Shown: positions 1 to 30,754 of the stretch, piece by piece
How the letters are laid out: every line of letters begins with the position of its first letter
How positions within the stretch are numbered: the first letter of the stretch is position 1
Virus record (IMG/VR): IMGVR_UViG_3300008450_000282
Coordinates: 1-30,754 of that record
Length of the DNA stretch: 30,754 nucleotides
Reading direction: 5' to 3' (one strand)
Source: a virus
Translations under genes and position numbers: made by a program
Notes under the pieces: model-generated
Told to the model about the DNA's origin: nothing
Databases searched by the model: none
Seen by the model: the letters and a program-made list of their open reading frames with translations, nothing else

Positions 1-2
1 TG

Positions 3-92
3 GCCTTGTGGCTTAACGAAACTCCCTTTGATCTCTACCCCGGTGATCGCGGCATCATTGTCAATGCTCTTTATGACCAAGCAAATCAATGA
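3..92 (+). CDS. 3' end of an unidentified small phage protein (partial)
   Basis: An open frame runs in from the left edge and ends at TGA 90-92. The visible 29 residues include LYPGDRGIIVNALYD and end in NQ. The stop overlaps the ATG of the next gene at 89 in an ATGA arrangement, which supports reality and this frame; the other two plus frames are less protein-like, and one is closed at once. The N-terminus is outside the window. No function can be assigned. Confidence 0.55.
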   Translation, partial: ALWLNETPFDLYPGDRGIIVNALYDQANQ

Positions 93-271
93 CTGACTTC
101 AAATTTGTGCCACTGAACAGCCTTGAGAATCGCCTCGGTGATGCCCTCGGCCTTGCCATTGCCATGATCCGCGACCCAAACACCGTGGACAATAAAACCA
201 TGGCTCAGATCGAAGCACCATTCCTTGAATGGTGCGATGGTCTCGTTGATGGAGGTCTACTCAATGACTGA
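89..271 (+). CDS. Small hypothetical phage protein (60 aa)
   Basis: Starts with an ATG that overlaps the upstream stop (ATGA) and encodes a 60-residue, mildly acidic, probably helical protein with no signal peptide or membrane segment. I recognise no domain. It belongs to the run of short early genes at the left of the window. A 12-bp sequence, TCAATGACTGAC, occurs at its start (86-97) and again at its end (261-272). A good GGAGG at 251-255 lies inside its last codons but precedes only a 9-codon frame (264-293), so that site may be a remnant of a lost downstream gene. Confidence 0.55.
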   Translation: MTDFKFVPLNSLENRLGDALGLAIAMIRDPNTVDNKTMAQIEAPFLEWCDGLVDGGLLND

Positions 272-314
272 CATCTTTCTGCCGCGCTCTTGAATTCCTG
301 CCCGATTAGTCAAC

Positions 315-503
315 ATGGATGAGCATTTCTACTCTTGGGAACTTCTGGATGCTGATGGTGAATGGCAAGCTGGTGGACAAGCCAACGCCCTTGAGGATGT
401 ACGGCGTGAGGGATACCGATACCTCATGCAGTACAACGCCGAAGCACCCCACAAGCTGGTCATCACAGAGCACATCACGCGGTTAGTGGCGGAGGTGGTG
501 TGA
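315..503 (+). CDS. Small hypothetical phage protein (62 aa)
   Basis: ATG start at 315, 62 residues, no recognised domain. The sequence is rich in aromatic and acidic residues (YSWELLDADGEWQ) and looks like a compact cytoplasmic protein. Its last codons (AEVV) are written by GGAGGTGGTG, which doubles as the ribosome-binding site of the next gene at 503, so the two are translationally coupled. The same arrangement recurs upstream of thyX at 5527. The overlapping minus-strand frame at 329-532 is a shadow. Confidence 0.6.
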   Translation: MDEHFYSWELLDADGEWQAGGQANALEDVRREGYRYLMQYNAEAPHKLVITEHITRLVAEVV

Positions 504-805
504 TGCGAATCAGAATCCAAGAGTCCGATCAACTAATGACCAAAGAACTTTCACCCGCTGCTAGAGCAGTTTTGCAGGCCGTAACACTGAAAAAATACGA
601 CGTACCGCCAGAAGGGCTTCCGGGGTTTGCCCTTGAAATGGCCCCGCTAATTGCGTCTGCGCTTCGTGGTCTAGTTGGGGGTAACGCTTACGAGGTGACC
701 GGGGGCGATGAAGGTTGGTACAGCTTGGTGGTTGATGTTGACGACATTTACGCTGCTGCCGACGAATTGGACGCGCTGATCGCAGAGCAGCTTGAAGCCC
801 AGTAG
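503..805 (+). CDS. LSPAA-type small hypothetical protein (100 aa)
   Basis: I chose ATG 503 because GGAGG at 491-495 lies seven bases upstream; a GTG at 500 or an internal ATG at 536 are alternatives. From the second methionine the protein reads MTKELSPAARAVLQAV, a start that also occurs in the next gene (MKPLSPAAQTVLDAC), so the two are related small helical proteins. The rest is Ala/Leu rich and acidic and ends in a helix (DELDALIAEQLEAQ). From memory this N-terminal pattern is common in cyanobacterial phages and some host proteins; its function is unknown. Confidence 0.65.
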   Translation: MRIRIQESDQLMTKELSPAARAVLQAVTLKKYDVPPEGLPGFALEMAPLIASALRGLVGGNAYEVTGGDEGWYSLVVDVDDIYAAADELDALIAEQLEAQ

Positions 806-822
806 TCAGACCAACTAAAACC

Positions 823-1119
823 ATGAGCGATTACACCGACATCATCGATTACTACTCATTACTGGCTATGCAGAATCCGGGCAAATGTGTTTACCACGCG
901 CCAATGAAGCCTTTGTCGCCTGCCGCTCAAACAGTTCTGGATGCTTGCCGGGATGCCGACGTTACCGATGCAGTGTCTATAGCTGCAGTTCTTCGTGCTG
1001 CGGTCACCTTGGTCAGCACTGATGAAAAATTAACCCGTCTAGGTGCTGAAGCCAATTACGCTATTGGATATGCGTTGTACCCACTTTTATCTATTGCGGA
1101 AGAGCTTGAATCGCTATGA
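823..1119 (+). CDS. LSPAA-type small hypothetical protein (98 aa)
   Basis: An ATG at 823 gives 98 residues, but the family-like segment MKPLSPAAQTVLDAC begins at an internal ATG at 904, which may be the true start (71 aa); neither has a convincing Shine-Dalgarno. Ala/Leu-rich helices follow, with the repeated idea of a hydrophobic AAVLRAAV helix. It is a sequence relative of the preceding gene. The stop overlaps the next start (ATGA at 1116), so it is read as part of the same early operon. Function unknown. Confidence 0.6.
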   Translation: MSDYTDIIDYYSLLAMQNPGKCVYHAPMKPLSPAAQTVLDACRDADVTDAVSIAAVLRAAVTLVSTDEKLTRLGAEANYAIGYALYPLLSIAEELESL

Positions 1120-1355
1120 CCGATGACCTCATCGACCGCCTCCGCAACGCCTACAAGTGCTGCAAGGACTGCGGCACCAAATACGGCGTTTATAGCGTTG
1201 GTTGCAGCAGTAGCTGGATCGGTAAATGCGATGTGTGCGACGCCGAGACCAGCGTTACTGAAACGCGAGACTACGCTTACCTGATTACTGGTATTCGCCG
1301 TGTGGAGGCTGCTCGCAAAAGCGCTGGGAGAAAAAGCGACCGCTTGCAGTCGTGA
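1116..1355 (+). CDS. Cys-rich small protein, probable zinc ribbon (79 aa)
   Basis: ATG 1116 overlaps the upstream stop. Cysteines at residues 15, 16 and 19 (CCKDCG) and 38 and 41 (CDVCD) form two CxxC knuckles about 20 residues apart, the spacing of a small zinc ribbon; C30 lies between them. The C-terminus is basic (RKSAGRKSDRLQ). This could be a DNA- or RNA-binding adaptor, but no family is recognised. It ends two bases before the stop of the convergent minus-strand helix-turn-helix gene. Confidence 0.65.
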   Translation: MTDDLIDRLRNAYKCCKDCGTKYGVYSVGCSSSWIGKCDVCDAETSVTETRDYAYLITGIRRVEAARKSAGRKSDRLQS

Positions 1356-1356
1356 G

Positions 1357-1566
1357 TCAGACCGCGTCGCCCTGATCCGGCTCGTGATCCTTGCCAGCTA
1401 CCTGATCACGAATTGTTTCATCATTGCGGGCGTCATTCGACACTGGGGGCCGAAGCGTCCGCAGAACACGCCCGTAAGGCACCTGCAATGCCCTGGCGAT
1501 GGCGGCACCGCTCATGCCACCACGATGCATGAAGAAGATCAGTTCTCGGTCGAAGGCTTCGGCCAT
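1357..1566 (-). CDS. Small helix-turn-helix DNA-binding protein
   Basis: This is the only well-supported minus-strand gene within the plus-strand early module. The segment RELIFFMHRGGMSGAAIARA followed by LQVPYGRVLRTL has the hydrophobic spacing and Gly turn of a resolvase/homeodomain-like helix-turn-helix (about residues 7-36); the C-terminal tail is polar and acidic. I used ATG 1566 (69 aa); a TTG at 1578 would add four residues. No good Shine-Dalgarno is visible for either. It is divergent from the gene at 1624, with an AT-rich spacer holding an 8-bp palindrome between them, so a local transcription regulator is a reasonable inference. Another possibility is a small terminase-like or recombination-directionality DNA binder. 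Confidence 0.6.
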   Translation of the reverse strand: MAEAFDRELIFFMHRGGMSGAAIARALQVPYGRVLRTLRPPVSNDARNDETIRDQVAGKDHEPDQGDAV

Positions 1567-1578
1567 GGAGCTGGACAA

Positions 1579-1623
1579 TTCGTGTAGGACTATGGTAGCC
1601 TTTATAGGTACCTTTATCCACTT
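1579..1623. promoter_or_regulatory. Divergent intergenic spacer with AGGTACCT palindrome
   Basis: The spacer between the divergent helix-turn-helix gene and the gene at 1624 contains two CCTTTAT copies (1599-1605 and 1611-1617) around a perfect 8-bp palindrome AGGTACCT (1606-1613). AT-rich hexamers such as TATGGT and TTTATA could serve as -10 elements. An operator or promoter here is inferred from position and symmetry only. Confidence 0.3.
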
Positions 1624-1788
1624 ATGACACCAGAAGAATTTCGGGACGCGCTAGTCCCAATCCGAGACCAGCTTGATCAGGTGCTCGGCAGGATTTACTG
1701 GCAAGACGGCATGGCGGAGCCATTCCTCGCGCTTCGCCACTCACTTGAAAACCTAAAGCTCGCTCGCGACTTATCTCATCGTGTCTGA
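1624..1788 (+). CDS. Small hypothetical helical protein (54 aa)
   Basis: A short frame begins MTPEEFRDALVPIRDQLDQV and ends at TGA 1786-1788, overlapping the GTG start of the exonuclease gene by eight bases. It is strongly charged and predicted helical, with no domain I can name. It is the first plus-strand gene after the divergent spacer, so it may be the leader gene of the recombination operon. Confidence 0.6.
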   Translation: MTPEEFRDALVPIRDQLDQVLGRIYWQDGMAEPFLALRHSLENLKLARDLSHRV

Positions 1789-2617
1789 TTACCACTCACA
1801 TCCGGCGCTATCAGCGTCAAAGCTCAAAACGATTATTAGCGGAACACCGCGTGACTACTGGGCTAAGCACGTCGATCCCGATCGCGCCGAGTTCAAGCCG
1901 ACTGATGCAATGCGTCAGGGCAGCTTGGTCGATTGCCTGATCACAGAGCCCCATGAGTACGCGACCAGGTATTTGGTTGCCCCGCAGTGTGATCGCCGCA
2001 CCAAGGAAGGAAAAGCGATCTGGACTGAGTTCCAGGCCGAAGCCGCCGGTCGCGAGGTGATCACGCGCGACTGGGAAGACAATGCACTGCGTGTCGTGGA
2101 AGCGCTGATGCGTGATCCAGATGCCGCGCCATTGCTAAGGGACGGCCAAGGTCAGGATCCACATTTCTGGCACGACAACCTGATGGAAGTCGACTGCCGG
2201 TATAAACCAGACGTGGAGCATCCCGATCGCGGGATCTTGGTTGACCTTAAAAAGGCACGGTCCGCGAGTCCCCGTATGTTTGCGGCGCAGTCGTATTCAC
2301 TGGCGTATGACCTGCAGATGGCGCATTACAGCGCCGGCTGGACGGATCGCTATGGCGCACCACCAGAACAGTGCATCCTGATTGCATATGAGTGGCAATG
2401 GCCGCACAACATCAGCGTCAACGTGCTGAGCGCTGACCTGATCGAGGAGGGCCACGTTAGGCGTGATGAGGCAATCACGCTCGTGAAACGCTGCATGGAA
2501 GCAGATCAGTGGCCATCGTGGGGCACGGTTGAGATGGATGTTCCACGCTGGGCGCATGCAGATGATCCTGCGAATGCGACCGATGCTGATGATCTCGAAC
2601 TGGAGGGTCTGGAATGA
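1781..2617 (+). CDS. RecE/exonuclease VIII-like PD-(D/E)XK nuclease
   Basis: 278 residues, GTG start overlapping the previous gene. The N-terminus (LSASKLKTI) and the core match the DUF3799/RecE-like family of phage 5'-3' double-strand exonucleases, which make 3' tails for single-strand annealing. The catalytic core is visible: E136 (MEVDCR), KPD with D144, and VDLK with D155 and K157, followed by YDLQMAHY (176-183), the Q-x-x-x-Y motif of the RecB-nuclease superfamily. The N-terminal GxxxHxxxxEP motif is altered: residues 47-57 read GSLVDCLITEP, with Asp51 where His is usual. No annealase of the RecT or Erf type is recognised next to it; the SSB-like gene downstream may cooperate. Confidence 0.85.
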   Translation: MSDYHSHPALSASKLKTIISGTPRDYWAKHVDPDRAEFKPTDAMRQGSLVDCLITEPHEYATRYLVAPQCDRRTKEGKAIWTEFQAEAAGREVITRDWEDNALRVVEALMRDPDAAPLLRDGQGQDPHFWHDNLMEVDCRYKPDVEHPDRGILVDLKKARSASPRMFAAQSYSLAYDLQMAHYSAGWTDRYGAPPEQCILIAYEWQWPHNISVNVLSADLIEEGHVRRDEAITLVKRCMEADQWPSWGTVEMDVPRWAHADDPANATDADDLELEGLE

Positions 2618-3387
2618 ACAGGCCAGCACCTGGAGAGATGATCGCCGTTTGGTTTTCGTGCGGCGCCGCTAGCGCAGTCGCCGCCAAGCAAACAATTGAA
2701 AAATATGGCAATACTAATTTAATAAAAATAATCAACAATCCAGTTGCGGAAGAAGACGAAGACAACCGCCGTTTTTTAGTCGATGTTGCAAATTGGCTTA
2801 ACTACCCAATAGAAACGGCAATTAACTCCAACTTCCCTTCCGCATCGGCTGTTGAGGTTTGGAGCAAAAGGAAGTTCATGTCTGGTCCGCTTGGCGCTCC
2901 TTGCACTATTGAATTAAAAAAACATGCTAGGCAGCAATGGGAGGCAGTCAATAGGCCAGACTGGCATGTACTTGGGTTCACCTATGAAGAAGCGCATCGC
3001 TTTGATCGTTTTATCCAAACAGAGCGCTCAAATGTATTGCCAATTTTAATAGACAATAAAATCACCAAACAAAATTGTTTTGACATTCTATTGAGCGCTG
3101 GCATCCAGCTTCCGCGCATTTATGCACTTGGCTACCCAAATGCCAATTGCATTGGATGTGTAAAAGCTACATCTCCGACCTATTGGAATCATGTTCGCGA
3201 AAAGCATCCCGCCATTTTTGAGCAACGCGCTAAGCAATCGCGTCAAATTGGCGCCAAGCTTGTCCGTGTTAACAATCAACGAATTTTCCTTGACGAACTG
3301 GACCCAAGTCACATGGGAAGGCCGATGAAGAACTATGACTTTGAATGCGGAATTTTTTGCGAAGAACGCAACGGAGGTGTGGAATGA
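2614..3387 (+). CDS. PAPS reductase-like / PP-loop ATPase superfamily protein
   Basis: 257 residues, ATG overlapping the exonuclease stop, with GGAGG about eight bases upstream. An N-terminal FSCGAAS (residues 14-20) is a PP-loop pyrophosphate-binding motif in which the usual SGGxxS reads SCGAAS. C97, C179xxC182 and C245/C249 form a conserved-looking cysteine set that could hold metal or an Fe-S cluster. This matches phage proteins labelled phosphoadenosine phosphosulfate reductase-like. Members of the superfamily include assimilatory reductases, DndC of DNA phosphorothioation and tRNA thiolases; which reaction applies here is unknown, and no other dnd genes are present. Base composition is far more AT-rich than its neighbours, suggesting recent acquisition. 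Confidence 0.75.
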   Translation: MNRPAPGEMIAVWFSCGAASAVAAKQTIEKYGNTNLIKIINNPVAEEDEDNRRFLVDVANWLNYPIETAINSNFPSASAVEVWSKRKFMSGPLGAPCTIELKKHARQQWEAVNRPDWHVLGFTYEEAHRFDRFIQTERSNVLPILIDNKITKQNCFDILLSAGIQLPRIYALGYPNANCIGCVKATSPTYWNHVREKHPAIFEQRAKQSRQIGAKLVRVNNQRIFLDELDPSHMGRPMKNYDFECGIFCEERNGGVE

Positions 3388-3932
3388 ATTTTGATGAGCT
3401 GTATCCGGGCCGCTTTTTGAAAGCTGGCCTGATCCCGAATGGGAAGGCAAATTACACCATCAAATCTGTTGCGAAGGAGCAGATCGAAGGCGAGCGCGGT
3501 CTTGAGGACAAGGTCGTGATGTCTTTCGAGGAGACGGCGCTTCAGTTGGTGCTACCGAAGGTCAATGCTGTTGCGATCCGCGCCATGTTTGGCAGCGATG
3601 TGCAGCAGTGGATCGGCAAGCGCGTGACGCTGTATGCGACGACGGATATCATGCCGTTTCCGAAGCGCAGGAATGAACCCTGCATTCGCGTATTTGGCAG
3701 TCCTGATATCCGCGAACAGGTGGTGTGCGAGTGGCAGCCACCAAAACGGCGAAAGCTGGTGCAAACGCTGCAGCCGACTGGGTATTACGTGACAGCGTGG
3801 AATGCGATCCAGCAGGCGACACCGGATCAGATGCCGGCGATGCGCAAACGAGTGGATCAGCTTACTGCGCAGGGCGAGCTAACTGCTGAGGAAGCAGCGC
3901 AATTGGTTGCTGCAATCGAGGCAAGAGTGTAG
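3384..3932 (+). CDS. Conserved phage hypothetical protein of the recombination block (182 aa)
   Basis: ATG 3384 overlaps the previous stop and follows GGAGG, which is why I prefer it to the upstream in-frame start at 3345. The N-terminal 110 residues are beta-rich, with motifs FEETALQLVLPKVNA, WIGKRVTLYAT and PCIRVFGSPDI; the C-terminal 60 residues are a helical domain (TPDQMPAMRKRVDQL). I recognise this as a protein often seen beside phage exonuclease and ssb genes but know no proven function. An OB-like DNA-binding or accessory recombination role is plausible from shape and context only. Confidence 0.7.
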   Translation: MNFDELYPGRFLKAGLIPNGKANYTIKSVAKEQIEGERGLEDKVVMSFEETALQLVLPKVNAVAIRAMFGSDVQQWIGKRVTLYATTDIMPFPKRRNEPCIRVFGSPDIREQVVCEWQPPKRRKLVQTLQPTGYYVTAWNAIQQATPDQMPAMRKRVDQLTAQGELTAEEAAQLVAAIEARV

Positions 3933-3963
3933 TCTGTTTATCGAGTGCGTTTTATTTTGCGTT

Positions 3964-4296
3964 ATGTCGGAGTTCGAGAAAATGTCAGTCGACGAGGCGT
4001 GCAGTCGCATCGTCCGTCGCAGCAAGACCACGCCTCTGCGCGAGGAGATTCTCGCCATGCAGGCAGGTGACGCGATCTCCGTTTCGTTCTATAATTCGGA
4101 AACGGGCGAGGGGTACAAGCCGACCACGATCGCCCAGGTCGTCAGCCAGATGTCGAAAGACGGTGAGCTGCGATATTCGATGCGCAAGAACACGGACGGC
4201 GACGGCTGTTATGTGATGTGCATCGCAAAAACCCCTGAGGATGCATTGCGTCCGAAGCGTGGTCGGAAGCCCAAAATCGAGGAGACAGTCTCTTGA
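3964..4296 (+). CDS. Small protein with AT-hook-like basic tail (110 aa)
   Basis: ATG 3964 is preferred over the in-frame extension to 3907, which overlaps the previous gene and reads like untranslated sequence. The body is mixed alpha/beta (DEACSRIVRRSKTTPLREEI); the C-terminus carries PKRGRKPK, close to the AT-hook core that binds the minor groove of AT-rich DNA. It lies between the recombination protein and the SSB-like gene, and its TGA overlaps the next TTG start. A DNA-binding role is inferred from the tail and the neighbours. Confidence 0.65.
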   Translation: MSEFEKMSVDEACSRIVRRSKTTPLREEILAMQAGDAISVSFYNSETGEGYKPTTIAQVVSQMSKDGELRYSMRKNTDGDGCYVMCIAKTPEDALRPKRGRKPKIEETVS

Positions 4297-4712
4297 CTTT
4301 TACCGCTAGTGGCGCGCTGTTTCAACAGACCGCAGAGCAACTTCAACAGCGTCTTGGTGATCGTTACGATGCATCCAAGAATTACCCGCAATATGACGGG
4401 ATTATGAACATCCCGGCTGATCAAGCGTATGCGCTTGCTCAGTACCTGATGAACGGGCAACCGATTGGTGAGCGGCAGGAGATTCCGATTCGGATCTCTG
4501 GCTGGAAAAAGCAGTCTCAGGCTGGCAAGCCGTATCTGAGCTTGAGCTTCAAGCCGGATTCGCGTGTGCAGCAGGTGGCACCGGCTCCGGTGGCGCCGCC
4601 CGCCCCTGCTCCCGTGGCTGCACCTCCCGCTGTAGTGCAACAGGCTGCTCAACAGGTGGCGACTGCGTTTAACGGCGTGGTCACCGACTTCGACGCAGAG
4701 ATCCCCTTCTGA
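4293..4712 (+). CDS. Probable single-stranded DNA-binding protein (SSB-like acidic tip)
   Basis: 139 residues from TTG 4293, which overlaps the upstream stop (TTGA) and has GGAGA eight bases before it. The middle contains a beta segment with GWKKQSQAGKPYLSLSFKPD, followed by a Pro/Ala/Val/Gln-rich linker (residues 98-125) and the terminus DFDAEIPF. That terminus closely mimics the conserved acidic tip of bacterial SSB (DFDDDIPF), which recruits replication and repair proteins. Canonical SSB OB-fold motifs are not obvious, so I call it an SSB-like protein by architecture: DNA-binding body, flexible linker, acidic tip. It probably protects single strands produced by the RecE-like nuclease. Confidence 0.7.
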   Translation: MTFTASGALFQQTAEQLQQRLGDRYDASKNYPQYDGIMNIPADQAYALAQYLMNGQPIGERQEIPIRISGWKKQSQAGKPYLSLSFKPDSRVQQVAPAPVAPPAPAPVAAPPAVVQQAAQQVATAFNGVVTDFDAEIPF

Positions 4713-4719
4713 TCAGACT

Positions 4720-4741
4720 GGGGGTGGCGCATGCTGCCCCC
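4720..4741 (+). terminator. GC-rich hairpin after the SSB-like gene
   Basis: Eight bases after the ssb-like stop, GGGGGTGGC (4720-4728) can pair with GCTGCCCCC (4733-4741) around a GCAT loop, giving nine pairs including two G-U wobbles. The following sequence TTACTTC is only weakly U-rich, so this may be a partial terminator or a 3'-end stabiliser that sets SSB-like expression apart from downstream genes. Confidence 0.4.
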
Positions 4742-4756
4742 TTACTTCACACAATT

Positions 4757-5179
4757 ATGGAATTTACCTTCAACAGCAAATCTCTAGACCGTCAGGTCAC
4801 ACTTCATCAGATCCACGAGCTTTCAACGGAAGACGCCCGCAAGCTGCACGCAGAGCTTGTGATTGCCGTCCAAGCAATGGACGACAAAGTGAACGAAGCG
4901 CAAATCGCCGCCCAAGTATCTGGCATCCCAGCCGACAAGGACTGGATCCACCGCGTTAAGAAAAAGCGTCGCATCTGCGTTGCCTTCGCCACACAGGTGA
5001 AGACTTTGATGGATTCAGCGCAGCCGACCACGCAACCAGCTTCCTTCCAGGGCGCTTACATGCGCAGGCTGGAAGAGCTGCTGCTTGAAGAACTCGGCAC
5101 TACTGTTTACGACGAGATCAAGGCCGAGGCTCGTGATCTTGCTCTTGCAGATCTTGGAGCGCCAGTTCTAGGCGCATGA
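4757..5179 (+). CDS. Hypothetical early protein, helical (140 aa)
   Basis: ATG 4757 gives MEFTFNSKSLDRQV; an in-frame GTG at 4724 would place the start inside the strong hairpin and is less likely. The protein is almost wholly helical and charged, with a basic patch VKKKRRICVAF in the middle and an acidic C-terminal helix, so it may form a coiled coil. No family is recognised. It follows the SSB-like gene and precedes a gap of about 150 bp. Confidence 0.65.
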   Translation: MEFTFNSKSLDRQVTLHQIHELSTEDARKLHAELVIAVQAMDDKVNEAQIAAQVSGIPADKDWIHRVKKKRRICVAFATQVKTLMDSAQPTTQPASFQGAYMRRLEELLLEELGTTVYDEIKAEARDLALADLGAPVLGA

Positions 5180-5267
5180 TTTCGTAAACTGCTTGCTGAA
5201 GCAGGTTTTGGTACATCACGCAGGAGCGGAAGAGGCTAGCTTCACGTTCCGTCATCGACCGAGCCAT
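5118..5267 (-). CDS. Possible small antisense-strand gene (49 aa)
   Basis: In the only sizeable early-region gap, a minus-strand frame begins MARSMTEREASLFRSCVMY and continues as a charged helix (MRLELALQDLQEQ), stopping at TGA 5120-5118. It overlaps the end of the plus-strand gene by 62 bases. An AGGAG on the minus strand lies about 16 bases upstream, too far to be convincing. The peptide reads more like a real helical protein than a shadow, but support is modest. Confidence 0.3.
   Translation of the reverse strand: MARSMTEREASLFRSCVMYQNLLQQAVYEIMRLELALQDLQEQDHEPRP
5189..5210 (+). terminator. Weak hairpin with T-tract after the gene ending at 5179
   Basis: CTGCTT (5189-5194) pairs with AAGCAG (5199-5204) around GCTG, followed by GTTTTG. 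The 6-bp stem is short, and the sequence is also inside the putative minus-strand frame, so this is a marginal terminator candidate. Confidence 0.25.
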
Positions 5268-5295
5268 GAGCTCATGCTGCAGCTCCTGCTCGGGT

Positions 5296-5329
5296 TAAAT
5301 GTTGTTTTTAATCCATTTCATTTTTGATT
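5296..5329 (+). promoter_or_regulatory. AT-rich stretch upstream of 5330, possible promoter
   Basis: The bases before ATG 5330 are unusually AT-rich for this region. TTGTTT at 5302-5307 and TTTAAT at 5307-5312 resemble -35 and -10 hexamers, but they overlap each other and no correctly spaced pair is clear. It could start the thyX gene group; the evidence is composition and position only. Confidence 0.2.
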
Positions 5330-5542
5330 ATGCACTGGATTGAGGAAGACGCTGGCAAAACACAGCACGGGGAAGGGATCAGCAGGGCGCCAGCAGGTGT
5401 CAAAACAAAAATGTTCCTTCTAATGGTAAAACAACCAGGCGCAAGGCCAATGAAATTCAGCATTCCAGCAGAATCACCTGCGCGCGCGAAACAATATGCG
5501 GCTGCGCGTTGGCCGCTAGCTCAGGTGGAGGTGGTGAAGTGA
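5330..5542 (+). CDS. Small hypothetical protein upstream of thyX (70 aa)
   Basis: ATG 5330 (a TTG at 5324 would add two residues). The C-terminal half looks like a small beta-alpha domain (MFLLMVKQPGARPMKFSIPA then an Ala-rich helix). The final codons contain GGAGG (5527-5531), the ribosome-binding site of thyX, and its TGA overlaps the thyX GTG. It is therefore co-translated with thyX. No family recognised. Confidence 0.55.
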   Translation: MHWIEEDAGKTQHGEGISRAPAGVKTKMFLLMVKQPGARPMKFSIPAESPARAKQYAAARWPLAQVEVVK

Positions 5543-6174
5543 GCCGCGTCAGCTTGGTGCATTGCACGCCGGATGCGGAGAAGCTGATCGTGCGTATGGC
5601 GCGCGTATCCAATCCAGCGAATCAGGAGAACGACGAGACAGCGCCTCGGCTGCTGCGTTACCTGATCAAGCATGCCCATTATTCGCCGTTTGAAATGGCG
5701 ACAATGTGCGTAAAGATCGAGACTGAGCGCGATATCGCAGCTCAGATCCTTAGGCATCGTTCATTTTTCTATCAAGAATTTAGCCAAAGGTACGCAAAGA
5801 CTGCTCCAGCAGAGTGTCCGCATCTGCGCTTGCAGGACAACAAGAACAGGCAAAACAGCTTGGACGAACTGGACGAGAAGACGCAGGCGTACTGGGCAAA
5901 TAAAACCGCTCAGGCAATCATGCAGAGCTACAGCCTTTACGAGCAAATGCTCGAGGAGGGCATTGCGAAGGAAACAGCACGCCGGATTCTGCCGCTTTGT
6001 ACCCCGACGACGCTATACATGCATTCCACACTCCGATCGTGGCTGCATTACATACAGCTTCGGTCTGGCCCAGAAACCCAGCTCGAGCACCGCGAAGTAG
6101 CCCTAGCTTGCCGCGATATCTTCACCGAACAATTCCCTGTTATCGCGGAGGCAGCATTCGGTGAGATGCCCTAG
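5539..6174 (+). CDS. thyX: FAD-dependent thymidylate synthase ThyX
   Basis: 211 residues from GTG 5539, chosen because GGAGG lies seven bases upstream and the start overlaps the previous stop (GTGA). The diagnostic ThyX signature RHRX7S is present as RHRSFFYQEFS (residues 72-82), followed by QRY; the C-terminal region has ETARRILP (145-152), the conserved SWLHYIQLR and QLEHR. ThyX makes dTMP from dUMP using FAD, NADPH and methylenetetrahydrofolate. With the dNMP kinase and dCTP deaminase in this window it supplies thymidine nucleotides for phage replication. Length is normal for the family. Confidence 0.95.
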   Translation: MSRVSLVHCTPDAEKLIVRMARVSNPANQENDETAPRLLRYLIKHAHYSPFEMATMCVKIETERDIAAQILRHRSFFYQEFSQRYAKTAPAECPHLRLQDNKNRQNSLDELDEKTQAYWANKTAQAIMQSYSLYEQMLEEGIAKETARRILPLCTPTTLYMHSTLRSWLHYIQLRSGPETQLEHREVALACRDIFTEQFPVIAEAAFGEMP

Positions 6175-6385
6175 TTGCGATCACTATGAAATGCGCGTGA
6201 CGCATACCGCTAGAGATACTGCGGAGTCCATTACAAGACATCGCAAATGCTTGAAATGCGGCTACAAGACATTCACCGTTGAAGTTGAGCTGCCGCAGGG
6301 TGCTGCGCAGCACAAACAAGGTGAACCCAAGATTGTTCGCCTGCCCTCTTACCGTCGCGTCACCTTTCCCGATGGCAGTTCCTAA
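6161..6385 (+). CDS. NrdR/Ogr-like zinc-ribbon protein (74 aa)
   Basis: GTG 6161 lies within the thyX 3' end, nine bases after GGAGG. The N-terminus MRCPSCDH and the pair CLKCGYKTFTVEVEL give C3xxC6 and C30xxC33, with RHRKC before the second knuckle. This is the arrangement of the NrdR zinc ribbon, but the ATP-cone that follows in NrdR is missing and the protein is only 74 residues. P2 Ogr/delta late activators are also small zinc proteins with a similar start (CPxC) but use C-x4-C for the second pair. A transcription-regulator role is likely; the target is unknown. Confidence 0.7.
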   Translation: MRCPSCDHYEMRVTHTARDTAESITRHRKCLKCGYKTFTVEVELPQGAAQHKQGEPKIVRLPSYRRVTFPDGSS

Positions 6386-6659
6386 AAACGCCAGACCATG
6401 CGTGAGCTGCGGTCGCATGACCACCAGTTTGCTGCAATGCCCGGCTTGTTACAAGAAGACCGATGCAGGAAAAGCTGAAGCGACCCTGAAGGGTCGGTTA
6501 CAGAAATATAAGCCTGCGCATAATGGTGGTCCATGTGCGGCATGCTTGCACTGGATCGGTCGTTGCGGCCTCGGCCTGCCGGAAGGCGGGTCAGAATATG
6601 CCCGTGACTGTTCTGTACTTTTACTTCAAAACGAATTATGCGAGGCCACCCCTTCCTGA
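6372..6659 (+). CDS. Cys-rich protein: zinc ribbon plus CxxCxHW module (95 aa)
   Basis: ATG 6372 overlaps the previous gene by 14 bases; the in-frame extension to 6279 is antisense-like and rejected. C10/C13 and C23/C26 form a compact zinc ribbon. A second module begins at C55: CAACLHW, then C65 in CGLGLPEG, then YARDCS with C80. The same module occurs at the end of the protein at 7735-8040. Four Cys plus His suggest metal binding. Function unknown. Confidence 0.65.
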   Translation: MAVPKNARPCVSCGRMTTSLLQCPACYKKTDAGKAEATLKGRLQKYKPAHNGGPCAACLHWIGRCGLGLPEGGSEYARDCSVLLLQNELCEATPS

Positions 6660-6865
6660 ACCCTATCGAGGCGGCCATTATCCGCTGGATTGTCCGCTCG
6701 CCTCGAATTGGTGCAATTATCGTCAAGGAGCATGGCTCTCCTGTGACCTGGACAATTTCCGATCCCTCTGATTCTTGGGCCGTTGAGGTCGAAGATGAAG
6801 AGTTCCCAGAGCCTGCTTCGATGCAGCTCGAGCGGCTTTACCATTTGCCTGATGCCGATCGCTAG
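6638..6865 (+). CDS. Hypothetical early protein (75 aa)
   Basis: ATG 6638 overlaps the previous gene by 22 bases. The N-terminal helix (PIEAAIIRWIVRS) is followed by short beta-like segments and an acidic middle (VEVEDEEFPEP). Codons in this frame are rich in G-starting triplets, unlike the overlapping plus and minus frames, so I take this as the coding frame. No domain recognised. Confidence 0.55.
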   Translation: MRGHPFLNPIEAAIIRWIVRSPRIGAIIVKEHGSPVTWTISDPSDSWAVEVEDEEFPEPASMQLERLYHLPDADR

Positions 6866-6868
6866 GGC

Positions 6869-7051
6869 ATGTACCTGCCCAGCGCAGGCGTCGGATCATT
6901 CGGCGCTCATCCACTGACGTGGGGTGTCGACACGTATTTCAAACCTTGGTTTTTCGATGGAAAAGTCGTTCATTGGGGCCTGCCAGTCTCTGACCGCCGA
7001 GAAGCTTTGCGAACCGCTGAAGCCATGGCAGATCGAGACCGGCAAGGCTAA
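6869..7051 (+). CDS. Alternative or overlapping small ORF (60 aa)
   Basis: An ATG three bases after the previous stop opens a frame ending at TAA 7049-7051. Its C-terminal half (KPWFFDGKVVHWGLPVSDRR) reads like a genuine small beta-alpha protein and the codons look coding. It overlaps the frame 6957-7196 over 95 bases. Either this gene is followed by a 46-residue gene starting at ATG 7056, or the longer overlapping frame is right; both could be translated. Confidence 0.4.
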   Translation: MYLPSAGVGSFGAHPLTWGVDTYFKPWFFDGKVVHWGLPVSDRREALRTAEAMADRDRQG

Positions 7052-7196
7052 TTTCATGGATTATCTGTACGACCTGTACGATCGCGACAACGAAGAGCCT
7101 GGTTTGCGCGGGACTTATACCGGCCTGTGGGAGCGGTTCAAGTCCGATACCGCTGAAATCATGCGGGCTGGTCACATCACAACTGGAACTCTTTAA
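6957..7196 (+). CDS. Hypothetical early protein (79 aa; start uncertain)
   Basis: Possible starts are GTG 6924, ATG 6957 and ATG 7056. The C-terminal half (GKANFMDYLYDLYDRD and YTGLWERFKSD) is clearly protein-like, acidic and helical, and is coding in every option. The stop TAA overlaps the dNMP kinase ATG (TAATG), so translation is coupled. The choice of 6957 competes with the ORF at 6869-7051. No family name can be given. Confidence 0.5.
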   Translation: MEKSFIGACQSLTAEKLCEPLKPWQIETGKANFMDYLYDLYDRDNEEPGLRGTYTGLWERFKSDTAEIMRAGHITTGTL

Positions 7197-7732
7197 TGCA
7201 AAAGATTATTGGCCTTTACAGCCCGGCACCGCAGTCGGGCAAGTCAACTGTTGCGCTTGACCTTGAAAAGCGCGGTTACGTGATCGTGCCGTTTGCCGAG
7301 ACTCTCAAGCTAATGCTGATTCCCATGCTGGAATCACTCGGCTACGACAAGCATGGCGCGAATTATCTTGTCCATCAAGCCAAGCAGGTGGTCGTCGGCG
7401 ACGCTGGTGTCAGCGTGCGGCATATGCTGCAAACGCTCGGCACTGAATGGGGCCGGCAATGCATTCACCCTGAAATCTGGGTGCGCTGCTGGAAAGGTCG
7501 CGCTCAGCGGTATTCCGCTGTTGTGGCTGACGACGTGCGCTTTCCCAACGAAGCCGCAATGGTCAAACTGCTTGGCGGCGAAATGTGGCACATCGAGCGG
7601 CCTGGCGTGCCACGCGAGCACGGTCATGCAAGCGAAGGCAGTCTTGATGACTACGACGGCTTTGATCGCTTTATCACAAATGATGGGACAATTGATGACT
7701 TGATCTCTAAGCTCCGGGAAATACCCGTGTAG
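7196..7732 (+). CDS. Deoxynucleoside monophosphate kinase-like P-loop protein
   Basis: 178 residues. The start GLYSPAPQSGKSTVA (6-20) is a Walker A P-loop; FAETLK (33-38) and RHMLQTLGTEWGR (75-87) match the substrate-binding segments of phage dNMP kinases of the T4 gp1-like/adenylate-kinase group; DDVRFPNEA (112-120) and HASE (144-147) complete the family pattern. The enzyme phosphorylates dNMPs such as dTMP to dNDPs with ATP, the step after ThyX. The ATG overlaps the upstream stop by one base. Confidence in the fold is high; the exact nucleotide preference is not readable. Confidence 0.85.
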   Translation: MQKIIGLYSPAPQSGKSTVALDLEKRGYVIVPFAETLKLMLIPMLESLGYDKHGANYLVHQAKQVVVGDAGVSVRHMLQTLGTEWGRQCIHPEIWVRCWKGRAQRYSAVVADDVRFPNEAAMVKLLGGEMWHIERPGVPREHGHASEGSLDDYDGFDRFITNDGTIDDLISKLREIPV

Positions 7733-7734
7733 GA

Positions 7735-8040
7735 ATGGCAAGTCTGCGCTACCACGCTGGTCGGATGGTGCTTTTCGAGGCGCCGCCCGGCTGGCGGGTT
7801 CGCATTAAGACAAAAAAGGGCAAGCTTGACCTGCCACTGAGTGCCACCACTCTTGAGGCAGCCGTACCAGAAGCCGAGCAGCTTTACGCCGATGCTCGTG
7901 CGATTGACGACAGTCATCCATATTGTCAGCAATGCATCCACTGGAAGGCAGTTGCGGCAAAATGTGATTTAGGGTTTCCAGAAGGGAGAGCATCCGGTGG
8001 CCGATTCGCAAAAGACTGCAGTGCCTACAGGGGCAATTGA
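7735..8040 (+). CDS. Protein with C-terminal CxxCxHW Cys-rich module (101 aa)
   Basis: ATG two bases after the kinase stop. Residues 1-60 are a beta-rich N-terminal part plus an Ala/Glu helix. From C64 the module CQQCIHW is followed by C77 in CDLGFPEG and FAKDCS with C95, matching the C-terminus of the protein at 6372-6659 in order and character. C64, C67, H69, C77 and C95 are candidate metal ligands. The next gene starts inside its 3' end. Unknown function. Confidence 0.65.
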   Translation: MASLRYHAGRMVLFEAPPGWRVRIKTKKGKLDLPLSATTLEAAVPEAEQLYADARAIDDSHPYCQQCIHWKAVAAKCDLGFPEGRASGGRFAKDCSAYRGN

Positions 8041-8197
8041 CTGCGGAGATGGCTTTTACATCGAGATGGGTGAGGAGCCCATTGGTGAAGTGCGGTATGC
8101 AGCATGCATGCCAGGCGGCTCTATCTGTCGATATTCCAATGATCTATGGCAGGCGCAAATTTATATTGAACACTTGAAGGGCAACCGACCCCAGTGA
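7997..8197 (+). CDS. Last early gene, small hypothetical protein (66 aa)
   Basis: GTG 7997 follows GGGAG (7984-7988) and overlaps the preceding gene by 44 bases. The protein contains a short beta-rich stretch (IDCGDGFYIEMGEEPIGEVR) and a final helix. It is the last plus-strand gene; its 3' end overlaps the convergent HNH gene by 77 bases. No family recognised. Confidence 0.55.
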   Translation: MADSQKTAVPTGAIDCGDGFYIEMGEEPIGEVRYAACMPGGSICRYSNDLWQAQIYIEHLKGNRPQ

Positions 8198-8486
8198 TCC
8201 ATTCGTAGACCTGTTGCGCGCGATGCCAGCTCCAGTGGTGCTGCATCGTCCACCAGCTCCAGAGCGACATGTAACCTTTCGAGGCATTGCATGATAAACA
8301 AGCGGGCACGCAGTTCTCGGGAACTGTTAGCCCGCCTTTTGCTTTTGGTTTAACGTGATCGATTGTTGTGGCGTATTGCCCGCAATAAGCGCAGCAATGA
8401 TGCCATGCGTCGAAGATTGATGCTCGAAATCGCTGCTTAGTGACCTTTTTGCTAACCAGTTCGACGCCATCGATCTGGTGCTCCAT
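8121..8486 (-). CDS. HNH endonuclease
   Basis: 121 residues. The HNH core is complete: CAYCGQ with C32 and C35, then TIDHVKPKAKGG with D43-H44, PENCVPAC with N58, and CLSCNASKG with C63 and C66 and the last Asn-x-x-Lys. The paired CxxC knuckles bind structural zinc, and H44 is the general base for metal-dependent DNA cleavage. A Trp/His-rich tail follows. It is the last gene of the minus-strand late module, away from terminase, so it may be a free-standing homing enzyme and not a packaging partner. A plus-strand terminator hairpin lies within its coding sequence. Confidence 0.9.
   Translation of the reverse strand: MEHQIDGVELVSKKVTKQRFRASIFDAWHHCCAYCGQYATTIDHVKPKAKGGLTVPENCVPACLSCNASKGYMSLWSWWTMQHHWSWHRAQQVYEWITGVGCPSSVQYKFAPAIDHWNIDR
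8302..8340 (+). terminator. Plus-strand intrinsic terminator embedded in the HNH gene
   Basis: GCGGGC (8302-8307) pairs with GCCCGC (8330-8335); inside, CAGTTC (8311-8316) pairs with GAACTG (8321-8326) around TCGG, separated by a small 3/3 internal loop. CTTTTGCTTTTGG follows. It is about 105 bases past the last early stop, in the correct orientation to end the early transcript, and is antisense to HNH codons for the conserved GGLTVPENCVPA segment. Confidence 0.65.
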
Positions 8487-8516
8487 AAGGGCGAGTCAGG
8501 CTCGCTTATACGGTAG

Positions 8517-9041
8517 CTAGGGCGACTGCTCCCAGCTTGGCATGACGCGAGGTTGTTTGTTGTAGTGTCCTACTTCTCCGTAGTCAATATCAGGGATTCC
8601 GGCAGTTATGACAAAAACCATCTGACCAATTTTTAGGCCAGGATATAGCGGGAGTGAATGAAAACGGCGTGCATTAGTCAACTCTAAAGTTAGCTTGCTT
8701 CCGCTCCACTGGGGATCCGCAAATCCTGCGTGAGAATGTTCATAACCTTCGCGAGCACGGCTAGATTTAAGGCAGAACATGCCGCATACATCATTGGGCA
8801 TGTTGAATGTTTCGCGCGTTTCCGCTAATACAAATTCGCCAGGTGCAAGCCAGTAGGGATTTTCGGCGTTGTGGTGAGCGATCGATTGAAGCTGCAGCTC
8901 TGGCGTGTGTTCAACCTCCACCATGATGTTGTCGCCAAGCCTGAGGTCAAGTGATGCCGGATTTAGCAGTTCAGGCTCAAACGGCTCGATCATCCGCTCC
9001 TCTTTGATGAGGCGCAGGATTTCGGTGTCGTGGAGGATCAT
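8517..9041 (-). CDS. dcd: dCTP deaminase (dUTPase fold)
   Basis: 174 residues with the family landmarks in order: NPASLDLRLG (27-36), LAPGEFVLAET (65-75), KSSRAREGY (92-100, equivalent to the nucleotide-binding RSSLARxG motif), AGFADPQW (105-112), LTLELTN (117-123, with E120 as the likely catalytic glutamate), GLKIGQMVF (135-143), and a C-terminal YNKQ. It converts dCTP to dUTP, feeding dUMP to ThyX; a bifunctional deaminase/dUTPase is also possible. It sits in the late strand between endolysin and HNH, not with the other nucleotide genes. Confidence 0.9.
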   Translation of the reverse strand: MILHDTEILRLIKEERMIEPFEPELLNPASLDLRLGDNIMVEVEHTPELQLQSIAHHNAENPYWLAPGEFVLAETRETFNMPNDVCGMFCLKSSRAREGYEHSHAGFADPQWSGSKLTLELTNARRFHSLPLYPGLKIGQMVFVITAGIPDIDYGEVGHYNKQPRVMPSWEQSP

Positions 9042-9047
9042 TCAGGA

Positions 9048-10133
9048 TCAGTAAGGCCAAGTCAGCTTAGGACGCCCTGCACGAATTCCCGTGTGAATAA
9101 ATCCCCTAGGGGCTCCTAGCCCGGTGCTGTACGGCCAGTGTCGGACGCACCATTCCTGAAGCTTGTAAATATCTACCCCCTCAAGGAGCCAGTCCACAGC
9201 TCCCACATTGGGAGCATTAAACAGATGCTCGCTACCAGAAGCGCCACCCACCGATGCATTGATCGCGGGCGGCCTGAATCCTGAAGTAATAATTATTGGC
9301 TTGTTGCCAAACGTCGAGCGAGCCCGCTCAAGAAATGCTGCCAGTTCTGCAGCGGTATCAACTTGATGTTGCGCAACAAATCTTCGTGCTTCTTGGTCAA
9401 GCGCAAATTCGCCTAGTCGGATATGCGGCGTCAACCTTGCCGAGAACGAGCTAGCAGGCGTCAGCTTGGCAGGATCCTGTTGAATCTCAGGTTGCTTCGG
9501 CAGACTGGACCGCCAGAGCTCACCTTCTGCGCGCCGCCGACGCAACAAGCCCGCTTCAACGTTTGTGCCTGGATTTCGATAAAGCTCGAATGCAGCCGGC
9601 ATTGCATTCCAGTCTCGTTCGCGCAGGCGCTTGCTGATGGTTTCAAAGCCAGCAGCGCCATAAAAGCCGCCGCCCAGGTTATATGCAAAATCCACCAGGG
9701 CAGACTGCTGGCCATCGTTCATTTCAAGCCAGAAAGGCACGCTGGCTGCAAGCTTGGCGGCAATTTGATCAACCTCAGTTCGCATGAACATATCAGCTTC
9801 AATCACGGTGATCTTGTCACCACGACTCACGGGGCGGCCACCGGGATAGCGAGTGGTGCCGTACCCGATTGTGTACGGCTCTGCGCCGGACAGGGGGTCG
9901 GGATATGCGGTGAGATGACAGCCTTCAAATTCTTTGATCAGCTTGAAAGCGGCGGCGTAATCACCTTGCTTGCCGCCTTGGCTCCAAGTCTTGAACCAAG
10001 CTTGATCGCGGCCAAGGATATGAGGGTTGACCTTATTGATAGCTTCTTCAAGCTCGCTCAATCCAGCAGATTGATGCGGCAATGCTTTGTAGTACTTAAA
10101 CAGATCAAGCAGGCGGATTTTGTTTTGCGTCAT
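9048..10133 (-). CDS. Two-domain endolysin: GH24 lysozyme plus M15 peptidase
   Basis: 361 residues. Residues about 55-210 are a T4-type GH24 muramidase: E70 in FEG, D79 in YPDP and T88 in YTIGYGT form the E-D-T catalytic triad, with a three-residue insertion between D and T relative to T4 lysozyme. After a Pro/Gln linker, residues about 235-361 are an M15-type peptidase: SGFRPP (284-289), SEHLF with H303, AVDW with D314 and FIHTG with H347 are the expected zinc ligands. It would cut both glycan and peptide bonds of peptidoglycan. No signal peptide is present, so release needs the holin-like proteins just upstream. Confidence 0.9.
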   Translation of the reverse strand: MTQNKIRLLDLFKYYKALPHQSAGLSELEEAINKVNPHILGRDQAWFKTWSQGGKQGDYAAAFKLIKEFEGCHLTAYPDPLSGAEPYTIGYGTTRYPGGRPVSRGDKITVIEADMFMRTEVDQIAAKLAASVPFWLEMNDGQQSALVDFAYNLGGGFYGAAGFETISKRLRERDWNAMPAAFELYRNPGTNVEAGLLRRRRAEGELWRSSLPKQPEIQQDPAKLTPASSFSARLTPHIRLGEFALDQEARRFVAQHQVDTAAELAAFLERARSTFGNKPIIITSGFRPPAINASVGGASGSEHLFNAPNVGAVDWLLEGVDIYKLQEWCVRHWPYSTGLGAPRGFIHTGIRAGRPKLTWPY

Positions 10134-10386
10134 TGCTCCAGGGGGCGTGAATACTCATTGCGCCACCAAGGAGGCGGCTGTCATCTGTTTGCTGCTCGCC
10201 GTCTAGCGGTTCGTTAACAACAACAGGTTTTGGTGTTAACGGATGATCCGCATGCCAATCTTCAATGGCGCGATCCAAGCGAGGTTGAAGTGTGGCGTGA
10301 AATTTGTAATCTTGCGCAGATTTACGCAGATCATCACGCCAGTCTTTATTGCCAAATTGCGCCAGCCAGATGGTGTCGGATCTCAG
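10105..10386 (-). CDS. ORF without ordinary start, likely made by -1 frameshift or CTG start
   Basis: The frame holds 93 residues from CTG 10386, beginning LRSDTIWLAQFGNKDWRDDL, and its stop lies within the endolysin start. It reads as a genuine soluble charged protein, but there is no ATG, GTG or TTG before residue 38. Two explanations fit: initiation at CTG in the CTGA overlap with the preceding stop, or -1 frameshifting at CCCAAAG (10395-10389) from the 45-aa holin-like frame, giving a 138-residue membrane-anchored fusion. A single-base assembly error is the third possibility. Function unknown; its place suggests lysis. Confidence 0.6.
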   Translation of the reverse strand: MRSDTIWLAQFGNKDWRDDLRKSAQDYKFHATLQPRLDRAIEDWHADHPLTPKPVVVNEPLDGEQQTDDSRLLGGAMSIHAPWSNDAKQNPPA

Positions 10387-10520
10387 CGCTTTGGGAACAG
10401 CACTTTCAAAGCTTTGAGAATGAGTTGCACCCAGGAGTTTTCCTTGACGGGGAGCAAGGCAATAATTTCAGAGCCGGCTGCGATAACAATTGCGATAACG
10501 GCAGCAGTGGTGGGATCCAT
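10383..10520 (-). CDS. Holin-like small membrane protein (45 aa)
   Basis: A short frame starts MDPTTAAVIAIVIAAGSEII and continues with an amphipathic segment (NSWVQLILKALKVLFPKR). One transmembrane helix covers about residues 4-24, followed by a charged turn (PVKEN) and a second amphipathic helix with a basic end. Position directly before the endolysin block and this topology point to a holin or pinholin component. From memory, similar 45-50 residue peptides occur in cyanobacterial phages. The last codons form a possible -1 slippery site. Confidence 0.65.
   Translation of the reverse strand: MDPTTAAVIAIVIAAGSEIIALLPVKENSWVQLILKALKVLFPKR
10389..10395 (-). other. Candidate -1 frameshift heptamer CCCAAAG
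   Basis: On the minus strand the holin-like frame ends TTC-CCA-AAG-CGC-TGA. C-CCA-AAG fits the X-XXY-YYZ rule, and slipping back one base gives CCC-AAA-GCG-CTG, exactly the open frame of the next ORF. No strong downstream stem-loop is seen, which weakens the call. Confidence 0.45.
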
Positions 10521-10544
10521 CGATGACTAGCGGATGATCTCAGT

Positions 10545-10805
10545 CTATGGTCGCGGCTGTTGGCGGCCAACTGTCATTTCAATCTGACGCACTCTGGTTT
10601 CCAAATCACTAAGCCTTTCTTTGGAATCGTTTTTAAGTTCTTGAATATCGGCTGCAACAGTGCTGACCGATTGGTCTAGCTTGGCGACCTGCATAAAAAG
10701 ACCGCCCAAGCCCAAGACGGCTGCGGTCAAAAGGGCTGGAACGGCTTGATTAAAAGGGTTGTCGGGTGGTTTGGCAGTAATCGGTGCCTCGTCGTGGTGA
10801 TCCAT
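10545..10805 (-). CDS. Membrane-anchored coiled-coil protein, holin or lysis accessory (86 aa)
   Basis: A polar N-terminus (about 18 residues) precedes one hydrophobic segment (AVPALLTAAVLGLGGLFMQV, about 21-40), then a long heptad-patterned helix rich in Asp, Glu, Lys and Leu (about 44-78) and a basic tail. This N-anchor plus coiled-coil layout, upstream of the holin-like peptide and endolysin, suggests a holin, antiholin or spanin-like lysis helper. The order of segments is the reverse of XhlA proteins (coiled coil first, then membrane segment). Confidence 0.65.
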   Translation of the reverse strand: MDHHDEAPITAKPPDNPFNQAVPALLTAAVLGLGGLFMQVAKLDQSVSTVAADIQELKNDSKERLSDLETRVRQIEMTVGRQQPRP

Positions 10806-10846
10806 TGCAAGGCAGACTGCCGACCTCTTTTATAGGTTAGCGCCCG

Positions 10847-11656
10847 CTATGCCCAAGCACCGATTGACGTGTCAGCGCCAGAGGCTCCAACTGGATATAT
10901 TTTGATGTAGCTTCCAGTTTCCGTTGAGTACGCTGCCCCAGGGTTGGCAGAAAGAGTGTACTGAGGGATAAAAGTACCACTTGCGTTGACGCTAAAAGAT
11001 CCCACAATTTGCACAGAAATACTATAAGCTGCAGTTGTAATAGTGGTAAGAATGTTTATGTTGGTAGCCACTACTCGATACCCTAGCGATGGAGTGCCAA
11101 TAGTTGTGCTGCTTGTATCTACGCCAACACGTAGGTACTGGTAGGCGATATTGTTAAGCGTAGCTGTCCCGCCAAACGAAATACCAAAGCTATGAGAAGT
11201 AGTCCCGGAAGCTCTGGAAAATCTATACACAGCCTCAAGCAAATAAACCGTAGATCCGGCTACGGTGACGCCTTTTCCAAAAACGCTTTGGGCTGATGTG
11301 CCAGTGCCACCGGCTAATGCACTATTTAGCCTGTAGGTCAAAACAGAGGGGGAAAGCCCTCGGCCAGCTGTGGCGCTAGGCGTTGTGTAGATAACGTTGC
11401 CGTCGTATTCGACCGCGCCAGCCGTTGCTGTCGTCAGGTTGGTACCTGACTGCATGGTGAGCGGTGACAGCGAAGTGGTGCCAGCTGCAAGCGTCAGGTT
11501 GCTTGTCAGCGTGCCGCCGGTAAAACCGCCAGCTGCCACCCATTGCGGGGGTGAGCCAGATCCCTGCGAGGAAAGAATCTGGCCTGCCGTTCCTGCTGCA
11601 TCATTTAGCAGCAATGGAGCCTTTAGGTTTGGTGATGTAAGAAAGTCTCTACTCAT
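10847..11656 (-). CDS. Tail fibre / virion surface protein (269 aa)
   Basis: Ser/Thr/Gly-rich throughout, with almost no charged residues, as in fibre shafts. The N-terminus LKAPLLLNDAAGTAGQILSS resembles the start of many phage fibre proteins, and AGAVEYDGNVIYTTP is a repeat-unit signature often seen near fibre C-terminal domains. The C-terminal 150 residues are predicted beta-sandwich, possibly the receptor-binding part. It overlaps the preceding fibre gene stop (TGATG) and is the last of the adhesin cluster. Receptor unknown. Confidence 0.7.
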   Translation of the reverse strand: MSRDFLTSPNLKAPLLLNDAAGTAGQILSSQGSGSPPQWVAAGGFTGGTLTSNLTLAAGTTSLSPLTMQSGTNLTTATAGAVEYDGNVIYTTPSATAGRGLSPSVLTYRLNSALAGGTGTSAQSVFGKGVTVAGSTVYLLEAVYRFSRASGTTSHSFGISFGGTATLNNIAYQYLRVGVDTSSTTIGTPSLGYRVVATNINILTTITTAAYSISVQIVGSFSVNASGTFIPQYTLSANPGAAYSTETGSYIKIYPVGASGADTSIGAWA

Positions 11657-12447
11657 CAGCCAAGCACCACCACGCGGTAGGCGTTAGATGCAGGCGCAGA
11701 GGCAAACACCACCGCCACGGTGTTCACGCCGGTGCGTTGCACATCCACCTCAACGTCGTCGTACTGCCCCGAGTTTGGAAACACGCGCACGATTACGTCG
11801 CGGGTGTTGAGGTTGTGGGTCACCGTGTAGCTGGTGGCGCTGCCATCGCCAACGTTGGCCGCTACCTTGCGAAGTCGCCCGGACCAATTAGCCAGCTTCA
11901 GCGGCGTGACGATGCGCAGATCGTCGGTGCCTGCGTCGGTTTCCGCCTGCGTGGCAAGCTCGGCAATGCCTGCAGTGGTTTCGCTGGCAGCTGGTGCAGA
12001 CGTGCCGAACGTCACCCAGCTGATTGTGCTGCTGTCGATGGTGCCGTTGACTTGATCTTGTCGGTAGCTGGTGCCTGCACTGGTGCCTTCCTCCACCGTA
12101 GTGATGGCTTGTTCCAGCTCGGCAAAAGTGCTGGCGTCCAGCGAGCGCGTCATGGCAACGGCAGACCCATTCCAGACGTAAATGCCGTTTTCGGATGCTG
12201 TGCTTTGCGCCCTAACCAGCACACGATCCTGCGACGCCATCGTGATGCCGTCGATCGTCGAGCCAGGGCTGCTCAAATTGATATTTGCCTGCGTCGCTAC
12301 ACGGCAGCTATCTTTCCATGCCAGTCCCTCAACCAGCGAATCGACATACGACTTTGGTACTACATCACCAGCGGCGCTCGGCGATGGGACATTGACGACC
12401 TTTGATGCGCTCTGCAGGTCGATGTCGGTGAAAAATTTCCGAGCCAT
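11656..12447 (-). CDS. Tail fibre protein with C-terminal HNL-type beta domain (263 aa)
   Basis: N-terminal residues 1-45 (MARKFFTDIDLQ ... YVDSLVEGLAWKDSC) match the attachment region of numerous phage fibre/adhesin proteins; residues 45-130 contain DGITMASQDRVLVRAQ and ENGIYVWNGSA, a repeated beta-module of such fibres. The last 65 residues (YTVTHNLNTRDVIVRVFPNS onward) resemble the C-terminus of the next upstream protein (12458-12787), so the two share a terminal domain. GAGG six to nine bases before the ATG supports the start. Confidence 0.75.
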   Translation of the reverse strand: MARKFFTDIDLQSASKVVNVPSPSAAGDVVPKSYVDSLVEGLAWKDSCRVATQANINLSSPGSTIDGITMASQDRVLVRAQSTASENGIYVWNGSAVAMTRSLDASTFAELEQAITTVEEGTSAGTSYRQDQVNGTIDSSTISWVTFGTSAPAASETTAGIAELATQAETDAGTDDLRIVTPLKLANWSGRLRKVAANVGDGSATSYTVTHNLNTRDVIVRVFPNSGQYDDVEVDVQRTGVNTVAVVFASAPASNAYRVVVLG

Positions 12448-12457
12448 GAGTTAGTCC

Positions 12458-12787
12458 TCAGGTAAGGCGAGCGACGCCTGCAGTAGCTGGTGTAAGTGTA
12501 ACAACGGTCTGGTTGACGCTCACATGTGTCACATCACCATCAATTTCCTGGCTACCAGAATCAAGCAATTCAACAGAAGGCTTGAAGCCAAGGTTGTGGT
12601 TGATCGTCCAGGTTGTTGCCGGCGTGGACTGTGTGTAGACAAAAGCGCCAGAACCTGCTGGTCCCTGCGGTCCAACGGTTATTGCCGTAACAGTAGAAGT
12701 TTGAGGAACCGTTACAACGGTTGTACCAGCGTCGCCTTCTGTGACGGTGACGGTGTTGTTTACAGCGGTGACATTAACGGTTGTCAT
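12458..12787 (-). CDS. Short fibre protein with collagen-like GPQGPAG and HNL-type domain (109 aa)
   Basis: A Thr/Val-rich beta N-terminus is followed by VGPQGPAGSG (a short collagen-like Gly-X-Y stretch near residue 40) and a C-terminal domain with WTINHNLGFKPSVELLDS, related to the end of the 11656-12447 protein. The size and layout suit a trimeric accessory fibre or fibre tip. Its start overlaps the upstream stop (ATGA), so it is co-translated with the BppU-like gene. Confidence 0.7.
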   Translation of the reverse strand: MTTVNVTAVNNTVTVTEGDAGTTVVTVPQTSTVTAITVGPQGPAGSGAFVYTQSTPATTWTINHNLGFKPSVELLDSGSQEIDGDVTHVSVNQTVVTLTPATAGVARLT

Positions 12788-13122
12788 GCCGTGTAACCTT
12801 CCGACACGTAAATGGTGCCTTCTAGGTAATACTCTTTCAGGCCGCTTGGATTTGTGAGCAGTACGTCGTAATACGCTTCGTTCGGGAACAGAGCGGTTTG
12901 CTCGTCGGTCAATGCAATCGCAACAGTTCCGGTGCTGCGATTTGTATAGGTAACCGTGAAGTCAGCGTATTTTGTGGTGCGACCTTGATTCCAGGCTTGG
13001 GCAGAAACGGTCCAGCCGGTCAGGTTAATTGCAGTATCTGTGCTGTCTTTGAACTGCAGCGTGATGCTGTAATCCGCCCGGCGCTGCAGGCTGATGTTGT
13101 ATGTGCCGGGTGAGATAGCCAT
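12784..13122 (-). CDS. BppU N-domain-like baseplate/fibre protein (112 aa)
   Basis: A single beta-sandwich domain: YSITLQFKDSTDTAINLTGW near the start, ALTDEQTALFPNEAYYDVLL in the middle and YYLEGTIYVSEGYT at the end. This order (capping strand, Trp, acidic turn before a YD-x-LL strand, G-x-I-x-V end) resembles the N-terminal domain of baseplate upper proteins of lactococcal phages. It probably links fibres to the tail tip. Assignment is by pattern, with no search. Confidence 0.6.
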   Translation of the reverse strand: MAISPGTYNISLQRRADYSITLQFKDSTDTAINLTGWTVSAQAWNQGRTTKYADFTVTYTNRSTGTVAIALTDEQTALFPNEAYYDVLLTNPSGLKEYYLEGTIYVSEGYTA

Positions 13123-13131
13123 GGCACAAGT

Positions 13132-13269
13132 TTAGCTACCTTGTCCACGCAAGGGCTTTTTGCCACGGCGGCGAGGGCGGGAGTGTTGTCCCATGCCTTG
13201 TGCGGTTGTTTTGGGGCGTCCGGCTTTGTGCTCAACACGCCCCAGTGCGGTTTTACTTTTGACTGCCAT
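13132..13269 (-). CDS. Small highly basic protein (45 aa)
   Basis: ATG 13269 overlaps the upstream stop (TGATG) and is preferred to the extension to 13317. The sequence begins MAVKSKTALGRVEHKAGRPK and ends in a run of Arg/Lys (SRPRRRGKKPLRGQG); about one third of residues are basic. I recall closely similar peptides in cyanophage genomes between tail genes but know no function. A nucleic-acid-binding or charge-neutralising role is possible. Confidence 0.65.
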   Translation of the reverse strand: MAVKSKTALGRVEHKAGRPKTTAQGMGQHSRPRRRGKKPLRGQGS

Positions 13270-13445
13270 CAGTCTTCGGTAGGCATGTAGAACGTGCCAT
13301 CTGCAGCACGCTTGCAACCGGGTCCGACAAATACATCATCTTCAACGACGATGTACTCAAGTCCTGCAGGTGCGGGACCACTGGGTTCGCCAGCACCGAC
13401 GTTGACGACGAGATCAGCAACAGGGTCGTAGATAACGGTTTTCAT
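13269..13445 (-). CDS. Small hypothetical protein between fibre genes (58 aa)
   Basis: Begins MKTVIYDPVADLVVNVGAG and ends with VGPGCKRAADGTFYMPTED. Both its start and stop overlap neighbours in TGATG arrangements, strong evidence for a real gene despite the small size. Acidic, Gly/Pro-rich, no membrane segment. It lies between the Gly-rich fibre and the basic 45-aa protein; possibly a structural accessory. Unknown function. Confidence 0.7.
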   Translation of the reverse strand: MKTVIYDPVADLVVNVGAGEPSGPAPAGLEYIVVEDDVFVGPGCKRAADGTFYMPTED

Positions 13446-14545
13446 CAGAAATACTCCGTGATGCGGATGGCCCCAGCAGCGCCATCGCCACCGGCAAAAT
13501 TACTTGTTGAGGCACTTACAGAGCCACCAGCACCGCCTTCGCCGGGGTTGCTGCCATTGGCTCCATTGTTGTTTGATGCGCGATTGCCGATACCAACTGT
13601 TCCAAAGTATGGAGCGCATCCCGCCTGGGAAAACGTGCCGAACCCAGTACCGGTTGTTGAAGCAACAGTATTTGTTCCGCCCCGTAGATTTAGGTCGCCG
13701 CCTGTAAAAGTGCTGCCACCACTGCCACCGCCACCGCTATCGGTACTAGATCCAGCGAGAACTCCAGTTCCTCCAGTGCCACCGCTGGCAGTCAACGTAC
13801 CAGTCACACTTGCGATGAAAGTCGTTGTTCCACCAGTGCCTCCATTATTTACCCCTGCCGCTCCAGCACTTCCGCCTGCGCCGATGGTGTAGGTAAATGT
13901 TTGGCTCATATCGGTGATCATCTTGGCGACATAAGCGCCACCACCCCCCGCCCCGGCAAGAGCAGCAGTACCAGCGCCTTGGCCGTCAACACCACCGCCT
14001 CCACCACCTGCACCAACGACTTCGACGTAGATCGCCTTAGTGCCGGTTGTTGGGGTATAAGTCGCGCTAGTGCCAGAAGTTATGTAGGTGATAGTTGGAA
14101 CACTTGCCGTCCAACTCAACGTGCCTGAACCGTTGGTGCTCAGCTTTTGACCATCTGTGCCATCGGCTGCAGGCAGCGTCCAAGTGACATTGGAGCTAAC
14201 AGTTCCAGGTGCTTGCAAGGCAACCCAGTTGCTGCTGTCGCTATCGGCAAAACGCAGATCGCTTTGGGCGTTAAGGGTTATGTCTCCGGTGATTGTTCCG
14301 CCTGAGGCAGAAAGCAAACCCAGATTTACAGTGCCTAAAGTGCCGATCGTAACCCAAGCATTATTGGCGGCATTGCGCTGCTTCAGTAGACCAGCAGTAG
14401 TGTCCGCCCAGAATTGATAGGCGTAGGTGGTGCTGGGTTCGCTAGCCCCGCTGTTCTGGCTAACGATCGCTGCTAGAGCGTTGTTCAGGTCAGAACGGAA
14501 TCCAGCACCTGACTGGTTAGCAATGATGTAGTCGTGTTGTGCCAT
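13445..14545 (-). CDS. Glycine-rich tail fibre / adhesin (366 aa)
   Basis: The N-terminus MAQHDYIIANQSGAGFRSDL to about residue 80 is a conserved attachment domain found, from memory, in fibres of many environmental siphophages. Residues 80-165 carry beta-repeats (GGTITGDITLNAQSDLRF; LPAADGTDGQKLSTNG). From about 175 to the end the protein is extremely Gly-rich (GAGGGGGG, GGGGSGG, GEGGAGG), consistent with a polyglycine-helix receptor-binding domain of the kind known for T-even adhesins, ending AIRITEYF. Likely host-recognition protein. The stop overlaps the next gene (TGATG). Confidence 0.8.
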   Translation of the reverse strand: MAQHDYIIANQSGAGFRSDLNNALAAIVSQNSGASEPSTTYAYQFWADTTAGLLKQRNAANNAWVTIGTLGTVNLGLLSASGGTITGDITLNAQSDLRFADSDSSNWVALQAPGTVSSNVTWTLPAADGTDGQKLSTNGSGTLSWTASVPTITYITSGTSATYTPTTGTKAIYVEVVGAGGGGGGVDGQGAGTAALAGAGGGGAYVAKMITDMSQTFTYTIGAGGSAGAAGVNNGGTGGTTTFIASVTGTLTASGGTGGTGVLAGSSTDSGGGGSGGSTFTGGDLNLRGGTNTVASTTGTGFGTFSQAGCAPYFGTVGIGNRASNNNGANGSNPGEGGAGGSVSASTSNFAGGDGAAGAIRITEYF

Positions 14546-17500
14546 TAGGGCAGCTCCCGTCCGTAACCGACGGCTGTGTAGGTGAAATTACGGTCCACAG
14601 CAGCGTTGGCGCTGTTCCTGAATACTACTTGGAATCCAGTCCGAGTCACGTTGCTGATCGTGTAGTAGTCCCCCGTCGCCATGTTAAATGCCGTGATTCC
14701 AATGTTCGGTGCTTGGTAGAAGGCGTTGGCAAAAGTTGCTGTGTACGTGCCTGCGCCGCTGGCAATAGTGCCCGACTGCTCGGTGTGCGCCGTCAATTCC
14801 AGGCTGGCACCTAACTCTTCAATGATGATGTTTAGATCAGGGTCAGAGGTGGTGGCTTGTACTTTGAACTGAAAACCTCGACCTTGAATCAAGCCGTTGA
14901 CTAGCTGTTTCCACTCGCTCCACGTCGGTGTACCTGAAGGATCGTCGTTGGTGGTACGGACATACAACGCGGCATTTACTTTGTCAAGGTTGTCTTCGTC
15001 GATCAGTGGCCATGTATCAATCTCGGCTGTTCTGTCGTCCCACAACGATGCAGGTAGATAAGGACGAGTAACCAAACGACGACTAGCCATAACGTCATAT
15101 TTGCCCAGCATGTCGAAACTGCTGCCAAATTCATATTCACCAACATCAACAACACCTCCCTCAGCGTCAATCGCCGTAAGGGCATCAAAGTCGCCGTCTA
15201 ATGCCATATCATCAATATCAATACCGCTGGCAAGAATAAGTCCGTCTAGTTCTAGGCTGTAAACCATATCTGTTGAATTGCCGTCAAATGGTGGTGTAGT
15301 TGTATCTTCATTAAACGTGGTTACATTGATACGAGGTTGCGGTTCTGGCAGGTCAACAACAACCGTTGTTGCAGTGAAAGAACGATTGCCAAGATCATCC
15401 TCAAATTTCAGCAGATAAGTACCTTCCAGCAATGGAACTTCAGCGCTGATGTCTGCGCCATCTACAGGACTGATGATGTCCGTTGATGCATCCCATTCCG
15501 CACCAACCAAGGCTACGTTGTGACGGATAATTACGCGGCCACCAAGAGTCACATCTAACTCGGTAGATTGCGTCCATGAAATTGTGCCGCGATCGGCGCT
15601 GATCGGAATGAAAGATACACCTGTGACTGCAGCAGGTGGAGCAGTTTTTCCTGAAGCAGAAAATGTCAAAATAGACGGGTTACCTGGCAGCAACGCACTA
15701 TTTAATGCGTACACTTCTACGTTATATGTGCCAACTCTTGTATCAATTATTTCGTATCCCACTTTTGTGATTAAATCTTCTGTCCAGTTGTCATTGGCGT
15801 AACGGTAGCGAACACGGTAGGTAGTGATGCCGACAATCGCTACCCAACTCAGAACAATTTTGACCTTGGCAACACCATCGTCTCCGTAGAAGACTTCTGT
15901 TGCTGTTAGATTATCGGGTCCGTCATAAAGAACATTAAGGTTAGTTGTATCCTTGGACTCCAGTGGCTCATCACGTTCAATGAGAGCATATTTACTGGCG
16001 TTATAAGACAATGCGGTAACGCTATACACACCGCCTTCTTGTTCGCTGACGCCGAGTACACGCCACGTTGATGTCTGGATGTCCGTTGACTGTGCGATCC
16101 AGACACTGTTGGTAGCCGGTGTCTGACTAAAAGCAGGGCTAACAGTAATTGCAGCACCAGCAACACCGGTAATTGTGCGAGTCTCTAAAGTGCCATCGGG
16201 CATCACCACCGACAACGTGGGCGAGTTGGTGGTCGGAATATCGGTGGATGCGCTGTCGTCAACAGTGACAACAGTTGTCGTGGCACTCGCAATTCGACCA
16301 CCGCGACGAACACCAGCCCGCATTGGGTCGCTAATTTCGATGATCTGACCGGGGCGGCAAATTGTTCCAGCGTCAATGCTGGTGCTAAAAGTGACGATTT
16401 CGGTTTCGTACTGACTGGTGTATAAAACCCATTTGCCGACGCGGCGTGCTTGACTTTGCGAGGTGCAGGCAAAGGCGTCGATCTGGCTGTTGTTGTAGCC
16501 GTACTTCTCAATCAGGTCTGCGTCTTCGACCAGCTCATATGCCACATCGCGGGTGGTTTTAGTGTCGAAATACTTGACGGTGACCGCTGTTGGACGAGTT
16601 TTGGTGTCGCTTCCGCTGTAACTGAAGCCTGCTTCGGTGACGTTCGCCATCGTGAACAGGAAGGTTGCGTCCTGTGGACGATCCTGCGAAATCGTGAGCG
16701 AGCCTGTGCTCCAATACGGCATTGCTCGGAAGACCGAGCACATCTGATTAATGAGGTTGTAAGCCTCCTCCTGTGTTTGGATGACGACGTTGCACTGGAA
16801 GCGCGGTTCTTTTGCGCTGCCCAAACCTGTTGGAACTAGCTCATTGCAGTATTTGGACGCTTCATAGAAAGACCATTTATCTAGGTCGGCTGTTTGGATG
16901 TGCTCCCCAAAACCCATGCGGCTGTTACGGAGTAGGTCAAACAAGCACCACGCTGGATCTGCGCACCATTGCGCTGCACCAAATGCACCATTCCAGATAC
17001 CGGCGTAGGTAACGCGACCCGTTTTAATATCTACTGTTGCATTGCTTGGTAACTGAATTTTGCGCCCACGAATACGGTAAGAGCGCGTTGGAATACTATT
17101 AAACTGTTCAGCAGAAATTTTGATGCCTACTAAGGCGCTGTATGGATACCGTAAACGGTCAGTAATAATTTCTGTGTACGAAGTCCATTGAAGTGAGCTA
17201 CTTTCTCTGCTACTACTGGAGTCGTTGCTAACGCGCTCTACGCGCACATCAACCGGAAAAGTTTTACCAGTAAGAGAGATGGCAAAATTAAAGGGAAAAG
17301 GATCTTTTGTTAAGCCTTTTATCGTGCGCTTGTATGCTTCGTAAAAAGCGCCGCCATCCTCAGACAGCAATACGCGAAAAGATAACTCGCTGCCTACAAG
17401 ATCCCCTTTGTCTGTAAAGCGTTGAAGCAGCGGAATTGTTAGTGTAATACCAACTTTGTTGACATCTTCATCTGTGATAGTCCGTGTTAAAGGCAGGTTT

Positions 17501-17913
17501 TTTACGATCTCAACGCCTACCGCAAATTCACGTTGAACATTCGGGAATACGTTGATCGTGGATTGGTTTTCTGTTCCGTATCTAGCATATACAGAGGCGC
17601 GTTTAAAATTAAAACTAGAAGCTGCTGGAGTCGCGTCGCTGTTGCTTGCTTGCTCCCGCAACAAAGATGTGTCGTTAAAGAAAATATCTTTTTTTAGGAT
17701 TGTATTGTATAAAGATGTGCCTCGCGTAATACCAAGGCTAGATGGCGTGGCAAAACCTTCAATTTCACCTTCACCGATAAGATCCAGCACATAAGCATAC
17801 GCTGTGGATTCAAGCGTGTCCTTGTCTTCCGATGGCGTATAACCCTCTCCTTTGGAGCCGCCGCCTTTACCACCGCCACCACCAGCACCAATGATGAGTT
17901 CATCCATGATCAT
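14545..17913 (-). CDS. J: Tail tip / host specificity protein J
   Basis: 1122 residues, close to lambda gpJ length. The start (ATGATCATG) overlaps the gpI stop; a second ATG at 17907 is possible. A Gly-rich N-terminus (GAGGGGGKGGGSKGEG) leads into the conserved STAYAYVLDLIGEGEIEG segment typical of J, followed by the hub domains (GIWNGAFGAAQWCADPAWCL near residue 310), and fibronectin-III-like domains at about 690-890. The C-terminal 120 residues are a beta domain likely to be the fibre tip or fibre dock. J forms the central tail-tip trimer, contacts the receptor and connects to the fibre genes directly downstream. Confidence 0.9.
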   Translation of the reverse strand: MIMDELIIGAGGGGGKGGGSKGEGYTPSEDKDTLESTAYAYVLDLIGEGEIEGFATPSSLGITRGTSLYNTILKKDIFFNDTSLLREQASNSDATPAASSFNFKRASVYARYGTENQSTINVFPNVQREFAVGVEIVKNLPLTRTITDEDVNKVGITLTIPLLQRFTDKGDLVGSELSFRVLLSEDGGAFYEAYKRTIKGLTKDPFPFNFAISLTGKTFPVDVRVERVSNDSSSSRESSSLQWTSYTEIITDRLRYPYSALVGIKISAEQFNSIPTRSYRIRGRKIQLPSNATVDIKTGRVTYAGIWNGAFGAAQWCADPAWCLFDLLRNSRMGFGEHIQTADLDKWSFYEASKYCNELVPTGLGSAKEPRFQCNVVIQTQEEAYNLINQMCSVFRAMPYWSTGSLTISQDRPQDATFLFTMANVTEAGFSYSGSDTKTRPTAVTVKYFDTKTTRDVAYELVEDADLIEKYGYNNSQIDAFACTSQSQARRVGKWVLYTSQYETEIVTFSTSIDAGTICRPGQIIEISDPMRAGVRRGGRIASATTTVVTVDDSASTDIPTTNSPTLSVVMPDGTLETRTITGVAGAAITVSPAFSQTPATNSVWIAQSTDIQTSTWRVLGVSEQEGGVYSVTALSYNASKYALIERDEPLESKDTTNLNVLYDGPDNLTATEVFYGDDGVAKVKIVLSWVAIVGITTYRVRYRYANDNWTEDLITKVGYEIIDTRVGTYNVEVYALNSALLPGNPSILTFSASGKTAPPAAVTGVSFIPISADRGTISWTQSTELDVTLGGRVIIRHNVALVGAEWDASTDIISPVDGADISAEVPLLEGTYLLKFEDDLGNRSFTATTVVVDLPEPQPRINVTTFNEDTTTPPFDGNSTDMVYSLELDGLILASGIDIDDMALDGDFDALTAIDAEGGVVDVGEYEFGSSFDMLGKYDVMASRRLVTRPYLPASLWDDRTAEIDTWPLIDEDNLDKVNAALYVRTTNDDPSGTPTWSEWKQLVNGLIQGRGFQFKVQATTSDPDLNIIIEELGASLELTAHTEQSGTIASGAGTYTATFANAFYQAPNIGITAFNMATGDYYTISNVTRTGFQVVFRNSANAAVDRNFTYTAVGYGRELP

Positions 17914-18527
17914 TCCTCGTCGATGTCGATGCCAGCGGATATGGTGATCGAACCAGTGATCACTTCGCCGAAAATAACGGGTACAGGTAAGCCTTGTCTG
18001 CTTGTGTTTTGTACGCCGCTAAAAAAGTAACTTTTGCTGGGGTCGTTGTCTGAATCTTTGCCTAGTTTTGGTTGACTTGGAGTAGGAGTAAGAAGCCCAG
18101 CGACACCATTAAGGACAAGACTTGCACCTAAAAAACCACCAAAAACTGCAACATTTGCGATTGCGGCTGCAGTGCCATACGAAAGTGCGCCACTCAACAC
18201 AGCGCCAGCAGCAAGACCAGGAATCAAAAATGCCCCCGCAACGAGGGCTACACCTAATATAATTTGCCCGACGTTGCCCCCAGCACCTACCACCACTGGC
18301 ACGATCTTGATCTCTTGCTGGCCGCTGGGATGATGTAGTTCGTCCAGCGTCAAAGCGTCGGCTCCTACCAACACCTTGTAGTGCCGATCAGCCATGTGAT
18401 GATCCAAGCCGGGGAAGTTGGCAAGCAGAAAACGCACGGCTTCGGCGGCATTTTGAACTTCTGCTTGTAGTACCCGCTTGCCTACAAACTGAGCCAGCTT
18501 GCCGTAGAGCTTAATTGTGCGAAGCAT
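17910..18527 (-). CDS. I: Tail assembly protein I
   Basis: ATG 18527 is preceded by AAGGAGG and preferred over the extension to 18578, giving 205 residues. Residues 1-80 ([18 protein letters not shown]) are a ubiquitin-like beta-grasp domain as in lambda gpI; residues 85-150 are Gly/Ala/Val-rich and hydrophobic, like the membrane-active middle of I; the end has [17 protein letters not shown], the conserved P-x-x-(Y/F)-G strand. It overlaps gpK by 17 bases and J by 4, the lambda order K-I-J. Confidence 0.85.
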
Positions 18528-19221
18528 GGCGCAGCCTCCTTCCTGTGCATGATAGGAGCCACTCACCGTAGAAGTCACGGCTAGATAGGCGACCTTGCAA
18601 ATGGTGCAGCAGGATTTGGTCTCCGAGGTAGACGCCGCAGTGATTCAAGCCACGGCTGTTGATTGCCATCAGTACAAAGTCGCCTGTTTTCAGCTCTTCG
18701 TCTTGACGTAGCTCGCGGAAACCGGCTTCTGCCCAACACACATCAAAAGTTGGTACAGCGGCAAACTCATCGGGATGCACATCACGCGGCCAATCGCGGA
18801 GTTGCAGTCCCTGCTCGGCGTACCAGTCCCGTGCCAGCGTCCAACAGTCGGTGACGCCCCACACCCATTGCCTGCCGATCAGCGGTGCCTTGTAGCCGCA
18901 GGGCTTGCACTCACCCCAGGTTTCAAGCACAGGGTTGACGATGTACCAGGGTAGCCCGGACTTTTCGCACGCCACCCTGTCCGCCTGTGATGGTGTTGGC
19001 GCAAGGATCGGATGGCTGTGAACGATACCAACGATCTCGCCTTTGTCCTCAGCGGCTGCCCAACCCTCGGGGTCCAGCACAAAGTAGTCGGGAGATTCTG
19101 CGAGGTTCTTGCATGGCATGTACCGCTGCCGTCCTTTGACAACCACCAGTAGCCCACAGCTTTCGTTGGGAACTTCGGTTTTGGCGTGTGCCAAGGCAGC
19201 AGCGCGAGCGGTTACGTTCAT
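18511..19221 (-). CDS. K: Tail tip peptidase K (JAMM + NlpC/P60)
   Basis: 236 residues with two enzyme domains. The JAMM/MPN domain has E20 in NESCG, HSHP with H68 and H70, and SQAD with S78 and D81, the complete zinc-site pattern. The NlpC/P60 domain has C126 in [11 protein letters not shown]194 in NHCGVYLGD and H206 as a possible third residue. This matches lambda gpK, a tail assembly protein thought to process tip proteins or local peptidoglycan. The ATG overlaps the gpL stop (ATGA). Confidence 0.92.
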
Positions 19222-20852
19222 ATATTGATGCCGCCAACACCAGGGAATCCACCGAATGGCAGTTCGCCATTAGGGCGAATGCTGTACGTTTTAGATGGTG
19301 TAAAAGTATATGTTGACGAGGAGAAGGTAACAGGAACATAGAACGTTGCACTTAGGCTATCACCTTTGTTTTTTTGTAGTGCTTTATCGACCAAAACTTC
19401 CGAGGCTCCGTTGCTGTAAATAACTTTTGTTCCTTTAACAACGCCCGATCCTACTACTAAATCACCAATGTTTATGCCACTTGTGTTACTCATTGCTAAG
19501 CGGTATAGCTTTTGTCCATCGCCATAAACGCCACCACCTGCGCCTTTATATGTAACTGACTTAGTTGTTGCGCTTGCCCAAGCTAAATCATTTAAATCAA
19601 TGTTTAGGTTGATAGTTGTTCCACTCACCGATGCAACTTTTGTGCCCGCTGGAATACCCACGCCACTCACCGCAACACCGCTTTTGATGCCAGTAGCACT
19701 GCTGACTGTTATAGATAAACCATCAGACGCAAGCGTTCCGGTTCGCGTAAAGGGATTATTAGTAGCTGTTGCTGCTTGCGAAAGTGTAAGACTGTAGGGT
19801 GCGGTCAAATTTTTTGCTGCAACTGTTGTTCCGGCAGGTAATCCATATCCAGTGATTTTGTTGCCTGTACTTGTCTTTTGTACTTCATTTAACGTAAGTC
19901 CCGTCATTGTTGTACTGCCTGATGTCACATTCGCGCTAACGGTTACTGTGTCAAAACGGAGCTTGCAGCTACTCAGTCGTTTGCCGCATACATCTGCCGC
20001 AAGAGTTGTTACAGCTATATCGTCACGATCAAAATAGCCATCGCCTGTATAGTTGCAGCCATCGCCGCGATAGGTCCATGGACAAATGTTTGCGATGACT
20101 TGGCGGCGTGGTGCGCGAACATTCTGTAGGTCAAAAACAGCGGCTAGCTCAAACTCAACAACTTCGCGGTTCTCGAATGACTTACGAGCAACGTAATACT
20201 CGTCACGTGGAAATTCAGCCGTAGGATCTGGCGTGCCGTAAGGATTGGTGCCACCTTCAAAGTTCGCTGCATCCAGATATTTGATCAGCGTGCGGATGCG
20301 TGTGACCTTCGCACCAAGCAGGTCATTCCCAGGGTTAAAAGTATTGACCGCCTGCAAAATTGCCGTGATGGTGCTCACAAGGTTGGCAACACGCAGTGTT
20401 GGTCTGGGAAGCTGACCTTGACCGTTGTATTCAAAGCCAGTCGCCTCTACCGGATACCGCAGGTAGCTGTTGCCGTTAAAGACGACCTGCCCATTGGTTG
20501 CCGTGGCATTGGCACCAGCATGGAAGCGGTAGGTGCTGGCTGAGCCGTGCAGGCTGGCAAAAGTCTCAAGCGTAAATAGCTCGATGATGCCGCTTGGAGC
20601 AACGCCCTGCAGATCTGCTGCAAACTGCGTGATTGCTGCCCAGACAACGCCGCCATCCTCGACATAACCCTGCACACGTGTGCCGCTAGTCGTGTCGAAG
20701 ATTGCAATCAGTCGCGGCCATTGAGGTTCCGTTCCGCCTGATGTACCAGCGTCAACGCACTTGAAAACCAAGCCCGTTGCGGGGACTGTTGTGGCGCGAA
20801 CTACATCGCCAACGACATATGCAGTGCTAGCAGCCCAAGCAGAATATGCCAT
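19218..20852 (-). CDS. L: Minor tail protein L with N-terminal module and large C-terminal insertion
   Basis: 544 residues, more than twice the length of lambda gpL. Residues 1-75 ([17 protein letters not shown] ... TEPQWP) look like a carbohydrate-binding-type module added in front. Residues 80-300 are the L core ([30 protein letters not shown]) with four cysteines C257, C266, C289 and C296, equivalent in spacing to the Fe-S ligands of lambda L. The expected terminal strand [13 protein letters not shown] is at 531-543, but about 225 residues containing three repeats separate it from C296. L links M and the tip proteins. Confidence 0.85.
19278..19952 (-). repeat. Three-repeat beta domain inserted into gpL
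   Basis: Residues about 301-525 of the L homologue. The motif G-x-G-[LIV]-x-x-G-T-[TK]-V recurs at residues 335-344, 397-406 and 468-477, spaced 62 and 71 residues apart, each in a Thr/Ser/Gly-rich beta context. Lines counted by hand here (19321-19440) are about 38-40% GC against 57% in a core line (20401-20460). Confidence 0.65.
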
Positions 20853-21556
20853 CAGGAGGGTTCAAAGACACGTCTAAAAGACGCTTGAATGTCGTTATTA
20901 TTATGATTATTGTACCGCGTGCTCCATTCGGCGCAAACATATTTTCCGGTAGAGCTAGTCAGAGGATCGGTCCAAGTGAAAGCAGTTTGGACCCTGGCTT
21001 GACGCAGGAATGTTCGAATCTGATCTCTTTCTGTATTTGTTCTATTTCGGAATTCTAAGCTCCAAATTTCCTGCTGTGGATTCAAGCCAAATTTTAAGCG
21101 TTGAGTGTAGCCATCCCCAAAATTTACAGTGCGAACATTTGACTCATATTCTTGAGTTGCTGTGAAATCTGGAATCCAAGTAAAAGTGGTGGCAGTTCCC
21201 GCCGGAATCGCAATGTTTGTTTCGCCAGCTTCATATCTTAATTCAAATTCAGCATTTATTGATCTGAAATTACAGGAGTCAAGGCTCGCGCTCCATTTTG
21301 CGCAAATAAATTGAGCCGTTTCCCCAAAAGGAGTCTCCCATTCAAAAGTTTCTTGGCCGTCACGAGCCTTCAAAAAATCCAGAATGTCGGTCGCATCACT
21401 AGTGCTGCGATTGCTAAACCGCAGACTCCATGTATCCCTGAACGGATTGATGCCATAAACAAGACGCTGCTCGTACGCGCCTAGCCTCACCTGATTGACG
21501 CGAGGCGTTGAAGTCTCAGTCGCCGGACGATCGGGTATGTAGGTAAAGGTGGCCAT
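20852..21556 (-). CDS. M: Tandem-duplicated minor tail protein M
   Basis: 234 residues, twice the usual gpM length. Residues 1-114 and 120-234 are homologous to each other: FTYIPD / FTWIPD, RLVYGINPFRDTWSLRFSNR / RLKFGLNPQQEIWSLEFRNR, FLKARDGQETFEWETP / FLRQARVQTAFTWTDP, ICAKWS / VCAEWS, then INAEFELRYE / IQASFRRVFE. The family (lambda gpM, PF05939-like) forms the ring between tape measure and L. The order H-M-L-K-I-J is that of lambda. The ATG overlaps the tape-measure stop (TAATG). Confidence 0.88.
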   Translation of the reverse strand: MATFTYIPDRPATETSTPRVNQVRLGAYEQRLVYGINPFRDTWSLRFSNRSTSDATDILDFLKARDGQETFEWETPFGETAQFICAKWSASLDSCNFRSINAEFELRYEAGETNIAIPAGTATTFTWIPDFTATQEYESNVRTVNFGDGYTQRLKFGLNPQQEIWSLEFRNRTNTERDQIRTFLRQARVQTAFTWTDPLTSSTGKYVCAEWSTRYNNHNNNDIQASFRRVFEPS

Positions 21557-24500
21557 TAAGCGAGCAATCCTCCAGGGCGCTTCTGTTTGATCAGTTCAGC
21601 TTGAACTGCGGCAGACAAAGCAGAGCCGAGCTGGCTGGCCTTTCCGGTGTCACCCTGAACCTGGCTGCCGCTGGCGTCAACATTAACCACCACGCTAGTG
21701 CCACCGCCGCCGGAGATGCCAAGTTTACCGTCACGGCCACGCTTCAGCGGCATGATGGCTTCTGGACCGGCCTCACCCATCAAACCGAAACGCCCACTGC
21801 CTCCTTCTGCGTACTTGAACAGCGTCGGCTTGTTGACGATGCCGCCCATGGCGAAGGGTTGGATGCCGTTTTGGGCGTAGACGTTGCCGTTGGCGTTCAA
21901 CGCTGGCATAGAAAAAGCTGCTGGGTTGAAAGCTGCCTGCCCACCACTGAAAACACCGCTTAAATTTGGAGCGCCACTTTTACCAAACGGGCTTGTGTTA
22001 ATACCAAGCGCTTTCATGATAGTTCCATAAATAATCATTGTTAGTTGTTGAGCAATAATTTGCTGTGCCATTTGAAGGAAACCCTCAGCGATTGATTTCA
22101 TCATTCCAGCAAGCGCCTCGCGAGCGGATGTTGCGCCAGAAATTGTCTGCGTGAATGCAGTCGAGAAAGATTGACCAATCGTATTTGCGTTTGTTGCTAC
22201 TTGATTTTCAATTGCAAGGAGCTCCGTTAGGTTATTTTTCATATCTACATAAGTTTTCGCCGCTGGGCTCAGTCCGTTTTGTGGTTCATAAACTTGCGGG
22301 CCAGCAAATGCGCCACCGGCTGCACCAAAGTCAAACAAAGAAAGACCAGCCGCGCGACCAGCTTGTTGCATTTCCTTCGTAAGGCCCATGCTTTCAATGA
22401 TTCGTTTTTGCAGTGCCAGTTCTGCCGTCATATTTTGCTCTGCTTCTAATTGTAATTGTTTGTATTCAAGTTGATTCTGACTGAATTGCTCAGCCAACCG
22501 TGAAACGTCCAGCCCCTTTTGCCGTCCTTGTGCAATTAAATCGCTCAGTTTTTCATTGTGCTCGTTAATTGCAGTTTGCTTAATATCAATCTGCAATTGG
22601 CGCTCTTTCAGCTGAAGAGCTTCAAGCTCTGTGCTGCTGGCGCCAGCGGCAATCATCGCCCTCCTGTCTCGCTCAATAGTTGTCAGCTCCTCTACTAGCA
22701 GATTTTTTAAGCTCATATCTCGAATTCTGGAAAGAGTTGTAAAAGCCTCTTCGTACTGTTTTTGCTGTTGCTTTGCGAGTTTTTCGGCTTCTTTGCGAGA
22801 ATCACCGCCAGCGTCTGTTGAAATACCAGGGAGCCCTGGCCTTTCTGGTGCCTCACCCGTGATCCCACGAGCGCTCATATCGGCTGCAAGCAAAGATTGA
22901 AGGCGTCCAAATTGCTGAGCGCGTCTTGCTTGCATTCGCACAAGGTCTGCAGTGAACTGCTCGGTAAGACCCATGCCAGGTTTCTCGCTAATTCTTTGTT
23001 GAAGTTCTTTGATTCTGTTTTCAGTGGCGTCTAGATTTCGCTGTGCTTCATTGATTTCGCCTTGCCGGCCACGACCCAAGAATTCATTTAATTTGCGAAT
23101 ACCAGAATCAATTGCAGTAACAATTTGCGCAAAAACAGTTTGAAATTCAGCGCCAATTGGACGCAGAAGCGTGCCTACGCTTTCGCTGAGATTCGACAAT
23201 GATGTCTTAAGTCGATCGCCTGCAGCTTCTGGACCGCTGGCAATCTGCTTAGCGGACTCTCCGTATTCTTCAAATAATTTTTCTGCAAATTTTTGAAAGT
23301 CAAGCAAAGATACTTGTCCCTGCTCAAGCGCTTTATCGAGCTGCTGCGGCGTTTTGCCGATTGATTCGGCAAACAAAGAAAACGCACCAGGCAATCTTTC
23401 GCCAATTTGTCCGCGCAATTCTTCGGCGGAAACTTTGCCTTTGCTGAATACCTGTGCAGTTGCGGTAACAGCCGCATTCAAGTTTTCAACCGACCCCCCA
23501 GTGCCTCTAATACCAGCGGCAATTCCACGGAAAGCTACTTCGGCATCTTTGACACTGCCACCGGCGCCAATTACTGACGCCGTTAACTGAGTAAATGATT
23601 TAGTGATTACGTCCTGAGGAATCGCAAGCTCTTGGCTGTATTGACGGATAATTCCAAGCGCTTGATTATATTCCGAACTGCTTTGCGTTACATTGCGCAA
23701 CGCAATTCTTAATTTTTCAAGTTGAGCGGCATAATCGGCTGCAGCTCCAAGTTGTTGCCTAAATGCGCCAACTTGAGCGCCGATTGCAGAACCAGCGAAA
23801 GCGCCCCCTACGGTCCCAAGCCCTGGCACCATTGATCCAACAGCAGCGCCAGCGAGGCCACCCAGGAAACCTTCAGGGCCGCCAAAAATACCACCAGAAA
23901 CAACAGCACCAGCAGCTTGCACTGCTTGACCGGCTGTGATTCCGCGACGGCGGCGACGATCCCTTGCCTCTAATTGACGATCAAATGCAGCGAGCTCATC
24001 CTTAAAGCCTTTTTCCCTGACTTGGCCTTCGAGCTCAAGGCCATCAAGCATCTTGTCAATTTGAATCTGATCGTATTTCGATTGAAGCTCCACACGACGA
24101 ATGCGCGCATCTTCGTAGATGCGATTAACGTCATCCATCGCACGCTCAATTGATTCCTGAGCGCGACGACCAGCCTCGGGAAACGGCTGCGGCCCAATCG
24201 GTGTGGGATACGCAGCTTCTTCAACACGAATCCGACCGGGCGTTCTTGCGCCACCGGCAATCATCGCGCCCGTTACGGGATCTCTGTATCCACCAACGCC
24301 TGGAGCCATCGGCCCCTGTGTTCTGTAATACTCTTGAATTCCGGCAATCTTGTCGGCACGACGCTCAACTCCAGCTTGTGCAATATCAAGTTGGCGGAAA
24401 GCCTCTGCAGTACCAGTAAGTTCAGCGCGCAGTTCACGCTGAATACCTGCCATCCGATTTGAAACCTCAACATATTGAGCGCTTCCACGTTCAACATTTA

Positions 24501-25320
24501 CTAGTTCTACGGCAAGCTCAGAAAGCTGCTGTTCAAGGGCGGCAGTGGTATTTGGAAGTCCCGGGAGCCTTGAAGGATCTGCATAGCCACCTTGAAAAAT
24601 AGGACTTTGGAATGCCTGAAAACCGGCGATAACCTCAGCCCGACCAGTTCTGCCTGCCTGAGTGATAGAGAGCAGTCGGATGCGTTCTAAGGTCTCAAGA
24701 TATTTTTCAGAATCAAAACGCAATCCAGTCAGACCACGACGAAGGGTTGCAATCTGCCCTCCAAGCACTTCTGGTGTGGCGCCAAAGCCAGCGCTCAAAG
24801 CGCGATTAAACTGCGCAGCTTCATTATTCAAATTGCCCAGCTTTGTCTTGGCATTATCAATATCCTTTCCAAGCTGAGCAAAAGCAGACGAGCCTGGGCG
24901 GGCCTGCCTTTGCAGTTCAGTAAGCGCCCGAATTTGCTGTTGTAGTGCTTGAGCATTGCGCTCAGAAGCGCTTGTTGCTCGAGTTATTGACTCTCTTTGT
25001 TGGTCAATTGCTGCACTACTACCGCGAAGCTCAGTTTCAAGTGCGGCAATACTGCTAGTTAATTTGTTGTACGTAGAGGAGCCAATTTCTGCCTGGCCGC
25101 GCAATCCCTTGAACGCTTCTAACTGCCCTTTGATTAACTGCTCAGTTCGACTGCTTGCGTCACCAAACTCAATAATACTGCGACGTGCCTTTTCAATTGT
25201 CGCGTTAGAAGGACCAATGGACTTTTCAAGCTCGCGAAACGAACTCTTCAGCTTGTCCAAGCCTTCAAGGCCCTGGATGCCAAGCTTTACGAGAATTTCG
25301 CTGACTTGCTTGCTAGCCAT
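21556..25320 (-). CDS. H: Tape measure protein (lambda H-like)
   Basis: 1254 residues. The N-terminal 330 residues are helical, coiled-coil prone. A basic stretch (RDRRRRRG, about 453-460) leads into a Gly/Ala-rich hydrophobic segment (460-520) that may insert in the host membrane. Residues about 535-720 form the classic tape-measure core (VTKSFTQLTASVIGAGGSVK; SAEELRGQIGERLPGAFSLF). The C-terminus has FGLMGEAGPEAIMPLKRG, the gpH-type terminal motif. At about 1.5 angstrom per residue, a rule from other siphophages, it implies a tail near 190 nm. The start overlaps the T frame by eight bases. Confidence 0.93.
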   Translation of the reverse strand: MASKQVSEILVKLGIQGLEGLDKLKSSFRELEKSIGPSNATIEKARRSIIEFGDASSRTEQLIKGQLEAFKGLRGQAEIGSSTYNKLTSSIAALETELRGSSAAIDQQRESITRATSASERNAQALQQQIRALTELQRQARPGSSAFAQLGKDIDNAKTKLGNLNNEAAQFNRALSAGFGATPEVLGGQIATLRRGLTGLRFDSEKYLETLERIRLLSITQAGRTGRAEVIAGFQAFQSPIFQGGYADPSRLPGLPNTTAALEQQLSELAVELVNVERGSAQYVEVSNRMAGIQRELRAELTGTAEAFRQLDIAQAGVERRADKIAGIQEYYRTQGPMAPGVGGYRDPVTGAMIAGGARTPGRIRVEEAAYPTPIGPQPFPEAGRRAQESIERAMDDVNRIYEDARIRRVELQSKYDQIQIDKMLDGLELEGQVREKGFKDELAAFDRQLEARDRRRRRGITAGQAVQAAGAVVSGGIFGGPEGFLGGLAGAAVGSMVPGLGTVGGAFAGSAIGAQVGAFRQQLGAAADYAAQLEKLRIALRNVTQSSSEYNQALGIIRQYSQELAIPQDVITKSFTQLTASVIGAGGSVKDAEVAFRGIAAGIRGTGGSVENLNAAVTATAQVFSKGKVSAEELRGQIGERLPGAFSLFAESIGKTPQQLDKALEQGQVSLLDFQKFAEKLFEEYGESAKQIASGPEAAGDRLKTSLSNLSESVGTLLRPIGAEFQTVFAQIVTAIDSGIRKLNEFLGRGRQGEINEAQRNLDATENRIKELQQRISEKPGMGLTEQFTADLVRMQARRAQQFGRLQSLLAADMSARGITGEAPERPGLPGISTDAGGDSRKEAEKLAKQQQKQYEEAFTTLSRIRDMSLKNLLVEELTTIERDRRAMIAAGASSTELEALQLKERQLQIDIKQTAINEHNEKLSDLIAQGRQKGLDVSRLAEQFSQNQLEYKQLQLEAEQNMTAELALQKRIIESMGLTKEMQQAGRAAGLSLFDFGAAGGAFAGPQVYEPQNGLSPAAKTYVDMKNNLTELLAIENQVATNANTIGQSFSTAFTQTISGATSAREALAGMMKSIAEGFLQMAQQIIAQQLTMIIYGTIMKALGINTSPFGKSGAPNLSGVFSGGQAAFNPAAFSMPALNANGNVYAQNGIQPFAMGGIVNKPTLFKYAEGGSGRFGLMGEAGPEAIMPLKRGRDGKLGISGGGGTSVVVNVDASGSQVQGDTGKASQLGSALSAAVQAELIKQKRPGGLLA

Positions 25321-25660
25321 CCGAGCCCTTAGCCAATTCGCTCAACGCTGCAGCCTCCATTATCTGAAGACCTTCAAGCATCTCGCGGCGATTCTCCACA
25401 TTGTAGAGGTCAAACAACCCGCCAGCACACAGCATTACGTCGTACCGCAACCCCATATACCCAGCCATCGTTGTCGTCCACTGCGTTTGCATCCGCAGGA
25501 ACATCATCACGATGTCCCAGTTCTCATCCCACACCTCAAAATCAGCCGACTCCTCCTTCGGCTGCTCGGGGAGGACAATGCCGAATGCAGCAGCGTCCTC
25601 ACCCGATTTATCTTCTACCCTTTTGCCGCCGCCTGCCCAATAGACGGCAGCATCTCTCAG
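25313..25660 (-). CDS. GT: T extension of tail assembly chaperone GT (read by -1 frameshift)
   Basis: Open in the -1 frame from the slippery site to the stop at 25313, giving 115 residues after slip: LRDAAVYWAGGGKRV, a Lys/Asp/Glu linker, then FEVWDENWDIVMMFLRMQTQ and GLQIMEAAALSEL, the pattern of DUF1799-type proteins that occupy the T position in many siphophages. A GTG at 25534 could start a 73-residue product, but the conserved domain begins upstream of it, favouring synthesis as G-T fusion (223 residues in total). In lambda GT binds the tape measure while G coats it and recruits tube protein. Confidence 0.85.
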   Translation of the reverse strand: MRDAAVYWAGGGKRVEDKSGEDAAAFGIVLPEQPKEESADFEVWDENWDIVMMFLRMQTQWTTTMAGYMGLRYDVMLCAGGLFDLYNVENRREMLEGLQIMEAAALSELAKGSDG

Positions 25661-25666
25661 TTTCCC
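25624..25666 (-). promoter_or_regulatory. Programmed -1 frameshift signal of tail chaperone G/GT
   Basis: The G frame ends CAG-GGA-AAC-TGA. The heptamer GGGAAAC (25666-25660) is a canonical -1 slippery site. Seven bases later TGCTGCCG (25652-25645) pairs with CGGCGGCA (25631-25624) with one G-U pair and a 13-base loop. Site, spacing and stem all suit frameshifting into the T frame. Confidence 0.88.
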
Positions 25667-25983
25667 TGGCGGCCGCCTTCAAAGGTTTCGGTGTAAGCCT
25701 TCAGGACACCACGAATCCAGTAGGGGTCATCGCTGAACTCACGCATCGCCTCGATCGAGAACGGCACCTCCTTGCCCTCCTCATCAAGGATGCCGTCCCA
25801 GCCGACCATGATTACCTTCAAGAGATCAAGCTCGCCTTTCTCGCCAAGCTTCCGAAATTCCTTCCGACCGACCCGCTTGAACTTGGCGTCAAAGGTAGCC
25901 GTATCGAAGGTGCCGCCATCAGCAGGCTCTTCGATCGATACAGGCCAAGTGAAAATCTTGACTTTTTTACGGACAAATGCCAT
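25657..25983 (-). CDS. G: Tail assembly chaperone G
   Basis: ATG 25983 (MAFVRKKVKIFTWPVSIEE) is preferred over the extension to 26016, which runs toward the terminator. 108 residues: N-terminal beta strands (FTWPVSIEEPADGGTFDTAT) then a helical part with DDPYWIRGVLKAYTETFEGG, the usual shape of lambda G-type chaperones located between tube protein and tape measure. Translation normally stops at TGA 25659; a fraction shifts to give GT. Confidence 0.85.
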   Translation of the reverse strand: MAFVRKKVKIFTWPVSIEEPADGGTFDTATFDAKFKRVGRKEFRKLGEKGELDLLKVIMVGWDGILDEEGKEVPFSIEAMREFSDDPYWIRGVLKAYTETFEGGRQGN

Positions 25984-26021
25984 GCGTAATGCACGCGATA
26001 CTCCAACAGCATACACCCGAT

Positions 26022-26045
26022 AAAAAAGGGCCGCATTAGCGGCCC
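26022..26045 (-). terminator. Intrinsic terminator after the tail tube gene
   Basis: On the minus strand GGGCCGC, loop TAAT, GCGGCCC is followed directly by six T. The 7-bp GC stem is perfect. It lies 23 bases after the tube-protein stop and before the G chaperone gene, so it should lower expression of G/GT and the tape measure relative to the tube protein, unless late transcription is antiterminated. Confidence 0.85.
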
Positions 26046-26067
26046 CCTCATCCGTCTATCCAACCAA

Positions 26068-27003
26068 TCAAGTGTAGACCAGGCTGAACTCATCGTTACC
26101 TGAAGTGCTGGGCACACAGGTGTAGGGAATGTTCAGCATGTGGATGCCATCTTGATCGCTATAGCTCACATCGCCGATGTCGACTCGGGTAGAGACGAAA
26201 TCGATGATGTTGCCAGCAGTCTGACCATGCTGGAACAGCAGGTTGCCCAGTGTTCCATCGGTCAAGGCAGCAGTGAAGTAGTTCTTGGTTGCCATGGTCA
26301 CAGCTTCCAAGGTCACACTGCCAGTGCTGGCACGATCAGTCAGCAGTACCTGCTTGGTGCAACCAACCAGCTCGCGATAAACAAGCGTGTTGCCCACATC
26401 AAAGGATACGGACTGCAGGCAGCCGGCATAGGACAGCAGCTCGAAGCCAGTGGTGTTGCCGTTTTTGAAGACGACAGGAGTGGCTTGATCGCCGTACGTG
26501 ACCGAAGGCAGAGCCGTATCGGTAGGCGTGTTATAGATGCCAGTGAAGGTGAAATCGATTGTCGGGATTTCGCCAACAGCGCCGTTGATGGTGAACGTAC
26601 CGCGAGCGCCAGTCACCTTATGCAGAACACCATCAATGTTGTAATAGATGGTGCAGCTACCGAAGCTTGCGCTAACAGGTGCGTAAGTGACGCTGGTGCT
26701 AGCAACAATGGTTTCGCTCATGCCGCAAGCAAGCAGGGCTTTGCCATAGCGGGGAGCGGTCCCAGCAGTGCCGGAACCAGCAAGCTCAACGCTGAATGTG
26801 CATTCAACGCGAGTATTGGCAAGCAGTTGCTCAGAGGCGCCCAAATAAGGACGCACCAAGTCACGACTTACAACATCACTCTGCAGAGGAGTGATGTTCA
26901 GATCGCGAACCAGAACGGCGTCGACGCCGGTCGGAGTCGGATCCGTCCCGTACGTCGCTTCCGTCTCCAGCAGAATCAGACGTTTCCGAGTTAGAAGGGG
27001 CAT
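26068..27003 (-). CDS. Major tail tube protein
   Basis: 311 residues, start supported by AGAGG nine bases upstream. The sequence is beta-rich, Gly/Thr/Ser-heavy and Cys-containing, with a start LILLETEATYGTDPTPTG that is typical of siphophage tube proteins of this size class, and a repeated strand pattern (GTFTINGAVGEIPTIDFTFT). Placed directly before a strong terminator and the G/GT chaperones, the position of lambda gpV. It should polymerise as hexamer rings around the tape measure. Confidence 0.8.
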   Translation of the reverse strand: MPLLTRKRLILLETEATYGTDPTPTGVDAVLVRDLNITPLQSDVVSRDLVRPYLGASEQLLANTRVECTFSVELAGSGTAGTAPRYGKALLACGMSETIVASTSVTYAPVSASFGSCTIYYNIDGVLHKVTGARGTFTINGAVGEIPTIDFTFTGIYNTPTDTALPSVTYGDQATPVVFKNGNTTGFELLSYAGCLQSVSFDVGNTLVYRELVGCTKQVLLTDRASTGSVTLEAVTMATKNYFTAALTDGTLGNLLFQHGQTAGNIIDFVSTRVDIGDVSYSDQDGIHMLNIPYTCVPSTSGNDEFSLVYT

Positions 27004-27115
27004 TGGAAATTACCTCTTGTGGAACAGGTGGCAGCGTCCGCTTAACGAGAGTGCGGATGCCTGTCTCTGGGTCAAGGATGTACGAGCCACCTTGCCCTTG
27101 AAACTCATCAATCAC
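26876..27115 (-). CDS. Small hypothetical protein upstream of tail tube gene (79 aa)
   Basis: Begins MIDEFQGQGGSYILDPETGI, a start that resembles small phage proteins with a GGSY-x-x-D-x-x-T-G motif found near tube genes. The first 37 residues lie in otherwise empty sequence; the last 40 (Ser/Asp/Arg-rich, low complexity) overlap the tube gene in another frame and look like read-through of it. The gene is probably real; its C-terminal part may be functionally unimportant. Confidence 0.5.
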   Translation of the reverse strand: MIDEFQGQGGSYILDPETGIRTLVKRTLPPVPQEVISNAPSNSETSDSAGDGSDVRDGSDSDRRRRRSGSRSEHHSSAE

Positions 27116-27140
27116 TGTAAATCGGGTGGCTTATCAGACT

Positions 27141-27566
27141 CTACGTCGCCAAACTCGCAACAGTTGTGCGATATTGAACGATATAATCATTGAAAATTAC
27201 TCCTGCAGGCTGGTCAGAGTCGAACATATTGAAACTAACTTCATCCGGCTGCACATCAATTGCATAGCCGCCCAAGGTCAAATCAGCGACCATTCGAGCG
27301 TGCATGTTTTCAATGATCGGATCCGCGATTTCATCTGGTGTGTCACCGCGAACAATCACGCTTACGCGCACGCGCATTCGCCAATCAAGCGTTGGCAAAC
27401 TTGTGTTTTGTACCGGCGTGTCACTGATTGCTTCAATAACAATTGCAGGTGATTCAGCACGCTGCACCGCTGTTACGCGACTGCGATAGACCCTGCCTCC
27501 AACGCCAGACGTAAGAGTTAAATTTTCTTTGATTGCACGCAGAATGCGCTCACGTTTGGTTGTCAT
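27141..27566 (-). CDS. Probable tail terminator / head-tail completion protein (141 aa)
   Basis: ATG 27566 follows GAGG and is preferred over the extension to 27593. The protein begins with helix MTTKRERILRAIKENLTL and then beta strands: PAIVIEAISD, LDWRMRVRVSVIVRG, and a C-terminal VIFNDYIVQYRTTV. This helix-then-strand layout with a W-x-x-R-V-x-V strand is seen in tail terminator proteins such as lambda gpU and DUF3168 types, and the position between joining proteins and tube protein agrees. Assignment is by pattern. Confidence 0.6.
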   Translation of the reverse strand: MTTKRERILRAIKENLTLTSGVGGRVYRSRVTAVQRAESPAIVIEAISDTPVQNTSLPTLDWRMRVRVSVIVRGDTPDEIADPIIENMHARMVADLTLGGYAIDVQPDEVSFNMFDSDQPAGVIFNDYIVQYRTTVASLAT

Positions 27567-27729
27567 TGAATCCTCGCTTTGGAAGTGGACCAAACGCGCC
27601 AGGATCGACCTGCTTGGTCACAATGGATTTCGCTCGATAATAGATATAACTATCTGTCTTCCCAGCCTCTTCCAGCGCTTGCATGACCTTGACCCAATTC
27701 TTGAAAGTGTCGCGGTCCATGCTTGTCAT
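27550..27729 (-). CDS. Small head-tail region protein (59 aa)
   Basis: A short frame from ATG 27729, overlapping the previous stop (ATGA), reads MTSMDRDTFKNWVKVMQALE and ends FGPLPKRGFNDNQT at TGA 27550, overlapping the next gene start by 17 bases. An in-frame ATG at 27720 is an alternative. Charged and helical, then a short Pro/Gly tail. Unknown function, probably a head-tail joining accessory. Confidence 0.65.
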   Translation of the reverse strand: MTSMDRDTFKNWVKVMQALEEAGKTDSYIYYRAKSIVTKQVDPGAFGPLPKRGFNDNQT

Positions 27730-28337
27730 GCCTTAACTTCTATGGCGCTTATTCGGCCGCGTTGGAAGCTGATGGAAGTCGTATCGCTGTGGTTAGTCAC
27801 AAACAGCGCAACCTCATCCCCATTGGCAAGTTCAATCATCCAAAAGCAAAGAAGTTTCGTAATTTGCGAACCAGACCCCGTAAATGCGCGACACTCAGAC
27901 TGTGGAATTATTGTGCCATTTTTGGCCAAGCTAATCCCAAGCGTGTGGTTGTTCCCAGCCGTGGCATCCATGCTCGCCATCACTTGGAACAATTTGGTTG
28001 CTCCACTATTGTTCTTCAACCCAAAAGTATTTGAAGTACCAAGAATTACTTGATAATTACTGGCCGAATCTAATGTTGCTGTCAATCCCGTACTTTGATA
28101 TGTTCCAGCAGTGGCGATTGCAATCGTTCCACTGGTCATCTTGCTTGCCTGACCGCGAGCAAGCACGCCTTCGATGTAATACGGCAAAGCTGACCATGCG
28201 CTCACGCCATTGCCAACTTTGTATTTGCGCGTATCGGTTTCGAGGCCAACCTCGCCTTCAAGCAAGATTGGATTCTCTGCCGTCCATAACGCTGCACTGC
28301 CATTGCGCAGCTTGAATCGGGTAACCGTGTCAGTCAT
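27726..28337 (-). CDS. Virion protein with Mtd-N-like and TNF/C1q-like domains (203 aa)
   Basis: Residues 1-55 (FKLRNGSAALWTAENPILLE, GLETDTRKYKVGNGVSAW) closely match the small N-terminal domain of Mtd/hyaluronidase-type phage fibres: L-R-x-G, W-x-x-x-N-P, G-E-x-G-x-E-T-D-T and K-x-G-x-G. The C-terminal 135 residues look like a TNF/C1q-like jelly roll (GISLAKNGTIIPQ; SISFQRGRISAIEV). Such proteins are usually trimeric adhesins. This one is encoded in the head-tail joining region, so it may be a neck fibre or head-surface fibre. Confidence 0.7.
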   Translation of the reverse strand: MTDTVTRFKLRNGSAALWTAENPILLEGEVGLETDTRKYKVGNGVSAWSALPYYIEGVLARGQASKMTSGTIAIATAGTYQSTGLTATLDSASNYQVILGTSNTFGLKNNSGATKLFQVMASMDATAGNNHTLGISLAKNGTIIPQSECRAFTGSGSQITKLLCFWMIELANGDEVALFVTNHSDTTSISFQRGRISAIEVKA

Positions 28338-28750
28338 GGCGTTCCGCCGTCGAGAACATTACTGTCGACATAAACGGTCCCAGGACCGCCTCCATCAAGG
28401 ATAACTGTGCTATCTGTGTCGACTCCATCGCCATCGAGTACCACAGGTGATACTGCAGCCAATGCTGGCGTCGCACTCCGTTGCAGCATCAAATCGCAAA
28501 ATTTTCCGTCATCAAGCAGTTCAACATTGCGTACCGTATAAGGCAGTCCATCGACGTTTACGCCAGCACCATATTGCAAATCGCCAAACAAACTTGCTAG
28601 GCAGGTGACCTTGTAGTCAGTGGTCAACACCACGCCATCAGCAATCATCTCGCTCGGCATATCCAGAATGCCCAAGCCGCTCGCAGATCCAGCCGAGATC
28701 GGAACCCCGAAATCAGCCTGAAACACAGTTAGGTCTTCGGTGAATGCCAT
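28334..28750 (-). CDS. Head-tail joining protein (lambda FII-like) with C-terminal extension
   Basis: ATG 28750 gives MAFTEDLTVFQADFGVPISA; the extension to 28795 would run through a terminator hairpin and is rejected. The core (ADFGVPI, GLGILDMPSEMIADGVVLTT, GLPYTVRNVELLDDGKFCDL) matches phage attachment proteins of the gpFII family that seal the portal complex and join the tail. After residue about 100 a Gly/Asp/Val-rich tail has three V/I-L-D-G turns (VVLDGDG, VILDGGG, NVLDGGT), not part of the normal family. The stop overlaps the next start (ATGA). Confidence 0.75.
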   Translation of the reverse strand: MAFTEDLTVFQADFGVPISAGSASGLGILDMPSEMIADGVVLTTDYKVTCLASLFGDLQYGAGVNVDGLPYTVRNVELLDDGKFCDLMLQRSATPALAAVSPVVLDGDGVDTDSTVILDGGGPGTVYVDSNVLDGGTP

Positions 28751-28761
28751 ACAAACAGCAT

Positions 28762-28793
28762 AAAGCCCCAGGTCGCCGAAGCAACCCAGGGCC
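28762..28793 (-). terminator. Intrinsic terminator with UUCG loop before the joining genes
   Basis: On the minus strand GCCCTGGGTTGC pairs with GCGACCTGGGGC across a TTCG loop (28777-28780), giving about 12 pairs with three G-U wobbles, followed by TTTATG. It lies after the capsid, post-capsid and decoration-like genes and before the FII-like gene, so it separates high-copy head proteins from low-copy joining proteins. Confidence 0.7.
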
Positions 28794-28808
28794 AATGTTG
28801 TACCGCTA

Positions 28809-29219
28809 TCAGCCGTACTTCTTCACGCCAACGCCATTGATGGAGTAGGTGTGGGTCGAGGTAGAGGTGGTCGACACAGCCTTGATCCAACGCTTAGCAG
28901 CGCCCTTAGGGAACACCAGGTACTGCTTAGAAGCAGAAGTGCTCACCTGAGTAAAGGCCACAGCCGAAGAAGCAACTTCAGAGCCACCGCGATAGAAAGC
29001 GGTGGTCACGTCGCTGTAGCTGCCACCAGAGGTGTCGCTCGACTGGATTTTCACATCCAGGGTCGAAGTGCCGCCAGCTTCGACATCAAGGATGATCACG
29101 AGGTCGCCCTCGTAATCATTCATGTCGACGGCAGTACCGTTGAGATCAGAGGTGCGCTGAGCGGTAGGAGCCAGAGCAAAGTGCTGGAGCTTTTCCAGAC
29201 CGGTAGAAAGGATGGCCAT
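28809..29219 (-). CDS. Probable head decoration / virion structural protein (136 aa)
   Basis: Begins MAILSTGLEKLQHFALAPTA and contains DMNDYEGDLVIILDVEAGG, LDVKIQSSDTSGGSYSDV and a final strand INGVGVKKYG. It is a Ser/Thr-rich beta-sandwich type protein that, from memory, is frequently found just after the capsid gene in marine and freshwater siphophages. High-copy location before a terminator fits a capsid decoration protein, but this is inferred from position and fold pattern. Confidence 0.65.
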   Translation of the reverse strand: MAILSTGLEKLQHFALAPTAQRTSDLNGTAVDMNDYEGDLVIILDVEAGGTSTLDVKIQSSDTSGGSYSDVTTAFYRGGSEVASSAVAFTQVSTSASKQYLVFPKGAAKRWIKAVSTTSTSTHTYSINGVGVKKYG

Positions 29220-29221
29220 GA

Positions 29222-29464
29222 TCAGTCCTTAGTAGGGAATTCAGAAGTCACAGTCTTAGCCTTCTTTGCCGGCTTGGCCGGTACAGGAGCAGGCTTAACC
29301 TCTTCCGTCACCTCAACAGGTGCGGGCTTCTCAACGGCCGCTGCAAGCACAGCTTTGCCGCTACCAACCAGAAAATTGCCGTCAGCCTCATTGACCTCGA
29401 CAAAGGAGCCAGCCGAAACTGGCTCCCCCGAGATCATGACTTGACGCAGGATCTCGATCCTCAT
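29222..29464 (-). CDS. Small post-capsid protein with Pro/Ala/Lys tail (80 aa)
   Basis: Residues 1-42 (MRIEILRQVMISGEPVSAGS, FLVGSGKAV) form a small SH3-like beta domain that often follows HK97-type capsid genes; the C-terminal 38 residues are a Pro/Ala/Val/Lys/Glu linker ending TSEFPTKD. It starts two bases after the capsid stop. The role is unknown; a capsid- or joining-associated protein is likely. Confidence 0.7.
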   Translation of the reverse strand: MRIEILRQVMISGEPVSAGSFVEVNEADGNFLVGSGKAVLAAAVEKPAPVEVTEEVKPAPVPAKPAKKAKTVTSEFPTKD

Positions 29465-29466
29465 GA

Positions 29467-30754
29467 TCAGGTGCCGTAGCAGAAGGCGCCGGGCTGTTTA
29501 ACAGCCACATCCACATCCTGCAGGGCGATCACGCGGACGGTGCCAGCGGTAGCGCCAGCGTAAGGATCAACGGTCAGATCCAGACCGGACCACATACCCA
29601 TGATCATCATGGAGAAGTCGCCGAACAGAGCGTCGTTGTTAGCGAGTTGGTTGGAAACAATGGCGGGGTAGCCGTTGATCTCACCGTTCTCGAACACGAA
29701 GCCAGCAGCCACAGCAGCGGCGTCCTTAGCGGTCGACTTGAGAGCACCGCGAGCAGCAGCGTTGATGATGTAACGCAGGCTGCCACCATCAGCGTTTGCA
29801 GTCGCCACATCGGTTTCCATGCCGATGTACTCAGCAAAGGTGCCGTAGGTGCTGATGGTCTGGCTGCCAATGCCGGTGGTGTTCACCAGACCCAGGGGCT
29901 GGTTGCTGGAGCCGGTGCCGTAGATAGCAGCGCGGTCAAGCTCGAGAGCAATCACACGAGCCAGATCGTTGCGGATCATGCCCTCAACATCGATCGAGGA
30001 CTGCAGCAGCAGACGACGGCTGTAGTCAACAAATGCACCCACAGTCTTGGGGGTCATGTTGACCTGGTCGATAGCCTGCTGGCTTTCGGTCGGAGAGGTG
30101 TTCTCGCCCACCCAGTAAGCAGTAGCAGCAGAAGTCTGACGGGGGATGCTGATGTTGCCCTGCAGGCCGGTCAGCATGGTCACGCCAGCCTGAGCCAGTG
30201 CCAGACGGTTGCGCAGCAGATCGATGAAGCTGCCAGCCAGCAGTTCATCAGCCACCAGGTTGCCGCCAGCAGTGGGGGTGCCCACCACCAGATCACGACG
30301 CAGCACCTCGTTGGGGATCACGATGCCGTTGGAAGCGCGCTCATATTTCTGAGCGGCAGCCTTGCCAACTTCGATCTCAAACTCGGCAGCCCGACGAGCA
30401 GAAGCATCGCTGGGGTTGGCGAGATAGTTCAGCGCGCGAGCAAAGCTGAACGAACGGGTCTCCTTATCGGAGAGGCCAACATCGTTGGTGGTGATGTCAG
30501 CGGAGCGAATGACTTGTTCCACGGGTTGAGTGCCGAGTTTTTCAAGGACAGCAGCACGAGCTTCATCGATAGTGCGACCACCATCGATCAGCTCGCGAGC
30601 CAGGTCTTGCATCTGGTGCTTTTCGCCCAGTGCATTGATGGCGGCGATACGGGTACGCTCGGCCTCGACGGCCTCGGACCGGATCACCTCCAGATCTGGA
30701 GTGTTTTCCATTTCGGGTTCAGGTGTTGGTGATGCGGCTGGGGCCGCTTGAACA
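29467..30754 (-). CDS. HK97-fold major capsid protein, probably C-terminal part of a protease-capsid fusion (5' partial)
   Basis: From ATG 30711 there are 414 residues with Phage_capsid hallmarks: about 100 residues of charged N-terminal region (EAVEAERTRIAAI), then VIPNEVLRRDLVVGT, TAGGNLVADELL, IRNDLARVIALELDRAAIYG with GTGSSNQPLGLVN, and the P-domain/A-domain strands to AVKQPGAFCYGT. The frame stays open upstream of ATG 30711 to the window edge through a Pro/Ala linker (APAASPTPEPE), so the true start is probably outside, as in fusions of a ClpP-like prohead protease to capsid. It would build the icosahedral shell. Confidence 0.9.
   Translation of the reverse strand, partial: VQAAPAASPTPEPEMENTPDLEVIRSEAVEAERTRIAAINALGEKHQMQDLARELIDGGRTIDEARAAVLEKLGTQPVEQVIRSADITTNDVGLSDKETRSFSFARALNYLANPSDASARRAAEFEIEVGKAAAQKYERASNGIVIPNEVLRRDLVVGTPTAGGNLVADELLAGSFIDLLRNRLALAQAGVTMLTGLQGNISIPRQTSAATAYWVGENTSPTESQQAIDQVNMTPKTVGAFVDYSRRLLLQSSIDVEGMIRNDLARVIALELDRAAIYGTGSSNQPLGLVNTTGIGSQTISTYGTFAEYIGMETDVATANADGGSLRYIINAAARGALKSTAKDAAAVAAGFVFENGEINGYPAIVSNQLANNDALFGDFSMMIMGMWSGLDLTVDPYAGATAGTVRVIALQDVDVAVKQPGAFCYGT

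Follow-up and report, generated by a model that had tools for sequence, protein, structure and literature searches.

Organization of the locus

A short open reading frame (ORF) for a membrane peptide is followed, upstream of an endolysin gene, by a second ORF that lacks a start codon. The question is how this second ORF is translated, and whether the pair has a function in the viruses that carry it. The window, i.e. the complete 30,754 nt stretch of IMG/VR virus record IMGVR_UViG_3300008450_000282, contains the pair on the minus strand between the tail-fibre region and the endolysin gene (Table 1). The peptide ORF starts with the ATG at 10520 and ends with the codons TTC CCA AAG CGC TGA. Direct reading of the DNA agreed with the preliminary description, which had recognized CCCAAAG as a slippery heptamer of the pattern X-XXY-YYZ at the end of a 45-aa membrane peptide. 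A -1 slip on this heptamer would enter the next ORF exactly as claimed there and yield a long form of 138 aa, composed of the peptide residues 1-44 and 94 residues of the -1 frame, which reads ALRSDTIWLAQFG... after the slip. The length of 93 residues given earlier for the second ORF holds for a count from the CTG at the stop overlap; counted from the slip, the ORF has 94 residues. The reported lack of a start codon was observed as well: the -1 frame is free of ATG, GTG and TTG from -20 to +16 codons of the heptamer, in a scan performed on L005, a contig identical to the window. The 3' end of the -1 ORF includes the ATG of the endolysin gene (10133), an overlap of 29 nt. In another part of the window, a PAPS reductase-like gene (phrog_424, 2614-3384, plus strand) adjoins an exonuclease VIII-like gene (1781-2614).

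Table 1 Features of the peptide/-1 ORF locus in the window
Feature	Position	Strand	Remark
45-aa membrane peptide ORF (short form), ATG to TGA	10383..10520	-	sequence MDPTTAAVIAIVIAAGSEIIALLPVKENSWVQLILKALKVLFPKR
Slippery heptamer C CCA AAG	10389..10395	-	in phase with the peptide
TGA stop of the short form	10383..10385	-	separated from the heptamer by one sense codon (CGC)
-1 frame extension, heptamer to TGA at 10107-10105	10105..10395	-	without ATG, GTG or TTG near its beginning
Putative frameshift product, 138 aa	10105..10520	-	proposed from conservation across homologous loci
Endolysin (phage lysozyme and peptidase M15)	9048..10133	-	
86-aa protein upstream of the peptide	10545..10805	-	one transmembrane (TM) helix, then a coiled-coil-like tail

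Conservation of the slippery heptamer

About 215 IMG/VR loci were gathered with the -1 ORF, the endolysin and the fusion of peptide and -1 ORF as queries; named relatives are phages deposited in GenBank. Removal of identical copies left 149 distinct peptide-bearing loci, and the -1 ORF was present in 137 of them. An X-XXY-YYZ heptamer was located at the peptide end in 135 of these 137 loci and was missing from all 12 loci that lack the -1 ORF, a class that is under-sampled because the loci were recruited by their likeness to one of the three queries. Four carriers of the -1 ORF (L155, L141, L142, L148) had been missed by the regular expression and were assigned by eye from the sequence; the script-only table before this reassignment read 131, 2, 4 and 12 (Fisher P 1e-12). 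The commonest heptamer was AAAAAAG (89 of the 131 loci counted), followed by CCCAAAG, CCCAAAA and GGGAAAG. The distance from heptamer to stop was one sense codon in 130 of 131 counted loci and zero codons in one counted locus as well as in three T7-like isolates. The alignment of homologues, proposed earlier as a check, thus revealed that heptamer and missing start are both kept, with a heptamer identity that shifts under the X-XXY-YYZ rule.

Codon usage explains few of these heptamers. Expected frequencies were derived from the codons of long ORFs in these loci: a heptamer was present in 51 of the 52 cluster representatives versus 5.2 expected (Poisson-binomial P ~8e-52), and after clustering at 70 % it was 19 of 19 versus 2.1 (P ~8e-20). 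Both P values presuppose independent representatives, an assumption that holds only in part for related phages. In loci with AAAAAAG, the preceding codon was GGA, CGA, AGA, GCA, TCA, CCA or CAA, encoding Gly, Arg, Ala, Ser, Pro or Gln. A varying amino acid written with an invariably A-ending codon is the expected mark of a selection on the slip site rather than on the peptide. The CCC group invariably had TTC for Phe and CCA for Pro; homologues of the peptide that lack the -1 ORF often had FPK written as TTC CCC AAG, TTC CCT AAG or TTT CCC AAG. Judged from this pattern, the frameshift arrangement is a conserved and selected feature.

Three loci contained two overlapping heptamers, AAAGGGC and AAAAAAG. 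A consensus-like fusion query retrieved one more contig with A AAA AAG and the -1 ORF (L236, MAG 'bacterium TMED88'). Two sequence types had an imperfect heptamer together with the -1 ORF, L068/L205 (one contig, GGGAAAAAG) and L088/L089 (GTA AAG AAG); possible causes are slippage on a single codon, decay or a base error. The junction of L068/L205 is GGG AAA AAG and the -1 ORF is kept. In L115, a locus without the -1 ORF, the TGA of the peptide directly overlaps the ATG of the endolysin (ATGA).

Distribution and annotation

Among isolated phages, the heptamer together with a start-less -1 ORF was identified in S-CBS1, S-CBS3, KBS-S-2A, S-EIV1 and the T7-like S-B28, 7B11-B and WH11-B. In these T7-like phages the pair is located near the small terminase gene and not at the endolysin. 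The P60-like podoviruses lack the heptamer; their homologue of the peptide is longer and encoded in frame. In the records examined, the -1 ORF was either unannotated or begun at an internal start (S-CBS3 gp22, S-CBS1 gp23, a hypothetical protein in S-EIV1). The long form has thus been missed or truncated in these public entries, and the annotation can be corrected.

In the open-licence literature, judged mostly by abstract, no title or abstract dealt with a peptide/-1 ORF arrangement of this kind. The paper on S-LBS1 compares S-CBS1 and S-CBS3 and mentions neither a holin nor a frameshift (PMC6157547). The PRFect paper lists lysins among the genes with known frameshifts and does not mention holins, cyanophages or Synechococcus (PMC10885494). 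In none of the annotations found, nor in the papers found as far as their abstracts tell, did this arrangement of the gene block beside the cell-wall-cutting enzyme appear. With this pair, the list of phage genes bearing a programmed -1 frameshift signal would grow by a conserved member that is present in at least three groups of cyanophages: siphoviruses, S-EIV1 and T7-like podoviruses.

A similar peptide was observed in the Microviridae genome MH572431 from Ciona, which has an unannotated 46-aa ORF (L144:1489-1626) between the scaffold and replication genes. It resembles the peptide of L086 with 76 % identity over 25 residues, SEIIALTPLKSNS being identical, at a weak E of 0.003-0.02. This likeness could reflect a lysis-type peptide that the cyanophages have in common with small ssDNA phages, or chance.

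The -1 ORF as protein-coding sequence

Pairwise comparison of the -1 ORFs gave a median dN/dS of 0.20 (1785 pairs) with most changes at third positions, a substitution pattern indicating that the -1 ORF is under purifying selection. In the -1 extension, a predicted long helix is followed by a conserved LLGGAMSIHAPW tail, and the residues PW of a C-terminal SIHAPW motif are among the invariant ones. In S-B28, 7B11-B and WH11-B the -1 ORF terminates in GWSISLTSPW or GWSISLTAPF, a motif of similar type. Since these T7-like isolates have it without an overlapping endolysin start, the motif does not result from the overlap with the endolysin gene. The structural model of the -1 domain, a long helix and a short pair of strands, was of low confidence (pLDDT 67.6), and a search of the BFVD viral structures with it gave no match below E 4.

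A motif ETG.FG(D/E)(E/D)GWSI, similar to the C-terminus of the S-B28 -1 ORF, occurs in other cyanophage proteins: L233:967-1362 (P-RSM1), L234:967-1353 (S-SSM7) and L235:1038-1287 (AG-345-A17). The profile comparison of the P-RSM1 protein with the window's family was not significant.

Mechanism of decoding

Three features of a frameshift gene coincide at this locus: a heptamer in phase with the peptide, an open start-less -1 ORF under coding selection, and, among the homologous loci, a frequency of the heptamer beyond codon usage. A programmed -1 ribosomal frameshift is very probably the explanation for the pair. Most ribosomes would read the 45-aa peptide through to its stop. A fraction would slip back by one base, with tRNA-Pro and tRNA-Lys re-pairing on C CCA AAG; in the relatives this would be Lys/Lys on A AAA AAG or Gly/Lys on G GGA AAG. 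The slipped ribosomes would miss the stop, which follows after one more codon, and extend the chain by 94 residues of the -1 frame, so that one start would yield a short and a long form with a common membrane anchor in a fixed ratio. In many viruses infecting Synechococcus-type cyanobacteria, a -1 slip appears to add a longer, membrane-anchored version to a short membrane peptide.

An alternative, raised for CTG already in the preliminary description, is that the -1 ORF is initiated separately, at CTG or a different weak start, and that this initiation is coupled to the termination of the peptide by the CTGA overlap. The window indeed has CTG at the overlap, as have 68 of the 137 loci, and another 9 have TTG; the remaining 60 have CTA (47), GTA (7) or TTA (6). 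Moreover, 30 loci including S-CBS3 (L149) presented no start-like codon, even with CTG, ATT, ATC and ATA considered, from -20 to +16 codons of the heptamer. CTG initiation, present as an option in just half of the loci, was thus ruled out as a family-wide mechanism. A start codon of its own is found for such an ORF in the more distant phages S-CBS2 and S-CRES3: here the ORF following the peptide begins with GTG or ATG, and no heptamer is present. The second ORF of S-CBS2 is related to the -1 family (hhalign probability 95, E 4e-8); that of S-CRES3 matched the family directly with a weak score (probability 9, E 0.004) and the S-CBS2 protein with 47 % identity. The heptamer and a separate start codon thus seem to substitute for one another. 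Separate initiation leaves unexplained the retention of the X-XXY-YYZ pattern as well as the absence of the heptamer where the -1 ORF is absent or self-starting, and we regard it as improbable.

Slippage of the RNA polymerase on the A run, instead of the ribosome, would draw on the six A residues of AAAAAAG in most relatives. Bacterial polymerase slippage normally requires longer homopolymers. The window and its group have merely CCCAAAG, others GGGAAAG, and the strict X-XXY-YYZ phase is the rule for re-pairing of tRNAs, which makes transcriptional slippage highly improbable. A sequencing error or a decayed gene, two ORFs that are really one, has nothing in its favour beyond the broken frame itself and a negligible probability: the one-base error, for which a check had been proposed, is excluded because the same break recurs in 137 distinct loci, among them the published isolates named above, which belong to more than one phage group, and the dN/dS is low.

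Stimulatory RNA elements were sought around the slip site. In 52 representatives, sliding folding scores peaked just 3' of the heptamer, where the mean z at +20 was -1.24 and 40 % of the values were below -1.5; at all other offsets the mean z was between +0.4 and -0.84. Strong stems were present in some siphovirus loci with AAAAAAG. No conserved downstream stem was found in the CCCAAAG group of the window, and the structure of the window itself had a z of about +0.5, in accordance with the earlier remark that a strong stimulatory stem is not visible. Upstream of the heptamer, pairing with the anti-Shine-Dalgarno sequence was in slight excess (35 % versus 16 % below -5 kcal/mol).

Putative role in lysis

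For the peptide, a TM helix (residues 3-22), an amphipathic helix (29-41) and a basic end were predicted, with a hydropathy of 2.5; its AlphaFold model had a mean pLDDT of 79.5. By these predictions it is a small membrane protein with a TM helix and a basic C-terminus, as is typical of holins. It also adjoins the endolysin gene as holin genes do, except in the T7-like isolates: of 137 loci with sufficient flank, 126 had the endolysin within 800 nt downstream of the peptide. Upstream, a TM ORF of 55-120 aa was present in 81 of 136 loci with enough flank; the 86-aa upstream protein of the window gave weak matches to Rz-like spanins (E 0.02). The positive charges after the TM helix suggest a cytoplasmic location of the C-terminal part of the long form.

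Assignment as a holin by family membership was rejected. The peptide had no match in Pfam and matched PHROG 22542 (E 7e-10) and PHROG 15106 (E 0.01), families of unknown function; the holin family phrog_1356 was hit at E 0.007 by 3 of the 29 members scanned. These 29 include L115, whose row had wrong coordinates in one alignment and was dropped from later ones. No family match put a name to the peptide or to the -1 part.

Position and membrane character make a control of lysis the likely role of the pair. As a best guess, the short form would be holin-like, and the long form, with the same anchor, would partner or regulate it; it is plausible that the frameshift sets the ratio of two lysis proteins. 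We infer the slippage and its frequency, as well as a holin-like function of the short form and a membrane-tethered lysis function of the long form. Tentatively, the pair may act as a lysis clock by recoding, the short form being the holin and the long form, with its C-terminal domain, the regulator or partner. The frameshift rate would then fix the ratio of holin to partner, and hence the timing of lysis, in several cyanophage groups. Since the viruses concerned kill abundant photosynthetic cells and mostly have the pair in their lysis region, the pair provides a simple, testable model of how translation could set the ratio of lysis proteins. The family includes its own natural controls: loci with heptamer and start-less ORF, loci with neither, and loci with an own start without the heptamer.

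Rather unlikely, in our estimation, is a real frameshift whose products are not lysis proteins, e.g., a membrane or host-takeover factor encoded beside the endolysin. Such a function would fit the location near the small terminase gene in S-B28, 7B11-B and WH11-B, the lack of a named-holin match beyond phrog_1356, and the T4-like cyanophages, where the proteins with a related C-terminus sit among unrelated genes. The frequency of the downstream endolysin and the upstream TM ORF argues against it, as do the P60-like phages, in which the longer in-frame homologue lies beside or near endolysins.

Comparison to known systems

The tail assembly chaperones of the lambda G/GT type arise from a -1 slip on an X-XXY-YYZ sequence close to where a short ORF ends; the products are a short protein and one extended at the C-terminus. 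The proposed decoding by frameshifting resembles them in the position of the slip, the two forms and the fixed ratio; it differs in the nature of the short form, a 45-aa membrane peptide encoded beside an endolysin, and in the stop, 0-1 codon after the heptamer. The dnaX gene of Escherichia coli (tau/gamma) has the heptamer A AAA AAG and a stop very near the slip site, and its shifted product is the shorter one. Heptamer and close stop are shared with most relatives studied here, whereas their shifted product would be longer, and an upstream Shine-Dalgarno site and a 3' stem are at most partly present. In dual-start holins such as lambda S105/S107, one gene encodes two membrane proteins, and the second start adds an N-terminal extension. 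For the cyanophages, too, two membrane proteins with a shared anchor are proposed, the ratio of which is a possible timer; here, however, the extension would be C-terminal, about 94 aa long and added via frameshifting, and the holin function is putative.

Among the protein families, PHROG 22542 covers the peptide alone (49 positions), unlike the long form, and the P60-like members of PHROG 15106 have a longer in-frame tail without a heptamer. Another parallel is S-CBS2 gp049/gp048, where a small membrane peptide of similar sequence (LLGGMLEIKAPWYD versus LLGGAMSIHAPWSN) precedes a related C-terminal domain; gp048 differs as a separate gene with its own GTG start, a different N-terminus and no heptamer. 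The same gp048 is connected by phrog_6464 with the P-RSM1 protein.
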